Positions 1 to 62,778 of a stretch of DNA of 62,778 nt are shown here, piece after piece (the first letter of the stretch is position 1; each line of letters starts with the position of its first letter). The stretch lies in contig JAJTXZ010000022.1 in assembly GCA_021463195.1 (NCBI GenBank), forward strand, positions 1 through 62,778. The letters run 5' to 3'. The DNA comes from Anaerolineae bacterium. Lineage in GTDB: Bacteria; Chloroflexota; Anaerolineae; UBA4142; SHND01. The position numbers were made by a program, and so were the translations under genes. Below the pieces are notes generated by a model that saw only the letters and a list, made by a program, of their open reading frames with translations, was not told where the DNA came from and did not search any database.

Positions 1-37
1 AGAGAAAGATTCATGGGCAATTTTGCCTCTTGAGATT

Positions 38-327
38 TTAGGATTTGCGAGCGGGTGTTTTGCGCGGTTTGTTTGATGGAATCAGCGCAATGAGCGAACA
101 AAGCGCGGCATTCACCCATTCTGAATCGAGAAAATAGCGGCGTATAGCGGTTTCTAACATGACCGCTCAGAATGTTCTTTATCGAGATAGGCGACGCGGA
201 AAGGGCCATTAAAGCTAGGCTTGCCTTCTTTAAAGCCAATGTAATGCTTTTTGCGATTGGCTTGAGCTTGGAAAAGCCTATTCAAAAATAATTCACATAA
301 CGCGTAATAATCGTTAGCAAGTATAGG
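38..327 (-). other. Possible remnants of an unidentified gene
   Basis: Two short minus-strand reading frames lie here. One is open from a stop at 328-330 down to a stop at 154-156 (about 57 codons, no ATG near its start; its peptide includes GPFRVAYLDKEHSERS). The other runs from an ATG at 160-158 to a TAA at 40-38 (40 residues, beginning MLETAIRRYFLD). They overlap around 154-160 in different frames, as expected of a gene broken by a frameshift. The stretch lacks the heavy GCGC character of neighbouring genes. I do not recognise the family. It could equally be chance reading frames, so confidence is low. Confidence 0.25.
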
Positions 328-341
328 TCAACGCCTACCCA

Positions 342-370
342 CTGTCAACGCGACGCGACTGTGCTATACT
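342..370 (+). promoter_or_regulatory. Promoter of the methylase-like gene, leaderless arrangement
   Basis: CTGTCA at 342-347, 17 bases, then TATACT at 365-370 preceded by TGTGC (extended -10). The GTG start at 378 is 7 bases after the -10, so transcription would begin at or next to the start codon. No Shine-Dalgarno-like sequence precedes the GTG. Confidence 0.6.
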
Positions 371-377
371 CGCGCGC

Positions 378-2702
378 GTGTCAGAGCAACCATTTGTGCC
401 GCCGCGCGACGCGCGCTTTTATCTTCTCGGCGCGCATCGCCAACCGCTGCCCGCGAATATCGCCGCGCATTTTATCGAACACTTTACGCAGCCCGGCGAT
501 TTGGTCGTTGACCCATTCATCGCGTCGGACGCGGTCGCGCGCGCGGCGTTAGAGCGCGGACGCAGAATTTTGGCGACGGAATCCAATCCGCTCGTGGCGT
601 GGGCGACGCGCGCGCAAGCGACGATGCCGCCCGCGCGCGAGATTCAAGCCGCGTTGGCGCGCCTGAGCGAAATTCGCAAAGAGAGCGAAACGCTGCGCGC
701 GTATGTTGAAAAATTGTACGCGAGTCAATGCGCGCAATGCGGCGCCGCGGTGACGGTGGATTATTTTATCAATCGGCGCGACGGCGAAAAAAATCTGTTG
801 GCGGAAAAATTTTATACCTGCGCGTCATGCGGCGCGCGGCGCGATGCCGTCACCGCGGGCGACCGTCAACGCGCGCGCGATGCCGCGCCGCGCGGTTTAA
901 CGCTGGCGCTGCTCACACAGCGCCTATATGCCGATGAATCCGCGCACACTGCGCAGCTCAAACGTTTATTGGAATATTACACGCCGCGCAATCTCAACGC
1001 GCTCGCGACGCTGACCCAGAAACTGGACGCGGAATTTCGGCAGGACGCGACGCGCAATCTCGTGATGACATTGTTATTGCACGCCTTGGATGTCGGTTCG
1101 GCGCTGTATTCAGCATCTGACGCGCTGCCCGCGCGGAATATTCCTTCCGAATTTCTCGAAATGAATATTTGGCGCGCGTTAACGAACGCGGCGCGCGGTT
1201 TGAGCGAACGCGCGCCGGCGCTGCGACTGGCGACAAACGCGGCGCAGGTTGTGAATTCCACTTTACCCGCGGCATTCATCGGCGCAGGCAGCGCGCGCTT
1301 TCTCGCGGAACAGGCGGCGGACGCGCAGGCGGCGTTAATTCTTTCCAGTCCTGCGCGGCTCGACCCAACCTTTTGGGAGCTGTCGTTTTTATGGGCGCGC
1401 TGGCTGTTGGGAAAGAATGCGGCGGCGCCGTTAGAGCCGCTGCTCGAAACGGAACGACACCGCTGGGGTTGGTACGGCGGAGCATTAATCAAGGCGTTGG
1501 ACGAGGCGACAAAATTGGCGCGTCACGACGCGCGTCTCGTCGTCGCGTTTCCGTCAGGCAGCCATGCGGTCATCGAGGCGTTGGTCTTGGCCGCCGCGCC
1601 AGCGTACACACTGCAAGCTTTCGCGTTTCGTCCGCGCGAGGCGCTGCAGAGCGCGACCGAGTTTGGCGCGCTGCGCGGCGATTATCAAGCGCTTTGGCAG
1701 CGCGCCGCGCCGCGCGCCGACGAACCGACGCTGTCAGACACGGCTCTGAGCGCGACGCTGCGCGATACCGCGCTGCGCGGCGCGTTGGCGACACTGCGCG
1801 CGCGCGGCGAACCCGTTCCCTTTTCATGGGCGCATCATGGCGCGTTGGCGGAATTGGCGCGCGCGAATGTATTGCGCGCGACGTTGACACGCGAATATCG
1901 CAAGGGCGATAACGCATTTCAATTTTTGCGGCATCAGATTGATGGCGGTTTAAAACAGGGCTATGCGGAAGAATTGGACCATTGGCAAGCACAAACGCGC
2001 GTCTTGTGGTTCACGCGACAAAATCACGCGCAACAAACATCGTTAGCCGCGCGCGTCGCGCGCCGCGTGCGTGAATTATTGCGCGCGCAGGAGCGCATGA
2101 CGCCCGAAGCGTTGGATGAAAAGATTTTGGCGGATTTCACCGAACTCGCGACGCCGGAACGCGAATTGGTGGACCTCGGCGCGCGGGCATGCGCTGACCT
2201 GAACGAAACGGAATGGGTGTGGCGCGACGAGGACGCCGCGGAATGGGGCGCGCGCGCGCAAACGCGCGCGGCGCAGTTGGGCGCGCAGTTGGGTTATCAG
2301 GTGACGCAAGACGCCGCGCCGTTTGAAATGATTTGGCGCGCGGAAAAAATTATTCCCGGCTCGGCGAATGGCACCGTGCGCGAAGAACGCTATTATGAAG
2401 ATACGTACGCGTTTATTTTTCGCGCGCGCATTGAATTGGAAGAATTATTGATCCCGCGCGCCGCGCCGCTGCGCGGTTTCATTGTGCTGGCTGAAACGCA
2501 AGTGGAATTGACGCGATATCTTTTATGGCGCGATCCGCGCTGGATGAAAAAATTGAAACAGGCGGGCTGGGAATTTTTACGCGCGCGCGGACTCGACGAA
2601 CTATTGCGGCAGCCCGCTGCGACGCGGCACGAATTCCATTTGGCATGGGGATTGCCGCCCGCGCGGGCGGAACGTCAAGCGCAAATGGAATTGTTTGAAT
2701 GA
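378..2702 (+). CDS. DNA-methylase-like protein with degenerate catalytic motifs
   Basis: A 774-residue protein starting at GTG. Residues about 15-75 follow the layout of adenine-specific DNA methylases of the kind annotated with DUF1156: a conserved start, then PGDLVVDPFIASDA where active enzymes have DPFxGSG, then GRRILATESNP. A zinc-ribbon-like CAQC...CASC pair sits near residues 117-155. A YTPRNLNAL segment matches the region active homologues use before their catalytic motif. Where those have (T)DPPY this protein reads SSPAR, followed by the expected WELSFLWARWL helix. Both the AdoMet-binding glycine motif and the catalytic motif are therefore altered, so methyl transfer is unlikely. The frame is intact over 2.3 kb, which argues for a retained non-catalytic role (inference). 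The last 250 residues are not recognised. The gene stands alone, transcribed away from the left edge. Confidence 0.7.
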   Translation: MSEQPFVPPRDARFYLLGAHRQPLPANIAAHFIEHFTQPGDLVVDPFIASDAVARAALERGRRILATESNPLVAWATRAQATMPPAREIQAALARLSEIRKESETLRAYVEKLYASQCAQCGAAVTVDYFINRRDGEKNLLAEKFYTCASCGARRDAVTAGDRQRARDAAPRGLTLALLTQRLYADESAHTAQLKRLLEYYTPRNLNALATLTQKLDAEFRQDATRNLVMTLLLHALDVGSALYSASDALPARNIPSEFLEMNIWRALTNAARGLSERAPALRLATNAAQVVNSTLPAAFIGAGSARFLAEQAADAQAALILSSPARLDPTFWELSFLWARWLLGKNAAAPLEPLLETERHRWGWYGGALIKALDEATKLARHDARLVVAFPSGSHAVIEALVLAAAPAYTLQAFAFRPREALQSATEFGALRGDYQALWQRAAPRADEPTLSDTALSATLRDTALRGALATLRARGEPVPFSWAHHGALAELARANVLRATLTREYRKGDNAFQFLRHQIDGGLKQGYAEELDHWQAQTRVLWFTRQNHAQQTSLAARVARRVRELLRAQERMTPEALDEKILADFTELATPERELVDLGARACADLNETEWVWRDEDAAEWGARAQTRAAQLGAQLGYQVTQDAAPFEMIWRAEKIIPGSANGTVREERYYEDTYAFIFRARIELEELLIPRAAPLRGFIVLAETQVELTRYLLWRDPRWMKKLKQAGWEFLRARGLDELLRQPAATRHEFHLAWGLPPARAERQAQMELFE

Positions 2703-2729
2703 AAAAATCGCGCGACGGCGCGATTTTTT
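2702..2729. terminator. Bidirectional terminator between convergent genes
   Basis: A-tract, stem TCGCGC, loop gacg, stem GCGCGA, then a long T-tract. It can serve both the methylase-like gene (+) and the hydrolase gene (-). Confidence 0.8.
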
Positions 2730-2731
2730 TT

Positions 2732-3568
2732 TTACAAGTCGGTGGCGACGCGTTCGACCTTGAACTCTTTGCCGTTTTTATGCAAACGCCCCAGCGTCAT
2801 TACGGCATCGTGTTGAAACACGAGCAGCATATTTTCTTCGTACGCCCATTCGCGAATATGCCGCTTGGTCTCGATGCTCACCATCGGCTCGATGTCATAA
2901 GCAGGCACCCACGCCAGATGTTCGAGATAAATGGTGCGTCCGGCAACGTCGCCGAGAAAAAGCGCCTTTTCGCCTTTCGATTCGATAATGACGGCTTGAT
3001 GCGCGCGCGTGTGACCGGGCGTAATGATGGTGCGAACTTCTTCGGTGATTTGGGAGTCGCCATTGAGCATGCAAACACGTTCGAGTGGAATAAAATTATC
3101 GGGCGCGTAGGTGGCTTTGGTGCGTTCGTTTGGAAACGCCGCGTCAAGAAATTCTTGACGTTGAATCCAATACTCGGCGTTGGGGAACGTCGGCAAAATA
3201 TCTTGGCCGACGCGATAGGTGTTGCCGCCCGCGTGGTCGGCGTGCAAATGCGTGTTGATGACCAAATCAATGTCGTGGGGCAAAAATCCGATGCGCGCCA
3301 TATTCGTCAATAATTTGGCGCCGCCTTTACGCGCGAAATTACGTTCTTGCTTGGCGGTCAATTTCGCGCCCAAACCCGTGTCCACCAAGATCGTCTTGTC
3401 GCGCGTGACAATGATAAGACAATTCAGCGCGGTTTTAACACGATTAAATTCATCGGGCGCGAGCATCTTTTCCCACAAGATGCGCGGCACGACGCCGAAC
3501 ATGCCGCCGCCGTCCATTCGCACAAAACCGTCGCTGACCACAAATATTTCTACATTGCCGAGTCGCAT
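2732..3568 (-). CDS. Metallo-beta-lactamase-fold hydrolase
   Basis: A 278-residue protein of the metallo-beta-lactamase superfamily. The zinc-binding HLHADHAGG motif lies near residue 108, with further ligands in ITPGHTRAH, LFLGDVAG and the late VFQHDA. The family hydrolyses esters, lactones or thioesters through one or two metal ions. The layout (an N-terminal strand, ILVDTGLG, HxHxDH, GDxxG) resembles quorum-quenching lactonases and related hydrolases, but the substrate cannot be read from sequence. There is no signal peptide, so it is probably cytoplasmic. It converges with the methylase-like gene and shares a bidirectional terminator with it. Confidence 0.85.
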   Translation of the reverse strand: MRLGNVEIFVVSDGFVRMDGGGMFGVVPRILWEKMLAPDEFNRVKTALNCLIIVTRDKTILVDTGLGAKLTAKQERNFARKGGAKLLTNMARIGFLPHDIDLVINTHLHADHAGGNTYRVGQDILPTFPNAEYWIQRQEFLDAAFPNERTKATYAPDNFIPLERVCMLNGDSQITEEVRTIITPGHTRAHQAVIIESKGEKALFLGDVAGRTIYLEHLAWVPAYDIEPMVSIETKRHIREWAYEENMLLVFQHDAVMTLGRLHKNGKEFKVERVATDL

Positions 3569-3727
3569 CGTTCTATCCTACAACCAAATCACGCTACGAT
3601 GGACCGGATCGCAACGCGCTCTATTTTACGCAAGCGCGCGATTTTGACAGGATTGGCGCGTTACCCTTTCTCCGAGCCGCCAGTTACTGCCGAAAATAGC
3701 GCTTTATCAATTGTCTTTCCATCGAAT

Positions 3728-3754
3728 ACGGGCGACGAGAATTTCGTCGCCCGT
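3728..3754. terminator. Hairpin downstream of secA
   Basis: An 11-base perfect stem (ACGGGCGACGA and its complement) with a 5-base loop lies between the secA stop and the hydrolase gene. The T-rich tail is on the plus-strand side, so it is a weak classical terminator for secA. It may mainly mark the transcript 3' end. Confidence 0.5.
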
Positions 3755-3771
3755 AATTTTATCGCGAATTT

Positions 3772-6645
3772 CTATTTTTTGGCTGACGCGTTCGCCATCG
3801 CGCCGAGCAATTCGTTTTCGCGACCCATGTGGCAATTTTTGAATTTTTTGCCGCTGCCACACGGACATGGGTCGTTCCGACCCACTTTCAGGTTCGAGCT
3901 CTTTTTCGGCTGCGCTTTGCGCGTCTGCGTGTCGCGCGCGCGCGATTCCTGCATCGGACGCGCGGGCTGCTGCGGCACGCGCGTCAACTGCGCGTGAAAA
4001 ATCGAATGCGTGATTTGATTTTTGATTTCGGCATTCAACTGTTCAAACATGCCAAAGGCTTCGCGCTTGAACGTGACCAACGGATCCTGCTGCGCGATGG
4101 CGCGCAAACCAATGCCGCCGCGCAATTCATCCAACGCGGTCAAATGCCGCACCCACAATTTGTCAATCGCGTCGAGCATCACCAGACGTTCGAGCAAGCG
4201 TTCCTCTTCGCTGCCCTGCTGCGTCTCCTTTTCCTTGTATTCACGTTCCGCCAAATCGTCCAGTTGGTCCTGAATTTGCGACGGCGTCATTTTTTCCCAC
4301 GCGGCGGGCGCGTCATTCGGCAGCGGAAAGATTTTACGGATTTCGTTGGCGAGCGTTTGCAAATCCCATTCTTCTTTATAGTTGCCTGCCGCAAAGGTCG
4401 CCACAAGCGACGCGATATTGTCGCGCAACATGTCCAGCACCAGTGAACGCAAATTCGATGCTTCGAGAATTTTGCGCCGCTGACCGTAAATCACTTCGCG
4501 CTGTTTGTTGATGACATCATCATATTCGAGCAAATGTTTCCGCACATCAAAATTGTAACCTTCCATTTTGATTTGCGATTGTTCAATGGCTTTGGCGACC
4601 AACGGCACGTCAATCATCATATCTTCGTCTTGCCACACTTTTTCGAGCAACCCTTTGTTGCCCATGCGCTTCATGATTTCATCTTCGAGTGAAACATAAA
4701 AACGCGATGAACCCGGATCGCCCTGACGCCCCGCGCGCCCGCGCAGCTGATTGTCAATGCGGCGCGCTTCGTGGCGCTCCGTGCCGACCACATGCAAGCC
4801 GCCGAGTTCAACCACCTTTGCTTTTTCGGCGTCGGTCAGCGTCTGCGCGCGCGCGAACGCTTCATCCCATTGCGCCGCTTCGAGGGGTTTGGTCAAGTCC
4901 ACGCCTTTTTTGCGCAGCTCTTCGCGCACGATGCCTTCCGCGTTACCGCCGAGCAAAATATCCACGCCGCGGCCCGCCATGTTGGTCGCGACAGTGACCG
5001 CGCCGAGCTTGCCCGCCTGCGCGATAATGGTCGCCTCTTTTTCGTGATTCTTGGCATTCAGCACTTCGTGCTTGACGCCTTTGCGGCCGAGCATTTTGGA
5101 CAACATTTCAGAATGTTCGACCGAAGTGGTCCCGACAAGAACCGGGCGGCCTTGCTCGTGCATTTCCTTGATTTCGTCTACGACCGCTTTATATTTCGCT
5201 TGTTCGTTTTTGTAAATGACATCCGAATCGTCATCCCGAATCATGGGCCGATTGGTCGGAATAACGATGACATCCAAACCGTAAATTTTGCCAAACTCTT
5301 CCTCTTCGGTTTTCGCCGTGCCGGTCATGCCCGCGAGTTTGTTGTACATGCGAAAATAATTTTGAAACGTAATCGTCGCCAGCGTCAACGATTCGCGCTG
5401 CACTTTGACATTTTCTTTGGCTTCGATGGCTTGGTGCAAACCTTCGGAATAACGTCGCCCGAACATCAAGCGTCCGGTAAATTCGTCCACGATAACGACT
5501 TCGCCATCGCGCACGACGTAATCCTTGTCAAGTTTGAACAGCGCGTGCGCTTTGAGCGCGTTATCAAAATACGAAGTGAGTTCCAAAAAATCGGGGTCAT
5601 AAATAGATTTGTTCGGCGGAATGCCAAGCGCGCGCTCCACTTTTTCAATGCCCGCTTCGGTCGGCGACACAACACGCAATTTGAGATCAATCGTATAATC
5701 TTCTTCCTCGACCATTCGCGGCATAATCGAAGCAAAGCGCTGATATTCGCGCGACGATTCTTCGGCGCTTCCGGAAATGATGAGCGGCGTGCGCGCCTCG
5801 TCAATCAAAATATTGTCCACCTCGTCCACGATGGCATAGTGCAATGCGCGCTGCGCCATTTGCGACAAATCCACGACCATATTGTCGCGCAAATAATCGA
5901 AACCGAATTCGTTGTTGGTGCCGTACAAAATGTCCGCCGCGTACGCCTCGCGCCGCGCGACCGGCAAAAAGTGATTCAAGCGATCGTCGCTGTGTGGATT
6001 GGGATCACTGAAATTTGGATTGTAGATGCCGGCGAATTCGTGCGCGATAACGGCGGCGCTCATGCCCAGCCGCAAATAGACCGCGCCCATCCATCCCGCG
6101 CCCACACGCGACAAGTAATCGTTGGGGGTGATGAGATGCACGCCGCGCCCCGCCAGCGCGTTGAGATACAACGGCAGCGTGGCGACGAGCGTCTTGCCTT
6201 CGCCCGTCCGCATTTCCGCAATCTTGCCGTCGTGCAACGCCACGCCCGCCATCAACTGCACATCGAAATGACGCTGACCATTCGCGCGCCGCGACGCCTC
6301 GCGCACGGCCGCGAACGCTTCGGGCAGCAATTCATCGAGCGTCGCCTGTTCAAGGTCGAGAAGTTTTTGCTCGTGTTCCTTGACCTGCATTTCGAGCGCC
6401 TTGCGTTCTTTTTCCGCGCCTTCGTCCAACCAACGTTTACGCAACTCGTCAAACGCCTGACGTTCGCTTTCCACCGCTCGCGAAAAACGCGCGCGGAAAT
6501 CATCCGTCTTGGCGCGCAATTCATCGTCAGACAATTTTTCAAACGCGGGTTCGAGCGCGTTGATTTCCGTGACCAACGGTTGCAACGCTTTGAGTTCTTT
6601 TTCGTTTGGATCGCCCGCGATTTTATAATATAGATTCTTTAACAT
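3772..6645 (-). CDS. secA: Preprotein translocase ATPase SecA
   Basis: SecA is the motor ATPase that drives unfolded preproteins through the SecYEG channel. The 957-residue protein has the Walker A motif RTGEGKT at about residues 146-152, YGTNNEFGFDYLRDNM, the DEVDNILIDEARTPL nucleotide-binding segment, GMTGTAKTE, the TNMAGRGVDI helicase motif, and the C-terminal zinc motif NDPCPCGSGKKFKNCH that binds SecB or ribosomes. The N-terminal region carries a charged helical insertion of roughly 40 residues (about 60-100) before the conserved DELLPEAFA segment, which makes the protein somewhat longer than usual. The ATG start gives the standard N-terminus (MLKNLYYKIAGDPNEKE). A short gap separates it from prs upstream; no clear ribosome binding site is visible. 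Confidence 0.97.
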   Translation of the reverse strand: MLKNLYYKIAGDPNEKELKALQPLVTEINALEPAFEKLSDDELRAKTDDFRARFSRAVESERQAFDELRKRWLDEGAEKERKALEMQVKEHEQKLLDLEQATLDELLPEAFAAVREASRRANGQRHFDVQLMAGVALHDGKIAEMRTGEGKTLVATLPLYLNALAGRGVHLITPNDYLSRVGAGWMGAVYLRLGMSAAVIAHEFAGIYNPNFSDPNPHSDDRLNHFLPVARREAYAADILYGTNNEFGFDYLRDNMVVDLSQMAQRALHYAIVDEVDNILIDEARTPLIISGSAEESSREYQRFASIMPRMVEEEDYTIDLKLRVVSPTEAGIEKVERALGIPPNKSIYDPDFLELTSYFDNALKAHALFKLDKDYVVRDGEVVIVDEFTGRLMFGRRYSEGLHQAIEAKENVKVQRESLTLATITFQNYFRMYNKLAGMTGTAKTEEEEFGKIYGLDVIVIPTNRPMIRDDDSDVIYKNEQAKYKAVVDEIKEMHEQGRPVLVGTTSVEHSEMLSKMLGRKGVKHEVLNAKNHEKEATIIAQAGKLGAVTVATNMAGRGVDILLGGNAEGIVREELRKKGVDLTKPLEAAQWDEAFARAQTLTDAEKAKVVELGGLHVVGTERHEARRIDNQLRGRAGRQGDPGSSRFYVSLEDEIMKRMGNKGLLEKVWQDEDMMIDVPLVAKAIEQSQIKMEGYNFDVRKHLLEYDDVINKQREVIYGQRRKILEASNLRSLVLDMLRDNIASLVATFAAGNYKEEWDLQTLANEIRKIFPLPNDAPAAWEKMTPSQIQDQLDDLAEREYKEKETQQGSEEERLLERLVMLDAIDKLWVRHLTALDELRGGIGLRAIAQQDPLVTFKREAFGMFEQLNAEIKNQITHSIFHAQLTRVPQQPARPMQESRARDTQTRKAQPKKSSNLKVGRNDPCPCGSGKKFKNCHMGRENELLGAMANASAKK

Positions 6646-6721
6646 GATTGCTTTCGAGCCACAAGCAGCGAATCGTACGCGGCAAGGATTGCTCCCGATC
6701 GCTAGCTGCCCACTCCTTTGC

Positions 6722-7750
6722 TCACAAATTCAGTGTGTCGCCCACCAATTCGCCCACGCTCTCGGCTCTATTAGTGCGTTCAATGACGCCCGCCAACAGC
6801 GGCGCGACCGAGAGAATGGTAAAGTTGGGCAACCGTTTTTCTTCCGGCATCTCTACGGTGTCAGTGCAAATGAATTCGGCGATGTCGCTCGCTTCGAGCC
6901 GTTCTCGCGCGGGCCCTACTAGGGTTGCGTGAGTGCAAGCGATTCTTACCGTCGCCGCGCCGCTGCGTTTCAACAAACTCACCGCTTCGGTAATCGTGCC
7001 TGCGGTTTCGACCAAATCGTCCACCAAGATAACGCTCTTGGCTTGCACATCGCCAATAACGGTCAACGCTTCGGCGTGACCCGAGATGCGGCGTTTTTCC
7101 ACGAACGCTAGCGGCGCATCCATTTTCGCCGCGATATTGCGCGCCTTTTTGGCGAAACCCAAATCGGCGGACACAATCACCGGATTGTCGAGATTCAAAC
7201 TTTTTAAATAATCCGCGATTAATGGATAGGCTTGCAATTCGTCGCCGGGAATATTGAAAAAACCTTGAATCTGTCCCGCGTGCAAATCAATCGTAATATA
7301 TCGGTCCGCGCCCGCCGTGACAATCAAATCCGCCATCAAACGCGCCGTGATCGGCACACGCGGCATATCTTTTTTATCGCTGCGCGCATAGGCGTAAAAC
7401 GGGATAACGGCGGTGATGCGTCCCGCCGACGAACGCTTTAACGTTTCCAGAAAAATAAATAATTCTACGAGATTGCGATTCACCGGCGCGCCGAGTCCCT
7501 GAATCAAAAACACATCGCGTCCGCGCACGCTGCGATGCAGCTGCACAAAAATATTTTCATTGTCGAAATCGCGAATATCCGCGTCCGCCAACAAGAGATC
7601 CAATTTCGCGCAAATCTTTTCCGCCAGCGGACGATTGCCGCGCCCGCTAAAAATGACGGGGTCGCCGTAAGGTGTTATTTTTTTCACGCAAGTTTGCGCT
7701 AAAGCAAAACATTCGTCGCGCGTTGCGCCGACGCGGCGCAACGCGGTCAT
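6722..7750 (-). CDS. prs: Ribose-phosphate pyrophosphokinase
   Basis: The product makes PRPP from ribose 5-phosphate and ATP, the precursor of nucleotides, histidine and tryptophan. The 342-residue protein shows the SGRGNRPLA start of the kinase fold, the FYAYARSDKKD loop, the DLHAGQIQGFF signature and the PRPP-binding loop VDDLVETAGTI. Compared with typical family members of about 315 residues it has about 30 extra residues before the SGxxN motif. The catalytic-loop segment VSADLGFAKKA differs from the common SPDxGG form, so a divergent or paralogous PRPP synthase cannot be excluded. It lies upstream of secA on the same strand. Confidence 0.92.
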   Translation of the reverse strand: MTALRRVGATRDECFALAQTCVKKITPYGDPVIFSGRGNRPLAEKICAKLDLLLADADIRDFDNENIFVQLHRSVRGRDVFLIQGLGAPVNRNLVELFIFLETLKRSSAGRITAVIPFYAYARSDKKDMPRVPITARLMADLIVTAGADRYITIDLHAGQIQGFFNIPGDELQAYPLIADYLKSLNLDNPVIVSADLGFAKKARNIAAKMDAPLAFVEKRRISGHAEALTVIGDVQAKSVILVDDLVETAGTITEAVSLLKRSGAATVRIACTHATLVGPARERLEASDIAEFICTDTVEMPEEKRLPNFTILSVAPLLAGVIERTNRAESVGELVGDTLNL

Positions 7751-7774
7751 GGAATGGCTTGGCTCGCGCGCGGA

Positions 7775-8434
7775 TTATTTTTCCTCAATCGTAATGCGCT
7801 TGATCACATCGCCTTTGCGAATTTGCAGAACTACCGCCATTGATTCGGGCGTGACTTGGCCAAACGAAGTATAACCGCCGTCGAGATTCGGCGTGGCGTC
7901 AAGCGTAATATAAAACTGACTGCCGCTGGACGGCGTCGTTTCCGGCGGCCCGCCGCGTCGCGCCATTGCCAGCGCGCCCGCCGGATGCGCGCGTTTGATT
8001 TCAGGCGGAATGGTGTAGCCCGGACCGCCCGTGCCATTACCCAATGGATCGCCGCCCTGAATCACAAAGCCGGGTTCGTAGCGATGAAAGGTCAAATCAT
8101 CATAAAAACCTTCGCGCGCGAGAAACACAAAATTGTTGACGTGCTGCGGCGCGTCTTGGGGAAACAAATCTATGACGATATCGCCTTTGCTCGTTTCAAT
8201 CGTCGCGCGATATGTTTTGCTCGGGTCAATCGTCAGCGGCGGCGCGGCGCTGAACATATCGTTCCGTTCGGCAGGCGCTTTGGCGGAAGCGGCGCCAACG
8301 TTCGCCGCGGGCGCGCTGTTGGACGCGACAGTTGGCGCGGGCGCCGCGCCGCCGCACGCCGCCAAATATAACGCCACGCTCAAGCCCAATAACAATGACG
8401 CCAAAGCGCGGCGTGTCAAATTAAATCGGTTCAT
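7775..8434 (-). CDS. Cyclophilin-type peptidyl-prolyl isomerase lipoprotein
   Basis: A 219-residue protein with an N-terminal signal ending in the lipobox LAAC (Cys about residue 27), so it should be anchored on the outer face of the membrane. A low-complexity Ala-rich linker follows, then a cyclophilin domain: FPQDAPQHVNNFVFLAREGFYDDLTFHR, FVIQGGDPLGNGTGGPGY and SGSQFYITLDATPNLDGGYTSFGQV. Such enzymes catalyse cis-trans isomerisation of peptidyl-prolyl bonds during folding of exported proteins. GGAGAG lies upstream of the ATG. It sits 6 bases from the SRPBCC gene, and together with the FKBP gene further upstream it makes a folding-related cluster on this strand. Confidence 0.92.
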   Translation of the reverse strand: MNRFNLTRRALASLLLGLSVALYLAACGGAAPAPTVASNSAPAANVGAASAKAPAERNDMFSAAPPLTIDPSKTYRATIETSKGDIVIDLFPQDAPQHVNNFVFLAREGFYDDLTFHRYEPGFVIQGGDPLGNGTGGPGYTIPPEIKRAHPAGALAMARRGGPPETTPSSGSQFYITLDATPNLDGGYTSFGQVTPESMAVVLQIRKGDVIKRITIEEK

Positions 8435-8440
8435 ACGGCT

Positions 8441-8869
8441 TTAACTCTCCAAAACTTGTTTTAATTTTGGCGCAGTGTTGTTGATGAGGTTACGCACTTT
8501 GGGCGCGACCAACGTTTCGGTCAAACGCAACGTCCCGCTCAATTCCACCTTGCCTTGCGCTTGCACTTGCGTGCCGGCGCCGTTAGGTTTGAATAGCACC
8601 ATACCGCGCCAAGCAAACACGGGCGCGATATATTCAAACGAAATTTTATTGCCGCGCTCGAGCTCGCGGATCAAACAATCCATTTCGTATTCCGAACCCA
8701 TCATCAAAAAGCGCTGTTTAAATTTTGTCCCCGCGCGAATTGGGCCGTCGGTGAGCGTTTGCACGCGCAGCACCGGCATCCACGTCGGATTGTTATTGTA
8801 ATCGGCGACATACGTAAACACCTCGTCGAGCGAACGCGCGATAGTGATGGTATTGGATACGTGAATCAC
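8441..8869 (-). CDS. SRPBCC (START-like) family protein
   Basis: A 142-residue protein of the polyketide-cyclase/SRPBCC type: SNTITIARSLDEVFTYVADYNNNPTWMPVL is the characteristic opening, followed by a curved-sheet pattern and a C-terminal helix. Family members bind hydrophobic ligands in an internal cavity; the ligand here is unknown. It is probably cytoplasmic, with no signal or membrane segment. It is packed between two prolyl-isomerase genes on the same strand with gaps of 6 and 15 bases, so co-transcription is likely. Confidence 0.8.
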   Translation of the reverse strand: MIHVSNTITIARSLDEVFTYVADYNNNPTWMPVLRVQTLTDGPIRAGTKFKQRFLMMGSEYEMDCLIRELERGNKISFEYIAPVFAWRGMVLFKPNGAGTQVQAQGKVELSGTLRLTETLVAPKVRNLINNTAPKLKQVLES

Positions 8870-8884
8870 TGCAACCTCTTGTTT

Positions 8885-9853
8885 CTATTGCACGCCAGTC
8901 AATTCCACATCAAAGACGAGCGTCGCATTTGGCGGAATGACGCCGCCCGCGCCGCGCGCGCCGTAACCCAGTTGCGGCGGAATAATCAAGCGTCGTTTTT
9001 CGCCGACCTTCATGCCGGCGATACCTTCGTCCCAACCTTCAATCACTTGACCCGCGCCGAGCAAGAACGTAATCGGTTCGCCGCCAATCGAACTGTCGAA
9101 TTGAGCGCCGTCCGTGAGATAACCGGTGTAATGCACGCTAACCGCTTTGCCCGGCGCGGCTTCCGCACCCGCGCCCGTTTGGACATGCACAATAATCAAA
9201 CCGGTGTCGGATTCGGTCGCGTTGCCGCTGACCGCAGGAATTTTGTCGCTGAGCGTTGGCATATTAACTTGGTTCCCCTGATAATAGAGCAGCGCAATCA
9301 TCAAGAGCCCCGCCACGATAATAGCCGCTGCGCCGATAAAAAAGATGGGATTGCGTTTCCCTTCCGCTTTGACCTGATCGGAACGCGCGTCCCATTTATC
9401 TTGTTGGACATGCGACTGCGCTTGCACAATCAAATCGTCCACATCTTTATAATGACTAGCGTACATAAGCCGCGCCTTGCGCAACAAAGGCAGCGCGCCT
9501 TCGTAATCGCCCGCGTCGAATTTGGCTTTGCCCTCGCGATAGAGCTTGTCAATATCGCGCATCCGCAGCGCCCACTGCAATTTCGCTTCGACGCCTTCGC
9601 GGATGCGGTCAATGACGAGCGCTTTGCGATACAACGCGATCGTCGCTTCCCAATCTTCGGCTTGCGCCGAGGATTCGGCTTGCGCGAGGTACTGCGTGAC
9701 CTCATCCTCTTGTTCGGCGGTCAAAGGTTGGGACAGATTCGTTTCCGCGTCCACAGCATTCACGGCATCCGCTGCCGCATTAGTTTCGGCGATAGCTTTA
9801 GCCGTGGATTCGGTGGAGGATTCAGTTGATTCAGAATTTGGCTTGGAACTCAT
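8885..9853 (-). CDS. Membrane-anchored TPR-FKBP peptidyl-prolyl isomerase
   Basis: A 322-residue protein with three parts. Residues about 45-150 are helical TPR-like repeats. Residues about 173-195 form one membrane span ([21 protein letters not shown]). Residues about 230-322 form an FKBP domain ([60 protein letters not shown]). Topology would place the TPR part inside and the isomerase outside, so it probably helps fold secreted proteins (inference). Its start overlaps the stop of the upstream histidine-phosphatase gene by 4 bases, implying translational coupling. Confidence 0.9.
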
Positions 9854-10524
9854 TGCATCTCCGACGCGTTAATTTTTAGATTGGTTTGAGAGAATGCGCT
9901 GTGCGGTATAGACAGCGCGCTCAGATGACACGTATCGTTGAGCAACCGCAGACGCGCGTCGCGCGTGTCCCATTGCAAAAGATTAAGGGACGCATTGTCA
10001 ATATGAAACGGCAAAGGATGTTCAGGATCAAGTTTTAGCCCCATCAGCAAGAGCATATTAATTGTGCCGCCGTGCGTAATCGCCAAGACGCGCCCGTCAT
10101 GATGCCGCGCGCGCATATCTTGAATAAAACCGCGCGTGCGTTCCACAAACAGCTCGCGCGCTTCTTCGTCAGGAATACGCGGACGAACGCCGCCCGCGTG
10201 CCACGCGCGATGCACCTCCGCGAATTTTTCCTTGATGTCGTTCATGGTCAACCCTTCGAGCTGGCCGAGCGAACGTTCAATCAAACGCGCGTCCGAAATC
10301 ACCGACAAACGCAGCGCGTCGCCAAGCAGCGTGGCGGTATCCAGCGCGCGGCGCAGCGGACTAGCATAAATGGCATCGAACGCGCCTTCGCCAGCCATAC
10401 GCGCGGCAAGCCGCCGCGCCTGTTCCCAGCCGCGTTCATTCAACTCGATATCGGTATGACCCTGAATGCGTCCTTCGGCGTTCCATTGCGTTTCGCCGTG
10501 ACGAATCAAATAAAGTTTCAACAT
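9850..10524 (-). CDS. Histidine phosphatase (phosphoglycerate-mutase-like)
   Basis: The catalytic [14 protein letters not shown] motif opens the protein, and the second catalytic histidine appears in [25 protein letters not shown] supplies the usual arginines. I place the start at the ATG at 10524 ([11 protein letters not shown]); the frame is open further upstream but that extension (to 10623) has no family similarity and runs through a terminator region. The product is about 224 residues, the family norm. Candidates are a GpmB/CobC-type phosphatase; proximity to B12-related genes makes an alpha-ribazole phosphatase role thinkable but unproven. Confidence 0.85.
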
Positions 10525-10605
10525 ACGCGTATTTATTTCGAGCAACTGATTATATACGAAAATCCTAAATCTATGATGAAAATAATCTGATAGTTTAGGC
10601 GGCGC

Positions 10606-10639
10606 AAAAAAACGCCGAATCATACCCAGCGGCGTTTTT
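10606..10639 (-). terminator. Terminator after meaB
   Basis: On the minus strand, AAAAACGCCG, an 11-12-base loop, then CGGCGTTTTTTT. The left arm overlaps the meaB stop codon. It separates meaB from the phosphatase transcription unit. Confidence 0.7.
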
Positions 10640-11564
10640 ACGAATCAAGAATTTCTTGAGCGACGGAATATGGGTCGCGTTGGCGCTGCGTGATTTGGCG
10701 CAGCCATTCATCCCAGCGCGCGGGCGTGACGCGGCGCAAGGTTCGCTCCAATAATTCGCGCTCTAGCAGACCGCGCAGTTCGCGGTCAAAGCGCGCGCGT
10801 TCGCGCGGAACGCGCAACTGCTTTTCATCCAGATACGCCGCGTGTTTCATGATGGCATCCACAACTTTGTTCACGCCTTCAAACGTCAACGCAATCGTTT
10901 TTAGCACAGGCGGACGCCACGCGGCTTTGTTGGGGTTCAGATTCAAATTCATTTCGAGCGCCGCCGCCGCCGCATTCGCGCCTTCGCGATCGGCTTTATT
11001 GACAACGAGAATATCCGCGATTTCGAGGATGCCCGCTTTGATAGCTTGAATGTCGTCGCCGAGCCCCGGCGCTTCGACGACCAGCGTCGTGTGAGCGTGC
11101 CGCGCAATCTCCACTTCGCCTTGTCCCGCGCCAACAGTCTCGACCAAAATTAACTCGAAATTCGCGGCATCGAGGATGAGCAGCGCGTCCGCCACCGCAG
11201 CCGCCAAGCCGCCCAACTGACCGCGCGATGCCATGCTGCGAATGAAAATGCCTGTGCCTGCCAAATCTTGCATCCGAAAACGGTCGCCCAAAATCGCGCC
11301 GCCGGAAAACGGACTCGATGGGTCCACCGCGATAATCGCGACGCGTTTAGCGCGCGCGTGCAATTCTTTTGCCAGCGCATTGACCAGCGTGGACTTGCCC
11401 GTGCCCGGCGCGCCGGTGACACCAACAATATGCGCGCGTCCTGTGAACGGGAAGAGCGCGCGGATGAGCTGCCGCGTATTTTCTCCGCCGCGCTCGACTT
11501 GAGTGATGGCGCGCGCAATGCCGAGGGGGGATTGGAGATTAGAGATTGGAGATTGAGAATTCAA
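10638..11564 (-). CDS. meaB: MeaB/ArgK-type G-protein chaperone of B12 mutases
   Basis: A P-loop GTPase that protects and reloads methylmalonyl-CoA-type mutases. Visible motifs are Walker A GAPGTGKSTLV (about residues 51-61), VDPSSPFSGGAILGDRFRM, FIRSMASRGQLGGL, ILVETVGAGQGEVEIA and NKADREG, all typical of MeaB. The N-terminus is odd. The only usable upstream start is a TTG at 11564 and the first 13 residues (MNSQSPISNLQSP) are encoded by a purine-rich repeat also seen elsewhere in the window; the helix that normally precedes ARAITxVE is shortened. No Shine-Dalgarno is visible. A B12-binding mutase subunit lies just upstream, which supports the role; the catalytic large subunit is not in the window. 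Confidence 0.92.
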   Translation of the reverse strand: MNSQSPISNLQSPLGIARAITQVERGGENTRQLIRALFPFTGRAHIVGVTGAPGTGKSTLVNALAKELHARAKRVAIIAVDPSSPFSGGAILGDRFRMQDLAGTGIFIRSMASRGQLGGLAAAVADALLILDAANFELILVETVGAGQGEVEIARHAHTTLVVEAPGLGDDIQAIKAGILEIADILVVNKADREGANAAAAALEMNLNLNPNKAAWRPPVLKTIALTFEGVNKVVDAIMKHAAYLDEKQLRVPRERARFDRELRGLLERELLERTLRRVTPARWDEWLRQITQRQRDPYSVAQEILDS

Positions 11565-11595
11565 AATTGGAGCTTGGAAATTAGAAATGAGAGCG
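11527..11595. repeat. Purine-rich GGAGATTAGAGATT repeat at the meaB 5' end
   Basis: Reiterated GATTGGAGATTAGAG-type units spanning the start of meaB and the DNA upstream of it. The same vocabulary recurs at 20166-20238, around 19413-19430, and inside asd and mfd. Confidence 0.6.
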
Positions 11596-11613
11596 AATTC
11601 CTATTCGATGGAA

Positions 11614-11657
11614 GGGATAAAACCTTTCGGGTTTCCGAAACCCGAAAGGTTTGTCCC
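11614..11657. repeat. Palindromic repeat, copy A
   Basis: Inverted arms AAACCTTTCGGGTTT and complement around a CCG centre, with GGGA/TCCC outer pairing. Member of the nine-copy family with core GGGTTTTCGAAAACCC. Confidence 0.75.
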
Positions 11658-11711
11658 TTGAACCCATCCGGAATCTGCGCTAGCGCTTGGAGCGGATTCC
11701 ATCTTCCGCTT

Positions 11712-12131
11712 TTAGTCTTTATCCTTTATTCTCTGTTCCGCCATTTTTTCTTGCACAAATTTCACCAAATCATGCGTGTTGGTGCCGGGACCAAATACGC
11801 CGGCGAAACCCAGCGCGTTCAAGCGCGGAATATCTTCGTCGGGGACGATGCCGCCCGCGACGAGCAGCACATCGTCTTTGCCTTTGGCTTTCAAGAGTTC
11901 AGTCACGCGCGGAAACAATTCCAAATGCGCGCCGGACAAAATCGAAAGTCCGACCACATCCACATCTTCTTGCACCGCCGCTTCCGCAATCATTTCGGGC
12001 GTTTGGCGGATGCCGGTGTAAATCACTTCCATCCCCGCGTCGCGCAGCGCGCGCGCGACCACTTTGGCGCCGCGGTCGTGTCCATCTAGACCGGGTTTAG
12101 CCACAAGCACGCGAATCGGTGTATCACTCAT
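11712..12131 (-). CDS. B12-binding subunit of a methylmalonyl-CoA-type mutase
   Basis: A 139-residue stand-alone cobalamin-binding domain. The DxHxxG ligand motif appears as [16 protein letters not shown] (His supplies the lower axial cobalt ligand), followed by [14 protein letters not shown] and [18 protein letters not shown], the pattern of the small subunit or C-terminal domain of acyl-CoA mutases. The frame extends upstream to 12245, but the ATG at 12131 ([17 protein letters not shown]) matches the family. The adjacent meaB supports a mutase complex; the partner catalytic subunit must be encoded elsewhere. An extended -10 lies about 94 bases upstream. Confidence 0.92.
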
Positions 12132-12224
12132 GCGCAACTCCGTACCAAAACTTGCGGAAATTATATCGGCGCTTGTCCGCATTTCGAAAACTCTGGAACG
12201 CAGCCCAGCTGAACAAGCGCCAGA

Positions 12225-12235
12225 ATTATAGCACA
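12225..12235 (-). promoter_or_regulatory. Extended -10 upstream of the B12-binding subunit gene
   Basis: Minus-strand TGTGC followed by TATAAT. No good -35 at 16-18 bases. The motif matches other promoters in this window. Confidence 0.55.
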
Positions 12236-12364
12236 ACCATTGCAAAAAATAGTCGTCGAAATTTTGACGCGCGCGCGGTTCAAAAAGAAAAACGCCAATC
12301 CACGATTGGGCGATTGACGTTTAGACTCGATATTAGCGCGGGTTCCACTTTAATGACTGGGCGG

Positions 12365-12396
12365 ACCTCCAAGTTTTCGGAAATCCGCAAGGTTTT
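12365..12396. repeat. Palindromic repeat, copy B (decayed), in a 314-base gap
   Basis: Imperfect arms around TTTTCGGAAA. It lies in the intergenic stretch 12132-12445, which otherwise holds the promoter above and a small hairpin (CGCCAATC...GATTGGGCG) near 12291-12312; no gene is seen there. Confidence 0.55.
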
Positions 12397-12445
12397 GGGC
12401 CCACACACGGCTTGGGAATCCGCGCTAGGCGGTCGGAACAAAAAA

Positions 12446-13723
12446 CTATGCCGCGCTCTCCTTTTCCCACTCGACCGGCAATTCCGCCTGTGTCAACAGC
12501 ACGGGGCGCGCCTTGCGACGAATCGTATCGGCATTGATGACGCATTTCCGCACATCCTGCCGCGAAGGAATTTCGTACATCACGTCGAGCAACACCTGTT
12601 CGATAATGGTGCGGAGGCCGCGCGCGCCGGTTTTGAAACGCAGCGCCTCTTGCGCGGCGGCGTGCAGCGCGTCGTCGGTGAATACGAGTTCCACGCGATC
12701 GAGCGCGAACATTTTTTGATATTGTTTGATGATGGCGTTTTTCGGCTCGGTGAGAATTTGAACCAACATTTTCTCGTCGAGCGGGTCCACGTTCACAATC
12801 ACCGGCACGCGTCCGACAAATTCGGGAATAAGTCCGAACTGCACGAGGTCGTCGGCGGTAATTTGCTTCATCAATTCTTGCGGCGTCAGGTCGCGCGCGG
12901 CGCGCTGAATTTCGCCTTTGAAACCCGCGCTGCGTCGGTCGGCGACGCGGTCGCTGACAATTTTTTCCAAACCGTCAAAAGCGCCGCCAAGCACAAACAA
13001 GATATTGTTAGTGTTGAGTTGAATATATTCCTGATGCGGATGTTTGCGGCCCTGTTGCGGCGGCACATTCGCGACGGTGCCTTCGATGATTTTCAACAGC
13101 GCTTGCTGCACCCCTTCGCCCGAAACGTCGCGCGTGATGGAGGGATTGTCGCCGCTCTTGCGCGCGATTTTATCTATCTCGTCAATATAAATGATGCCGC
13201 GTTCCGCGCGCGGAATATCATTCTCTGCCGCTTGAATCAGCGAGAGCAAAATATTTTCGACATCTTCGCCGACATAACCGGCTTCGGTGAGCGTGGTCGC
13301 GTCGGCGATGGTGAACGGCACATCGAGAATTTTGGCGAGCGTTTGCGCGAGCAGCGTTTTGCCGCAGCCGGTGGGACCGATGAGCAGGATATTGGACTTG
13401 CCCAATTCAACATCATCCGCCGCGCCGCTGGCGATGCGTTTGTAATGATTATAGACGGCGACGGATAAAACTTTTTTCGCGCGCTCTTGGCCGACAACGT
13501 ATTGATTGAGGCGGCGATAAATTTCGCGCGGCGGCAGCGCTTTGATCGAGAGCATTTCACCGCGCGGCGTGGCGGCTTCTTGCTGCAAAATTTCGCGGCA
13601 CAAATCCACGCACTCGTCGCAAATGAAAACAGAATCGGGTCCCGCAATCAACCGATTGACCTGTTCTTGACTGCGGCCGCAAAAGGAACAATATTCTTCG
13701 GCGCGTCGCGTGCGACTTAACAT
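12446..13723 (-). CDS. clpX: ATP-dependent protease ATPase subunit ClpX
   Basis: ClpX unfolds substrates and feeds them to ClpP. The product (425 residues from the chosen start) has the N-terminal zinc-binding domain CSFCGRS...CDECVDLC, Walker [12 protein letters not shown], the GYVGEDVEN pore-type segment, Walker [28 protein letters not shown], and the sensor-2 region [11 protein letters not shown]. Several in-frame ATGs are clustered; I choose 13723 because GGAG lies 9 bases upstream of it, giving [16 protein letters not shown]. It follows clpP by 67 bases in the conserved order tig-clpP-clpX. Confidence 0.96.
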
Positions 13724-13790
13724 GAGCATCGTCTCCATACAAAGCAAGAGGCGTTGGCGCATCGGTTTGCGGCGCAACGCCCCTACCGTA

Positions 13791-14423
13791 TTAACGCTTG
13801 CCGTTACTGCCGAGCTTGTCCATGCCCTCTTTGGGCGAGGGGATTAAAACTTCGTCCACGATGCCGTACTCGACTGCCGCTTGCGGCTCCATATAATAGT
13901 TGCGGTCGCTATCGCGGATGATGCGTTCTAGCGGTTGCCCGGTATGTTTCGCCAGAATATCGTTCAAACGTTCGCGTTCGCGGATAATGCGCCGCGCCTC
14001 GATTTCAATATCCACCGCTTGCCCCTGCGCGCCGCCGAGCGGCTGATGAATGTGAATGAGCGAATTCGGGAGCGCGTAGCGGCGCCCGGGGTGTCCTGCC
14101 GCCAACAAAACCGTGCCCATGCTCGCGGCGAGACCGACGCAGTACGTCGAGACGGGGCAGCGAATCAACTGCATCGTGTCATAAATCGCGAGACCGGCAT
14201 AAATGACGCCGCCGGGCGAATTGACATATAGACGAATTTCCTTGTCCGGGTCTTCGCGTTCAAGAAACAAGAGCTGCGCGACGATGACATTGGCGACTTG
14301 GTCGTCAATCGGCGTGCCAAGAAAAATAATGCGTTCTTTTAACAGTAACGAAAACACATCGTACGCGCGTTCGCCGCGGCCGGTGTTTTCGACAACCATG
14401 GGAATTAAATTTTGCGGGAACAT
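13791..14423 (-). CDS. clpP: ATP-dependent Clp protease proteolytic subunit
   Basis: A serine peptidase forming the ClpP barrel. The catalytic triad is visible as Ser in [11 protein letters not shown], His in [11 protein letters not shown] and Asp in [11 protein letters not shown]. The start at 14423 ([12 protein letters not shown]) has CTGGAG seven bases upstream and gives 210 residues, within the family range; a further upstream ATG at 14447 is not supported. It sits between tig and clpX and partners with clpX. A MITE-like element lies in the gap upstream, between tig and clpP. Confidence 0.96.
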
Positions 14424-14494
14424 TTTGACTCCAGATTGATAGCGCATAGCAATGCTTTGATTGCCTACTCCCTACGCTCTACTCACTAACTGAT

Positions 14495-14566
14495 GTTACG
14501 CAGTGGTAGGGCAAATTTCAAATTTGCCGTACGGCTGCGCGCTCTTTTTTAGCGAATGTGCGTAAC
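14495..14566. mobile_element. Short MITE-like element with GTTACGCA/TGCGTAAC ends
   Basis: Seventy-two bases bounded by the inverted repeat GTTACGCA...TGCGTAAC, holding the palindrome GCAAATTTCAAATTTGC. A second copy with the same ends and same left interior lies at 58875-59050, and flanking bases (CTAACTGA left, CGAGT..CTAATTC right) are shared, so the true ends may be wider. No coding capacity. Confidence 0.6.
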
Positions 14567-14579
14567 GCGAGTCACTAAT

Positions 14580-15974
14580 TCAAATACCTTTTGCCAATTC
14601 CTGACGCACTTGCCGCGGGTCGGTGATGAGCCCGGAGGGAATCGCATTCTCGCCGCTCACCATCTCGGGCGTGAGAATCAAACCGCTGGTCGGTTCGCCT
14701 TTGGCGGCGGCGACAAGGCGGCGCATGATTTTATTGACGCGTAAATTAAACTCGATGCTAGAGCGCGCGTCTTTTTGCGTGTACGCTTTGCGCGCGACAT
14801 TTTCTTTGGCGCCGGACTTGAGAGCTTCTTGAACGTGCCGCTCGATATCCGCGTTCAATTCCTCGCGCGAGACCGTGATATTTTCCACGCGCATCAATTC
14901 GCCCAACACGAGCATTTGTTTGAGCGCTTTTTCAGCTTGCGGGCGCAATTCCGTTTGAAGCTCTTCCACAGTCTTGCCCGAATAGCTCAGATAATTTTCC
15001 CACGTTAAACCGAGACGCTTGATATCTTCTTGCAAATGACCGAGCCGATGTTCGAGTTCCTGTTCGAGCATGATCGGCGCGTACACGATTTCAGATTGGT
15101 CCACGACGGCTTGTAAAACATCATTGGCGAATTTATGCTCGAGGTCGTGTTCTTTTTGGCGACGCAACAGTTGATAGATATTGCCCTTGAATTCTTCGAG
15201 CGTGCTAAATTGACTGACGGCTTGCGCGAATTCATCGCTCAACTCGGGCAACTGTTTTTCTTTAATATCGGTGACGGTGACGATATAATGTCCCGTTTGA
15301 CCGCGCGCGACTTGGTCGTCAAAATCGTCCGCGTACGTGTAATCAAATTCTTTCGTGTCGCCCACATTCATGCCGACGATTTCGGCTTCAAAAGGCAATC
15401 GCGCGCCTTGGGCGCCACCGAGCGTGATACGCAAATCTTTTTCTTGGACCGGCTCGGCATCGGCAAGACCGCCGGTGATATCCACAATAACCACATCGCC
15501 GTTCTGCGCGCCGCGCGTGACCGGCGCAAGCGTTGCCTGCATCTCTTGAAAACGATCAATGACCGCATTCACTTCGGCGTCGTCAATTTCGACAGGGTCG
15601 GGCTGCATGTGAATAGCTTTATAATCGCCGAGTTTGATTTCCGGCGCAACCGGAATCGTGTATTTAAAAATGGGCGGATCGTTCTGGACGACTTGGAGTT
15701 TGCCGACATCAATGGGATTGATTTCGGCATCATCCAACACCTGTCCGTACACGACACGCGCTAAATCTTCCAGCGCTTCTTCGACAAGCGTCTCTTTGCC
15801 AAACGCGCGTTCAACCATTTCGTACGGCGCTTTGCCGGGACGAAAGCCGGGCACGGGGCGCACACGCGAAATATGTTGCGCGGCGCGTTTTAGCGCGCCT
15901 TGCATCCGTTCTTCATCCACCTCGACCGTGACGATGGCTTGACGGTCAGGCGTAAATTCTTTGGTGATGTTCAT
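14580..15974 (-). CDS. tig: Trigger factor, ribosome-associated chaperone
   Basis: Trigger factor binds at the ribosomal exit tunnel and shelters nascent chains. The 464-residue product has the ribosome-binding segment RVRPVPGFRPGKAPYEMVERAFG (the family signature GFRxGKxP) at about residues 35-55, a central PPIase domain near 155-240 (GDVVIVDITGG, DTKEFDYTYADDF), and the helical C-terminal arms (LPELSDEFAQAVSQF, KEHDLEHKFAND). The start at 15974 (MNITKEFTPDRQ) fits the family; the longer frame to 16037 runs toward the tRNA. It leads the tig-clpP-clpX cluster. Confidence 0.95.
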   Translation of the reverse strand: MNITKEFTPDRQAIVTVEVDEERMQGALKRAAQHISRVRPVPGFRPGKAPYEMVERAFGKETLVEEALEDLARVVYGQVLDDAEINPIDVGKLQVVQNDPPIFKYTIPVAPEIKLGDYKAIHMQPDPVEIDDAEVNAVIDRFQEMQATLAPVTRGAQNGDVVIVDITGGLADAEPVQEKDLRITLGGAQGARLPFEAEIVGMNVGDTKEFDYTYADDFDDQVARGQTGHYIVTVTDIKEKQLPELSDEFAQAVSQFSTLEEFKGNIYQLLRRQKEHDLEHKFANDVLQAVVDQSEIVYAPIMLEQELEHRLGHLQEDIKRLGLTWENYLSYSGKTVEELQTELRPQAEKALKQMLVLGELMRVENITVSREELNADIERHVQEALKSGAKENVARKAYTQKDARSSIEFNLRVNKIMRRLVAAAKGEPTSGLILTPEMVSGENAIPSGLITDPRQVRQELAKGI

Positions 15975-16046
15975 GAAAATTAAATGTCCGCTTTCCGCGA
16001 TGTGTTTGAAATCTGAAATCAAAAAAACTGAAATCAAAAATCAAGG

Positions 16047-16131
16047 TGCCGGAGGCGGGACTTGAACCCGCACGTCCTTGACGGACACAGGATTCTAAGT
16101 CCTGGGCGTCTGCCAATTTCGCCACCCCGGC
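16047..16131 (-). tRNA. tRNA-Leu (anticodon UAG)
   Basis: An 85-base cloverleaf with a long variable arm. Acceptor stem GCCGGGG pairs with CTCCGGC, anticodon loop CTTAGAA gives UAG (reads CUN leucine codons), the T arm is GCGGGTTCAAGTCCCGC, and the discriminator is A. The terminal CCA is not encoded. Confidence 0.95.
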
Positions 16132-16142
16132 GTGCACCGCGT

Positions 16143-16170
16143 ATTATAGTGGATTGGAACGAATTAGCAA
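16143..16170 (-). promoter_or_regulatory. Promoter of tRNA-Leu
   Basis: Minus-strand TTGCTA, 16 bases, TATAAT, placed 11 bases upstream of the mature tRNA 5' end. Confidence 0.75.
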
Positions 16171-16210
16171 AAATTTTTCCGCATTTGGACGCGCGCGTTT
16201 GCGAGTGTCA

Positions 16211-16242
16211 GACCCTTCGGGTTTCCGAAAACCCGAAGGGTC
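16211..16242. repeat. Palindromic repeat, copy C
   Basis: Arms GACCCTTCGGGTTT and complement around CCGA; lies between the divergent tRNA-Leu and tRNA-Val promoters. Confidence 0.75.
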
Positions 16243-16344
16243 TTGCATGATTTTCCAAAATCGAACCTGAAGGTCTATAGCGGGCGCGTCGCGCGGCGAC
16301 ATTATTTTTTGCGCCGTCGCGCCGCATCCGTATTTTGGAAAAAT

Positions 16345-16372
16345 TTGTCGGCTTGGCAAGGTGTGCTATAAT
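16345..16372 (+). promoter_or_regulatory. Promoter of tRNA-Val and possibly lysC
   Basis: TTGTCG, 16 bases, TATAAT, with TGTGC directly before the -10. The tRNA begins 13 bases after the -10. No convincing separate promoter is seen between the tRNA and the T-box. Confidence 0.7.
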
Positions 16373-16385
16373 TTTCTCCGTGCGC

Positions 16386-16459
16386 GGGCGGTTAGCTCAG
16401 TTGGCTAGAGCGCAGCGTTGACATCGCTGAGGTCACAGGTTCAATCCCTGTATCGCCCA
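16386..16459 (+). tRNA. tRNA-Val (anticodon GAC)
   Basis: A 74-base cloverleaf: acceptor GGGCGGT with ATCGCCC, D arm TAGCTCAGTTGGCTAGAGC, anticodon loop TTGACAT (GAC, reading GUC/GUU), T arm ACAGGTTCAATCCCTGT, discriminator A. CCA is not encoded. It lies about 50 bases upstream of the T-box leader. Confidence 0.95.
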
Positions 16460-16509
16460 CCTTAATTCTAGACGTATGCTTTTCGATTTCTGATTGAGGA
16501 ATCGAAACC

Positions 16510-16770
16510 GCCGGACGAGTAATCAAGCGCGCAATTTCAGCAAAAGAGAGTCATTGGCTGAAAACTCTCTAATCAGCGAGTTGATGAATACCCCCGGCGC
16601 GAATGGCGAGGAAATTTGCAAGGCAATGGCGCCCGTGCATAAAGTAATGCGCCACGGTTGCGCCGTTATCGCAAACGAGTTGGTGTGCGCCGACGTATCG
16701 CGCTGGCGCGCATAATTTGGGTGGAACCGCGAGTTAACCGCTCGTCCCATTTTGGGATGAGCGGTTTTTT
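16510..16770 (+). promoter_or_regulatory. T-box leader of the aspartate kinase gene
   Basis: The leader has the T-box sequence TGGGTGGAACCGCG at 16718-16731 followed by a strong intrinsic terminator, the layout of a tRNA-sensing attenuator. Stem I can be drawn: base helix GCCGG (16510-16514) with CCGGC (16594-16598), upper helix ATCAA (16522-16526) with TTGAT (16581-16585), an AGTA motif on the 5' side of the internal loop, a distal AGAGAG and a GGCTGAAA apical loop. The 3' side of the internal loop reads GAATACCCC. The best specifier is ACC (16590-16592), threonine. The bulge UGGA would pair with a tRNA ending in U73-CCA, which fits tRNA-Thr in many bacteria (known) and not Lys or Met. Uncharged tRNA-Thr would then switch lysC on (inference). 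Confidence 0.85.
16738..16770 (+). terminator. Intrinsic terminator of the lysC T-box
   Basis: A 12-base stem CCGCTCGTCCCA with TGGGATGAGCGG (one G-U pair), a 3-base loop and six T. Its left arm overlaps the region needed by the antiterminator. Confidence 0.9.
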
Positions 16771-16783
16771 ATTGGGAGGCAAC

Positions 16784-18187
16784 ATGCGAATTGTAATGAA
16801 ATTTGGCGGCACGTCGGTGGGCAGCGCGGAACGCATCGCGGGCGTCGCCGAAATCGTGCGCGGCGAAATCAACAAAGGGCGCCAAGTCGTCGTCGTTTTG
16901 AGCGCGATGAGCGGCGTGACCAATGCGCTGCTCGCGGCGTTAAAAGAATCAGCCAACGGCAACATCGCGAAACTTTTGCAAACGCGCGACGAACTTTTGA
17001 AAAAACATCTCGATGTGATTAACGCGTTGGTGCGCGACGAAAGCGCGCGTCAAACGTTGATCGCGACGACGACGGATGCGCTCGACCGTTTTGAAGATTT
17101 GTGCAGCAGCATTTATGTCTTGGGTGAAATCACGCCGCGCGCCACCGACGCCGTAGGCAGTTTGGGCGAACGCTTGCTCGTGCCGATCGTGGCGCAGGCA
17201 TTTAACGACGCGGGCATTCCGTCGCAGTGGCTGCCCGCGAACGAATTGATTGTGACGGACGACAATTTTGTCGCGGCGAGCCCTTTTATGGATGAAACGC
17301 GCGCGCAAGCGCGCGCGAAACTCGCGCCGCTTTTGGAAGCGGGCCAAGTCGCGGTGACCACCGGATTCATCGGCGCGACGAAAAAAGGCATCATCACCAC
17401 GCTCGGACGCGGCGGCAGCGATTACACCGCGACGATTATCGGCGCGGCGCTCGACGCGGACAAGGTGCAAATTTGGACGGACGTAAACGGCGTCATGACA
17501 ACCGACCCGCGCATCGTTCCCGAAGCGATTACGCTGCCCGAGATTTCGTACGGCGAAGCGGCGGAACTTTCGTATTTTGGCGCCAAAGTGATTCATCCGA
17601 AAACGATTTTGCCGGTCGCCGCGAAAAATACGCCGATTGAAATTCTCAATTCGTTCGCGCCGTCGCAGCCCGGCACATTGATTGTGCGCGAACCCAAAAA
17701 TAATGGCTCGCCGATTCGCGGTATTACCACGATTCGCAATGTGTCGCTTGTCACCGTCGAAGGGCGCGGAATGCAGGGCGTGGTGGGCATGGCGGCGCGC
17801 GTCTTTTCCGCTGTCGCGCGCAACAATATTAGCGTTTTGATGTTTTCGCAATCGTCGTCCGAACAAAATATTTGTCTCGTGATTGAATCGGCGGGCGCGC
17901 CGGATGCGGTGCGCGAGCTCGAGCGCGAATTTCAAAATGAAATGCGCGCGCAAAATATCGAACGCGTATGGGCGCAGGACGATATCGTCATCCTCGCCGT
18001 CGTCGGCAGCGCGATTAAAACAACGCCGGGCATCGCGGCGCGCGTCTTTACCGCGCTCGCCGATAAAAATATCAACGTCATTGCCATCGCGCAAGGTTCA
18101 TCCGAATACAATCTTTCGCTCGTCGTGGACGAACATCAAGGCGACAACGCGGTGCGCGCGATTCATCGGTCTATCGTAAAACAATAG
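16784..18187 (+). CDS. lysC: Aspartate kinase
   Basis: The product phosphorylates aspartate, the entry step to lysine, threonine, methionine and diaminopimelate. The 467-residue monofunctional enzyme has the kinase start MRIVMKFGGTSVGSAERI, the catalytic-domain segments GRGGSDYTATIIGAAL and WTDVNGVMTTDPR, and two C-terminal ACT regulatory domains (VTVEGRGMQGVVGMAARVF and LAVVGSAIKTTPGIAARVF). The start at 16784 follows GGGAGG by 4-5 bases. No homoserine dehydrogenase fusion is present. Control is by the T-box upstream. asd follows 77 bases downstream. Confidence 0.96.
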   Translation: MRIVMKFGGTSVGSAERIAGVAEIVRGEINKGRQVVVVLSAMSGVTNALLAALKESANGNIAKLLQTRDELLKKHLDVINALVRDESARQTLIATTTDALDRFEDLCSSIYVLGEITPRATDAVGSLGERLLVPIVAQAFNDAGIPSQWLPANELIVTDDNFVAASPFMDETRAQARAKLAPLLEAGQVAVTTGFIGATKKGIITTLGRGGSDYTATIIGAALDADKVQIWTDVNGVMTTDPRIVPEAITLPEISYGEAAELSYFGAKVIHPKTILPVAAKNTPIEILNSFAPSQPGTLIVREPKNNGSPIRGITTIRNVSLVTVEGRGMQGVVGMAARVFSAVARNNISVLMFSQSSSEQNICLVIESAGAPDAVRELEREFQNEMRAQNIERVWAQDDIVILAVVGSAIKTTPGIAARVFTALADKNINVIAIAQGSSEYNLSLVVDEHQGDNAVRAIHRSIVKQ

Positions 18188-18248
18188 GACACAGATTTCA
18201 CAGATTCCACAGATTTTTTATCTGTGGAATCTGTGTTGATCCGTGTCC
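18187..18248. repeat. Imperfect palindrome between lysC and asd
   Basis: GGACAC...GTGTCC outer arms with inner CACAGATTCCACAGAT and its complement, loop of T. It forms a long hairpin beginning at the lysC stop. It may attenuate or stabilise; a T-tract is in the loop, not at the 3' end, so it is not a classical terminator. Confidence 0.6.
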
Positions 18249-18264
18249 CAAAAGGTTCTTGAAT

Positions 18265-19386
18265 ATGAACAAAATTCCCGTCGCCATTTTGGGCGCAACC
18301 GGTTTGGTGGGACAACGTTTTATCACTTTGCTGGCAAATCATCCGTGGTTTGAAATCGCGGAACTCGCCGCGAGCGACAATTCTGTCGGAAAGAAATACG
18401 GCGACGCCGCGAAATGGCAGCTGCCGTTTGAAATTCCCGAACAACTCGCGCAAATGATTGTGCTGCCATGCGACCCCGCGCGCGTTCAGGCACCGCTCGT
18501 ATTTTCCGCGCTGCCGACAGATATTGCGGGCGAACTCGAAGTCGCGTTTGCTAAACGCGGCGCGATTGTTTCCTCCAACGCGTCGCCGCATCGGATGGAC
18601 GCGGATGTGCCGCTCGTGATTCCCGAAGTGAATCCGGAACATCTCGCGCTCGCGGAAATTCAAAAACAAAAATACGCGAGCAACGGTTACATCATTTGCA
18701 ACGGCAACTGCACGACGATTCATCTCGCGTTGGGACTCGCGCCGCTGCACAAACGCTTTGGTTTGAAAAAAGTTCTAGTGACTTCGATGCAAGCGTTATC
18801 GGGCGCGGGCTATCCCGGCGTCGCGTCGCTCGACATTATTGACAATGTGGTGCCGTACATCGGCGGCGAAGAAGAAAAGGTGGAAGAGGAAACCGTCAAA
18901 TTTTTAGGTAGACTAAAAGGCAATCAAACAGACAAAATGAATATGCCAAGTCTCCAGTCTTCAGTCTCCGCTTTAGAAACTATCTCTGTCGAGTACGCCG
19001 ATATTCGCGTCAGCGCGCATTGCAATCGCGTGGCGACGCGCGACGGCCACATGGAAACTGTTTCGGTGGAATTTGCGGGTGACGCCGACGCAAAACCAAA
19101 ATATGCGGATATTGTCGCGGCGTTCGACGAATTTCGCGGCTTGCCGCAAGAACTCGCGCTGCCGCTCGCGCCGAATCGGCCAACCGTATATCGCCGCGAA
19201 AAAGACCGTCCGCAGTTGAAACTCGATCGCGACGCGGAAAAAGGGATGGCAACTATCATCGGGCGCTTGCGCGAGTGCAATGTGATGGATTACAAATTCG
19301 TCTTGCTCGGGCACAATACGCTGCGCGGCGCAGCCGGCGCGACAGTGTTGAACGCGGAATTATTGTACGCGCAAGAGATGTTATGA
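18265..19386 (+). CDS. asd: Aspartate-semialdehyde dehydrogenase, archaeal/fungal-type
   Basis: The enzyme reduces aspartyl phosphate to the semialdehyde with NADPH. The Rossmann start is VAILGATGLVGQRF. The catalytic Cys lies in CNGNCTTIHLALGLAPL and the substrate-binding region in GAGYPGVASLDIIDNVVPYIGGEEEK, the pattern of the archaeal/fungal-type subfamily. ATG at 18265 is used. An extra segment (about residues 219-240, KGNQTDKMNMPSLQSSVSAL) sits after VEEETVKFLGR, where relatives continue almost directly into the next core element; its DNA contains the AGTCTCCAGTCTTCAGTCTC vocabulary of the local purine-rich repeat, so it looks like a repeat-derived insertion. It forms a pathway pair with lysC. 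Confidence 0.93.
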   Translation: MNKIPVAILGATGLVGQRFITLLANHPWFEIAELAASDNSVGKKYGDAAKWQLPFEIPEQLAQMIVLPCDPARVQAPLVFSALPTDIAGELEVAFAKRGAIVSSNASPHRMDADVPLVIPEVNPEHLALAEIQKQKYASNGYIICNGNCTTIHLALGLAPLHKRFGLKKVLVTSMQALSGAGYPGVASLDIIDNVVPYIGGEEEKVEEETVKFLGRLKGNQTDKMNMPSLQSSVSALETISVEYADIRVSAHCNRVATRDGHMETVSVEFAGDADAKPKYADIVAAFDEFRGLPQELALPLAPNRPTVYRREKDRPQLKLDRDAEKGMATIIGRLRECNVMDYKFVLLGHNTLRGAAGATVLNAELLYAQEML

Positions 19387-19453
19387 ACGCGCGGGAACCA
19401 CGTAAAGAGCAAAGATTGGAGCGTAGAGATTGACACTCTGCGATTTACGAACC

Positions 19454-19464
19454 TGTGCTACAAT
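19454..19464 (+). promoter_or_regulatory. Extended -10 upstream of the orphan gene at 19502
   Basis: TGTGC followed by TACAAT; TTGACA at 19430 is 23 bases away, too far for a standard spacer. The motif is the same extended -10 seen at other promoters here. Confidence 0.45.
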
Positions 19465-19501
19465 TCTTTTACTTTACCCATGAATCCAGTAAGGAGCGAT
19501 C

Positions 19502-20167
19502 GTGTCTACCATTGACCTATATCATTACGCGCGAAGCGAAGACCTCGATTCGATTTCTGACGAGGGCATCCAAGTCGGCAGCAAATATTTCATGTTCGAC
19601 GTGCCTTCGCGCAACACGTCCGCCTATTTGTGGCGGTTTCCCGATGAAGATGTGATGGGCTATGACGAAAATCCGCGCTATATCTTGCTGCGCGCCAGAG
19701 TGGAAGCCGCCAAAGTTAAAATCGCGCCGATGGATTTGATTAGCGCGGCGTACGCCAATCACATTGGGCGCGGTCAGTCCAAGAATCCGGATGTCGCCGC
19801 GCGTTTGATTGCGGCATACGAAAAAGCGCAGGTGCCTTATCTCGAATACGAACACGGCAAATTTCGCACGCCCGAAGCATTGGTCGAAGGCGGCGTGGAC
19901 GCGGACGATATTGCCGTCATAAAAATTCCCGAAGCCAAAGGCAAGGGCGAAGGCAATCGTCGCGCATACGCGTCAAAATTCGCTGAACACATGATTCGGC
20001 TGCTCGGCATTCAAAAAACGCAAATGAAGTTGAATGAATTATCCGAAGCGGCATTGAATCGCGGCGCGGTGGTGCGCGTGGCAAAACATGATGACGCGAT
20101 TGCGTACCTCGAAACATATATGATTTTGGAAACCGGCGAGTTTTATACGATTGAAAAGGAAGATTAG
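19502..20167 (+). CDS. Unrecognised protein, possibly ADP-ribosyltransferase-fold
   Basis: A 221-residue soluble protein starting at GTG with AAGGAG five bases upstream. I do not recognise the family with certainty. The start LYHYARSEDLDSISDEGIQ has the look of the N-terminal strand-helix of ART-fold proteins (compare the YHxTxxxNLxSIxxxGL openings of KptA, DarT and related families). The segment TPEALVEGGVDADDIAVIKI resembles the late strand that carries the catalytic Glu, and NPRYILLRARVEAAKVKI could be a central strand. The putative triad would be His8, a Ser/Tyr near residues 40-43 and Glu in PEALV; this is inference only. No partner antitoxin-like gene is adjacent: it stands alone between asd and thrS with its own promoter-like motif. 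Confidence 0.5.
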   Translation: MSTIDLYHYARSEDLDSISDEGIQVGSKYFMFDVPSRNTSAYLWRFPDEDVMGYDENPRYILLRARVEAAKVKIAPMDLISAAYANHIGRGQSKNPDVAARLIAAYEKAQVPYLEYEHGKFRTPEALVEGGVDADDIAVIKIPEAKGKGEGNRRAYASKFAEHMIRLLGIQKTQMKLNELSEAALNRGAVVRVAKHDDAIAYLETYMILETGEFYTIEKED

Positions 20168-20238
20168 AGATTGGAGATTAGAGATTGGAGACTTTCCGAA
20201 CAGAGGGAGAAATCTCCAGTCTCTAGTCTCTAGGCTCC
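20166..20238. repeat. Purine-rich repeat with inverted half, upstream of thrS
   Basis: GATTGGAGATTAGAGATTGG on one side and AATCTCCAGTCTCTAGTCTC on the other, able to fold back. It abuts the stop of the orphan gene and ends 9 bases before thrS. Confidence 0.65.
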
Positions 20239-20247
20239 TCTACGAAA

Positions 20248-22044
20248 ATGGTTAGCGAAAATGGCGATGCTCTTCGCCCATTGAGACATTCCGCCGCGCA
20301 CATCATGGCGGAAGCGGTGTTGGATATTTTTCCCGGCACGAAATTCGGCATTGGGCCCGCGATTGACAACGGGTTCTATTACGATTTTCTTTTGCCGCGC
20401 CCCGCGACGCCCGAAGACTTTGCCGCGATTGAAGCGCGCATGCGCGAAATTATTCGCGGCGGATATCTGTTCCAACACAGCACGGAATCGGTCGCGCAAG
20501 CGCGCCAAGATTTCCAAGACCAACCGTTCAAGTTGGAATTGATTGACGCGATTTCAAAGGGCGAACTCGGTTTGCACGGCGAGGAACAGGCGAAACCGAC
20601 GAACGAGGTTTCCATTTACAAACACGACACGTTCACCGATTTGTGCGCGGGGCCGCACGTTCACAACACATCCGATGTTCCCGCCGACGCGTTCAAGTTA
20701 ATGAGCATCGCGGGCGCGTATTGGCGCGGCAGTGAAAAGAATCCAATGCTCACGCGCATTTACGGCACGGCGTGGCAATCTAAAAAAGAGTTGGATGAAT
20801 ATTTGTGGCGGCTCGAAGAGGCGAAAAAACGCGACCATCGCAAGATCGGCAAAGAGCTGGGATTGTTCTATTTCTCGGATGACATTGGGCCCGGGCTGCC
20901 ATTGTTCGCGCCCAAAGGCGAAATCGTTCGCCATTTGATGGAAGATTATGTGCGCGAGGCGCAAACGCGTTACGGGTATCAACACGTTTGGACCGGGCAC
21001 ATGGTCAAAGAGGAATTGTACAAAAAATCGGGCCACTATGACAATTATTCGGAAGTGATGTTTCCGCCGATGGTGGATGACGACATCATCCTGCGCCTCA
21101 AGCCGATGAATTGTCCCAGTCACATGACCTTGTACAAAGAGATGGGCTTGCACTCGTACCGCGAATTGCCGTTGCGCTTTTGCGAATTTGCGACGCTGTA
21201 TCGCTATGAAAAACGCGGCGAGTTGGGCGGGCTTACGCGTGTGCGCGCGTTGACGCAGGACGATTGTCACGTCTTTTGCGCCGAAGAACAAATCGAAAGT
21301 GAATTTACGCTCGCGCTGAATTTGATTCGCGAAGTTTTGAACGCGTATCATTTTCTGGATTATCGCGTGCGCTTGTCGCTGCGCGGCGCCGAAGGAAAAT
21401 TTGTGGCGGACGATGAAAAGTGGGCCAAGGCAACCGCTGCGCTCAGAGCCGCGCTCGACGCGAACGATGTGGATTATTTTGTCGCGGAAGGCGAAGCCGC
21501 GTTCTACGGACCGAAAGCGGATTTTATTGCGCGCGACGCATTGGGACGCGATTGGCAGATCTCGACGATTCAGGTGGATTTCATTCAGCCCGCGCGTTTG
21601 GGCTGTGAATACATCGCGGAAGATGGTTCGACGCAAACGCCCGTGTTGATTCATCGCGCCGTCACGGGTTCGACGGAACGTTTTCTCGGCGTGTTGATTG
21701 AACATCTCGCCGGCGCGTTTCCGTTATGGCTCGCGCCCGTTCAAGTAAAATTGATTCCGATTGCCGACCGTCACAATGCCTACGCGTTCGAGGTGCAGAA
21801 AAAATTGCAAGCGCAAGGATTCCGCGTCGAGGTGGACACGCGCAGCGAGCGCATGAACGCGAAAATCCGCGACGCGCAATTACAAAAAATTCCGTACATG
21901 CTCGTCGTCGGCGACAAAGAAGCCGAAGCGGGCGCGGTGTCCGTTCGCTTACGAACGGGCGAAGATTTGAAAGCGATGCCGTTGGAACAATTTAGCGCGA
22001 TGGCGAAAAAGTTGGTGGATGAAAAGAGTATGGAGTTGAAATAG
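20248..22044 (+). CDS. thrS: Threonyl-tRNA synthetase without the N-terminal TGS domain
   Basis: The product charges tRNA-Thr. The 598-residue protein opens directly at the editing domain (LRHSAAHIMAEAVLDIFPG), continues with GIGPAIDNGFYYDF and CAGPHVHNT, then the class II core MNCPSHMTLYKEMGLHSYRELPLR with motif 2 FCEFATLYRYEKRGELGGLTRVR, VTGSTERFLGVLIEH (motif 3) and a C-terminal anticodon domain (DTRSERMNAKIRDAQLQKIPY). Relatives usually carry about 60 more N-terminal residues (TGS domain). The ATG at 20248 follows a stretch of repeat DNA, so the short N-terminus may reflect loss by repeat insertion, or may be normal for the lineage. It is linked by logic to the threonine-sensing lysC leader. 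Confidence 0.95.
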   Translation: MVSENGDALRPLRHSAAHIMAEAVLDIFPGTKFGIGPAIDNGFYYDFLLPRPATPEDFAAIEARMREIIRGGYLFQHSTESVAQARQDFQDQPFKLELIDAISKGELGLHGEEQAKPTNEVSIYKHDTFTDLCAGPHVHNTSDVPADAFKLMSIAGAYWRGSEKNPMLTRIYGTAWQSKKELDEYLWRLEEAKKRDHRKIGKELGLFYFSDDIGPGLPLFAPKGEIVRHLMEDYVREAQTRYGYQHVWTGHMVKEELYKKSGHYDNYSEVMFPPMVDDDIILRLKPMNCPSHMTLYKEMGLHSYRELPLRFCEFATLYRYEKRGELGGLTRVRALTQDDCHVFCAEEQIESEFTLALNLIREVLNAYHFLDYRVRLSLRGAEGKFVADDEKWAKATAALRAALDANDVDYFVAEGEAAFYGPKADFIARDALGRDWQISTIQVDFIQPARLGCEYIAEDGSTQTPVLIHRAVTGSTERFLGVLIEHLAGAFPLWLAPVQVKLIPIADRHNAYAFEVQKKLQAQGFRVEVDTRSERMNAKIRDAQLQKIPYMLVVGDKEAEAGAVSVRLRTGEDLKAMPLEQFSAMAKKLVDEKSMELK

Positions 22045-22050
22045 TTTCTT

Positions 22051-23094
22051 ATGACCAAAACCTTTCTCATCACCGGCGGCGCGGGCTTTCTCGGCATCAA
22101 TCTCGCGCGGCATCTTTTAGCAAAGAACGAACGCGTGATTTCGTATGACCTTGCGCCGTTTGATTATTCTGATTGCAAAGACCGCGTCACTGACATTCGC
22201 GGCGATATTCGCAATCTGGAACAACTGAACGCGGCAATGCGCGGTGTGGATGTTGTTGTGCATACCGCCGCCGCGCTGCCGTTATACAAACCCGAAGATA
22301 TTTACACGACGGATGTTGACGGCACGCGCGCAGTTCTACAAGCCGCGAAACAAAACAATGTCGAACGCGTAATTCATATCTCGAGTACCGCCGTGTACGG
22401 AATACCAGACCATCACCCGTTACTCGAAACGGACAAAATGGTTGGCGTTGGACCGTACGGCGAAGCCAAAGTAACCGCGGAAAAAGTTGTGCAAGAATTT
22501 CGCGCGCAAGGCATGTGCATTCCCGTGTTGCGTCCGAAATCGTTTATCGGGCCCGAACGGCTCGGCGTGTTTGCGATGTTGTACGAATGGGCGTACGAAG
22601 GAAAAAATTTCCCCGTCCTCGGCAGCGGCAACAATCCGTACCAATATCTCGCCGTTCAAGATTTGTGCGATGCCATTTACGCGGTGGCGACGCTGCCGCG
22701 CGAAACGGTGAACGATACATTCAACGTCGGCGCGAAAATTTACGGCACACCAAAAACGGATTTCCAAGCGGTGTTAGATCGCGCGGGACACGGCAAAAAA
22801 ATTATTTCCATTCCCGAAGCGCCCGCGATTCTCGCGCTCAAAGTTTTGTCAGCGGTCGGACTCTCGCCGCTGTATCCGTGGGTGTATGAAACGGTGGGCA
22901 AAGAATCGTTCGTTTCGATTGAAAAAGCGAGCAAGACATTTGGCTTTAATCCAAAATTTTCCAATCAAGACGCGCTCATCGAAAATTACGATTGGTACGT
23001 CGCAAACATGGACAAATTCAAAAACGCGTCCGGCGTTTCGCATCGCGTCCCATGGAAGCAAGGCGCGTTGAGCTTGGCGAAAATATTCTTTTAA
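22051..23094 (+). CDS. NAD-dependent epimerase/dehydratase family protein
   Basis: A 347-residue extended short-chain dehydrogenase. The NAD-binding motif GGAGFLGINLARHL is at residues 9-22, and the catalytic YGEAK (Tyr/Lys) lies after SSTAVYGIPDHHP. The family acts on nucleotide sugars or related diol substrates; the exact substrate is unclear. It starts 6 bases after thrS, so it is probably co-transcribed, though no functional link is obvious. Confidence 0.85.
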   Translation: MTKTFLITGGAGFLGINLARHLLAKNERVISYDLAPFDYSDCKDRVTDIRGDIRNLEQLNAAMRGVDVVVHTAAALPLYKPEDIYTTDVDGTRAVLQAAKQNNVERVIHISSTAVYGIPDHHPLLETDKMVGVGPYGEAKVTAEKVVQEFRAQGMCIPVLRPKSFIGPERLGVFAMLYEWAYEGKNFPVLGSGNNPYQYLAVQDLCDAIYAVATLPRETVNDTFNVGAKIYGTPKTDFQAVLDRAGHGKKIISIPEAPAILALKVLSAVGLSPLYPWVYETVGKESFVSIEKASKTFGFNPKFSNQDALIENYDWYVANMDKFKNASGVSHRVPWKQGALSLAKIFF

Positions 23095-23167
23095 ATCGCG
23101 CCCAAGACAAATAGACCGAATCAAGCGTTTCATTCGTCTTGTTCGTTTTATGCGCGATTCTCAAACT

Positions 23168-23491
23168 ATGAGCAACTCTCTCGTCGCGCGCGTGGCGGAA
23201 CTCGCGTCGCTCGCGCAATATCAAGCCGATTCAATTATCAGCCGCACGCTGGTCAACAAACCGGGCGGCACAGTCACCCTCTTTGCGTTCGCGCAAGGGC
23301 AAGCGTTGAGCGAACACACTTCGCCTTATGACGCGCTCGCGCAGATTCTTGACGGGCGCGCGGAAATCCGTATCGCCGCCGAAACTTTTTCAGTCGCTCA
23401 AGGCGAGGCAATTATCTTGCCCGCGCACCAGCCGCACGCCGTAAGCGCGAGCGAAAATTTCAAAATGCTCCTGACCATGATTCGCGCATAG
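23168..23491 (+). CDS. Small cupin-domain protein
   Basis: A single-domain cupin of about 107 residues. The two cupin strands carry SEHTSPYDALAQILDGRAEI and LPAHQPHAVSA; His in SEHT and in the second motif are potential metal ligands. Proteins with this layout are often of unknown function. Start choice is uncertain: ATG at 23168 (MSNSLVARV) or 23150; neither has a clear ribosome binding site. Confidence 0.8.
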   Translation: MSNSLVARVAELASLAQYQADSIISRTLVNKPGGTVTLFAFAQGQALSEHTSPYDALAQILDGRAEIRIAAETFSVAQGEAIILPAHQPHAVSASENFKMLLTMIRA

Positions 23492-23523
23492 GCGGCATGG
23501 ATGCAAGCTAAAATCTGAATAAT

Positions 23524-23557
23524 AAAAAACGCGTCGGAAAATACCGACGCGTTTTTT
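23524..23557. terminator. Bidirectional terminator after the cupin gene
   Basis: Perfect 14-base stem AAAAAACGCGTCGG and complement, 6-base loop, A and T tracts on both sides. It can serve the cupin gene (+) and tRNA-Val (-). Confidence 0.9.
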
Positions 23558-23563
23558 ATTGAG

Positions 23564-23637
23564 TGGGCGAAGCAGGGCTTGAACCCGCGACCTCCTCGGT
23601 GTAAACGAGGCGCTCTAGCCAGCTGAGCTATTCGCCC
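23564..23637 (-). tRNA. tRNA-Val (anticodon UAC)
   Basis: A 74-base cloverleaf: acceptor GGGCGAA with TTCGCCC, D arm TAGCTCAGCTGGCTAGAGC, anticodon loop TTTACAC (UAC, reading GUA/GUG), T arm CGGGTTCAAGCCCTG. CCA is not encoded. It lies opposite in direction to the surrounding genes. Confidence 0.95.
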
Positions 23638-23672
23638 AGAGCGCAAGGCGAATGTAGCATTGCCGCGCCGCT

Positions 23673-23702
23673 TTGTCAAACCGACAAATAGTGTAGTACA
23701 AT
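23673..23702 (+). promoter_or_regulatory. Promoter of the secreted Ig-like protein gene
   Basis: TTGTCA, 18 bases, TACAAT; the transcript would start about 33 bases before the ATG. Confidence 0.65.
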
Positions 23703-23741
23703 CCGTCAGCTATCTGCGCGCGATTTATCCGCAGGAGAATT

Positions 23742-24476
23742 ATGTCCATAAAAAAAATCGTCTATGGCGGTATCACCGCGCTCGTTCTATCCGGCATTTT
23801 GCTCGGCAGTTTATCAAACGCGTTTGCCGCGCCAAACGCGCGCGATTGCAGCGGCGGCAATGCCGCGATTCTCGCGCCTTCCAGCGGCGCGACGGTGAGC
23901 GGCATTGTGCAAATCGAAGGCACAGCGTCACTCGGCGGCGATTTCCAATATTACAAACTCGAAGTCGCGCCCGCCGGCACCGAAGCATGGGGCAATCTAG
24001 TCGGCGAAGCGCGCGAACAAGTGGTCAACGGACAGCTGGGCGTCTGGGACAGCGCTAGCGCCACAGACGGCGCGTACACCATTCGCCTGCGCGTGGTGGA
24101 CCCGACGGGTAATTATTGCGAAGCGCTTGTGACCAATGTCATGGTGCAAAATTCGCTGCCCACCGCCGTCCCAACCCCGGAATTCACCATCACGCCGACC
24201 GAAGCGCCGCCGATTCAAAACGCCGTGCCAACCGCCGCGCCCACCACCCAAGTCACGCCAACCCCGGGCGCCAGTCCGACCTCTGTGCGTCCCAGTATCA
24301 CGCGCACCCCCGTGCCGGTTGGCGCCACGCTGGGCGGAATCGAAGTCGAACCGTTCATTGACGGCATCACCGCGTATTTGGGCGGACTGGGACGCATTTT
24401 TATATTTGGCATGTTTGCGATGGGCGCGATTTTCGCGTTGATTGGCGTCATATTTTTTGTCCGCCGCGTATTGTGA
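23742..24476 (+). CDS. Exported Ig-like domain protein with Thr/Pro stalk and membrane anchor
   Basis: A 244-residue protein. Residues 1-30 are a signal peptide (SIKKIVYGGITALVLSGILL, cut near AFA-A). Residues about 35-135 form an Ig/fibronectin-like domain (ILAPSSGATVSGIVQIEGTA, DGAYTIRLRVVDPTGNYC), with two or three cysteines. Residues about 140-200 are a Thr/Pro-rich linker. The C-terminus has one membrane span (IFIFGMFAMGAIFALIGVIFF) and ends RRVL. The likely location is the cell surface. It is followed 6 bases later by a 46-residue membrane protein. GCAGGAG precedes the ATG. The specific role is unknown. Confidence 0.75.
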   Translation: MSIKKIVYGGITALVLSGILLGSLSNAFAAPNARDCSGGNAAILAPSSGATVSGIVQIEGTASLGGDFQYYKLEVAPAGTEAWGNLVGEAREQVVNGQLGVWDSASATDGAYTIRLRVVDPTGNYCEALVTNVMVQNSLPTAVPTPEFTITPTEAPPIQNAVPTAAPTTQVTPTPGASPTSVRPSITRTPVPVGATLGGIEVEPFIDGITAYLGGLGRIFIFGMFAMGAIFALIGVIFFVRRVL

Positions 24477-24482
24477 TGCGTT

Positions 24483-24623
24483 ATGCCTGATTTCAACAAT
24501 CTTATCAACGGCTTGCTTGCCGGCATGCCCGATTTGGGCGACGCCTTTACGCGCGGCGCGCAATATGCGTTCGGCGCTTTTATTTTGGTGGGAATTATTT
24601 ATATCTTGCGGCGGTACCTCTAA
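24483..24623 (+). CDS. Small membrane protein, 46 residues
   Basis: MPDFNNLINGLLAGMPDLGD starts a short protein that continues with an amphipathic stretch and one hydrophobic span (YAFGAFILVGIIYILRRYL). It sits 6 bases after the Ig-like protein gene and its stop codon directly abuts the pth start codon, so it belongs to that transcript. Its RRYL end mirrors the RRVL end of the preceding protein. Function unknown. Confidence 0.6.
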   Translation: MPDFNNLINGLLAGMPDLGDAFTRGAQYAFGAFILVGIIYILRRYL

Positions 24624-25256
24624 ATGCCAATTTCTTCAAAATGGCTCGCGCGGCGTTTGGGCCGCGGCGATCCCGCGTTAGATTCACTCGCGCCGTTGAA
24701 ACTCATCGTCGGCCTCGGCAATCCAGGCGTCAAATACGCGCGCAATCGGCATAATGTCGGCTTTATGACATTGGACCAATTAGCGCGCATAGAACGCCAA
24801 AACTTTGAACGCCAACGTTTTAACGCGCAGCTGCTCCAAGTCAAACTCGCGGACGAACGCGTGTTATTGGTCAAACCGCAAACTTTTATGAATTCGAGCG
24901 GCGCGGCAGTGAGCAAACTCGCCGCGTTCTATCGGCTCGCGCGGCCGGATGTGATGATTGTATATGACGATTTGGATTTGCCGTTGGGAAAAATTCGTCT
25001 GCGCGCGCGCGGCAGTTCGGGCGGGCACCACGGGATGGAGTCCATTATCAATGCGCTCGGCGGCGATGACATTCCGCGTTTACGTATCGGCATCGGACGC
25101 CCTGACCCGAAACAAGATCTTGGTCACGTGTTGGGAAATTTTTCAGAGGATGAACAACCGATTTTGAATGAGGTATTGATGCGCGCGACACAGACCCTGC
25201 GCGTGTGGGTGAGCCAAGGCATTGTCGCGGCAATGAATCAATTTAACGCCACATGA
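24624..25256 (+). CDS. pth: Peptidyl-tRNA hydrolase
   Basis: The enzyme recycles peptidyl-tRNA released from stalled ribosomes. The 210-residue protein has the family pattern LIVGLGNPGVKYARNRHNVGFM (catalytic His in RHN), KPQTFMNSSGAAV, IVYDDLDLPLGKIRLRARGSSGGHHGMESI and the GIGRP signature. About 26 residues precede the usual family start; an internal start is possible but the ATG at 24624 directly follows the previous stop codon. Its stop overlaps the next start (ATGA). Confidence 0.95.
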   Translation: MPISSKWLARRLGRGDPALDSLAPLKLIVGLGNPGVKYARNRHNVGFMTLDQLARIERQNFERQRFNAQLLQVKLADERVLLVKPQTFMNSSGAAVSKLAAFYRLARPDVMIVYDDLDLPLGKIRLRARGSSGGHHGMESIINALGGDDIPRLRIGIGRPDPKQDLGHVLGNFSEDEQPILNEVLMRATQTLRVWVSQGIVAAMNQFNAT

Positions 25257-25663
25257 TTTCAGAATACATTTCACCGCCGATTGGCCTCGTACTGATAATC
25301 AGCTTTATAGTCATTCTGGCGAGTCTTGGGTTTGCCAAGCTTGCCCAAGTCTCGTTAAAGCCGCCAATTTGGCTAATACTTCTCGGCGCCGCATTGCTAG
25401 CGACCGCAAGCTCGTTAGTGTATTCATATACATTTCGCGGCGGCGATTATTTTTGGCTGCGGCGCGGTTATCCACATTATTTTTGGGGCGTTGGCGATCT
25501 TGTCGGCTTTCAAGACATGACCCGCAATAACATGCTGGCTGGATTGGATATGGGGCCGCTCGGCATTTATGTGTTGGGTAACGCGCTGTTCTATACAAGT
25601 TTGTGGATGGGCGCGTACGTAATTTTGTTAACGCTACGAAAGCGCATTCGCGCAGCGCAATGA
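25253..25663 (+). CDS. Hypothetical three-span membrane protein
   Basis: A 136-residue protein with hydrophobic segments at about residues 8-30 (IGLVLIISFIVILASLGFA), 38-58 (PPIWLILLGAALLATASSLV) and 107-128, separated by an aromatic-rich loop (YTFRGGDYFWLRRGYPHYFW). It overlaps pth by 4 bases at its start and mfd by 4 bases at its end, so translation is probably coupled. No family recognised. Confidence 0.65.
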   Translation: MISEYISPPIGLVLIISFIVILASLGFAKLAQVSLKPPIWLILLGAALLATASSLVYSYTFRGGDYFWLRRGYPHYFWGVGDLVGFQDMTRNNMLAGLDMGPLGIYVLGNALFYTSLWMGAYVILLTLRKRIRAAQ

Positions 25664-28600
25664 ATCTTTCCGGCCTTGTTTCTTTTCTCGACGCGACGCC
25701 TGAATTTAAGGCGTTGTTGGCGCGTCTCCGCGCGACAGAGGTTGCCACCACAGCGCTCGAGACGCTGGACGCGGCGCGCCCGTACGTCCTCGCCGCGCTG
25801 CACGCGCAATGGCACGCGCCCATTGTGATCGCCACCGCGCGCGTGGAACGCGCGAAACAGCTGTGGACGGATTTGACCGCATGGAGCGCGGCGCCCGAGC
25901 GCATTTATTTTTTCGCCGAACCCGACCCATTGTTGTACGAGCGCATGCCGTGGAGCGAAGAAACGCTCGCGCTGCGTCTCGCGGCGTTATCGGCTCTGTC
26001 CGCGCCGCTCGTTTCCCCCCCCCCTCTCATCGTGACGACAATGCGCGCGCTGATGCTGCGCACCGCGCCGCGCGCGGAATTTCAACGCCATGTATTTGTC
26101 TTGCAGCGCGGCGAAAATATTTCGTTGACAAATTTATTGCGCGCATGGAGCGAACTGGGGTACGAAGCCGCAGCGGTGGTAGACGCGCCGGGATTATTTT
26201 CGCGGCGCGGCGGCATTGTGGACATTTGGCTGCCTTCGCGCGCCAAACCCGCGCGCATTGAATTGGTCGGCGACGAAATCGAAACATTGCGCGAATTCGA
26301 TCCCGCGACGCAGCGCTCCGGCAGCGTCATTGACGCATTGGTCATTACGCCCGCGAGCGAAGCGGATATATCACGCGCGCCGGATGCCGCCGCGCGGACG
26401 GCGCAGCTGGATTTTTCCAATACACATCCCATCGCGGCGAATACGTTTCGTCAAGACCGCGAAGCCCTGACAAACCGACAGCGTTTTCGAGGCATCGAAT
26501 TTTATCTGCCCTATTTCGCGGAAACCGCGACGTTGTTCGATTATTTGCCGCCCGACGCGCTGCTCGTGGCAGACGATTGGCAAGAGCTCGAAGCGTTGAC
26601 CGAACAGTTCGAACAGCAAGCGGAACAAGTGCGCGCCGATTTGGAAGGACGGGGCGAACTGCCGCGTCATTTCGCGCGGCCCTATTTCACCTGGCAAGAA
26701 TTGCGCGACAAGATGCTGCGACACACGCGTTTATTGTTGGATTATCGCGGCGTGGACCAAGCGCCCGCGCTGCCCTTTGCGCCCGGCGAACGCTTCGGCG
26801 GACAGGTCAAACGCGTGGTGGATGAAATGCTGCGCGCGCGCGGACAGGGCGCGCGTGTAATTGCGGTAACACGTCAAGCGGAACGTCTCGCGGCGTTATT
26901 GGGCGAACGCGATTTCTTGGTTATTCCGACGACTGAAATCACGCGCGCGCCGCAAGCGGGAGAGATTGCGCTGGTGCAAGGGGCGTTGGCGGAAGGTTGG
27001 AGACTGGAGCTTGACGGTCGGAAACCAGAATCGAGAGACTTGGATTCCAAACTTCAGTCTCGCGATTCTAGTCTTTTTCTATTGACCGACGCCGAAATCT
27101 TTGGTTGGTCACGCCCCAAGCCGCGCCGTCTTACAACGCAATACACTCGTCCGCACGCGCCCGAAGCGTTTTTCGCGGATTTGTCCGAAGGCGATTATGT
27201 GGTGCATATTGACCACGGCATTGGCGTTTTTCGCGGTCTCGAAAAATTAGAGTTGGGCGGACCGGACACCGAGTACCTGCGCCTCGAATACGCGCACGGA
27301 GATAAATTATTCGTGCCGGTGCATCAACTTGATCGCTTGAGTCGCTACGTTGCGCCGGGGGGTCATCCACCGACGCTGCATCGTCTCGGCACAGCGGAAT
27401 GGGCGCAGGTCAAAGAGCGCACCAAAAAAGCGGTCGCCGACATTGCGCAAGAATTATTGGAACTTTATGCGACGCGCGAAATCGTGACAGGATACGCCTA
27501 CTCTCAAGATACGCAATGGCAGCGCGAACTTGAAGCGTCCTTTCCCTACGTCGAGACGCCTGACCAACTGACAGTGATTGATGCCGTTAAACGCGACATG
27601 CAGCAAAAACGTCCAATGGACCGTTTAGTGGTCGGCGATGTGGGCTATGGCAAAACCGAAGTCGCGCTACGCGCCGCGTTCAAAGCGGTGATGGATGGAA
27701 AACAGGTCGCGATTCTAGTGCCTACCACCGTTCTGGCGCAACAACACTTTAACACCTTTCAAGAACGTCTCGCGCCATTTCCGGTGACAGTCGAAATGTT
27801 GTCGCGCTTTCGTTCCACGTCCGAGCAATCTGAAATCGTAAAAAAATTGGGCGCGGGCGCGATTGATATCGTGATTGGGACGCATCGCATTTTGTCGCCG
27901 GATGTGACCTTTAAAGATTTGGGCTTGATGATTGTGGACGAAGAGCAACGCTTTGGCGTGCAGCACAAGGAACGGTTAAAACAACTGCGCGCGCATGTGG
28001 ACGTGCTGACCTTGACCGCCACGCCCATTCCGCGCACATTATATTTATCACTCAGCGGCGCGCGCGACATGTCCACGATTGAAACGCCGCCCGACGAACG
28101 GTTGCCGATTCGCACCTATGTCGCCGCGTACGACGAAGGTTTGGTGCGCGACGCGATTTTGCGCGAATTGGACCGCGGGGGCCAAGTTTTTTTTGTGCAT
28201 AACCGCGTGCGCGGCATCGGCATCATCACCGAACAATTACGCAAACTCGCGCCGGAAGCGCGCATCGGCATCGGACACGGCCAGATGCGCGAGGACCAAC
28301 TGGAATTGGTCATGAGCGAATTCGCGGCGGGCAAGTACGACGTGCTGGTTTGCACGACGATTATTGAAAGCGGCATTGACATTCCAAACGCCAACACCAT
28401 TATTATTAATAACGCGGACAAGTTTGGATTGGCGCAGTTGTATCAGCTGCGCGGACGCGTGGGCCGCAGCGCCGCGCGCGCTTTTGCGTACTTGTTGCAC
28501 GACAAACGCGCGAATCTCTCCGATGAGGCGCGCATGCGCTTGCAGTCCATTGCCGAAGCGACGGAATTGGGCGCGGGGTTCCAAGTGGCGATGCGCGATT

Positions 28601-29232
28601 TAGAAATTCGCGGCGCGGGCGAAATTCTCGGCGCGCGGCAATCGGGGCATATCGCGGCGGTCGGTTTGGATTTGTACGCGCGCTTACTCGCGGGCGCGAT
28701 TCAAGACGCGCGCGCGCAAGCGGACAAGGAACGCGGCGCCGCCAAAGCGCCGTCGGACGAGGCGGCGTTGAATCCGGCGCAGCGCATCCTGCACGCGCCC
28801 ACGCTTGATTTGCCGCTCGTGTCGCAAATTCCCGAAGAGTATGTGTCCGACGCGGCGCTGCGTTTGCGCTTGTATCGGCGGCTTGCCGACGTGAACGATG
28901 AAACGCAAATCAATGACCTCCGCCGCGAATTTCAAGACCGTTTCGGTCCGCCGCCGGAACAAACCGAAAATTTATTTTATCTCTTGCGTTTAAAATTGAC
29001 GGCGACCCGCGCGCAGGTGGCGGCGTTGACGCTTGACGATGGGCGCATCATGGCGCGTTTTCGCGGCGAAGATAACGCGCGCTTGGAGCGGTTGAATAAA
29101 AAATGGGGCGCGCGCGTGCGCGCCTCGCGCGACCGAATGTGGCTGCCGGGTCCAGACGCAAATCCGCGCTGGCGCGCGCAGTTACTTGAAATTTTAGCGC
29201 AAGTCGCCAACGATACCGCCGCCAACAGTTAA
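25660..29232 (+). CDS. mfd: Transcription-repair coupling factor
   Basis: Mfd removes RNA polymerase stalled at DNA lesions and recruits UvrA. The 1190-residue protein has the UvrB-like N-terminal modules (LFSRRGGIVDIWLPS), the RNA-polymerase-interacting domain (EGDYVVHIDHGIGVFRGLEKL), the translocase with Walker A GDVGYGKTEVALRAAFKAV, DEEQRFG, LTATPIPRTL, the TRG motif region (ATELGAGFQVAMRDLEIRGA) and the C-terminal TRCF domain. Between the UvrB-like region and the TDAEIFGW segment there is an extra stretch of about 25 residues (WRLELDGRKPESRDLDSKLQ onward) whose DNA resembles the purine-rich repeat family. ATG at 25660 overlaps the upstream stop. Confidence 0.96.
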   Translation: MNLSGLVSFLDATPEFKALLARLRATEVATTALETLDAARPYVLAALHAQWHAPIVIATARVERAKQLWTDLTAWSAAPERIYFFAEPDPLLYERMPWSEETLALRLAALSALSAPLVSPPPLIVTTMRALMLRTAPRAEFQRHVFVLQRGENISLTNLLRAWSELGYEAAAVVDAPGLFSRRGGIVDIWLPSRAKPARIELVGDEIETLREFDPATQRSGSVIDALVITPASEADISRAPDAAARTAQLDFSNTHPIAANTFRQDREALTNRQRFRGIEFYLPYFAETATLFDYLPPDALLVADDWQELEALTEQFEQQAEQVRADLEGRGELPRHFARPYFTWQELRDKMLRHTRLLLDYRGVDQAPALPFAPGERFGGQVKRVVDEMLRARGQGARVIAVTRQAERLAALLGERDFLVIPTTEITRAPQAGEIALVQGALAEGWRLELDGRKPESRDLDSKLQSRDSSLFLLTDAEIFGWSRPKPRRLTTQYTRPHAPEAFFADLSEGDYVVHIDHGIGVFRGLEKLELGGPDTEYLRLEYAHGDKLFVPVHQLDRLSRYVAPGGHPPTLHRLGTAEWAQVKERTKKAVADIAQELLELYATREIVTGYAYSQDTQWQRELEASFPYVETPDQLTVIDAVKRDMQQKRPMDRLVVGDVGYGKTEVALRAAFKAVMDGKQVAILVPTTVLAQQHFNTFQERLAPFPVTVEMLSRFRSTSEQSEIVKKLGAGAIDIVIGTHRILSPDVTFKDLGLMIVDEEQRFGVQHKERLKQLRAHVDVLTLTATPIPRTLYLSLSGARDMSTIETPPDERLPIRTYVAAYDEGLVRDAILRELDRGGQVFFVHNRVRGIGIITEQLRKLAPEARIGIGHGQMREDQLELVMSEFAAGKYDVLVCTTIIESGIDIPNANTIIINNADKFGLAQLYQLRGRVGRSAARAFAYLLHDKRANLSDEARMRLQSIAEATELGAGFQVAMRDLEIRGAGEILGARQSGHIAAVGLDLYARLLAGAIQDARAQADKERGAAKAPSDEAALNPAQRILHAPTLDLPLVSQIPEEYVSDAALRLRLYRRLADVNDETQINDLRREFQDRFGPPPEQTENLFYLLRLKLTATRAQVAALTLDDGRIMARFRGEDNARLERLNKKWGARVRASRDRMWLPGPDANPRWRAQLLEILAQVANDTAANS

Positions 29233-29348
29233 CCGCAGACTCGCGCGCGGGAACGTCCGCAGGGACGTTTCGCGTTTTTGTTGCCGCGAATTGGATTCGC
29301 CCGCAAACTGACCCCCAATGCAAACTGCGCTCCAAAATACGATTGTGT

Positions 29349-29377
29349 TTGACGATTTAGGGCGGCTGTGATATATT
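29349..29377 (+). promoter_or_regulatory. Promoter of the infC operon
   Basis: TTGACG, 17 bases, TATATT with TGTGA before the -10. The nearest to consensus in the window. The 203-base gap 29233-29435 holds only this and the ribosome binding site. Confidence 0.8.
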
Positions 29378-29435
29378 TTCCAACCGCAACTAGATTGCGG
29401 CAATTACATTGCGACCCTTTTGAGGAGGATAGCAC

Positions 29436-30098
29436 ATAACAGACCGTCTGCGAGTCAATGAACAAATCCGCGCGCGTGAAGTGCGCGTGATTGATGATGC
29501 TTCGGGTAAACAAGTAGGAATTTTGCCGCCGCGTGAGGCCATCGCGATGGCGCGCGAACGCAATCTCGATTTGGTCGAGGTCGCGCCCAACGCCAACCCG
29601 CCGGTGTGCCGTATTATGGATTACGGCAAGTTTCAATACGAGCGCACCAAAAAAGAACGCGAAGCGAAAAAAGCGCAAAAAGTTATCGAAGTCAAAGAAA
29701 TTCGCATCCGCCCCAAGACCGCCATGTATCACGTCGGTTTTAAATTAAACCGCGTGCAAGATTGGTTGAAAAAGGGCAACAAGGTCAAAATTCGCATCTT
29801 GTTCCGCGCGCGCGAAATTACCCATTCGCAGTTGGGACGGGATACGTTGGCGGAAATCGCCGCTGACCTCGCGGACATCGCCACAGTTGAACAAGCGCCT
29901 TTGATGGACGGCAAGAGTTTGGTTATGCTCTTGGGCCCTGGGCCGCACAAAGGCGGCGCCGAAGCCGCGCGTCGCGCGGTGCGGAATGCGCGTATCCGTC
30001 CGCCAACCGACGAGCAACGCGCCGCGATGCCGGCTTCGACCAGCGTCGAGGACGAGACGGAAACAACGGTCCAAGAGACTTCTGAACCGGTCGCATAA
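29436..30098 (+). CDS. infC: Translation initiation factor IF-3, probable ATA start
   Basis: IF-3 binds the 30S subunit and checks the start codon. The protein shows RVNEQIRAREVRVID, the family signature region VEVAPNANPPVCRIMDYGKFQYE and the C-terminal domain KIRILFRAREITHSQLG. In-frame codons upstream of the GTG at 29481 still encode conserved IF-3 sequence (RVNEQIRARE), so that GTG is not the start. The frame opens after a TAG at 29430-29432, and no ATG, GTG or TTG lies between it and RVNEQ. An ATA at 29436-29438 sits 7 bases after GAGGAGG, giving (M)TDRLRVNEQ, 220 residues. Non-canonical AUU/AUC/AUA starts are a known self-regulatory feature of infC. Confidence 0.93.
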   Translation: MTDRLRVNEQIRAREVRVIDDASGKQVGILPPREAIAMARERNLDLVEVAPNANPPVCRIMDYGKFQYERTKKEREAKKAQKVIEVKEIRIRPKTAMYHVGFKLNRVQDWLKKGNKVKIRILFRAREITHSQLGRDTLAEIAADLADIATVEQAPLMDGKSLVMLLGPGPHKGGAEAARRAVRNARIRPPTDEQRAAMPASTSVEDETETTVQETSEPVA

Positions 30099-30122
30099 AA
30101 ATTTGTTGGGGCTGTGAAAAAT

Positions 30123-30148
30123 AAACACGCCTCGCGCGAGGCGTGTTT
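30123..30148 (+). terminator. Hairpin between infC and rpmI
   Basis: Perfect inverted repeat AAACACGCCTC/GAGGCGTGTTT with a GCGC centre and only three T after it; a partial terminator or attenuator within the operon. Confidence 0.55.
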
Positions 30149-30256
30149 GTGTGTGTCACGCGGGTTACGCGTCGGCGACCTTCCCTCGCCCACAGTCGCA
30201 ACCGAAAGATTCAATCTCTGCGGCAAAAAATTTTGCCGCCAAGTGGAAGGAGCAAA

Positions 30257-30457
30257 ATGCCCAAACTCAAGACTCACAAGTCCACTGCCAAACGTTTCAA
30301 ACGCACGGGCACCGGCAAATTGATGCGCCAAAATATGCCCAAAGGTCACTTGCGCCGCCGCCATTCCAAACGCAATAATCGCAAGCTTGACCGTTATGTG
30401 GAAGTGGAACTGCACGAACAGAAAAAGAAAATCAATCAACTCGCGCCGTATATTTAA
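30257..30457 (+). CDS. rpmI: Ribosomal protein bL35
   Basis: A 66-residue basic protein with MPKLKTHKSTAKRFKRTGTG and RRHSKRNNRKLDRY, the bL35 pattern. AAGGAG precedes the ATG at 30257. It is the middle gene of the conserved infC-rpmI-rplT cluster. Confidence 0.95.
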   Translation: MPKLKTHKSTAKRFKRTGTGKLMRQNMPKGHLRRRHSKRNNRKLDRYVEVELHEQKKKINQLAPYI

Positions 30458-30465
30458 ATGACATC

Positions 30466-30495
30466 CGCCAAGCGATAAAATCTATCCGCTTGGCG
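30466..30495 (+). promoter_or_regulatory. Hairpin in the rpmI-rplT gap
   Basis: CGCCAAGCG pairs with CGCTTGGCG across a 12-base loop, with no T-tract after it. The 225-base gap is long for this operon. A feedback site for L20 is possible (known in other bacteria upstream of rpmI-rplT), but this is inference. Confidence 0.4.
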
Positions 30496-30682
30496 CGTAT
30501 TCGCAAAGTCGCAAAGTCCAAGTCAATCTTGCTGCGAATGCAAACTATTTAGACCTGCGGCACGCGCGCGTCGAATCGAGTCCGGAAATTTGAAATTCCA
30601 CTCGCTTTTCAATGCGCGTGTCTCTGCGCTATCGTCAAGTGGCTCGAGGATGCCTTCTTGACCGTAATAAGGAGAATATAAA

Positions 30683-31057
30683 ATGCCTCGCGTAAAACGC
30701 GGCGTCCCCGCGCGGGCACGCCATAAAAAAGTACTCAAACAGACCAAAGGCCAAGTTGGTTCGCGCCATCTCTTGTATCGGCGCGCGCACGAAGCCCTAA
30801 CCCACTCGCTCTTTTATCATGACCGCGACCGACACGACCGCAAAGGCGAATTTCGCCGTTTGTGGATTGCGCGCATCAACGCCGCGGCGCGTGAAGAAGG
30901 CACGACCTACAATCAACTCATGCACGGGTTGAAATTGGCGGGCGTCGAAGTGGACCGTAAAATGTTGGCAGACCTCGCCGTGCGCGATGCGGGCGCGTTC
31001 AAAACGCTCGTAGACGTATCCAGTCAAGCGCGCGCGGAAGCCAAACCGACAGCGTAA
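30683..31057 (+). CDS. rplT: Ribosomal protein bL20
   Basis: A 124-residue protein beginning MPRVKRGVPARARHKKVLKQ, with the AHEALTHSLFYHDRDRHDRK segment and the RRLWIARINAAAREEG signature of bL20, an assembly protein of the 50S subunit and often an autoregulator. AAGGAG lies upstream of the ATG. The gene ends in a strong terminator. Confidence 0.95.
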   Translation: MPRVKRGVPARARHKKVLKQTKGQVGSRHLLYRRAHEALTHSLFYHDRDRHDRKGEFRRLWIARINAAAREEGTTYNQLMHGLKLAGVEVDRKMLADLAVRDAGAFKTLVDVSSQARAEAKPTA

Positions 31058-31097
31058 AAAAAATTGGGGCAGGATAAAAACCTGCTCCAATTTTTTT
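31058..31097. terminator. Terminator after rplT
   Basis: Stem ATTGGGGCAGG with CCTGCTCCAAT (one mismatch), 7-base loop, A-tract before and T-tract after. Confidence 0.9.
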
Positions 31098-31129
31098 ATT
31101 TGCCGCGCGCCTGATACGGAAAACGAATT

Positions 31130-31903
31130 GTGATTACAAGCATTGAGAACGAAAAAATCAAACAGGCGCGCGCGTTGACGCACAAAAAAGGACGCGCGGC
31201 GACGGGGCAACTCTTGCTCGAAGGCGCGCGTTTAATTCACGAAGCCGCGCGCGCAGAGCTCGCGCCGACGATGGTATTTTATGAACGCGCCGCGTTCGAC
31301 ACCGACGCGCGCATACGCGCGCTGGTTATCGCGTTTCAAAAGCAAACGCGTCAAGTATATGAAACGAACGCGACGGTCATGCGCGCGTTAAGCGATACCG
31401 AGACGCCTCAAGGCATCGCCGCTGTTTTTTCGCTCCCCGTCCTCTCGCCCCCTTCCGCGCCGGCGTTGACGCTCATTCTCGACCGCATCCGCGACCCGGG
31501 CAATCTGGGAACAATCTTGCGCACCGCCTGGGCAGCCAACGTAAAGCTGGTTTTGCTCGCGCCGGAAACGGCGGACGCGTTCAATCCCAAAGTCGTGCGC
31601 GCGGGCATGGGCGCGCATTTTCATCTCGCCCTCATTCCCGCGTCATGGGATGAAATTACGGAACGTTTGCAAAATACGCCGCGCATATATTTATCCGACG
31701 CGGCGGGCGAACTCGCTTATACACGCGCGGATTGGACGCCGCCGGTGGCGCTAATCGTGTCGAATGAAGCGGAAGGCGCCAGCGCTGCCGCGCGCCAACT
31801 TGCGACGGCGACGCTTCAGATTCCGATGCGCGGCGCGATGGATTCCCTCAACGCCGCGGTTGCCGCCGGAATTTTGCTTTATGAATTTCTCCGCGCCGCT
31901 TGA
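31130..31903 (+). CDS. TrmH-family (SpoU) RNA 2'-O-methyltransferase
   Basis: A 257-residue protein starting at GTG. The N-terminal half is a substrate-binding domain ([30 protein letters not shown]). The C-terminal half is a SPOUT knot methyltransferase with [21 protein letters not shown] (motif 1, catalytic Arg/Asn), the [11 protein letters not shown] motif 2 and the [22 protein letters not shown] motif 3. Family members methylate rRNA or tRNA riboses with AdoMet; the exact nucleotide is unknown. It follows the ribosomal-protein operon but after a terminator. Confidence 0.92.
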
Positions 31904-31928
31904 AAGCCGCGGCGCGCTTTGTTATAAT
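31900..31928 (+). promoter_or_regulatory. Promoter of the ComEA-like gene, leaderless arrangement
   Basis: TTGAAA (overlapping the stop codon of the methyltransferase gene), 17 bases, TATAAT. The ATG at 31936 lies 7 bases after the -10, so the mRNA probably starts at the start codon. Confidence 0.75.
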
Positions 31929-31935
31929 TCTCGCC

Positions 31936-32574
31936 ATGTCCACGCTTGCCGATTTTCTCAAAGCGTATCGTGTGTATATCGCGATGTTTATTTTGAATCT
32001 CGCGATTGTGGCGGGCGTGATTTATCTGCTGCGTCGCGAACCCGCGCGCCCGGTGGTGGTAACGGTTCCGCCGACGCGCGCCGCGCGCGCCGAAACGTCC
32101 GCCGCGCCCATTCACGTAAACGTGAGCGGCGCGGTCAATGCGCCCGGCGCGATTCAACTCGCCAACGGCGCGTTAATGGCGGAAGCATTGCAACGCGCGG
32201 GAGTGCAAGCGGACGCGGATTTGAGCAAACTCGATTTGATGCGTCCGCTGCGCGACGGCGATAAAATTCTAGTGCCAACCCAAAACGCGCGCAGCCCCGC
32301 AAGCGCCAGCGCGCCCGCGCCGCCAACCGCCGCCCGCGCGGCGACGGTGAATAACGCGCCCGCCACGCCTGCGGCAAGCGCCCGACTGAACCTCAACACG
32401 GCAACGCTCGCGGAATTGGACGCGCTGCCCGACATTGGGCCCGCGTTGGCGCAACGTATTTTGGATTATCGTAGCGCGCACGGTGGCTTCAAGTCGGTTG
32501 AGGAATTGCAAGAAATCAAAGGCATTGGCGCTATGCTATATGACAAACTCAAAGCATTAGTGACGGTTCAATGA
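31936..32574 (+). CDS. comEA: ComEA-like membrane-anchored DNA-binding protein
   Basis: A 212-residue protein: an N-terminal membrane span ([20 protein letters not shown]), a SLBB domain ([28 protein letters not shown]), an Ala/Pro linker and a C-terminal helix-hairpin-helix domain ([39 protein letters not shown]). This is the architecture of the competence DNA receptor ComEA. No ComEC or pilus genes are in the window. ATG at 31936 is chosen because of the promoter placement and the loss of similarity upstream. Its stop overlaps the antiporter start. Confidence 0.9.
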
Positions 32575-33728
32575 GACAAAACCCCTTTTCCATCCGCGCG
32601 TTTGCCGCGCGCTTTCGTTCGCCGTCCGCGTGGATTAATCTGCTGCTCGTTTTTGTGCCAATCGCGATCGTGGTTGAATTGCTGCACGGCGACCCAACAA
32701 TTCTATTTATCACTTCGGCGTTAGGCATCGTGCCGCTGGCGGGCTTGTTGGGCGAAGCCACCGATGCCCTGTCCGTCAAAGCGGGCGACCAGATTGGCGG
32801 ACTGTTGAACGCAACGTTAGGGAACGCGGCGGAATTGATTATTACGATTGTGGCGCTGCAAGCGGGTTTGCTTGATGTGGTTAAAGCGTCCATCACCGGC
32901 TCGATTCTTGGCAATTTGTTGTTGGTGTTGGGGCTTTCGCTGCTCGCGGGCGGCTTGAAAAACGGAACGCAATTTTTTGACCGACGCGGCATCTCGGTCA
33001 TGATGACGACCATGACCATCGCCATTATCGGTTTGGTCATTCCGACAATGTTCAGTTCCGCGATCGAAGCGGTGAATCACAATGCGGTGGAATATCTTTC
33101 GATTGGCGTCGCCGTAGCGTTGATGGCGAGTTATATCCTGAGTTTGTTTTTTACTTTGCGCGGCAAACCCAAGAGCGACGAAATCGCGCATGCGGAAGAG
33201 GTCTCCGCCGCGCCGCATCATCATGGCCCATTAAGCAACCTACGCATCGCGTTGGCGGTGTTGGCGGTGGCGGTGGTCTTGATCGCATTCCTTTCCGAAA
33301 TTCTAGTCGGCGCGGTAGAACCGTTGATTCAAGCGCAAGGGCTGTCAGAATTGTTTGTCGGCGTTATCATTGTGCCAATCATTGGCAACGCGGCGGAGCA
33401 TCTCGTCGCGGTAGAGATGGCGCTCAAGAATCGCATGGAATTGTCCATCGGCATCGCGGTCGGTTCGAGTTTGCAAATCGCGTTATTTGTCGCGCCCGTG
33501 TTGGTTTTTATCGCGCTGTTGTTCGGACAGCAGTTGACGCTGGTCTTTAATCAATTTGAAATCGCGGCGTTAATCGCGGCGGTGTTAATCACCGCGTTGA
33601 TTGCGCTCGACGGCGAATCGAATTGGCTCGAAGGCGCGCAGCTATTGATTGTGTACGTGATTCTTGCCATCGCGTTTTTCTTTTTACCCAATCTCGCCGC
33701 CGGCGCGCACGCGCTTTTTACAAGATGA
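32571..33728 (+). CDS. Calcium/proton antiporter (CaCA family, Cax type)
   Basis: A 385-residue protein with about 11 hydrophobic spans. Two inverted repeats carry the ion-binding helices [31 protein letters not shown] and [23 protein letters not shown] (GNxxE motifs). A His-rich loop (APHHHGPL) separates the halves. The family expels Ca2+ in exchange for protons. It overlaps comEA by 4 bases; a Ca2+-type P-ATPase gene lies 1.2 kb downstream, suggesting local emphasis on Ca2+ export. Confidence 0.92.
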
Positions 33729-33898
33729 TTGAATCGAACATCAAAAAAGGTCGCGCGAGCTATGGTGGAGCTGGCGTAATTTTACGTTCGCTTGGGTCAC
33801 ATACCTTGGCGCGTGCCTACGATTCACGCGCGCAAAAAAGTTATACGCGTTGTCCACAAGCCATTGGCGCGCCCACAGCCAATGAAAACGGACAATTG

Positions 33899-33926
33899 GC
33901 GCGACAAATTTCAAATTTGTCGCGCA
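33899..33926 (+). terminator. Palindrome upstream of folE
   Basis: GCGCGACAAATTT and complement with a one-base centre, followed by a short T-run. The AAATTTCAAATTT heart matches the interior of the MITE-like elements at 14495 and 58875. It may end antiporter transcription. Nothing else is seen in the gap 33729-33951. Confidence 0.55.
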
Positions 33927-33951
33927 TTTTTAGAGGAGTGAAAAAATAACG

Positions 33952-34608
33952 ATGCTTGCCCATGATGACCCTGAGGACATTGAATATCAAGCCGCGATGA
34001 AACTACAGATGCGTCAGATATCGGATGAACAATTTCGAAAATTCGAAGGATACGCCGCGGAAATTTTTTCCGCCTTTGGTCTCGATTTGAATACGCCCGC
34101 CACTCAAGATACGCCGCGTCGTTTTATCCAAGCGCTCTTTGATATCACCGAAGGTTACGATGGCGACCCTAAATTATTGCGCGTCTTTGACACGGAATGT
34201 CACGGCGAGCCCGACTGCCGTTTGAGCCAAGTCATCGAAGGTCCGATTCCATTTTTCGCGCTGTGCGAACATCATGCGCTGCCTTTTTATGGCATGGCTT
34301 ATGTCGGATACATCGCGCACGAAAATATTATCGGCATTTCCAAATTAACGCGCCTTGTGCGGCTCTTTGCCAAACGCTTTGCGGTGCAAGAGCGCATCGG
34401 ACAGCAAATCGCGGATACGCTCGAGACAATGCTTCATCCGCACGGCGTGGCAGTGTATCTTGAAGCGCATCATCTCTGCATGGAAATGCGCGGCGTGCGC
34501 GAAATTTCGCCCATCACGCGCACGACCGTCTGGCGCGGCCATTATGCGAACGACGCGGCGCTCCGTTCGGAATTTTTTACCGCTTGCGGTTTGCAAAGGG
34601 ACAAGTGA
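33952..34608 (+). CDS. folE: GTP cyclohydrolase I
   Basis: The enzyme converts GTP to dihydroneopterin triphosphate, the first step of folate and pterin synthesis. The 218-residue protein has the zinc ligands in FFALCEHHALPFYG and in AHHLCMEMRGVRE, and the QERIGQQIADTLE segment of the GTP-binding site. AGAGGAG lies upstream of the ATG. It is not next to other folate genes. Confidence 0.95.
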   Translation: MLAHDDPEDIEYQAAMKLQMRQISDEQFRKFEGYAAEIFSAFGLDLNTPATQDTPRRFIQALFDITEGYDGDPKLLRVFDTECHGEPDCRLSQVIEGPIPFFALCEHHALPFYGMAYVGYIAHENIIGISKLTRLVRLFAKRFAVQERIGQQIADTLETMLHPHGVAVYLEAHHLCMEMRGVREISPITRTTVWRGHYANDAALRSEFFTACGLQRDK

Positions 34609-34701
34609 TGGCGACAATAAAGTAAAACTTGCAACGCGGCTTGCAGGATGAATAATTATTCCGCTCTCTGGTTCAACATCTTTCTGTCCACACTCCCGGC
34701 G

Positions 34702-34746
34702 AAACAAGCCGCGCGCGAGAAAATCAATCTCGCGCGCGGCTTGTTT
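34702..34746. terminator. Strong hairpin after folE, in the 316-base folE to P-ATPase gap
   Basis: A perfect 19-base stem starting AAACAAGCCGCGCGCG with a 7-base loop, ending in GTTT. The rest of 34609-34924 holds no credible gene. Confidence 0.75.
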
Positions 34747-34924
34747 CTGCCAAACGATCACTCGGTCACGCTGCGCTTGCGCGAGAAACTTGACTCGGCG
34801 CAGCGCGCGCTTTTCGCAATGACTCTGGCAGGCGCCTACGCGATTTCATGTTGTTCGAGCGCTATCCAACCATTTCGCCCGTTTTTGTTCTCCCACAAAT
34901 GCACTTGGTCTTTGAGAAACGCGC

Positions 34925-37786
34925 ATGAGCGAAACTTTTATACCCTATCGTGAGAGCGTCGCGACAGTTCTGGCGCATTTTGACGTCGACGCGGCACACG
35001 GTTTGAGCGCGCGCCAAGCGCGGACGCGTCTGGAACAGTATGGCAAAAATGAATTGCCGCGCACGCCGCCCGAACCCGAATGGAAAAAATTTATCGCGCA
35101 GTTTCAAAATCCGCTTACGACGCTGCTTCTCGCCGCCACCATAGTTTCGTTTGTGGCGTGGCTGATTGAACAGGAAAGCGGATTGCCATACGAAACATTC
35201 ACGATTCTAGCGATTGTGCTTTTGAACGCGGGCTTGGGTTACGCGCAAGAAAATCGCGCGGAACATGCCGTCGCGGCGCTGCAAGCCATGTCCGCGCCCA
35301 CCGCGCGCGTTTTACGCAAAGGCGCGCCGCAAATCATTCACGCCAATGAGGTCGTGCCGGGCGATATCCTGCTGCTGGAAGAAGGCGACACTTTGCCCGC
35401 CGACGCGCGCGTGTTGGAATCTATCGCGCTGCGCGTCGCCGAAAGCGCGCTCACCGGCGAAAGTTCTGCGGTCTCCAAAGACAGCGACACGCTTGCTAAT
35501 GAAGCGAGCGTAGGCGACCAATCGAATATGGTGTTTAGCGGGACGGCGGTCACAGCGGGACGCGGACGCGCCATCGCGACCGCAACGGGCGCGACGACTG
35601 AAATCGGCAAAATCGCCGATACGCTGCACGCGCAAAAAGAAGAGCCGACGCCGCTGCAAAAAGAATTGAACGTGGTCGGCGCGCTGCTCGGCAAAATTGT
35701 CATTGCCATCGCGGTTTTGATGGGCTTGATTTTATTTATCGCCAATCGCGAAGCGCGTTCGCTCAACAATTTTATTGATATTTTATTGCTCGCGGTTTCG
35801 CTCGCCGTCGCGGCGGTGCCCGAGGGACTCACCGCGATTACGACGATTGTGCTTTCGCTCGGTATGGCGCGCATGGCGAAACGCAATGTGATTGTGCGCA
35901 AGTTGAACGCGGTCGAGACGCTCGGCTCGACGACAGTGATTTGTTCGGACAAAACCGGAACGCTGACAAAGAATGAAATCACCGTGCGCGCGGCGCTCGT
36001 GCCGCGCGCGCATTCATCCACCGACGATGCGACCGCCGTAGAGCCAACGCCGACGGGTTCTATGCGTCTCGATTTCACCGGCAGCGGTTACGAACCAAGC
36101 GGCGAAATTCAAGTTCACGGCGTCGTGTTGACGGACCAAGCGGCGCGCGCACAGGCGCAGCGCCTGCTGCGTTTTGCGGTCTTGGCAAACAACGCGAGCT
36201 TGCGCGAACAGGATGGACGCTGGACGATTCAGGGCGACCCGACCGAAGGCGCGCTATGGGTGGCAGCGCGCAAGGCAGGTCTCGACGCAAACGCTTTGCA
36301 GACGCGCTATCAGCGCATTGGCGAAGCGCCCTTTTCCTCGGAACGCAAGATGATGTCGGCGATCCTAACGGACGCGCAAAACGAGACTCGCCTCGCCGTC
36401 GCGTCAAAAGGCGCGCCGGATATTTTGCTCGCGCGCTGCGCGGCGGAGCGCGTGGGCGAGGTGGAATACGCGTTGACGCCCGAACGCCGTCGCGAAATTC
36501 AAAACGCGATTGACGCGTTGGCGCAGCAAGCGCTGCGGACGCTCGGCGTCGCCTATCGTTATTTGGACCGAAATAAAATCACGGGCGCGCTAATTCAAGA
36601 ACCGGAAGCGGAATTGGTGTGGCTCGGCGCGGTGGGCATGATGGATCCGCCACGACCCGAAGCGCGCGCGGCAGTGCGGCGCGCGCAAGCCGCGGGCGTG
36701 CGTTCTATCATGATTACGGGCGACCATCCGGCGACGGCTGCCGCGATTGGATACGAATTAGGCATCCTCACGCCGGGCGAACGCGCGGTCACCGGCGCGG
36801 AATTGCAAAAAACAAACGAAGAGCATTTGCGGGAATTGGTGAAACGCGTAACGGTCTTTGCGCGCGTCGCGCCCGAACACAAATTGCGCATTGTGCGCGC
36901 GCTCAAAGCGAATGGCGCGATTACGGCGATGACGGGTGACGGCGTGAACGACGCGCCCGCGTTAAAAGCATCCGATATTGGCGTGGCGATGGGCATCACG
37001 GGGACCGACGTTTCCAAAGGCGCGGCGGACATGATTCTCGCCGACGATAATTTCTCCAGCATCGTCGCGGCGGTGGAAGAAGGACGTTCGATTTTTGCCA
37101 ATATCCAAAAATTTTTGCGCTATCTTTTGTCTTCCAACATCGGCGAAGTGCTGGTGATGTTTTTTGGCGTGCTGCTCGGGACGCGGCTCGGTTTATTGCC
37201 AGAGGCGGGTTCGCGCATTATCGTGCCGCTGTTGGCGACGCAAATTTTGTGGATTAATCTGCTGACCGATTCGGGCCCCGCGCTCGCGCTCGGCGTGGAA
37301 CCGCCCGACCCGGATGTGATGCAAAAACCGCCGCGCAACCCCAAAGCGAGCGTCATTACGCGCGCAATGTGGTTCGACATTTTTTTTGTCGGCGTGATTA
37401 TGATGGTCGGCACGCTCGCGGTGATGGACGCGTCGCTGCCAAATGGTTGGATTGCCGGCGCAAACGGCACGATGGCGTACGCGCAAACAATGGCATTCAC
37501 GACGCTCGTATTTTTCCAGCTGTTCAACGCGTTGAACGCGCGCTCGGATGAATTATCCGCGTTCACTGGTTTGTTTTCCAACAAATGGTTATGGCTCGCC
37601 ATCGGCGTTTCGGTCCTGCTGCAAGGCGTCGTCATCTATACGCCAGCGCTGCAAACCGCGTTTTCGACTGTGGCGCTCACCGGAGCCGATTGGGCGCTTT
37701 GTATCGCCGTCGGCAGCACAGTGTTATGGCTGCGCGAATTGGTAAAAATTTTCCAGCGCGCGCGCGCGAAAAAACGCGTCGCGTGA
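34925..37786 (+). CDS. Calcium-type P-type cation-transporting ATPase
   Basis: A 953-residue P2-type pump. Order of features: N-terminal cation-ATPase domain (GLSARQARTRLEQYGKNELP), M1-M2, actuator domain with the LTGES loop, M4 with VPEGL (the PEGL motif of Ca2+/Na+ pumps), the phosphorylation site CSDKTGTLTKNE, nucleotide-binding domain (GDPTEGAL), hinge MTGDGVNDAPALKASDIGVAMG, and six C-terminal spans. It probably expels Ca2+; the exact ion is not proven. Start ATG at 34925 without an obvious ribosome binding site. Ends at a bidirectional terminator. Confidence 0.93.
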   Translation: MSETFIPYRESVATVLAHFDVDAAHGLSARQARTRLEQYGKNELPRTPPEPEWKKFIAQFQNPLTTLLLAATIVSFVAWLIEQESGLPYETFTILAIVLLNAGLGYAQENRAEHAVAALQAMSAPTARVLRKGAPQIIHANEVVPGDILLLEEGDTLPADARVLESIALRVAESALTGESSAVSKDSDTLANEASVGDQSNMVFSGTAVTAGRGRAIATATGATTEIGKIADTLHAQKEEPTPLQKELNVVGALLGKIVIAIAVLMGLILFIANREARSLNNFIDILLLAVSLAVAAVPEGLTAITTIVLSLGMARMAKRNVIVRKLNAVETLGSTTVICSDKTGTLTKNEITVRAALVPRAHSSTDDATAVEPTPTGSMRLDFTGSGYEPSGEIQVHGVVLTDQAARAQAQRLLRFAVLANNASLREQDGRWTIQGDPTEGALWVAARKAGLDANALQTRYQRIGEAPFSSERKMMSAILTDAQNETRLAVASKGAPDILLARCAAERVGEVEYALTPERRREIQNAIDALAQQALRTLGVAYRYLDRNKITGALIQEPEAELVWLGAVGMMDPPRPEARAAVRRAQAAGVRSIMITGDHPATAAAIGYELGILTPGERAVTGAELQKTNEEHLRELVKRVTVFARVAPEHKLRIVRALKANGAITAMTGDGVNDAPALKASDIGVAMGITGTDVSKGAADMILADDNFSSIVAAVEEGRSIFANIQKFLRYLLSSNIGEVLVMFFGVLLGTRLGLLPEAGSRIIVPLLATQILWINLLTDSGPALALGVEPPDPDVMQKPPRNPKASVITRAMWFDIFFVGVIMMVGTLAVMDASLPNGWIAGANGTMAYAQTMAFTTLVFFQLFNALNARSDELSAFTGLFSNKWLWLAIGVSVLLQGVVIYTPALQTAFSTVALTGADWALCIAVGSTVLWLRELVKIFQRARAKKRVA

Positions 37787-37805
37787 CTTTGCGCGATGGA
37801 ACAAG

Positions 37806-37832
37806 CGGCGAGTAAAAATGCTCGCCGTTTTT
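37806..37832. terminator. Bidirectional terminator between P-ATPase and DUF58 genes
   Basis: Stem CGGCGAG with CTCGCCG, 8-base loop, T-run on both strands. Confidence 0.85.
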
Positions 37833-39189
37833 ATGAGCGCGCGGTTTGCGGCGCGCCGCCCAACACCGCGCGCAGGTCATCGCCTTGCCGAACGATATAA
37901 GTGATAATACCGCTCGCGGTGAGTTCGCCGACGATGGGCGCAAAGTTGACGCCGATGCCGAACGAACCTGCGTCAATCAAAATGACGATGAGATGAAAAC
38001 CGCGTCGGCGCAAATCTTGCGCGTATTGAATCCACGCGACTTCAGCCGAGGGCGTGACCAACGCGAGCGTGACGCTGCGATTCATGGTCGCCGTTTCGCG
38101 CGCGATCAACGACGCGAACGGTTCGCTGCCATTCGATTCCGCGACGGCGAGCATTTCTAACAGCCGCGTCAACTGACGTTCGCCGCGGTCGGGCTGCGCG
38201 TACAAGTTTTCGTTGTTGGACGCCACGAGTCCGACCGCGCGTTGTTTGTCCAAAAAATATTTGGCGATGGATGCCGCGCAGGTGACCGCATACTCTTCGG
38301 TATTGGGCGCAATCGGCGCTAGCTGTTCCGCTTTGATTTCGAGCATCCACGCTTCTTCGACTTCGCGTTCGTACCACGCTTGTTCCCACCAAGCGCCCGC
38401 GTGAATGCCGCGCTCCAAATCCAATAAAATCCAAACATCCGCCGTCGGATCAAGTTCAAATTCTTTGACGATCAGGCGGTCGTAACGCGCCACTGAATTC
38501 CAATGAATGCGGTTGTACGAATCGCCCGGCGCGTATTCGCGCGTGCCGGACACATTGGTCGTTACATGATGCGTGCGTTGAAAGCGCGTGTCGCCGCCGC
38601 GCAAATTGCCGAGACTGGGCGCGAACTGCGGCAAATCCAAAGTGAGCGGATAGACGACGAGCGCGCGTTCGGTTTCCGGCAAAGCGCGATGAAACACAAA
38701 CAGACCGAACGGGTCGCCGCTGGACGCCGTAATTGGCCCCAGCCGAAAACGTCCGCGCAAGCGGCACAAGGAACGCACGAGAAAGGTGTAGCGCACGCGC
38801 GGCGACATCGCGGACAGCACGCGCCCGACCGGATGCCCGGGCATGTTGCCGCCGTCCACCAATTCGAGCCACAGTTTCGGAATGTGTCCGGTGCTGATAG
38901 CGGTGATACGTTCTTCGACAATTTTTCCGACTTGGGCGCGCAGCGTCAAAACCGTGCGTTCGAGCCGAAACGATTGCACGCTGTACAGCGCCCACAGAAA
39001 CGCGGCGCCAACGACGAGCAGAATGAGATACGAGAGGCGAAAAAAGATATCGCGATTGGTCGCGATGGCGAGATTCGCCAACACCGCCCAAATCACAATC
39101 AAAAGCCATACGCGCCGCAGATTAAGAATGAACCCGGAACGGAGATAGAACGCGCGGAGACGCTTGAGCGAATTTTTCAGGCAAGCCAT
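37831..39189 (-). CDS. DUF58 membrane protein
   Basis: A 452-residue protein with two N-terminal spans (VWLLIVIWAVLANLAIA and LSYLILLVVGAAFLWALY), a beta-rich middle, and the DUF58 signature SGTREYAPGDSYNRIHWNSVARYDRLIVKEFE, followed by a vWA-like domain (DVWILLDLERG). DUF58 proteins pair with MoxR AAA+ ATPases and are thought to act in envelope assembly or metal insertion. The moxR-like gene lies 9 bases upstream, so they form an operon. Confidence 0.9.
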   Translation of the reverse strand: MACLKNSLKRLRAFYLRSGFILNLRRVWLLIVIWAVLANLAIATNRDIFFRLSYLILLVVGAAFLWALYSVQSFRLERTVLTLRAQVGKIVEERITAISTGHIPKLWLELVDGGNMPGHPVGRVLSAMSPRVRYTFLVRSLCRLRGRFRLGPITASSGDPFGLFVFHRALPETERALVVYPLTLDLPQFAPSLGNLRGGDTRFQRTHHVTTNVSGTREYAPGDSYNRIHWNSVARYDRLIVKEFELDPTADVWILLDLERGIHAGAWWEQAWYEREVEEAWMLEIKAEQLAPIAPNTEEYAVTCAASIAKYFLDKQRAVGLVASNNENLYAQPDRGERQLTRLLEMLAVAESNGSEPFASLIARETATMNRSVTLALVTPSAEVAWIQYAQDLRRRGFHLIVILIDAGSFGIGVNFAPIVGELTASGIITYIVRQGDDLRAVLGGAPQTARS

Positions 39190-39198
39190 GTTGGAGAG

Positions 39199-40197
39199 CT
39201 AGCGCGCGCGCGCGCCCGGCACCGGCACGCTATTGACAATTTCATTCACAATCACGCGCGCGTCAACATGTTTCAAGCGCGCGGCGGGCGAAAGGATGAT
39301 GCGATGCGCGAGCGTCGCGTCGGCGAGTTCTTTGATGTCGTCGGGCGAAACAAAATCGCGGCTGCGAAGGGCGGCTTTGGCTTGCGACGTTTTCAACAAG
39401 GCGAGCGAACCGCGCGGCGAGGCGCCGAGATATACATCGGGATGTCGCCGCGTCGCTTCGACCAGCGCGACGATATATTCTTGAATCAGACGGTCTATAT
39501 AAATTTCTTTGATTGCGCGCTGCGCGCGCAATAAATCAGCCGCGCTGATAATCTGCTGCGTCTCTTCAATCGGATGCACGCGCTGCTGCGCTTGGAGCAT
39601 TTGCGCTTCTTCGGCGGGCGCGGGATAGCCGAGATGAATGCGCATCATAAAGCGGTCTAGCTGCGCTTCGGGCAGCGGAAAGGTGCCTTCGTACTCGATC
39701 GGGTTTTGCGTCGCCAGCACCAAAAACGGTTGCGGCATCGCGTGCGTCACGCCATCCACCGTTACCTGTCGTTCTTCCATCGCTTCGAGCAGCGCGCTTT
39801 GCGTCTTGGGCGTCGCGCGATTAATCTCATCGGTTAGCACGATTTGGGCAATGATGGGCCCGGGACGAAATTCAAACTCGCGCGTTTGTTGATTAAAAAT
39901 GCTCGTGCCGGTGACATCGGTCGGCAGCATATCGGGCGTGAATTGAATGCGGCGAAAAGTGCAACCGATTGATTTGGCGAACGCGCGCGCCAACATCGTT
40001 TTGCCTGTGCCCGGCACATCTTCAATCAACACATGCCCCTGACACAATAGCGCAATTAACGCGAGTTCAATCTCGCGATGTTTGCCGAAAATAACCTGTT
40101 CGACATTCGCGCGAAGGCGATTGCCTAAATCACGAATCGGTTCAACCGCCACGCGCGCGCGCGAATTGGCGGTCACCGTAGAAGGAGATACAGTCAT
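39199..40197 (-). CDS. MoxR-family AAA+ ATPase
   Basis: A 332-residue ATPase: Walker [20 protein letters not shown], Walker [25 protein letters not shown], sensor [26 protein letters not shown] and the C-terminal lid. MoxR ATPases act as chaperones with DUF58/vWA partners. The ATG at 40197 is preceded by GAGG six bases upstream; a longer TTG start at 40209 is less likely. A TATAAT at about 40216-40221 (minus strand) may be its -10. Confidence 0.92.
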
Positions 40198-40379
40198 TGC
40201 CTGCCTCAAGTTGAAATGACACGATTATAGTTAGAAATTTGTTCTGACGCGAATTCCAGCATCAGCGCTTGGATAAGCATTGCGCGTCGCGCTTGCGACG
40301 ATAGAGCGCATCGCCGCAAGCGCACGCGAGCTTGCTTTGGATCGCGTAATGGTAATCACAAACCGAATCGGCGTTGATG

Positions 40380-41732
40380 TTAATTGTCCGCAAAATTGCG
40401 TATCAACTCGCGGATAAAGACGATGCTTTGAAAATAATCGTCTATGCGAATATTTTCGTCCGGCGCGTGACCGCGCGTATCGGGGTAACCGCAGCCCGCG
40501 CTCACCGCGGGAATGTTCAACTGTTGACACAAATCGTACATTGGACCGCTGCCGGCGGCGGTGGGATACACCACCGCGTCGCGCTGATAGGTCGCGCGCG
40601 CGGCGGCTTTGGCTGCCTGTACAATCGCGCTGTCGAGCGGCGAACGCGCGACATGTTCGCCGTTTTCGGTTTGAACGATTTGAATATCCGCAAAGCCATG
40701 CGCGTCGAGATGTCGGCGCAACAAATCCAAAATTAGTTCAGGCGTTTGATCTGGCACCAACCGAAAATCCAATTTCACAAACGCATGATTCGGCAAAACG
40801 GTTTTGCCGCCAGCGCCGGTATAACCCGACTGTATGCCGCAAATCGTCACCGTCGGCGTGAAATACAATTTTTTCACCGCGTCAAAATCGCGCGCGCCGT
40901 TGATAAATTGTTTTACGCCGAATTTTTCCAATTCGAGATCGGTGTCAAAGGGAATGTGCGATGCGGCTTCCAGTTCAAGCGCGTTCGGTTCGCGCACATA
41001 ATCGTTATAGCTGTCAATCGTAATCTCGTCGCGTTCATTTTTCAAAGTCGCCAGCGCCCACACCAAACGCCAGGCGGGATTTTCGACGATGGACGCCGCG
41101 CCCGAATGTAAATCGCGATTCGCGCCGCGCGCGTGCAATTCCAAATAGAGGATGCCTTTCAAACCGCAGATCAACATCGGATTCTCGTGCGAATCTTTCG
41201 CGCCAAATTCCCACAAGCAGCCGTCCGCGCCTTGAATCAATTCGCGCTGCGCCGCGACGAATTTTCCCAAATTCGGGCTGCCGATTTCTTCTTCGCCTTC
41301 AATCACCCATTTGATTTTCAACGGCAGCGCGCCTTCGGTCGCCAGCCAGCTTTCGACGGCTTGGAGGCGCAGCAATAAATCACCCTTGTTATCCGCGACG
41401 CCGCGCGCATATATTTTGCCATCCCGAATGGTTGGCTCCCACGGCGGCGTCGTCCACAAGTCGAGTGGCTCGGGTGGCTGCACGTCATAATGGTCGTAAA
41501 TCAACAGCGTCTTGGCGCCGCTGCCAATTTCGCCATAGACAACGGGAAAGCCGTCCGCGATAGGAATTAATCGCGCCTGCGCGCCCAATTTTTGCAGCCG
41601 CGCCAATACCTTGTCCGCCATTTCGCGCATGCCTAAATTTTGCGCGGCGACGCTGGGCTGCGCCGTAAAATCCTTCAATTCGTTCAAAAACCGTTCGCGG
41701 TTCTGCGCCACATATTCATCAAATGTCGGCAT
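40380..41732 (-). CDS. M20 family dipeptidase
   Basis: A 450-residue zinc peptidase of the M20/ArgE group. Metal and catalytic residues are visible in LLIYDHYDVQPPEP, ARGVADNKGDLLLRL, WVIEGEEEIGSPNLG (catalytic Glu and a metal Glu) and SAGCGYPDTRGHAPDENI (last metal His). It probably cleaves small peptides in the cytoplasm. It stands alone; a long hairpin with AAACGGCGCG/CGCGCCGTTT arms lies upstream at about 41757-41800. Confidence 0.9.
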   Translation of the reverse strand: MPTFDEYVAQNRERFLNELKDFTAQPSVAAQNLGMREMADKVLARLQKLGAQARLIPIADGFPVVYGEIGSGAKTLLIYDHYDVQPPEPLDLWTTPPWEPTIRDGKIYARGVADNKGDLLLRLQAVESWLATEGALPLKIKWVIEGEEEIGSPNLGKFVAAQRELIQGADGCLWEFGAKDSHENPMLICGLKGILYLELHARGANRDLHSGAASIVENPAWRLVWALATLKNERDEITIDSYNDYVREPNALELEAASHIPFDTDLELEKFGVKQFINGARDFDAVKKLYFTPTVTICGIQSGYTGAGGKTVLPNHAFVKLDFRLVPDQTPELILDLLRRHLDAHGFADIQIVQTENGEHVARSPLDSAIVQAAKAAARATYQRDAVVYPTAAGSGPMYDLCQQLNIPAVSAGCGYPDTRGHAPDENIRIDDYFQSIVFIRELIRNFADN

Positions 41733-41944
41733 TTTTATTCCTTTGGATAGGATAAAACGGCGCGAATCTACGCAAATAAAATCAAATGCGCGCCGTTTGG
41801 AGCGTTGCGTGATTTCTAAATTTTCAGTCTTGCGCCTTTCGACTTGGACATTCGCCCATTATACCCCCCCTTGCGCGATTTTCAGGATTGCATAAAATTT
41901 CAGCATCCTGACCTTTCGACTCGCGAGAAATTTCAGCGCTCTCT

Positions 41945-44900
41945 ATGAAATCTGAAACAACGCATTACGCGCGGCGTCGCCATCTCGCGATTGCCATTGG
42001 TGTCACGTTTGTTTTTTTCCTCTTTGCCCCTTTTGCAAAAACTTTCGCTCCGCCAACCGCGCTCGCTGAAACGCCGCGCGCGGATTTGGAATTGACCGCC
42101 GCGTTTCCCACCGCTGAAATCAACGCCGACGAAACATTTGTCACACGCTATCGCATTCTTAATCATGGGCCCGCCGCGGCGACGCGCGTAACCTTTCGCC
42201 TCACGCTGCCGCAAAGCGTCATTGTGGAAAGCGTAGAGGCGGAACGCGGGCAATGCGTGAAACTGGACGCGAGCGCACGCGACGCGCTGCGCTGCGATAT
42301 CGGCCGTCTCGCCGCGGGCAAAACGGTCTCGATCGTTTTGAATGCGCGCGCGACAGACAGCAAAGCGACGTTCAGTTTGCGCGCGCGCGTGCAAGCCAAA
42401 ACAGCGGACGCGAACAAACGCAATAATCGCGTGGTCAAAAATCTACGCGTACAGCGCAGACACCCTCCGCCCGAAGCGCCAATTATTCTTACAGTCAATG
42501 ATACCGCTGATACGGACGATGGCGATTGCAATGGCGCGTCCGGCGACTGCACGCTGCGCGAAGCGATCAACGTCGCCAACGCCAATCTCGACCCCGACAC
42601 GATTGGATTTAATTTTAGCGGCGTCGCGCCGTATACGATTGCGCTCGGCAGCGCGCTGCCCTCGCTGACCAATCGGGTGACGATTGATGGCACCTCTGAA
42701 CCGGATTGGGTTGCGACGGCGCCGCCAATCGTCGTGTTGAATGGCATCGGCGCCGGCAGCGTAAGCGGGCTGATTCTGGACGCCGGTTCGGATAACAGCA
42801 TCATCAAGGGGCTCGTCATTCAAAATTTTGCCGAAGATGGCATTGTCATTCGCAGCGATGACAATACCATTCAAACGAATTGTATCGGCACAACTTTTAG
42901 TTGTGCCGACAATGGCGATAACCGCAACGGCATTGTGATTGAAAGCGGCGCGGCGCGCAATGTGATTGGCGGCAGCCGCGCGTCGCAGGCGCGCTGCGAT
43001 GGCGATTGCAATGTCATTTCCAGCCACCGCGCGGTGGATTTTGGCAGAGGCATCTGGATACGCGATTCGGGCAGCGTTGGCAATACGATTACGGGAAATT
43101 TTATCGGCGTGAATTGGAACGCGACGCTGCGCTTGCCCAACACCATTGGCATTTTAATCCAAGACGCGTCCGACAATATTATCGGCGGGCCGAATCACAG
43201 CGCGGGCAATTTTGAAGACAATGTCATCGCGGGCAACAATTCCCACGGAATTTTTATTCGCGATGCCACCGCGACCAACAACAAAATCGTCGGCAATCGC
43301 ATCGGCAATGAACCGACCGAAGATGTGAACGTGAGCAATCTCGGCGTCGGCATCGAACTGCGCGATTCGAACGGCAATATTATCGGCACGGCGGCGCCGG
43401 GCGAACAAAACACGATTACGGGTAACGAGTCCGATGCCATCCTCTTGAACAACGCCAAAAGCAATTCCATCAACGGCAATCGTATCGGCACAAACGCGGC
43501 GGGCGACAATAAAATTCAGGACTCTTTTAGCGCGGACATCACTAATGCCGCTGATGGTATTCTCATCAAAGAATTTCTTGGCGCTTCGCGCGACAATCTC
43601 ATTCTCGGCAACGTCATCAGTTTCAACAGCGCGAATGGCATTACCATTCAAGGCGGCGCCAATACTGGCAACCAAATTCGCGGCAACTTTATTGGTGTGC
43701 CGATTGCGGGTTCCATCTCATTAGGCAACTCGGACAATGGGATTGATCTCGCCGCGACCACAGCGGCGACGATGGGCACCCTCATTGGCGGCGCGACGCT
43801 CGCGGACCGCAATATCATTTCGGATAATGCCGGTGTCGGCATTTCAATGTTTCGCTCGAATGGCAATACAGTTCAAGGAAATTATATCGGCGTTGCCGCC
43901 GACGCCGTGACCGAAACGGCAAACGGCGATGGCGGCATTCAACTGCTCGAAAGCAGCTCCAATCTGATTGGAGACCCGACCGTCACCAATGGAACTTGCG
44001 ACAAGGGTTGCAATATTATCGCGCAAAATCGCGCGGAAGGTATCCTGATTGAATCGTTTGACACCACGCCCGCGCATTTCAATCGCATCGCCGGCAATTC
44101 CATCTACGGCAATGCGCTAAAGGGAATCAGTCTGGTCCCTGCCCCCAATAATGGAAATGACTTGCAGTCCTTTCAAACGATTTCGATTGCGGCTGCCGCC
44201 AGCACGACAATTGCGGGAACATTTACGGGCGCGCTTGGCATCAGCTATCGGCTGGAATTTTTCTATAATCGCGTTGCCGGCGCGCCGCCTACGCCCGGCT
44301 GCGATGGCTCTGGTTTTGGCGAAGGACAAATTTATATCGGTTTCCTCGACGTGATGGGCGTCGGCGCGCCTGCGCCGTTCTTTTATTACGCGCCGATTAT
44401 CACCGCGCCCATTGGTTCCCAAGTGACCGGAACCGCAACCGATTTGAGCAATCTCAACACTTCGGAATTTTCGAATTGCGTCACGGTGGAAGCCGCCACT
44501 GCCACGCCAACCATCACCGCGACCGCCACAAATACGGCGACGCCATCTGCCACCGCGACCAATACACCGACTAGCTCCGCGACCGCCACAAATACGACGA
44601 CGCCATCTGCCACCGCGACCAATACACCGACTAGCTCCGCGACCGCCACAAGTACGACGACGCCATCCAACACACCCAAGCCAACCAAAACTTACACACC
44701 CACATACACACCTTTCGGTCCGACAAAAACCAACACTGTCACGCCGACGCACACACCCATCACACCTACGATAACGGATACGCCGCCAAGTGGAAATAAT
44801 AACCCGACCAAAACTTTTACGCCGGCGACCCCATTGATACCGCTTGACGGAACGCCGACAGAGACACCGACGGCGATTATTTTCACAATCACGCCAGGCG

Positions 44901-46318
44901 GCGCGATTACCGATACGCCAACGGCGACGGGAACTGTCGCCACGGCTACGACAACAGCAACGGCGGCGCTTGGCACGGCAACGTCAACTGAAACGACGCA
45001 ACCCTCCGTCACTCCAGCAGCGTTCGTGACAAATACGCCGACGTCCGACGCATCCGCGACAGCAGCTATCGCGACGCAAACCGCGAGCATTCTCGCCTTG
45101 ACGCCGGGCGCGCTTGAAACCGCTATCGCGCAAACGCAAATCGCCGTGGCGATAACGTCGCCAACACGAGCGGCATTGGCGCTCACCGAAACGCCGGGCG
45201 TAGCCACGCCCGCAGGCGCAGGGGTTGGCACGCCGACGCCCACTCCAACGTCCACCAACGCGGGCGGCTCGCGCTTGGGCGTCGCGGGAGATTTTCCATT
45301 TATCAATATCGGCGGACTCGGCGCTTTTAATATGAATTGGTGGGTTGAAAATGTGAGAACACCTACGCAGGCGTTTAGCGGCGGGTTGGCGAAAACGCTG
45401 CCGAATCTTTTGCTCGCGCTCCTTTTGGCGCTATTGTTCGGCTTTTTCGGCACGCTGCAAAGCAACACAATGGAGCAGCACGAAGAGGAAATTAGCGGAT
45501 GGTTTATGCCGCTTACGCGACCGCTGGGCGCCCTCATCGCCGCCGGCGCCGCTTTTAGCGCCAATCTCTCGGCGCGCGGCTTGAGCTGGCTGTTCGAAGC
45601 GTTCAAATTGCTTGGCGTGCTTTTTATACTCGGCGCGATTTTTTCGTTCCTCGACCCGAATTTCAGTTTTACCCATCCGGGTTGGCTGCTAATGATTGCA
45701 TCGGTGATGCTCAGCGTTGGCTTGATTGGTCTGATTGACGATGTAGCGATCGTGCTTTATTCACGACGCAACGGCGGCGGCGGCGAAATCGGCTTGAACG
45801 GCAGCAACGCCGCGATTGCGCTCGGCTCGATGGTGTTTTCACGACTCGTGGGTTTGGCGCCCGGCATTATCTTTGGCAGCGCGGGCAGCGCGCATGGCGA
45901 ATTGCGCGGCAGACCGTTGACGCAGAGTTTATTGGGCATTGGCGCCGTAGCAGGCGTCGCGGGTTTGGCGTGGCTCGCTTCGGCATTCATCCCTACGACC
46001 ACCGGCGCGAGCTTGTGGTTTGCCACGCTAATCATTTTGATTTTCGCCGTCGGCATTCAGACGCTCTTTTTTGAATTGCTGCCCATGCCGGGCAACATGG
46101 GCAGCGCCATTTTCAAACAGCGCAAAGGATTGTGGATCGTCGGTTTTGCGACTGCGGCATTTCTATTCATCCAAACACAGCTGAATCCTGACGGCAATTT
46201 TATCGGCGCATTCAATCGGCCGAATATGCAAATGCTAGCGTTGCTCACAGCCGTCTTTTGCGTCCTCAGCGGCGGCGTGTGGTTCTTTTTCTGGAATCGC
46301 GACCGCAAAAAAGCATGA
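41945..46318 (+). CDS. Surface beta-helix protein fused to a polytopic membrane domain
   Basis: A 1457-residue protein. Residues about 13-35 are a signal or anchor helix. Residues about 40-160 resemble a DUF11-type repeat (TRYRILNHGPAAATRVTFRL). A CSLREX-type element (DTADTDDGDCNGASGDCTLR) follows, then a right-handed beta-helix region to about residue 840 (many GNxIxGNxIG rungs). Residues about 850-1105 are a Thr/Pro/Ala-rich stalk. From about 1145 to the end there are roughly eight hydrophobic spans with TLFFELLPMPGNMG, similar to the motif that names FGLLP-motif membrane proteins. The beta-helix would project from the cell on a glycosylatable stalk (inference). The gene stands alone, ending at a perfect terminator palindrome. 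Confidence 0.8.
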   Translation: MKSETTHYARRRHLAIAIGVTFVFFLFAPFAKTFAPPTALAETPRADLELTAAFPTAEINADETFVTRYRILNHGPAAATRVTFRLTLPQSVIVESVEAERGQCVKLDASARDALRCDIGRLAAGKTVSIVLNARATDSKATFSLRARVQAKTADANKRNNRVVKNLRVQRRHPPPEAPIILTVNDTADTDDGDCNGASGDCTLREAINVANANLDPDTIGFNFSGVAPYTIALGSALPSLTNRVTIDGTSEPDWVATAPPIVVLNGIGAGSVSGLILDAGSDNSIIKGLVIQNFAEDGIVIRSDDNTIQTNCIGTTFSCADNGDNRNGIVIESGAARNVIGGSRASQARCDGDCNVISSHRAVDFGRGIWIRDSGSVGNTITGNFIGVNWNATLRLPNTIGILIQDASDNIIGGPNHSAGNFEDNVIAGNNSHGIFIRDATATNNKIVGNRIGNEPTEDVNVSNLGVGIELRDSNGNIIGTAAPGEQNTITGNESDAILLNNAKSNSINGNRIGTNAAGDNKIQDSFSADITNAADGILIKEFLGASRDNLILGNVISFNSANGITIQGGANTGNQIRGNFIGVPIAGSISLGNSDNGIDLAATTAATMGTLIGGATLADRNIISDNAGVGISMFRSNGNTVQGNYIGVAADAVTETANGDGGIQLLESSSNLIGDPTVTNGTCDKGCNIIAQNRAEGILIESFDTTPAHFNRIAGNSIYGNALKGISLVPAPNNGNDLQSFQTISIAAAASTTIAGTFTGALGISYRLEFFYNRVAGAPPTPGCDGSGFGEGQIYIGFLDVMGVGAPAPFFYYAPIITAPIGSQVTGTATDLSNLNTSEFSNCVTVEAATATPTITATATNTATPSATATNTPTSSATATNTTTPSATATNTPTSSATATSTTTPSNTPKPTKTYTPTYTPFGPTKTNTVTPTHTPITPTITDTPPSGNNNPTKTFTPATPLIPLDGTPTETPTAIIFTITPGGAITDTPTATGTVATATTTATAALGTATSTETTQPSVTPAAFVTNTPTSDASATAAIATQTASILALTPGALETAIAQTQIAVAITSPTRAALALTETPGVATPAGAGVGTPTPTPTSTNAGGSRLGVAGDFPFINIGGLGAFNMNWWVENVRTPTQAFSGGLAKTLPNLLLALLLALLFGFFGTLQSNTMEQHEEEISGWFMPLTRPLGALIAAGAAFSANLSARGLSWLFEAFKLLGVLFILGAIFSFLDPNFSFTHPGWLLMIASVMLSVGLIGLIDDVAIVLYSRRNGGGGEIGLNGSNAAIALGSMVFSRLVGLAPGIIFGSAGSAHGELRGRPLTQSLLGIGAVAGVAGLAWLASAFIPTTTGASLWFATLIILIFAVGIQTLFFELLPMPGNMGSAIFKQRKGLWIVGFATAAFLFIQTQLNPDGNFIGAFNRPNMQMLALLTAVFCVLSGGVWFFFWNRDRKKA
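44521..44668 (+). repeat. 60-base tandem repeat in the stalk region
   Basis: Two nearly identical 60-base units (44521-44580, 44581-44640) and a partial third, encoding TNTATPSATATNTPTSSATA-like residues. Confidence 0.9.
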
Positions 46319-46331
46319 ATCAAAAGGCGAC

Positions 46332-46363
46332 AAAAAAGCCGCGAGCATGCTCGCGGCTTTTTT
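46332..46363. terminator. Bidirectional terminator palindrome
   Basis: Perfect 32-base palindrome with arms AAAAAAGCCGCGAGCA; serves the fusion-protein gene (+) and the metallopeptidase gene (-). Confidence 0.9.
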
Positions 46364-46383
46364 ATTACAACGTCTGTCACAAC

Positions 46384-46755
46384 TTAATACGCGCCCAATT
46401 CGTGCAACCGCTCATCGCTGATGCCAAAATAGTGCGCCAATTCATGCAACACCGTATGACGAATACCGGCGCGAATCGCTTCATCCGCGCGATAATGACT
46501 CAAGATCGGTTGTCGGTAAATGCTAATCAAATCCGGCGCGACGTTTCCATAATCGTGCGTGCGATTCGTGAGCGGGATGCCGTGATAAAAACCCAAGAGT
46601 TCGTAACGATTGCGGAGATGCGCCAATTCTAGCGTCCACGCGTCGGGGAATTCTTCCACCACAATCGCCAAATTTTCAATGCGCGCGCGAAAGGATTCGG
46701 GCAGCTGCGCGACGGTTTCATCCACGATTCGTTCAAACTCCTCGCGCGTAATCAT
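46384..46755 (-). CDS. Small zincin-type metallopeptidase family protein
   Basis: A 123-residue protein with the zinc-binding HExxH as TVLHELAHYFGISDERL near the C-terminus and the ITREEFERIVDETVAQLPE start typical of the minimal metallopeptidase family (formerly DUF1025). The physiological substrate is unknown. It ends next to a bidirectional terminator and lies 2 bases downstream of the carboxypeptidase gene, so the two are probably co-transcribed. Confidence 0.85.
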   Translation of the reverse strand: MITREEFERIVDETVAQLPESFRARIENLAIVVEEFPDAWTLELAHLRNRYELLGFYHGIPLTNRTHDYGNVAPDLISIYRQPILSHYRADEAIRAGIRHTVLHELAHYFGISDERLHELGAY

Positions 46756-46757
46756 CT

Positions 46758-48593
46758 TTATTGAATGCCTTCAAAGCGAATGGAATCCACGCCGCACTCG
46801 ACCAAACTCTCCTTGCCCATATCGGCGCATTCCACTTGCAAACGAATCGTCTGCCCTTTGAACGCGGTAAGATCAAAGGTATAGGGAAGCCAATTCGCAT
46901 TGTCATTCTGTTTGTTGCCGCGCTCTTCATAGAGCGTCTGCGTCGTATCGCCAATGACGCGCACCCGAAAATAATCGCGCCGATTTGAGTTGTTGCCGTG
47001 CGCCATGTAGGCGGCAAACGAGAGCGTGATTTCAGAATACGCATTGTCCAGCGCAATCGCGCCGCTGCGCGCTGTCGTCACCCCGCCATCTACATCGAAA
47101 TCCGTCGCGCGCGCGCCCGCTTTGCGTCCCGTCACCAAAGCTTTTCTGTCCGAATCCGCCTTCCCAACTTGTTTCGCGCCGCCCGCATACGTCGGTCGCG
47201 GCTTGCCAATCTGCCACGCGCCGCGCGTGGCCGTATCCGTGCCATCAGCGTTGATCGTCCACGTGACCGCGCCCTCGAATTTTTCGTCGTACAAATTCGT
47301 CGTCGTCAAACCGCAATATTGATTTTCTTTGCCAATCGCGCGAAAAGGACAATTCGCATATTCGAGCAGATAGAGCAGCGCTTGCCGATTCCGCGCCGTC
47401 TCTTGCGGAATCACGTCATCGGGCGGATAAAAACCGCCGAACGCGGAAGAGGTCGGATACATCTCGAATGTATAATTGAAAATTTTATGTACGCCGTACA
47501 GCCAATCATCAATCGTGCCATCCGTGATATACAAATCGGATGCCTGTTCGGGCGTATAGTTATTCGTTTTCGCCATCGCCTTGCCCATCGTCACCAGAAC
47601 ATCCCAATCATCTTGCGTCATATCGGACGGCACATCCGTCATCGTGTAGCCATAGGGCCACAACACCAATTCGCTATAGGTATGAAAATCAATCGCCGTC
47701 GTGATTTGCTGCGCGCCATTGACGACGCGGCTGTTCACAAAATCGCGCACGCGCCGCGTTTCGGGCGCCGAAAAGGCGGACGCGCCGCGATACGTTTCGC
47801 TGGCGGGATTATTACTGCTGCCGCCGCAGCAGCCAAACTTGTAGCCCCAATTCCGATTCAAATCTGTGCCAATCGCAGGCGTATTATCGTTGGGTTGACG
47901 ATTCTTGCGCCAACTGCGATACGAACCAGTCGCAATATCGTACTCGCCGCCGTCGGGATTCATATCAAAGACAATCCAGATTTCGCGCGAATCCACCAAA
48001 TGCGTAATCGTCGGATCAATGCCGTACTCACTGGTCAACGTTTTCAGCGTATAGAGCGCCATCTCCACCGTGAGATGTTCGCGCGCGTGCTGGTGATGCG
48101 TGAGCAAGACTTCGGGTTCGGCTTCATCCGCGCCGACGTTATCCGAAATTTTGCCCGCCCAAATTTCGCGCCCCTGCTCCGATTGTCCGAGCGAAAAAAG
48201 CGAAAAAATCGCGGGATGCGCGGCGGCAGTTTGCTGCAACGCGGCGACCATTTCATCGTAATTATGAAAAGCGGAATCGGCGCCGGGGAAATCTTGCGGC
48301 GCTAAAAATTCAGACGGCGGCGTTTGCGCGTCCAAACCGAGCGCGCGCAGCGCGGCGACTTCGGAAGGCAACGCTTCCACCAAAACATAATCGTGGCCCG
48401 CTTCGACAATCAACGCGCCCGTTTGCGTGATGGCGTTGCGCTGCGCGACCGTGACAACTTTTGGAATATAAAAGACTTGGGCGCGTGGCTCCGGCTCGGG
48501 GTCGGATGCCAAAACGCCGCCCACGCTCAAGCTAACGAGCAAAACGCTCAACCACAAACTGCGCGTCAGAAATTTAAAGAGTGTGATTTTCAT
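46758..48593 (-). CDS. Secreted M14 zinc carboxypeptidase
   Basis: A 611-residue exported protein. The start at 48593 gives a signal peptide ([20 protein letters not shown] to LAS); a longer frame to 48773 has no family support. The peptidase domain shows zinc ligands in [13 protein letters not shown] (HxxE), the [14 protein letters not shown] segment, [13 protein letters not shown], and a later His in [19 protein letters not shown]; the catalytic Glu is expected in [10 protein letters not shown]-terminal beta-sandwich of about 150 residues ([12 protein letters not shown] to the end) probably binds carbohydrate or protein. It degrades extracellular peptides (inference). Confidence 0.92.
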
Positions 48594-48846
48594 AAATGGA
48601 TTCCTCTGATAACGCCTTGCCAATTCCAGAAAACGCGTCGCGCGCAGAAAAAATATCCCCATCATTCCGCGCTGCGGCACAGTATACCAAAAAATCCGAG
48701 AACTTGTTGCGAGCGAATCCACTTCGCGCCAACAAAAGCGCGAAACGTCTCTGCGGACGTTTTCGCATGCCAATCTGCGAATGCGCTTGATTCGCCACAG
48801 ACTTGGCGTGCTTGCTGCCGCGCTTTCCGGTTTGGTCTAGAGTACA

Positions 48847-48880
48847 AGACCCTTTGGATTTCCGAAAACCCAAAGGGTCT
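48847..48880. repeat. Palindromic repeat, copy D
   Basis: AGACCCTTTGGATTT and near-complement; lies just downstream of the BTAD regulator gene. Confidence 0.75.
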
Positions 48881-48885
48881 GTCTC

Positions 48886-51744
48886 CTAAATCAAATGTTG
48901 CGTTTCCAATTCCGCCAGCAGGCGTTCGCTCGACGCGCGCGCGGCGGCGCTCAAACTCGGCTGCGCGAACGCCAACAGCGCGACGGCGGATTCAAGATTC
49001 TGCGCCCGCGCCTCGAGCGCGGCGAGCGTGGCAAGAATTTCGACGCTGCGCCGCGTCATGCCGCTCGCGCGCGCGATTTGCAATTCTTGGCGCAAATAAC
49101 TGCGCGCCGCATCAAGTTCACCGCGCGCCAGCGCGTTCGCGCCGAGATTGTCCAGCATCGTCATCGCGCCCCACGCGTCGCCCAACTCGCAGCACAGCGC
49201 CAACGCCTCCTGATACAACTGTTCCGCGCGCGCGTAATCCGCTTGCTGATACGCCAGATAGCCCAGATTATTCAAACAAATCGCAAGGCCGAGCCGATTG
49301 TCCAATTCGCGAAAAATGCTCATGCTCTCGTGATAGCGCCGTTCCGCTGCGCGCGCGTCGCCCGCCGCGCGGTGGATGTTGGCGAGATTGATGAGCGTTT
49401 GCGCCGCGCCGGGCAAATCGCCGAGCGCGCGGCGCATGACCAAACTCGCCTCGACGTTTGTGCGCGCGGCAGACGGGTCGCCCTGCGTGTACAAGAGATT
49501 GCCCAAGTTATTTAACGCGCGCGCCATGCCCCATTCGTCCTCCGCTTGGCAGGCGAGAGCATAACTCTCTTGGAAACACTGCTGCGCGCGCGTCGGGTCG
49601 CCCGTGCGCTCGGCAATCGTCCCCAGATTGTCCAACACAAAGGCGCGCGCCTGCGGCGTCGCCACAAGGTCGCGCGCCTCGAGCAGCAGATCACGCGCGC
49701 GCGCAAAATCGGCGAGACGCGCGCCAAAGACAGCTTGCCATGTCAGGACGATGCCGCGCGTTTCGCCGCGCGGCAAAACGTTTGCCGCGCGCGCCATCCT
49801 CTCGGCGCCTTCGCGCGCCCAGTTGCGCGTTTCGTAAAAAATCGCCAACCCTTCCACCGCGCGCGCAATGTTGGTTTCGTCTCGACATTCGATTGCCCAA
49901 TCCCACGCCGCGCGCAGATTATCCATGTCCTGGGCAACCTCATCCAGCGCGACGCGTTCGGCGCGCTGGATGAGGCGCGCGCGCTGCGCGACGTATGCGG
50001 CAAAGTAATGCGCGTGCGCGTCGCGCGTATCGCGCAAGGCATCTGCGTCCAATTTTTCAGCGGCATAATGACGAATCGTTTCCAGCATGGCGTAGCGCCC
50101 CGCGCCGTCGTGCGCGACCAGCGCCTTGCCGACGAACGCCAAGAGCTGCGCGTACGACGCGCCCGCGATCTGTTCGGCGGCGGCGAGCCGAAAACCGCCG
50201 CGCAGCGCCGCCAAGCGGCTCAACGTCACGCGTTCGGACGCGTCCAATAGCTGCCAGGCATAATCGAACGCCGCGCGCAAATTGCGCTCCTGTTCCGGCG
50301 CATCGCGCAGCGTGGCTGCGAGAAAATCGAGATTGTGCGCGAGGGCGTCGGCGATATCGGCGCAGGTTAAAGCTTGCGCCGCCGGAGTGAATTCGATGTC
50401 GGGCGACAAAGCCGCCGCGAATTCGCCGATGCGCTCAAGGTGCGGCGCAGCGCTTGCCGCCGGCGCAGAACGCGCGCGGGCGCGGCGCGCGCTGTGGATG
50501 AACAGGCGCGGCGCGTCGGATGCGGGCAAACCGCGCACTTTGTACACCCATTCGGTTTGCAGGTTCAAACGCGCGCGGCTCGTGGCGAGAATTTTTACGT
50601 CGGGCGCGTCTTGCAGCAACGCGGCAAATTCCGCCGCGCCGGCGAGCGCGGATTCGACATTGTCCAAAACCAACAGCATTTCTTTGCCGCGCAAATAGCG
50701 CTGCAATTGCGCGCGCGGTTTGCCCATGCCCGACGCGAGTCCAAGTTGTTGCGCCAGCGTTAGCGTCAGCATTTCGGGCGCGGTCACCCCCGTCAGGTCG
50801 AGCCAGCGCGCGCCGTTGATAAAGAATTCGACGGATTGCGCGGCGGTTTGCCGCGCGAGCCGCGTTTTGCCCACACCGCCTGGTCCGACGAGGGTAACGA
50901 GCCGACACTCTGGGTTGGCGAGCAGCGCGGCGAGGTCATCGAGTTCTTGACTGCGTCCGATAAAGGGAGTGAACGGAGCGGGCAAATTGTGACGCGGCGC
51001 GTTTTGCGCGGCGTAGAGCCGTTCCCACAGCGCGGTCGTTTCAGCGGACGGGGCAACGTCCAATTCGTCGCGCAAGACGCGTTGACAAATTTTGTATTGG
51101 GCGAGCGCGGCGGCGCGCTGTCCGCTGCGCGCGAGCAAGCGCATCATGCGGCGATGCGCTTGCTCGCGCCAGGGGTCGAGCGCGAGCAATTTTCGCAATG
51201 CCGCGAGCGCGCGGGACAATTCGCGGCGCCGTTCGTATTCATCCGCCAAAAGGAGCAGCGAGTCCACCACCGTTGCACGCAAGCACGCGCGTATTAGATG
51301 CAGCCACTCGTTAAACAACACGTTGCCAGAGAGCTCGAGGTCGGCGAGCAGGTCGCCGCGATACAAGTCCACCACGCGTTCGCGCAGGGCGAGCATTTCC
51401 GGCGAAAGGGTTGCGTGTCCGTCCGCGAGTTGGGGGTCCAACAGTTCTTGCGCGTCGAGCCAGACCTCGGAGTTGGTTTGCCACGCGACGGTGAGACGGT
51501 CGGCGGTGAAAACGTTTGTCTCGAGCGTCTCGGTGAGATTCCACAAGACGAACCGCAGATTGTCGAGCGCCTTGTGTTCGGTGACATCGGACCAAAAGAG
51601 TCCGGCGAGTTTCGAGCGCGCATGCGCGCCGGGACAGAGCGCGAGATAGGTGAGTAGCGCCAGCACCTTGCGACTCTTGAAAGAGGGCATTGGTTGGCCG
51701 TCGCGTTCGACAGAGGGTGACCCAAACAACCTAATGTAAAGCAT
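48886..51744 (-). CDS. BTAD/SARP-type regulator with NB-ARC ATPase and TPR repeats
   Basis: A 952-residue protein. Residues about 1-100 are a winged-helix-like DNA-binding region (LYIRLFGSPSVERDG, VLALLTYLALCPGAHARSKL). Residues about 100-250 form the bacterial transcriptional activation domain (EWLHLIRACLRATVVDSLLLL, LALDPWREQAHRRMMRLLAR). An NB-ARC-like ATPase follows with Walker A LVGPGGVGKTRLA (about 288) and KEMLLVLDNVESAL. The C-terminal half is TPR (ALNNLGNLLYTQGDPSAART, AICLNNLGYLAYQQADYARA). Such proteins are signal-responsive transcription activators. The start is ATG at 51744 (a TTG two codons earlier is possible). The next gene diverges from it and may be its target (inference). 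Confidence 0.9.
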   Translation of the reverse strand: MLYIRLFGSPSVERDGQPMPSFKSRKVLALLTYLALCPGAHARSKLAGLFWSDVTEHKALDNLRFVLWNLTETLETNVFTADRLTVAWQTNSEVWLDAQELLDPQLADGHATLSPEMLALRERVVDLYRGDLLADLELSGNVLFNEWLHLIRACLRATVVDSLLLLADEYERRRELSRALAALRKLLALDPWREQAHRRMMRLLARSGQRAAALAQYKICQRVLRDELDVAPSAETTALWERLYAAQNAPRHNLPAPFTPFIGRSQELDDLAALLANPECRLVTLVGPGGVGKTRLARQTAAQSVEFFINGARWLDLTGVTAPEMLTLTLAQQLGLASGMGKPRAQLQRYLRGKEMLLVLDNVESALAGAAEFAALLQDAPDVKILATSRARLNLQTEWVYKVRGLPASDAPRLFIHSARRARARSAPAASAAPHLERIGEFAAALSPDIEFTPAAQALTCADIADALAHNLDFLAATLRDAPEQERNLRAAFDYAWQLLDASERVTLSRLAALRGGFRLAAAEQIAGASYAQLLAFVGKALVAHDGAGRYAMLETIRHYAAEKLDADALRDTRDAHAHYFAAYVAQRARLIQRAERVALDEVAQDMDNLRAAWDWAIECRDETNIARAVEGLAIFYETRNWAREGAERMARAANVLPRGETRGIVLTWQAVFGARLADFARARDLLLEARDLVATPQARAFVLDNLGTIAERTGDPTRAQQCFQESYALACQAEDEWGMARALNNLGNLLYTQGDPSAARTNVEASLVMRRALGDLPGAAQTLINLANIHRAAGDARAAERRYHESMSIFRELDNRLGLAICLNNLGYLAYQQADYARAEQLYQEALALCCELGDAWGAMTMLDNLGANALARGELDAARSYLRQELQIARASGMTRRSVEILATLAALEARAQNLESAVALLAFAQPSLSAAARASSERLLAELETQHLI

Positions 51745-51807
51745 AGGCAAGTAAACGCTGGGTAAACGCGAGGCGAATAAAATTTAGAACATTATACACG
51801 AATTCAG

Positions 51808-51847
51808 TCCAGACCCCAAGGGTTTTCGAAAACCCTTGGGGTCTGGA
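51808..51847. repeat. Palindromic repeat, copy E (perfect)
   Basis: A fully symmetrical 40-base palindrome with arms starting TCCAGACCCCAAGGG, the most perfect copy, in the 133-base gap between the BTAD regulator and the divergent secreted-protein gene, 30 bases before the latter's start. Confidence 0.9.
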
Positions 51848-51877
51848 CCAATCTCCAATTCAAGAGGAGGATTCATC

Positions 51878-53332
51878 ATGTCTCGCAAACGCATCGCATC
51901 TCATTTCGCGCGTCTCGCCGCAATCCTCGCATTGTTCGGCGCGCTCGCGCTGGTGAATAGTTCTTGGGCAATCTCGCCCGCCGACGCGGCAGACCTGCTG
52001 CCCGTCAATGGCTTTTTGAATGACGATGGCACGCTGAATCTCGCGTCCGCGCCGCACGGGACGTTTGACCTGCGCGGCTGGAACGTCACGCTCGATGCAG
52101 TACGCGGTCCCGTCCTTGCGCCTGCGGGAAGCGGCGCGCACACGCCCAGCGCGGTTGGCGATTGGTCCGCGCTCGGCTCGAATGGTGTGGGCGGCGGCTC
52201 GCTAAATTACCATGTCTATGCGCTGGCGGTGAGCGGCAGCGACCTGTATGTCGGGGGATTGTTTACTGACGTGAACAACTACGGGGAGACGCTGTATGCG
52301 GCGGATTACATCGCCAAATGGGATGGGATGAACTGGTCGGAGCTCGGCTCGGGTAGTTCGGGCAACGGCTCGCTGAATAGCTATGTCTATGCGCTGGCGG
52401 TGAGCGGCAGCGATCTGTATGTCGGGGGATACTTTACTAACGTGAATAACAGCGGGACGACGCTGACTGCAGCAGATTACATCGCCAAATGGGATGGGAC
52501 GAATTGGTCGGCGCTCGGCTCGGGTAGTTCGGGCGACGGCTCGCTGAATAACTATGTCTATGCGCTGGCGGTGAGCGGCACGAATTTGTATGTCGGGTGA
52601 GACTTTTCTAACGTGAACAACAGCGGGACGACGCTGACTGCAGCAGATTACATCGCCAAATGGGATGGGACGAATTGGTCGGCACTCGGCTCGGGTAGTT
52701 CGGGCGACGGCTCGCTGAATTACTATGTCCGTGCGCTGGCGGTGAGCGGCAGCAACCTATATGTCGGGGGAAATTTTACCAACGTGAACAACGGCGGGAC
52801 GGTGTTGGGCGCGGCGGATCGAGTCGCCAAATGGGATGGGACGAACTGGTCGGCGCTCGGCTCGAATGGTGTGGGCGGCGGCTCGCTGACTAATTGGGTC
52901 TTTGCGCTGGCGGTGGGCGGCAGGGATCTGTATGCTGGGGGACATTTTATTAATGTGAACAACGGCGGGACGTGGCTGGATGCGGCGGATTACATCGCCA
53001 AATATGAAATCAGCGCAATCACCGCCACCGACCTCGCCGCGTTCACCGCGCGCGTCAATGCGCAGCAACATGTCGTCGTGAAATGGCGCACGGGTAACGA
53101 AATGAACCTAGTCGGCTTTAATGTGTATCGCGCGACGAAAAAGAACGGAACATATAAACGGTTGAACAAAGCGTTGATTGCGGCAAAACATCCTGGCGAA
53201 ATTCTCGGCGCGAATTATTCGCGCACGAACAAAAAGGTGAACGCGGGCAAAACCTATTTCTACAAATTGGAACTTGTGCGCGCCAATGGCGCAAGCGAGT
53301 GGAGCGCCGTGCGCCGCGTGACGTTACCGTAG
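51878..53332 (+). pseudogene. Secreted 57-residue-repeat protein interrupted by an in-frame TGA
   Basis: With the TGA at 52598-52600 read through, one frame runs 484 codons. GAGGAGG precedes the ATG at 51878. Residues 1-37 form a signal peptide (LAAILALFGALALVNSSWA). Then come five 57-residue repeats with VYALAVSGSDLYVGGLF, AADYIAKWDG and NWSALGSGSSG, a pattern of beta-propeller-like blades. A C-terminal fibronectin-III-like domain (VVVKWRTGNEMNLVGFNVYR) is followed by a stop. At the third repeat GGA (Gly) of the YVGG motif is replaced by TGA with no frame change. Downstream repeats show no decay, so the mutation is recent, an assembly error, or suppressed. Other genes here use TGA as stop. 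A truncated 240-residue product is possible. Confidence 0.8.
52220..52975 (+). repeat. Tandem 171-base repeats within the secreted-protein gene
   Basis: GCGCTGGCGGTGAGCGGCAG recurs at about 52220, 52391, 52562, 52733 and 52904, exactly 171 bases (57 codons) apart, with high nucleotide identity, indicating recent duplication or gene conversion. Confidence 0.9.
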
Positions 53333-53342
53333 CGCGAAAGGA

Positions 53343-53513
53343 GCGGACAACGGATAAAGAACGGATGCGCGTCACAAATCCGTTCATCCGTTTTCACCAT
53401 CCGTTGGCGGCGCGCGGGCATCACGCGAAAGAGGCGGACAACGGATAAAGAACGGATGCGCGTCACAAATCCGTTCATCCGTTTTCACCATCCGTTGGCA
53501 GCGCGCGGACATC
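53343..53513. repeat. 91-base direct tandem repeat in a 280-base intergenic stretch
   Basis: Two nearly identical units begin at 53343 and 53434 (GCGGACAACGGATAAAGAAC). Each holds inverted CGGAT/ATCCG words. No gene is seen between 53333 and 53612. Confidence 0.85.
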
Positions 53514-53612
53514 TTCAAGTGCTTTTCGCGCTGGCGGCAACGAGAAAATCTGCGAAAAAATAACTTGATTTTATCAACCCTTAAACAGACTCGGATTTCT
53601 ATCGCAGAGCTG

Positions 53613-54032
53613 TCAAGGCGCTTGTTCGCTAAAAAATTCCCGCTTGCGATACACTGTCGCGAGGCATCGGGCGACCAGTTCGCCGCTCGCGCGTTCCGTG
53701 ACCGTGATTTCGTACAACCCTGTCGCGCGCCCAAGCTTGGCTTCGCGCGCTTCGGCGACCAAATGCGCGCCCGCGCCAGTGGCATGCGTGAAACTGATAT
53801 TGACATTCAACGCCACCGCCGTCTGGCCGTGCGAGTTGCCCGCCGCGGCAAAAGCAATGTCCGCCAAACTGAATACAACGCCACCATGCGTCATGCCGTG
53901 AAAATTCAGCATCTCGGATGTGATCACAAGCGAGACGCGGCTATAACCCGGCTCGATGGCTTCAATCTTTGCGCCTAATACGCGCGCATAAGCGTCGGCG
54001 CGAATGCGCGCCTCAATGTGCGGCTCAATCAT
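53613..54032 (-). CDS. PaaI-type hotdog thioesterase
   Basis: A 139-residue protein with the hotdog pattern: long helix LNFHGMTHGGVVFSLADIAFA (catalytic HGG region) and the strand VALNVNISFTHATGAGAHLVA. PaaI-like enzymes hydrolyse acyl-CoA or aryl-CoA thioesters; the substrate is not evident. Its start overlaps the stop of the upstream NUDIX gene by 4 bases, so they are coupled. Confidence 0.88.
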   Translation of the reverse strand: MIEPHIEARIRADAYARVLGAKIEAIEPGYSRVSLVITSEMLNFHGMTHGGVVFSLADIAFAAAGNSHGQTAVALNVNISFTHATGAGAHLVAEAREAKLGRATGLYEITVTERASGELVARCLATVYRKREFFSEQAP

Positions 54033-54574
54033 CCTTTGTCACGCGCCTTGAAAAAATACCACAACAAACCCGTTACCGACATGCCGTCCAGAATCTCATT
54101 GCGCGCGAGCATCGCGCGCACCGCGCTTTCCGGAAACCAGCGCGCGTCGTCCACTTCATTCGTATCTTGAATCGCGCTGATTTGTTCCACCCCGCGCGCG
54201 ATAAAGAAAATAAATTTCTGATTGCTCGAACCATTGGACGGATGAAAATAGCCGAGTAGTTCCAGCGTCGCCGCGCGGTGGCCGGTCTCTTCGCGCAATT
54301 CGCGTTGCGCGGCGATTTGGGGCGTTTCGCCTTCGTCCACGCGTCCCGCGGGCAATTCCCAATCGCGCGTACGCGTCGTAAAACGAAATTGATTCACCAA
54401 CAAGATTGCGCCATCCGCGCGCGCGGCAATGACGCCGACCGCGGGCATATGATAATCCAGCCATTGCCATCCGCGCCCGACCGAACCGTCCGGCAATTCA
54501 AAATCCGATTGCTGAACCGTAAACCAGTTTGCGGCAAACGCGGGCGTCCGCCGCAATTCATCCCACGCGCTCAT
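54029..54574 (-). CDS. NUDIX hydrolase (ADP-ribose-pyrophosphatase-like)
   Basis: A 181-residue protein. The Nudix box GRVDEGETPQIAAQRELREE continues TGH and carries the metal-binding REL-REE core. The preceding TRDWELPAG matches ADP-sugar pyrophosphatases. Start placed at ATG 54574 (MSAWDELRRTPAF); the frame is open much further upstream but that part lies inside the neighbouring gene and lacks similarity. It starts 1 base after the upstream histidine-phosphatase gene. Confidence 0.9.
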   Translation of the reverse strand: MSAWDELRRTPAFAANWFTVQQSDFELPDGSVGRGWQWLDYHMPAVGVIAARADGAILLVNQFRFTTRTRDWELPAGRVDEGETPQIAAQRELREETGHRAATLELLGYFHPSNGSSNQKFIFFIARGVEQISAIQDTNEVDDARWFPESAVRAMLARNEILDGMSVTGLLWYFFKARDKG

Positions 54575-54575
54575 T

Positions 54576-55199
54576 TCACGCGTCCTGCCCTTTGTCATGT
54601 TGCCATTCGCCGCATTCCAAATGTTCCGTGCGATTAACCGCGAGAATATGCCAACGCTGCTCCTGCCAGCGCAAGATATGGATGCCGGTATTTTCGGTAT
54701 CGAGCGAATAACTGTGATTGCCCGTGAGCGTGCGCAGAATTGTGCCCATCGTGCCGCCGTGCGAAACAATGCCGATTTGCGCGTCGGTCTCCATAACGTA
54801 CGCGTGCTGCGCGAACACCATCTCCAACGCGCGCTGCACGCGCGCCTGAAATTCCGCGTATTGCGGAGAAATATCGGCGGGCATTACGCGCGCGGCGCGC
54901 AGCGCATCAAAGGGCGAACCAAAGCGCGGCATTTGAAAACCATAATCATAATCAAATTCGCGCAGCTCGTTCATCAAAGTAACGCGCGCGAGTTGAACCT
55001 GCGCGTTAATAATTTCCGCCGTATCGCGCGCGCGTATATAGGTGCTGGCGTACAACGCGTGCAGATTGAATTCCGATTTACAGTAAATTCCCGCGCGGCG
55101 CGCCTGTTCGCGCCCCCGCGTAGTAAGCGGCGCGTCCACGCCGCCGGTCTGGTCGAGATTATATTGCGATTGTCCGTGTCGAATGAGAATCAAATCCAT
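54576..55199 (-). CDS. Histidine phosphatase family protein
   Basis: A 207-residue protein opening MDLILIRHGQSQYNLDQTGG (catalytic RHG), with TTRGREQARRAG, STYIRARDTAEII and the second histidine in IGIVSHGGTMGTILRTL. I use the ATG at 55199, which overlaps the upstream DUF3592 gene's end region, rather than earlier in-frame starts. Substrate unknown. It is the second phosphatase of this superfamily in the window. Confidence 0.88.
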   Translation of the reverse strand: MDLILIRHGQSQYNLDQTGGVDAPLTTRGREQARRAGIYCKSEFNLHALYASTYIRARDTAEIINAQVQLARVTLMNELREFDYDYGFQMPRFGSPFDALRAARVMPADISPQYAEFQARVQRALEMVFAQHAYVMETDAQIGIVSHGGTMGTILRTLTGNHSYSLDTENTGIHILRWQEQRWHILAVNRTEHLECGEWQHDKGQDA

Positions 55200-55201
55200 A
55201 A

Positions 55202-55708
55202 TTAGTTTATCCATCCCGGCAGCAAAAACGCCAACGCGCACGCCAAACTGGCGAGCGCAAAAACGCCAACGGCAAGCCAACCCAACTTGCCCGCGTGCGG
55301 CGCTTGACGACGCAAAACCGCCGAGTCAGGCGCTTTGGGATTATAAAACACCGTCACGCGCGCGCCAATCGGCCAACGCGCCAATTCTTGTTCCGCGCGG
55401 TCGCGCGCCGCGCGCTTTAACGGCGCGCCAAAATGAACGCGTTGCGCCACATATTGCGCGCCGCGCGCGAAATAGGTGTACGACACCTGCGGCACGTACC
55501 ACAGTTTGGCGTTTGCATTTTCATCGTCGGTTTGCGCCGAAATAAACGCTTTGACAATCATGCCGTTCGCGCGCGCCCATTCGCGCGCGCCCATCGCCGG
55601 TGCCGCCTGAATCAACGCCAACAGCAACAGAATCAGCGCCCCAATCAACGCGCCCGTGCTGAGGAACCATAACAAAAATTGAAGCAATGCCACAACAGAC
55701 GTTTCCAT
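55202..55708 (-). CDS. DUF3592-type membrane protein
   Basis: A 168-residue protein with an N-terminal span (VALLQFLLWFLSTGALIGAL onward), a beta-rich extracytoplasmic or cytoplasmic domain (YVPQVSYTYFARGAQYVAQR, GARVTVFYNPKAPDSAVLR) and a C-terminal span (LGWLAVGVFALASLACALAF). The layout and the VSYTY...VFYNPxxP pattern match DUF3592. Function unknown. It lies between the MFS and phosphatase genes in a tight minus-strand run. Confidence 0.8.
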   Translation of the reverse strand: METSVVALLQFLLWFLSTGALIGALILLLLALIQAAPAMGAREWARANGMIVKAFISAQTDDENANAKLWYVPQVSYTYFARGAQYVAQRVHFGAPLKRAARDRAEQELARWPIGARVTVFYNPKAPDSAVLRRQAPHAGKLGWLAVGVFALASLACALAFLLPGWIN

Positions 55709-55714
55709 GTCTTT

Positions 55715-57046
55715 TTATTCCGCCCCCGCAGACGGCGCATGCGCGCGCTCTGCGGATTCAAGCTCATAGCTCATCGAACCGTTATTCCATTTGTCCGGCG
55801 AATGGCGCTGGCTCAAAAATACGCCCGTCGTCCAAATGACGCCAAACAAAATGAATATCACGCCCAACGCGAGCGCGACGTAATGCGGACTCTGATGGTC
55901 TACCGCAATCCCGGTGACAAAGGTCGAAGCCGCGAGGGTCAAAGTCAAAATGCCCAAATCCATCGAAAAAATTCTGCCGCGAATATGGTCCGGCACGAGC
56001 CGCTGCAAAAGCGCCGAACTCAACGTCCAGTTGCTGCCCCAGCCCATGTGCGCGAACAACACGAACGCCATACCCAAGAGAATATTGGGCGCGACGCCAA
56101 AAAAGAGATAGCCCACGCCGGTGAGCAAAAAGCCGAGCATAATCAATCGCTGCGCGCGCCCGATTTGATTGTTCACCACGCGCGCGATTAAAAAGGGCCC
56201 AATCAAAATGCCCAAGCCGCGCGCCGCTTGAAGCATGCCGACGCCCGCGCCTTGCGTGTTCGCGTCCGCGTTGGGAAAAAAAACTTCGAACGCGAAAACG
56301 GTGAGCAATAAAACGACGCCGCCCGCGACGCCGCCACCCGCTTTGACGAGCATCAGCCAAAAGATTTGCGGACGCGTAATCGCGTATTTGAAGCCTTCGG
56401 AAAAATCGGCGAACGGATTCAAGCCGCGCCGCGCCGCGCGAGTTTGTTCTGAAAACGAACGCGCGATGCGCCACACGAAAAACGCCGACGCAAAAAACGA
56501 GAGCGAATTCAACACAAACGCCATATCGCGTCCCAACGCCGCAATCGCGACGCCGCCGGCGAAACTGCCGACCGCGAGCATCGTCCCCCATGTCGCGGAC
56601 GACAATGCGTTCGCGGTGAGCAGCTGGTCGCGCTTTACCAAATTTGGAATCGCCGCATTCAGCGCGGGATTGAAAAAACTGGCAAACAGCACCGACAGCG
56701 TTTGAAATACATACACCATCCAAATATGGTCGGCGGTGCGAACGAGCAGCAACAAGAGCGCAATGCACGCGCGCGTCAAATCCATCGCAATCATAATTTT
56801 GCGACGATCAAAACGATCAGTGATGGAACCGGCGAGAGGAATCAAAAAGAACGCGGGAAGATTCGACGCGATGATGGCAAGCCCGGCGGCAAAGCCCGAA
56901 TTGGTCAACTGAAAAACAAGTGTTTGAACGGCGATATATTCGAACCAATCGCCGAGCAGCGAAACGATTTGTCCGGAATAGAGTTTGCGATAATCGGGAT
57001 TGTCGCGCAAGAGCGCGATATATTTGTTTTCGGCAAAGAGGGACAC
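55715..57046 (-). CDS. Major facilitator superfamily transporter
   Basis: A 443-residue membrane protein with about 12 spans. The N-terminal YRKLYSGQIVSLLGDWFEYIA and the loop GSITDRFDRRKIMIAMD (MFS motif A) place it with the MFS_3/enterobactin-exporter-like group, often drug or siderophore exporters; substrate unknown. The start is GTG at 57046, lying 7 bases after an extended -10, so its mRNA is probably leaderless. Confidence 0.9.
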   Translation of the reverse strand: MSLFAENKYIALLRDNPDYRKLYSGQIVSLLGDWFEYIAVQTLVFQLTNSGFAAGLAIIASNLPAFFLIPLAGSITDRFDRRKIMIAMDLTRACIALLLLLVRTADHIWMVYVFQTLSVLFASFFNPALNAAIPNLVKRDQLLTANALSSATWGTMLAVGSFAGGVAIAALGRDMAFVLNSLSFFASAFFVWRIARSFSEQTRAARRGLNPFADFSEGFKYAITRPQIFWLMLVKAGGGVAGGVVLLLTVFAFEVFFPNADANTQGAGVGMLQAARGLGILIGPFLIARVVNNQIGRAQRLIMLGFLLTGVGYLFFGVAPNILLGMAFVLFAHMGWGSNWTLSSALLQRLVPDHIRGRIFSMDLGILTLTLAASTFVTGIAVDHQSPHYVALALGVIFILFGVIWTTGVFLSQRHSPDKWNNGSMSYELESAERAHAPSAGAE

Positions 57047-57053
57047 GCGCGGA

Positions 57054-57064
57054 ATTGTAGCACA
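57054..57064 (-). promoter_or_regulatory. Extended -10 of the MFS gene, leaderless arrangement
   Basis: Minus-strand TGTGC followed by TACAAT, then 7 bases to the GTG start. No strong -35. Confidence 0.6.
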
Positions 57065-57102
57065 GCTTTGAATGTAATAACGAATTTATTCATTTAGCGC
57101 GC

Positions 57103-57139
57103 AAAAAAAACGAGGCGCTGCCTTGTGACAATACCTCGT
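57103..57139 (-). terminator. Terminator after the secreted-protein gene
   Basis: On the minus strand ACGAGG, a long loop, CCTCGT and eight T. Confidence 0.6.
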
Positions 57140-57171
57140 CTAGAACAAATTCCCATTTGGTCTAGAATAAA

Positions 57172-57205
57172 AGACCCTTTGGGTTTTCGAAAACCCAAAG
57201 GGTCT
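57172..57205. repeat. Palindromic repeat, copy F (perfect)
   Basis: A perfect 34-base palindrome with arms AGACCCTTTGGGTTTTC, between the terminator above and the secreted-protein gene. Confidence 0.9.
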
Positions 57206-57256
57206 GTCTTTTAAATCAGATCAGAAACTGGCCTAGTACGTCGAACGCTATTCAGT

Positions 57257-58336
57257 TTACGGATCGAACGTGCCGCCGGTGACGGTGAATTCAGCGATGC
57301 CGGTGGCGCCGGACACATCGCCGCGACAGGTCATCGCATACACGCCGAGCGCGCCTTCACTATAGAATGCATAGCCGGGCCAGAAACTACCGGTCCAGAT
57401 ACTAAAGGAAAACGCGCCGCTGCTGTCCGATTTGATACTTTGCAGGTCCGTGACAGAGAGAGCCTGATTTTGCGGCGAACGGAGCCAGCACGAAATAGGT
57501 TCGTTCGCGCCGAATCCAGAGCCGGTAAAAGACTGGGTATCCATCATGGCGGCAACGACATCTTTGGACGCGTCCAACCAAGCGCTTTCAGTAACCGCAT
57601 GTCCGGTGACGGTCACCCATGATTCATCGCCCCAGCCGCTGCTGTTGCCGCGCGCGACCATACGATATTTGCCTTCGCAGGCGACAGAGTTGAACGACAG
57701 CCAGAAAGCAAACGAGCCGCTGGCATCCGTTTTAACGTCGCCCAGAATCTCTGTGGACAGACCACCGCTGATTGGGAAATTGAGGATTGGCTCCAAATGC
57801 CAGGTGGTCGAGCTGCAGTCGCCGTTCGGGAACTCGTACCACACCGTGACGACTTCGTTGGCGCCAAACCCGCTGCCATAGACCCAAATCGTGTCACCCT
57901 TTTCATACTGGTCGGCGTCGGTCCACAAATACGCTCCGGCTACGCCTTCGGTCCCGCCAGTGATGCGAAAACTCGCTTTCGCTTCATTCAAAATAGCATT
58001 TGCCAGACCGCGCTGTTCGACCACGACCGTCCAGGTGCCGAGCGCCAAAGCGAGAGAGTTGCCGCCTTTGGATGCTACAGCAAAAGCAACGTTGCCGCCT
58101 TCATCGGTCTTGATACTGCCCCACGCTTCAGCGGCGCCGTCGGGCTGAACGGCGTACACCCAAACCCAGGTGTTCGCAGGAAAGTCGGAGCAGTGGATCC
58201 AAAAGTCGGTGCCAATCGGTCCTTCGGATGGGTCAGACCAGCAGGCCGCGCCTGCCGCTTGCGTTGTCTTGGCAGGAACGGCGACCAAGAGCGTCAACGC
58301 TAAAAGCGTAACAAGCACGATTAAACTTTTCTTCAT
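57257..58336 (-). CDS. Secreted protein with repeated beta-sandwich modules
   Basis: A 359-residue protein. Residues 1-27 form a signal peptide (MKKSLIVLVTLLALTLLVAV to TTQAA). Three modules follow, each with a pattern like YGSGFGANEVVTVWYEFPNG or GSGFGANEPISCWLRSPQ and a DASGSFAFW-type segment, resembling IPT-like or bacterial Ig-like sandwiches. It has a few cysteines and no membrane anchor. AAGGAG lies 6-7 bases before the ATG. Likely an extracellular or wall-associated structural protein; function unknown. Confidence 0.75.
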   Translation of the reverse strand: MKKSLIVLVTLLALTLLVAVPAKTTQAAGAACWSDPSEGPIGTDFWIHCSDFPANTWVWVYAVQPDGAAEAWGSIKTDEGGNVAFAVASKGGNSLALALGTWTVVVEQRGLANAILNEAKASFRITGGTEGVAGAYLWTDADQYEKGDTIWVYGSGFGANEVVTVWYEFPNGDCSSTTWHLEPILNFPISGGLSTEILGDVKTDASGSFAFWLSFNSVACEGKYRMVARGNSSGWGDESWVTVTGHAVTESAWLDASKDVVAAMMDTQSFTGSGFGANEPISCWLRSPQNQALSVTDLQSIKSDSSGAFSFSIWTGSFWPGYAFYSEGALGVYAMTCRGDVSGATGIAEFTVTGGTFDP

Positions 58337-58601
58337 TGTGATTCTCCTTTGTCTTGCGGATAAAGATTACACGCGAACATTGAATGATGCTTTATAGCAT
58401 TGCATGATGATTCAGACGACACCCCCTTTATAATAAAAAACGCGCTCACTGCGGTCAACTGTTCTTCGAATGGTCGTTCCCATTTGCCAGCTTACCCGAG
58501 GCGCGTATTACAAAATCCGCCCCTATTCTATCGTCATAGCGTTGTTTTGTCAACAGAAAATTTTTGGCGCTTATCCACATCTCGAAAACGCAGCGGAATT
58601 C

Positions 58602-58637
58602 CAAACCCCAAGGGTTTTCGAAAACCCTTGGGGTTTG
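58602..58637. repeat. Palindromic repeat, copy G (perfect), in a 776-base gene-free region
   Basis: A perfect 36-base palindrome (arms CAAACCCCAAGGGTTTTC). The region 58337-59112 holds this, copy H, a hairpin and the larger MITE-like element; no credible gene. Confidence 0.9.
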
Positions 58638-58656
58638 AAATTTCGCTTTGATTAGT

Positions 58657-58701
58657 GGGCAGATCTTTCGGGTTTTCGAAAACCAGAAAGGTCTTTTGCC
58701 C
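58657..58701. repeat. Palindromic repeat, copy H
   Basis: Arms GATCTTTCGGGTTTTC and near-complement with outer GGGCA/TGCCC; only 20 bases from copy G. Confidence 0.75.
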
Positions 58702-58807
58702 ATATATGAATCAGGAATACGTTTTCAAGATGTGCGTGAGCGTAGAGGCGCGGCGCGCAAGCGTTCTCGCCGAAATTGTAACGCCGAGACGCGGCAGCGC
58801 GCAAGCT

Positions 58808-58862
58808 CCAAAATTCCGAAATCGGACGAACTGGACTCGCCATCCGATATTCGGAATTTTGG
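58808..58862. repeat. Long inverted repeat
   Basis: CCAAAATTCCGAAATCGG pairs with CCGATATTCGGAATTTTGG across an 18-base loop. It ends 12 bases before the MITE-like element. Confidence 0.75.
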
Positions 58863-58874
58863 ATTCTAACTGAG

Positions 58875-59050
58875 GTTACGCATTGGTAGGACAAATTTGA
58901 AATTTGTCGTACATTTAAACGCTAGTACTCGACCAGCATGAGGTTGCAGGGTTGATGAGTGCAAACTTCCGAAATTTGGCAAATTTCGAAAGTTTGGCAC
59001 CCCGCATTCTCATCAAGTTAGAGTACTAGTTTATAGACTCTTGCGTAACA
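58875..59050. mobile_element. MITE-like element with GTTACGCA/TGCGTAAC ends and nested palindrome
   Basis: Same ends and left interior (TTGGTAGGACAAATTTGAAA) as the element at 14495-14566, but 176 bases long. The extra DNA is bounded by CTAGTACTC (58922-58930) and GAGTACTAG (59022-59030) and holds an inner palindrome around CGAAATTTGGCAAATTTCG, suggesting an element inserted in an element. Confidence 0.65.
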
Positions 59051-59112
59051 CGAGTTTCTAATTCATTTTCCTGGCGCCGCTAGAAACCGCGGCTTGTTTT
59101 CGGGCGATTTGC

Positions 59113-59931
59113 TCAATTCGGCTGAAACGCGCGCACGCGTTCAACGAGCGTCTGAACGCGCGCCAATTCAACCGGATTCTCGACGCGTCCCTCGCGTTTC
59201 AACGCGGTGCCGACCAACACGCCGTCCACATGCGACAAATACGCCGCGACATTTTCCGCCGCCGCGCCGCTCCCAATCAACAATGGCGCGTCGGGCGCGC
59301 CGCGCCGCGCCGCCACCACATCGCTTACATCCGTCGCATAGCCCGTCGCCTTGCCGCTAATGACCAACGCCTCTGCGCCGCCACGCTCCCAGGTATCGTG
59401 CGCGACCCATTCCATCTGCATCGGCGCGAGCGGTTCCGCGTGTTTGGTCAAACAGTCGGTGAAAATCAGAATATCCGCGCCGAGCGTTTTGCGATAGCGC
59501 GCGATTTCCGCCGCGCGCCCTTCGATAATCCCTTGGTCGGCGAGCATCGCCCACGAGAGGATATTGATGCGAACGAATTGCGCGTCGCACGCCGCTGCAA
59601 TCGCCAGCGCGCTGATGCCATCGTTGCGCAACACGTTCACGCCCAACGGCGCGCGAATTTTTTGGCGCAGCGTTGATACGACGCGCGTCATGCTCGCCAC
59701 CGTTTCCGGCGGCACGCGATCTTTGAAAAACGGCGCGTCGAAAAAATTTTCAACCATGATGCCATCCACGCCGCCCTGCTCCAACGTGAGCGCGTCAGCC
59801 AGCGCCGCGTCAATCACCGCGTTCATGCCGCCCTGATACAGGGGCGCGCCGAGCAACGCTTGCAAATGCACCATGCCAATAACCGTTTTCCGTTTGCCGA
59901 ACAATTTATCGAACGCCTGACGACTAGCCAT
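59113..59931 (-). CDS. BtpA/SgcQ family TIM-barrel-like protein
   Basis: A 272-residue protein with the family pattern KTVIGMVHLQALLGAPLYQG, EQGGVDGIMVENFFDAPFFK, PLGVNVLRNDGISALAIA, FVRINILSWAMLADQGIIEG and LLIGSGAAAENVAAYL. BtpA was linked to photosystem I assembly in cyanobacteria, but non-photosynthetic homologues are common and their reaction is unresolved. It is the last gene of a minus-strand run with surE and the nucleoside hydrolase gene; a role in nucleoside or sugar salvage is possible (inference). Confidence 0.88.
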   Translation of the reverse strand: MASRQAFDKLFGKRKTVIGMVHLQALLGAPLYQGGMNAVIDAALADALTLEQGGVDGIMVENFFDAPFFKDRVPPETVASMTRVVSTLRQKIRAPLGVNVLRNDGISALAIAAACDAQFVRINILSWAMLADQGIIEGRAAEIARYRKTLGADILIFTDCLTKHAEPLAPMQMEWVAHDTWERGGAEALVISGKATGYATDVSDVVAARRGAPDAPLLIGSGAAAENVAAYLSHVDGVLVGTALKREGRVENPVELARVQTLVERVRAFQPN

Positions 59932-59969
59932 ACGAAATAAAATGGCGCAAAAAATTTTCGCGTGAAAAT

Positions 59970-60743
59970 TTATTGCGCGTCGAGTTGAATCCTTTCAAGG
60001 TTTGGCGCGTAACACGTAAACGCGACGACGCCTGTCGCCACCGTCCATACATCGCTGCGCGGCGGCGCGTCGCGGGCAAGAAACCCGCGCCCGCGATTAT
60101 AGTACGCATCGCCGCGTTTCACAAAGACCGAACCGTATTCGTACGGCATCGGCGCGCACTCGCTAAAGCGCGGCGGTTCCTGCAGATGCTGCGGCACAAT
60201 TAGGTTGACAAGTTTTACGCGCGGCGACGCGCGCTGCGCCGCCCATTCGCGCAAAAATAATCGCGCGGCGCGCGCGGCGGGTTGAAACAATTCCACCTGG
60301 CCGTCGTGCCATGCCGTATGCAGCGTTGTCTCCATTGTCGCATCCAATTCCAAACTCACCGCCACACTCAACACGCCGTGCAGCGCTGTTTCCAATGCCG
60401 CGCCGACAGTGCCGCTGGCGAGCGTGAGCGAGGTGGTAAAATTCGCGCCAATGTTGATGCCCGCCACCACAATCTCTGGTTTGCGCGGACACAAATGATA
60501 TAAACCCAAATTCGCGCAATCGGCCGGAGTGCCGTCATGGACGACAAACACTTGGGCGCCGTCCACGCGTTTGGTTTCGACAGTCAACGCGCCGGGGTTG
60601 GACAGCGCTTTGCCAATCCAACTCTTGCCGCGCGCGGGCGCGACTAGCACGCATTCATAATCATCGGACAACGCTTGTCGCAGCGCGCGTAAACCGGGCG
60701 AAGCGTAACCGTCGTCATTAGTCAACAACGCAAGAGGTTTCAT
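59970..60743 (-). CDS. surE: 5'/3'-nucleotidase SurE
   Basis: A 257-residue phosphatase. The metal-binding start LLTNDDGYASPGLRALRQAL and the GTPADCANLGLYHL motif are conserved, as is VVAGINIGANFTTSLTLASGTVGAALE. SurE removes phosphate from nucleoside monophosphates and is linked to stationary-phase survival. Its position beside a nucleoside hydrolase gene fits a nucleotide-salvage role. Confidence 0.95.
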   Translation of the reverse strand: MKPLALLTNDDGYASPGLRALRQALSDDYECVLVAPARGKSWIGKALSNPGALTVETKRVDGAQVFVVHDGTPADCANLGLYHLCPRKPEIVVAGINIGANFTTSLTLASGTVGAALETALHGVLSVAVSLELDATMETTLHTAWHDGQVELFQPAARAARLFLREWAAQRASPRVKLVNLIVPQHLQEPPRFSECAPMPYEYGSVFVKRGDAYYNRGRGFLARDAPPRSDVWTVATGVVAFTCYAPNLERIQLDAQ

Positions 60744-60823
60744 CTGTGGCGACTCGCAAGTTTTTTTGGCGTTGACGCGCGTCGTGACGCATCCATTTCA
60801 GAAATCATCCGGGGCAACGCGCG

Positions 60824-61759
60824 CTAGCGTGTAATCCGTTCGCGGTACAATTCTAAAATGCCGCCTGCGTCCACATCCGCGCAGATGGCAGTCGCCACGC
60901 CGTCGTACCATTTGTGTTCGCGGTCCACCACAATCTGTCCCGTGGACACGCCCGAGGTGCCTACCCGCACGCGATACGGCGCGGTTTGAAAGAGGTTGGG
61001 GCGAATCAGATACGCAATCGCGGCGGGGTCGTGCGTATGCAGCGCGCCGTCGTTGTGATATACGCGCGCATGAAACGCCTGATAATGCGGCACAATCCGC
61101 GCGACCAATTCCGCATACGGCGCGCGCGTCGCGCTCAACGCGTCAATGTATTGACGCGACATGTCAATGCGCGTGGTCACGTCCAGCCCGACCATGACCA
61201 CCTCCCAATCCGCGCTCAAGACGAGCGCCGCCGCTTCAGGGTCATTGAAAATATTGGCTTCAGCGACCGGCGAAACATTGCCCGGCGCGAATGCCGCGCC
61301 GCCCATCAAAACGACGCGCTTGGTTGCTTGGACCAGACGCGGTTCCAGTTTCAACGCCATCGCGATATTGGTGAGCGGACCAATGGGGACGAGCGTGATT
61401 TCGCCAGGGCGCGACATGACGGCTTCGACAATGAATTGCGCGGCGCGCGTGTGCGCGGCTTCGCTGTCCGGTTCGCCCGTCAAACCCGCGTCGCCCAAAC
61501 CATCCATGCCATGCACAAAAGTTGGCGGTTCGCGATATTCGCGCACCAACGGCGCGTGCGCGCCGCGCGCGACCGGAATCTCATCGCGCCCTGCCAGTTC
61601 AAGCAAACGCAGCGCGTTGCGCGTGGTGATTTCGACATAATGATTTCCAAATACGGTGGTCAACGCGAGGACATCCAGTTCAGGCGACTTGAGCGCGAAC
61701 AGGATCGCCATGAAATCGTCAATGCCGGGATCGGTGTCAATAATTATAGATTCGGGCAT
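60824..61759 (-). CDS. Nucleoside hydrolase
   Basis: A 311-residue N-ribohydrolase. The Ca2+-binding IIDTDPGIDDFMAILFAL motif opens the protein, and the conserved LVPIGPLTNIAMAL, MGGAAFAPGNVSPVAEANIF and HDPAAIAYLIRP segments follow. It splits ribonucleosides into base and ribose; the specificity (pyrimidine or purine) is not assigned. It lies upstream of surE, with an 80-base gap. Confidence 0.94.
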   Translation of the reverse strand: MPESIIIDTDPGIDDFMAILFALKSPELDVLALTTVFGNHYVEITTRNALRLLELAGRDEIPVARGAHAPLVREYREPPTFVHGMDGLGDAGLTGEPDSEAAHTRAAQFIVEAVMSRPGEITLVPIGPLTNIAMALKLEPRLVQATKRVVLMGGAAFAPGNVSPVAEANIFNDPEAAALVLSADWEVVMVGLDVTTRIDMSRQYIDALSATRAPYAELVARIVPHYQAFHARVYHNDGALHTHDPAAIAYLIRPNLFQTAPYRVRVGTSGVSTGQIVVDREHKWYDGVATAICADVDAGGILELYRERITR

Positions 61760-61912
61760 AAAAAGAGTTTGGAACTTGCGCGCGCTTGAATTTTTTGATT
61801 TGTGAGATATGATTGCGCGGTCGGTATCACTATAGCATGTTTTTGAGCGCGCGCGGTTTGCGTTTAGATTACAAATCCGTTCTTTGCGCTTTGACTCGCG
61901 CTGTCGTATTTT

Positions 61913-62653
61913 ATGGAAATTCCTATTGCGCTAATTGACGCGCTGCGTCATGCGAAACACATCGCCGTTCTCACCGGCGCGGGCGTCTCCGCCGAAAGCG
62001 GCGTGCCGACTTTTCGCGACGCGCAAACCGGATTATGGGCAAAATTCAATCCGCAAGAATTGGCGACGCGGGAAGCGTTCGCGCGCAATCCCAAGATGGT
62101 GTGGGAATGGTACGCGTATCGGCGCGAATTGATTGCGCGCGTCGAACCGAACGCGGGGCATTACGCGTTGGCGGAAATGGAACAACGCGCGAAAAATTTT
62201 ACGCTCATTACGCAAAATATTGACGGCTTGCACGAACGCGCGGGGAGTAAAAATATCATCGAACTGCACGGCAATATTTTTCGGACGAAATGTTTTCGTG
62301 AAGATACGCGCGTGAGCGCTTGGCTGGCGACGGATGAAATTCCGCCGCGCTGTCCGCGCTGCGGCTCGTACATGCGTCCCGATGTCGTCTGGTTCGGCGA
62401 AAATCTGCCGCGTCGCGCGCTCGATCAAGCATTGCGCGCGGCGGAAACTTGCGACGTGTTTTTTTCCATCGGCACGTCAGGCGTTGTAGAACCTGCCGCG
62501 TCGCTGCCGTTCAACGCGTTACGCAGCGGCGCGATGGTGATTGAAGTGAATCCCGAAGAGACGCCTTTGAGCGATAGCGCGACGTTTTGTTTGCGCGGGG
62601 CGGCGGGGGTGGCGCTGACGCAGGTGATAAAAGCTCTAAACTCACGTCTCTAA
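61913..62653 (+). CDS. cobB: NAD-dependent protein deacylase (sirtuin)
   Basis: A 246-residue Sir2-family enzyme. Motifs are TGAGVSAESGVPTFRDA, TQNIDGLHERAGSKN, catalytic His in ELHGN, RPDVVWFGENLP and SIGTSGVV. WYAYRREL carries the Tyr-x-x-Arg pair of class III sirtuins, suggesting desuccinylase or other acidic-acyl activity. The zinc module has only three of the usual four cysteines: TKCFRED has one, CPRCG two. This variant is seen in other bacterial sirtuins. ATG at 61913. It diverges from the nucleoside hydrolase gene. Confidence 0.93.
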   Translation: MEIPIALIDALRHAKHIAVLTGAGVSAESGVPTFRDAQTGLWAKFNPQELATREAFARNPKMVWEWYAYRRELIARVEPNAGHYALAEMEQRAKNFTLITQNIDGLHERAGSKNIIELHGNIFRTKCFREDTRVSAWLATDEIPPRCPRCGSYMRPDVVWFGENLPRRALDQALRAAETCDVFFSIGTSGVVEPAASLPFNALRSGAMVIEVNPEETPLSDSATFCLRGAAGVALTQVIKALNSRL

Positions 62654-62680
62654 AGCGGATTCCTAATTCGTATGTGGGCA

Positions 62681-62715
62681 AAAGACCTTTCGGGTTTTCG
62701 GAAACCCGAAAGATA
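62681..62715. repeat. Palindromic repeat, copy I, downstream of the sirtuin gene
   Basis: Arms AGACCTTTCGGGTTT and near-complement; preceded by GTGGGCAAA as in copy H. The last 60 bases of the window hold nothing recognised. Confidence 0.75.
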
Positions 62716-62778
62716 CCGTCTTGAATGTCAAGGGGTCACGGGATGAATTTTTGCATAATTTGGATCGAACGGTTGCCG

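Follow-up and report, generated by a model that had tools for sequence, protein, structure and literature searches.

The first gene of the window, by which we mean the whole stretch of 62,778 nucleotides analyzed here (Anaerolineae bacterium contig JAJTXZ010000022.1), is, as judged from its sequence, a homologue of DNA N6/N4-methylases with degenerate AdoMet-binding and catalytic loops. We propose, with a probability of roughly 0.6, that this pseudo-methylase now serves in replication or repair as a DNA-binding protein tethered to the sliding clamp. Its 774-codon reading frame is uninterrupted by stops, as an earlier sequence-only reading of the same DNA had stated; the positions of its features are given in Table 1.

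Table 1. Window coordinates of features in and directly upstream of the pseudo-methylase gene
Feature	Position	Strand	Basis
Extended -10 promoter element TGTGCTATACT	360..370	+	Ends 7 nt before start codon; conserved in relatives
Pseudo-methylase gene, whole	378..2702	+	GTG start; 774 aa; homologues; dN/dS 0.13-0.28
N-terminal motif X/I part of methyltransferase fold (aa 18-82)	429..623	+	PF01555; AlphaFold, VIA-align Z ~16
Degenerate AdoMet-binding motif I, DPFIASD (aa 45-51)	510..530	+	Family alignment
Zinc ribbon C118-x2-C121 ... C148-x2-C151, insert after core strand 2	729..830	+	99/99 invariant
YTPRNL motif (aa 201-206), common to active relatives	978..995	+	R204 in 98/99
E-x-N-x-W motif (aa 261-265), common to active relatives	1158..1172	+	99/99 invariant
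Degenerate catalytic motif IV, SSPARLD (aa 323-329)	1344..1364	+	0/99 with (D/N/S)PP(Y/F/W); lowest pN/pS, 0.13
First predicted winged-helix domain (aa ~454-550)	1737..2027	+	AlphaFold pLDDT 89, VIA-align
Second predicted winged-helix domain (aa ~554-617)	2037..2228	+	VIA-align Z 8-9.7, ~64 residues (model residues 109-172)
Predicted restriction-endonuclease-like domain (aa ~617-757), without conserved catalytic residues	2226..2648	+	VIA-align, residue census
QMELF (aa 769-773), sliding-clamp-binding-like motif in disordered tail	2682..2696	+	Tail counts; consensus QLxLF per PMC4549789

The Pfam profile N6_N4_Mtase (PF01555) matched residues 18-70 only (36 bits, E 9e-9, over the curated cut-off), at the end of the profile that carries motifs X and I. 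NCBIfam returned nothing above cut-off, and no family in either collection covers the protein beyond this methylase stub of about 50 residues. The methylase relationship suggested by the sequence-only reading is visible to profiles over this segment. DUF1156, which had been named with it, was not detected in Pfam searches at E values up to 10, with HMMER filters that drop weak matches. No paper was found on this pseudo-methylase family or on a clamp-bound methylase in Chloroflexota.

The active relatives from the window's class (L059-L063) contain DPFCGSG/GGG and, where complete, TDPPF/Y. In a profile-profile alignment (hhalign probability 99.9, E 6e-35, 553 columns) DPFIASD of the window protein falls opposite the motif I of active relatives, and SSPARLD falls opposite their motif IV, TDPPFGG. 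The degeneration of both motifs noted from the sequence was thereby confirmed, and because orthologues of comparable length that share both losses are found throughout the phylum, the losses are more than chance. None of the 99 aligned family sequences has (D/N/S)PP(Y/F/W) at motif IV; 14 keep (D/N/S)PP with the aromatic residue gone. In the same alignment the G-x-G of motif I (D/E-x-F-x-G-x-G) is present in no member from the window's class and is kept in five of the 99 sequences (L215-L219), one family of another class that reads DPWAGTGW, and the motif II acid varies across the family. Canonical motifs at other positions, a possibility raised in the sequence-only reading, were found in no homologue. 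Methylation has very probably been lost, a conclusion about as firm as sequence data permit. The simplest history would have the catalytic loop disappear ahead of the family's radiation, with loss of the AdoMet loop following, perhaps repeatedly. The L215-L219 clade (e.g., L216:457-3405) has an intact AdoMet loop and an acidic motif II but a lost motif IV, and is possibly an AdoMet-binding non-methylase and a living intermediate.

Residues C118, C121, C148, C151, E261, N263, and W265 are invariant in all 99 sequences of the family alignment and R182 and R204 are kept in 98; all of these lie within the insert that follows strand 2. The cysteines previously described as a zinc-ribbon-like pair are indeed retained, but as the four cysteines of a full ribbon rather than as a pair. 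An AlphaFold model built from 23 sequences (pLDDT 86.7, pTM 0.86) places a methyltransferase fold with the inserted zinc ribbon first, followed by two winged helices and then a putative restriction-endonuclease-like domain. Foldseek with the full model gave no match below E 0.001, and the fold was resolved by VIA-align, in which the methyltransferase part matched Trm11 (Z 16.3, rmsd 2.8, 169 aligned). The C-terminal half modelled alone reached a pLDDT of 89 and yielded the two winged helices. As a candidate for the alpha-beta-beta-beta-alpha-beta core of PD-(D/E)XK endonucleases, residues ~617-757 of this model matched EcoT38I (Z 7.3, 113 aa) and, with lower scores, BsaWI, BstEII, FokI, and BspD6I, all of them modest matches (Z 6-7). 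The PD-(D/E)XK catalytic residues D...(D/E)xK are not conserved in the alignment (D650 in 62/99, E680 in 13/99, and K682 in 3/99). Homology between the endonuclease-like domain and the C-terminal domain of the active relatives was rejected, the hhalign comparison not being significant. By eye, the outgroup segment FEVEW.. resembles FEVATT.. despite that result, and the C-terminus of two active zinc-ribbon methylases (L059 and L060; DLLALKGYTIVAAFEVATT) looks PD-(D/E)XK-like without the lysine, a resemblance unconfirmed by profile comparison.

Near-full-length homologues (~740-1030 aa) are present in most close relatives at one copy per genome. Of 199 genomes that represent the class, 78 carry one; 84 gave some match, but in six of these it was a weak generic-methylase match and nothing more. 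Another 25 sampled genomes, from other classes of the phylum, also carry one. The 98 distinct homologues contain no stops inside the matched stretches, and the scattered stop codons that might have marked pseudogenes in relatives were not found; one copy (G186:C275:11764-13747) is split over reading frames and is possibly a broken copy or an assembly error. In a tree built from 105 proteins, members of the same taxonomic family group together wherever at least two are labelled, and we therefore conclude that inheritance has been vertical. Scanned viral contigs and plasmids held no full-length copy; their matches were to generic methylases and were short or partial, and a phage or plasmid origin was rejected on this basis. 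Copies from the same genus gave dN/dS values of 0.13-0.28. The region around motif IV (aa 316-346) had a pN/pS of 0.13, the lowest of the regions measured in the gene; within the genus, selection therefore maintains the loop in its degenerate state. By these sequence comparisons the gene is solitary, single-copy, vertically inherited in Chloroflexota, and under purifying selection. The proposal of the sequence-only reading that the protein is repurposed, probably non-catalytic, and of a DNA-binding type is supported.

The C-terminus carries a feature that the sequence-only reading missed and that is new here: a QLxLF-type tail on a pseudo-methylase. The window protein ends QMELF-E within a tail that is disordered in the AlphaFold model (pLDDT below 50). 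C-terminal QLxLF is a published beta-clamp-binding motif (PMC4549789). Among complete tails, which are not independent counts since the relatives share ancestry, QL.[LM]F was present in 43 of 98 (0.2% of shuffled tails; 0 of 3089 windows from the remainder of these proteins), Q[LMI].[LM][FL] in 72 of 98 (1.3%; 5 of 3089), and a looser form in 86 of 98 (5.2%; 33 of 3089). All sampled members of 28 of 35 families have a clamp-type tail, and one large group has QIPLF; in the sampled members of six families (f9, f19, f30, f82, f83, and f94) the motif is divergent or absent. The residues just before the motif vary, and a GLxP element ahead of it is also conserved. Among 372 unrelated ORFs from these neighbourhoods, a canonical tail occurs once, on a uracil-DNA glycosylase (PF03167; L045:10278-10880) that ends EQLSLF and lies directly downstream of a family member without the motif in its own tail. 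Three active methylase relatives that were inspected have no QLxLF tail. DNA polymerase IV is a known clamp client, and its tails in the same genomes are of the QLEL type (...WQLELAL in the window's own genome). The pseudo-methylase resembles clamp clients such as Pol IV and transposases in having a C-terminal QLxLF-type pentapeptide on a flexible tail; it differs from them in having no polymerase or transposase domain, and its clamp binding is inferred. Together, these observations suggest that the tail probably docks onto the DnaN sliding clamp.

An extended -10 element (TGTGYTATACT) precedes the start codon by ~7-8 nt in most close relatives; it recurs at a similar spacing in members of the genus and in the majority of relatives from the same order. 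The exact pattern occurs at 10 sites in the genome, which read as leaderless promoters, and because the conserved element is directly before the start codon, the pseudo-methylase gene likely has its own leaderless transcript. A G+C-rich hairpin with a T-run, seen directly at 2703-2731 between this gene and the convergent gene at 2732-3568 on the minus strand, is likely a terminator common to both. No neighbourhood is common across families and no operon partner hints at a process; a function based on operon context was rejected, as neighbours differ between families. Ten neighbours were profiled. Those that matched Pfam are rotamase, folate enzyme, lactamase-fold, HEAT-repeat, and epimerase proteins, and no BREX, restriction-modification, or other defence genes were among the ten.

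The architecture is closest to that of PglXI (BREX type 3)/COG1743 zinc-ribbon methylases, which have the same motif order X-I, a zinc-ribbon insert after strand 2, and the same YTPRNL and E-x-N-x-W, with motif IV and the remainder of the Rossmann fold following. Relative to these enzymes the pseudo-methylase has degenerate motifs I and IV, stands alone and is vertically inherited, and carries two C-terminal winged helices and an endonuclease-like domain. PADLOC places the active relatives L059-L063 among PglXI/Type II methylases, and this strong PglXI match of the nearest active relatives is what would favor a component of anti-phage defence (BREX type 3 or DUF1156-like). The window protein, however, matches PglXI only over residues 24-55 (16 bits), its neighbours are unshared and the profiled ones ordinary, its tree follows taxonomy, and viral contigs and plasmids lack full-length copies. 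The defensive role entertained in the sequence-only reading accordingly finds no backing in this solitary, single-copy gene, and we regard it as very improbable. A decaying pseudogene or relic is more improbable by far: both catalytic motifs are lost and the G186:C275 copy is in separate frame pieces, but about 100 frames are intact, and the dN/dS values, the invariant residues, and the conserved promoter all speak against decay.

The two predicted winged helices and the zinc ribbon would also suit a chromosome-binding regulator or nucleoid protein in which QLxLF serves a non-clamp use, as a structural cap or in binding another partner, and the conservation of GLxP ahead of the motif and the absence of the motif from some families are consistent with such a protein. 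We consider this unlikely, since the position of the motif, its disordered context, and its Q-L-x-L-F preferences fit a clamp motif closely, and similar tails occur on Pol IV and a uracil-DNA glycosylase encoded in this or related genomes. A regulatory function, which the sequence-only reading had also suggested, retains some plausibility, while the C-terminal motif points instead to replication or repair. Still less likely is an enzyme with a relocated or novel active site in the methyltransferase fold or the endonuclease-like domain. Strong constraint around residues 316-346, which could mean different chemistry rather than none, the conserved polar residues E261, N263, R182, and R204, and the G-x-G AdoMet loop kept by one outgroup clade argue for catalysis. 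Against it, YTPR and E-x-N-x-W are common to active methylases and so look like structural or target-binding positions, the catalytic lysine and glutamate of the endonuclease-like domain are rarely present, and the motif II acid varies freely. Substitution for mismatch repair in the manner of NucS was rejected as the main idea: MutS1-type genes are present in 59 of 60 relatives, so the pseudo-methylase does not replace mismatch repair.

We favor a clamp-tethered pseudo-methylase, in which a COG1743/PglXI-like zinc-ribbon DNA methylase, probably of restriction-modification or BREX-type origin, would have been domesticated early in Chloroflexota as a stand-alone, single housekeeping gene. As suggested by the domain types, the zinc ribbon and the two winged helices would bind DNA without modifying it, and the endonuclease-like domain would bind DNA or serve as a scaffold without cutting. 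The C-terminal QLxLF would dock into the DnaN pocket, such that the protein travels with the sliding clamp or is brought to it at replication forks or sites of repair. There it may act as a reader of DNA structure or of a DNA mark, as a clamp-bound scaffold, or in traffic control at the fork, rather than as a methylase. A more tentative extension, to which we give slightly less than even odds, is that the protein is a phylum-wide replication or repair component of Chloroflexota, a permanent clamp partner that reads the structure, damage, or methylation of DNA in the wake of the fork.

In eukaryotes, DNMT1 is a PCNA-binding maintenance methylase, and METTL14-type proteins are pseudo-methyltransferases. 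DNMT1 offers a likeness in a methylase tethered to a clamp and METTL14-type proteins in a methyltransferase fold kept after catalysis was lost; no homology to either is claimed, and the two features would meet here in one bacterial protein. If the proposal is correct, Chloroflexota possess a factor associated with the clamp for which Pfam and NCBIfam have no family beyond the ~50-residue methylase stub, and which is thus likely to be annotated wrongly as a DNA methylase. The protein would represent a bacterial DNA methylase that exchanged its chemistry for a core role in genome maintenance, with an intermediate stage still alive in the clade that keeps the AdoMet loop without the catalytic loop.
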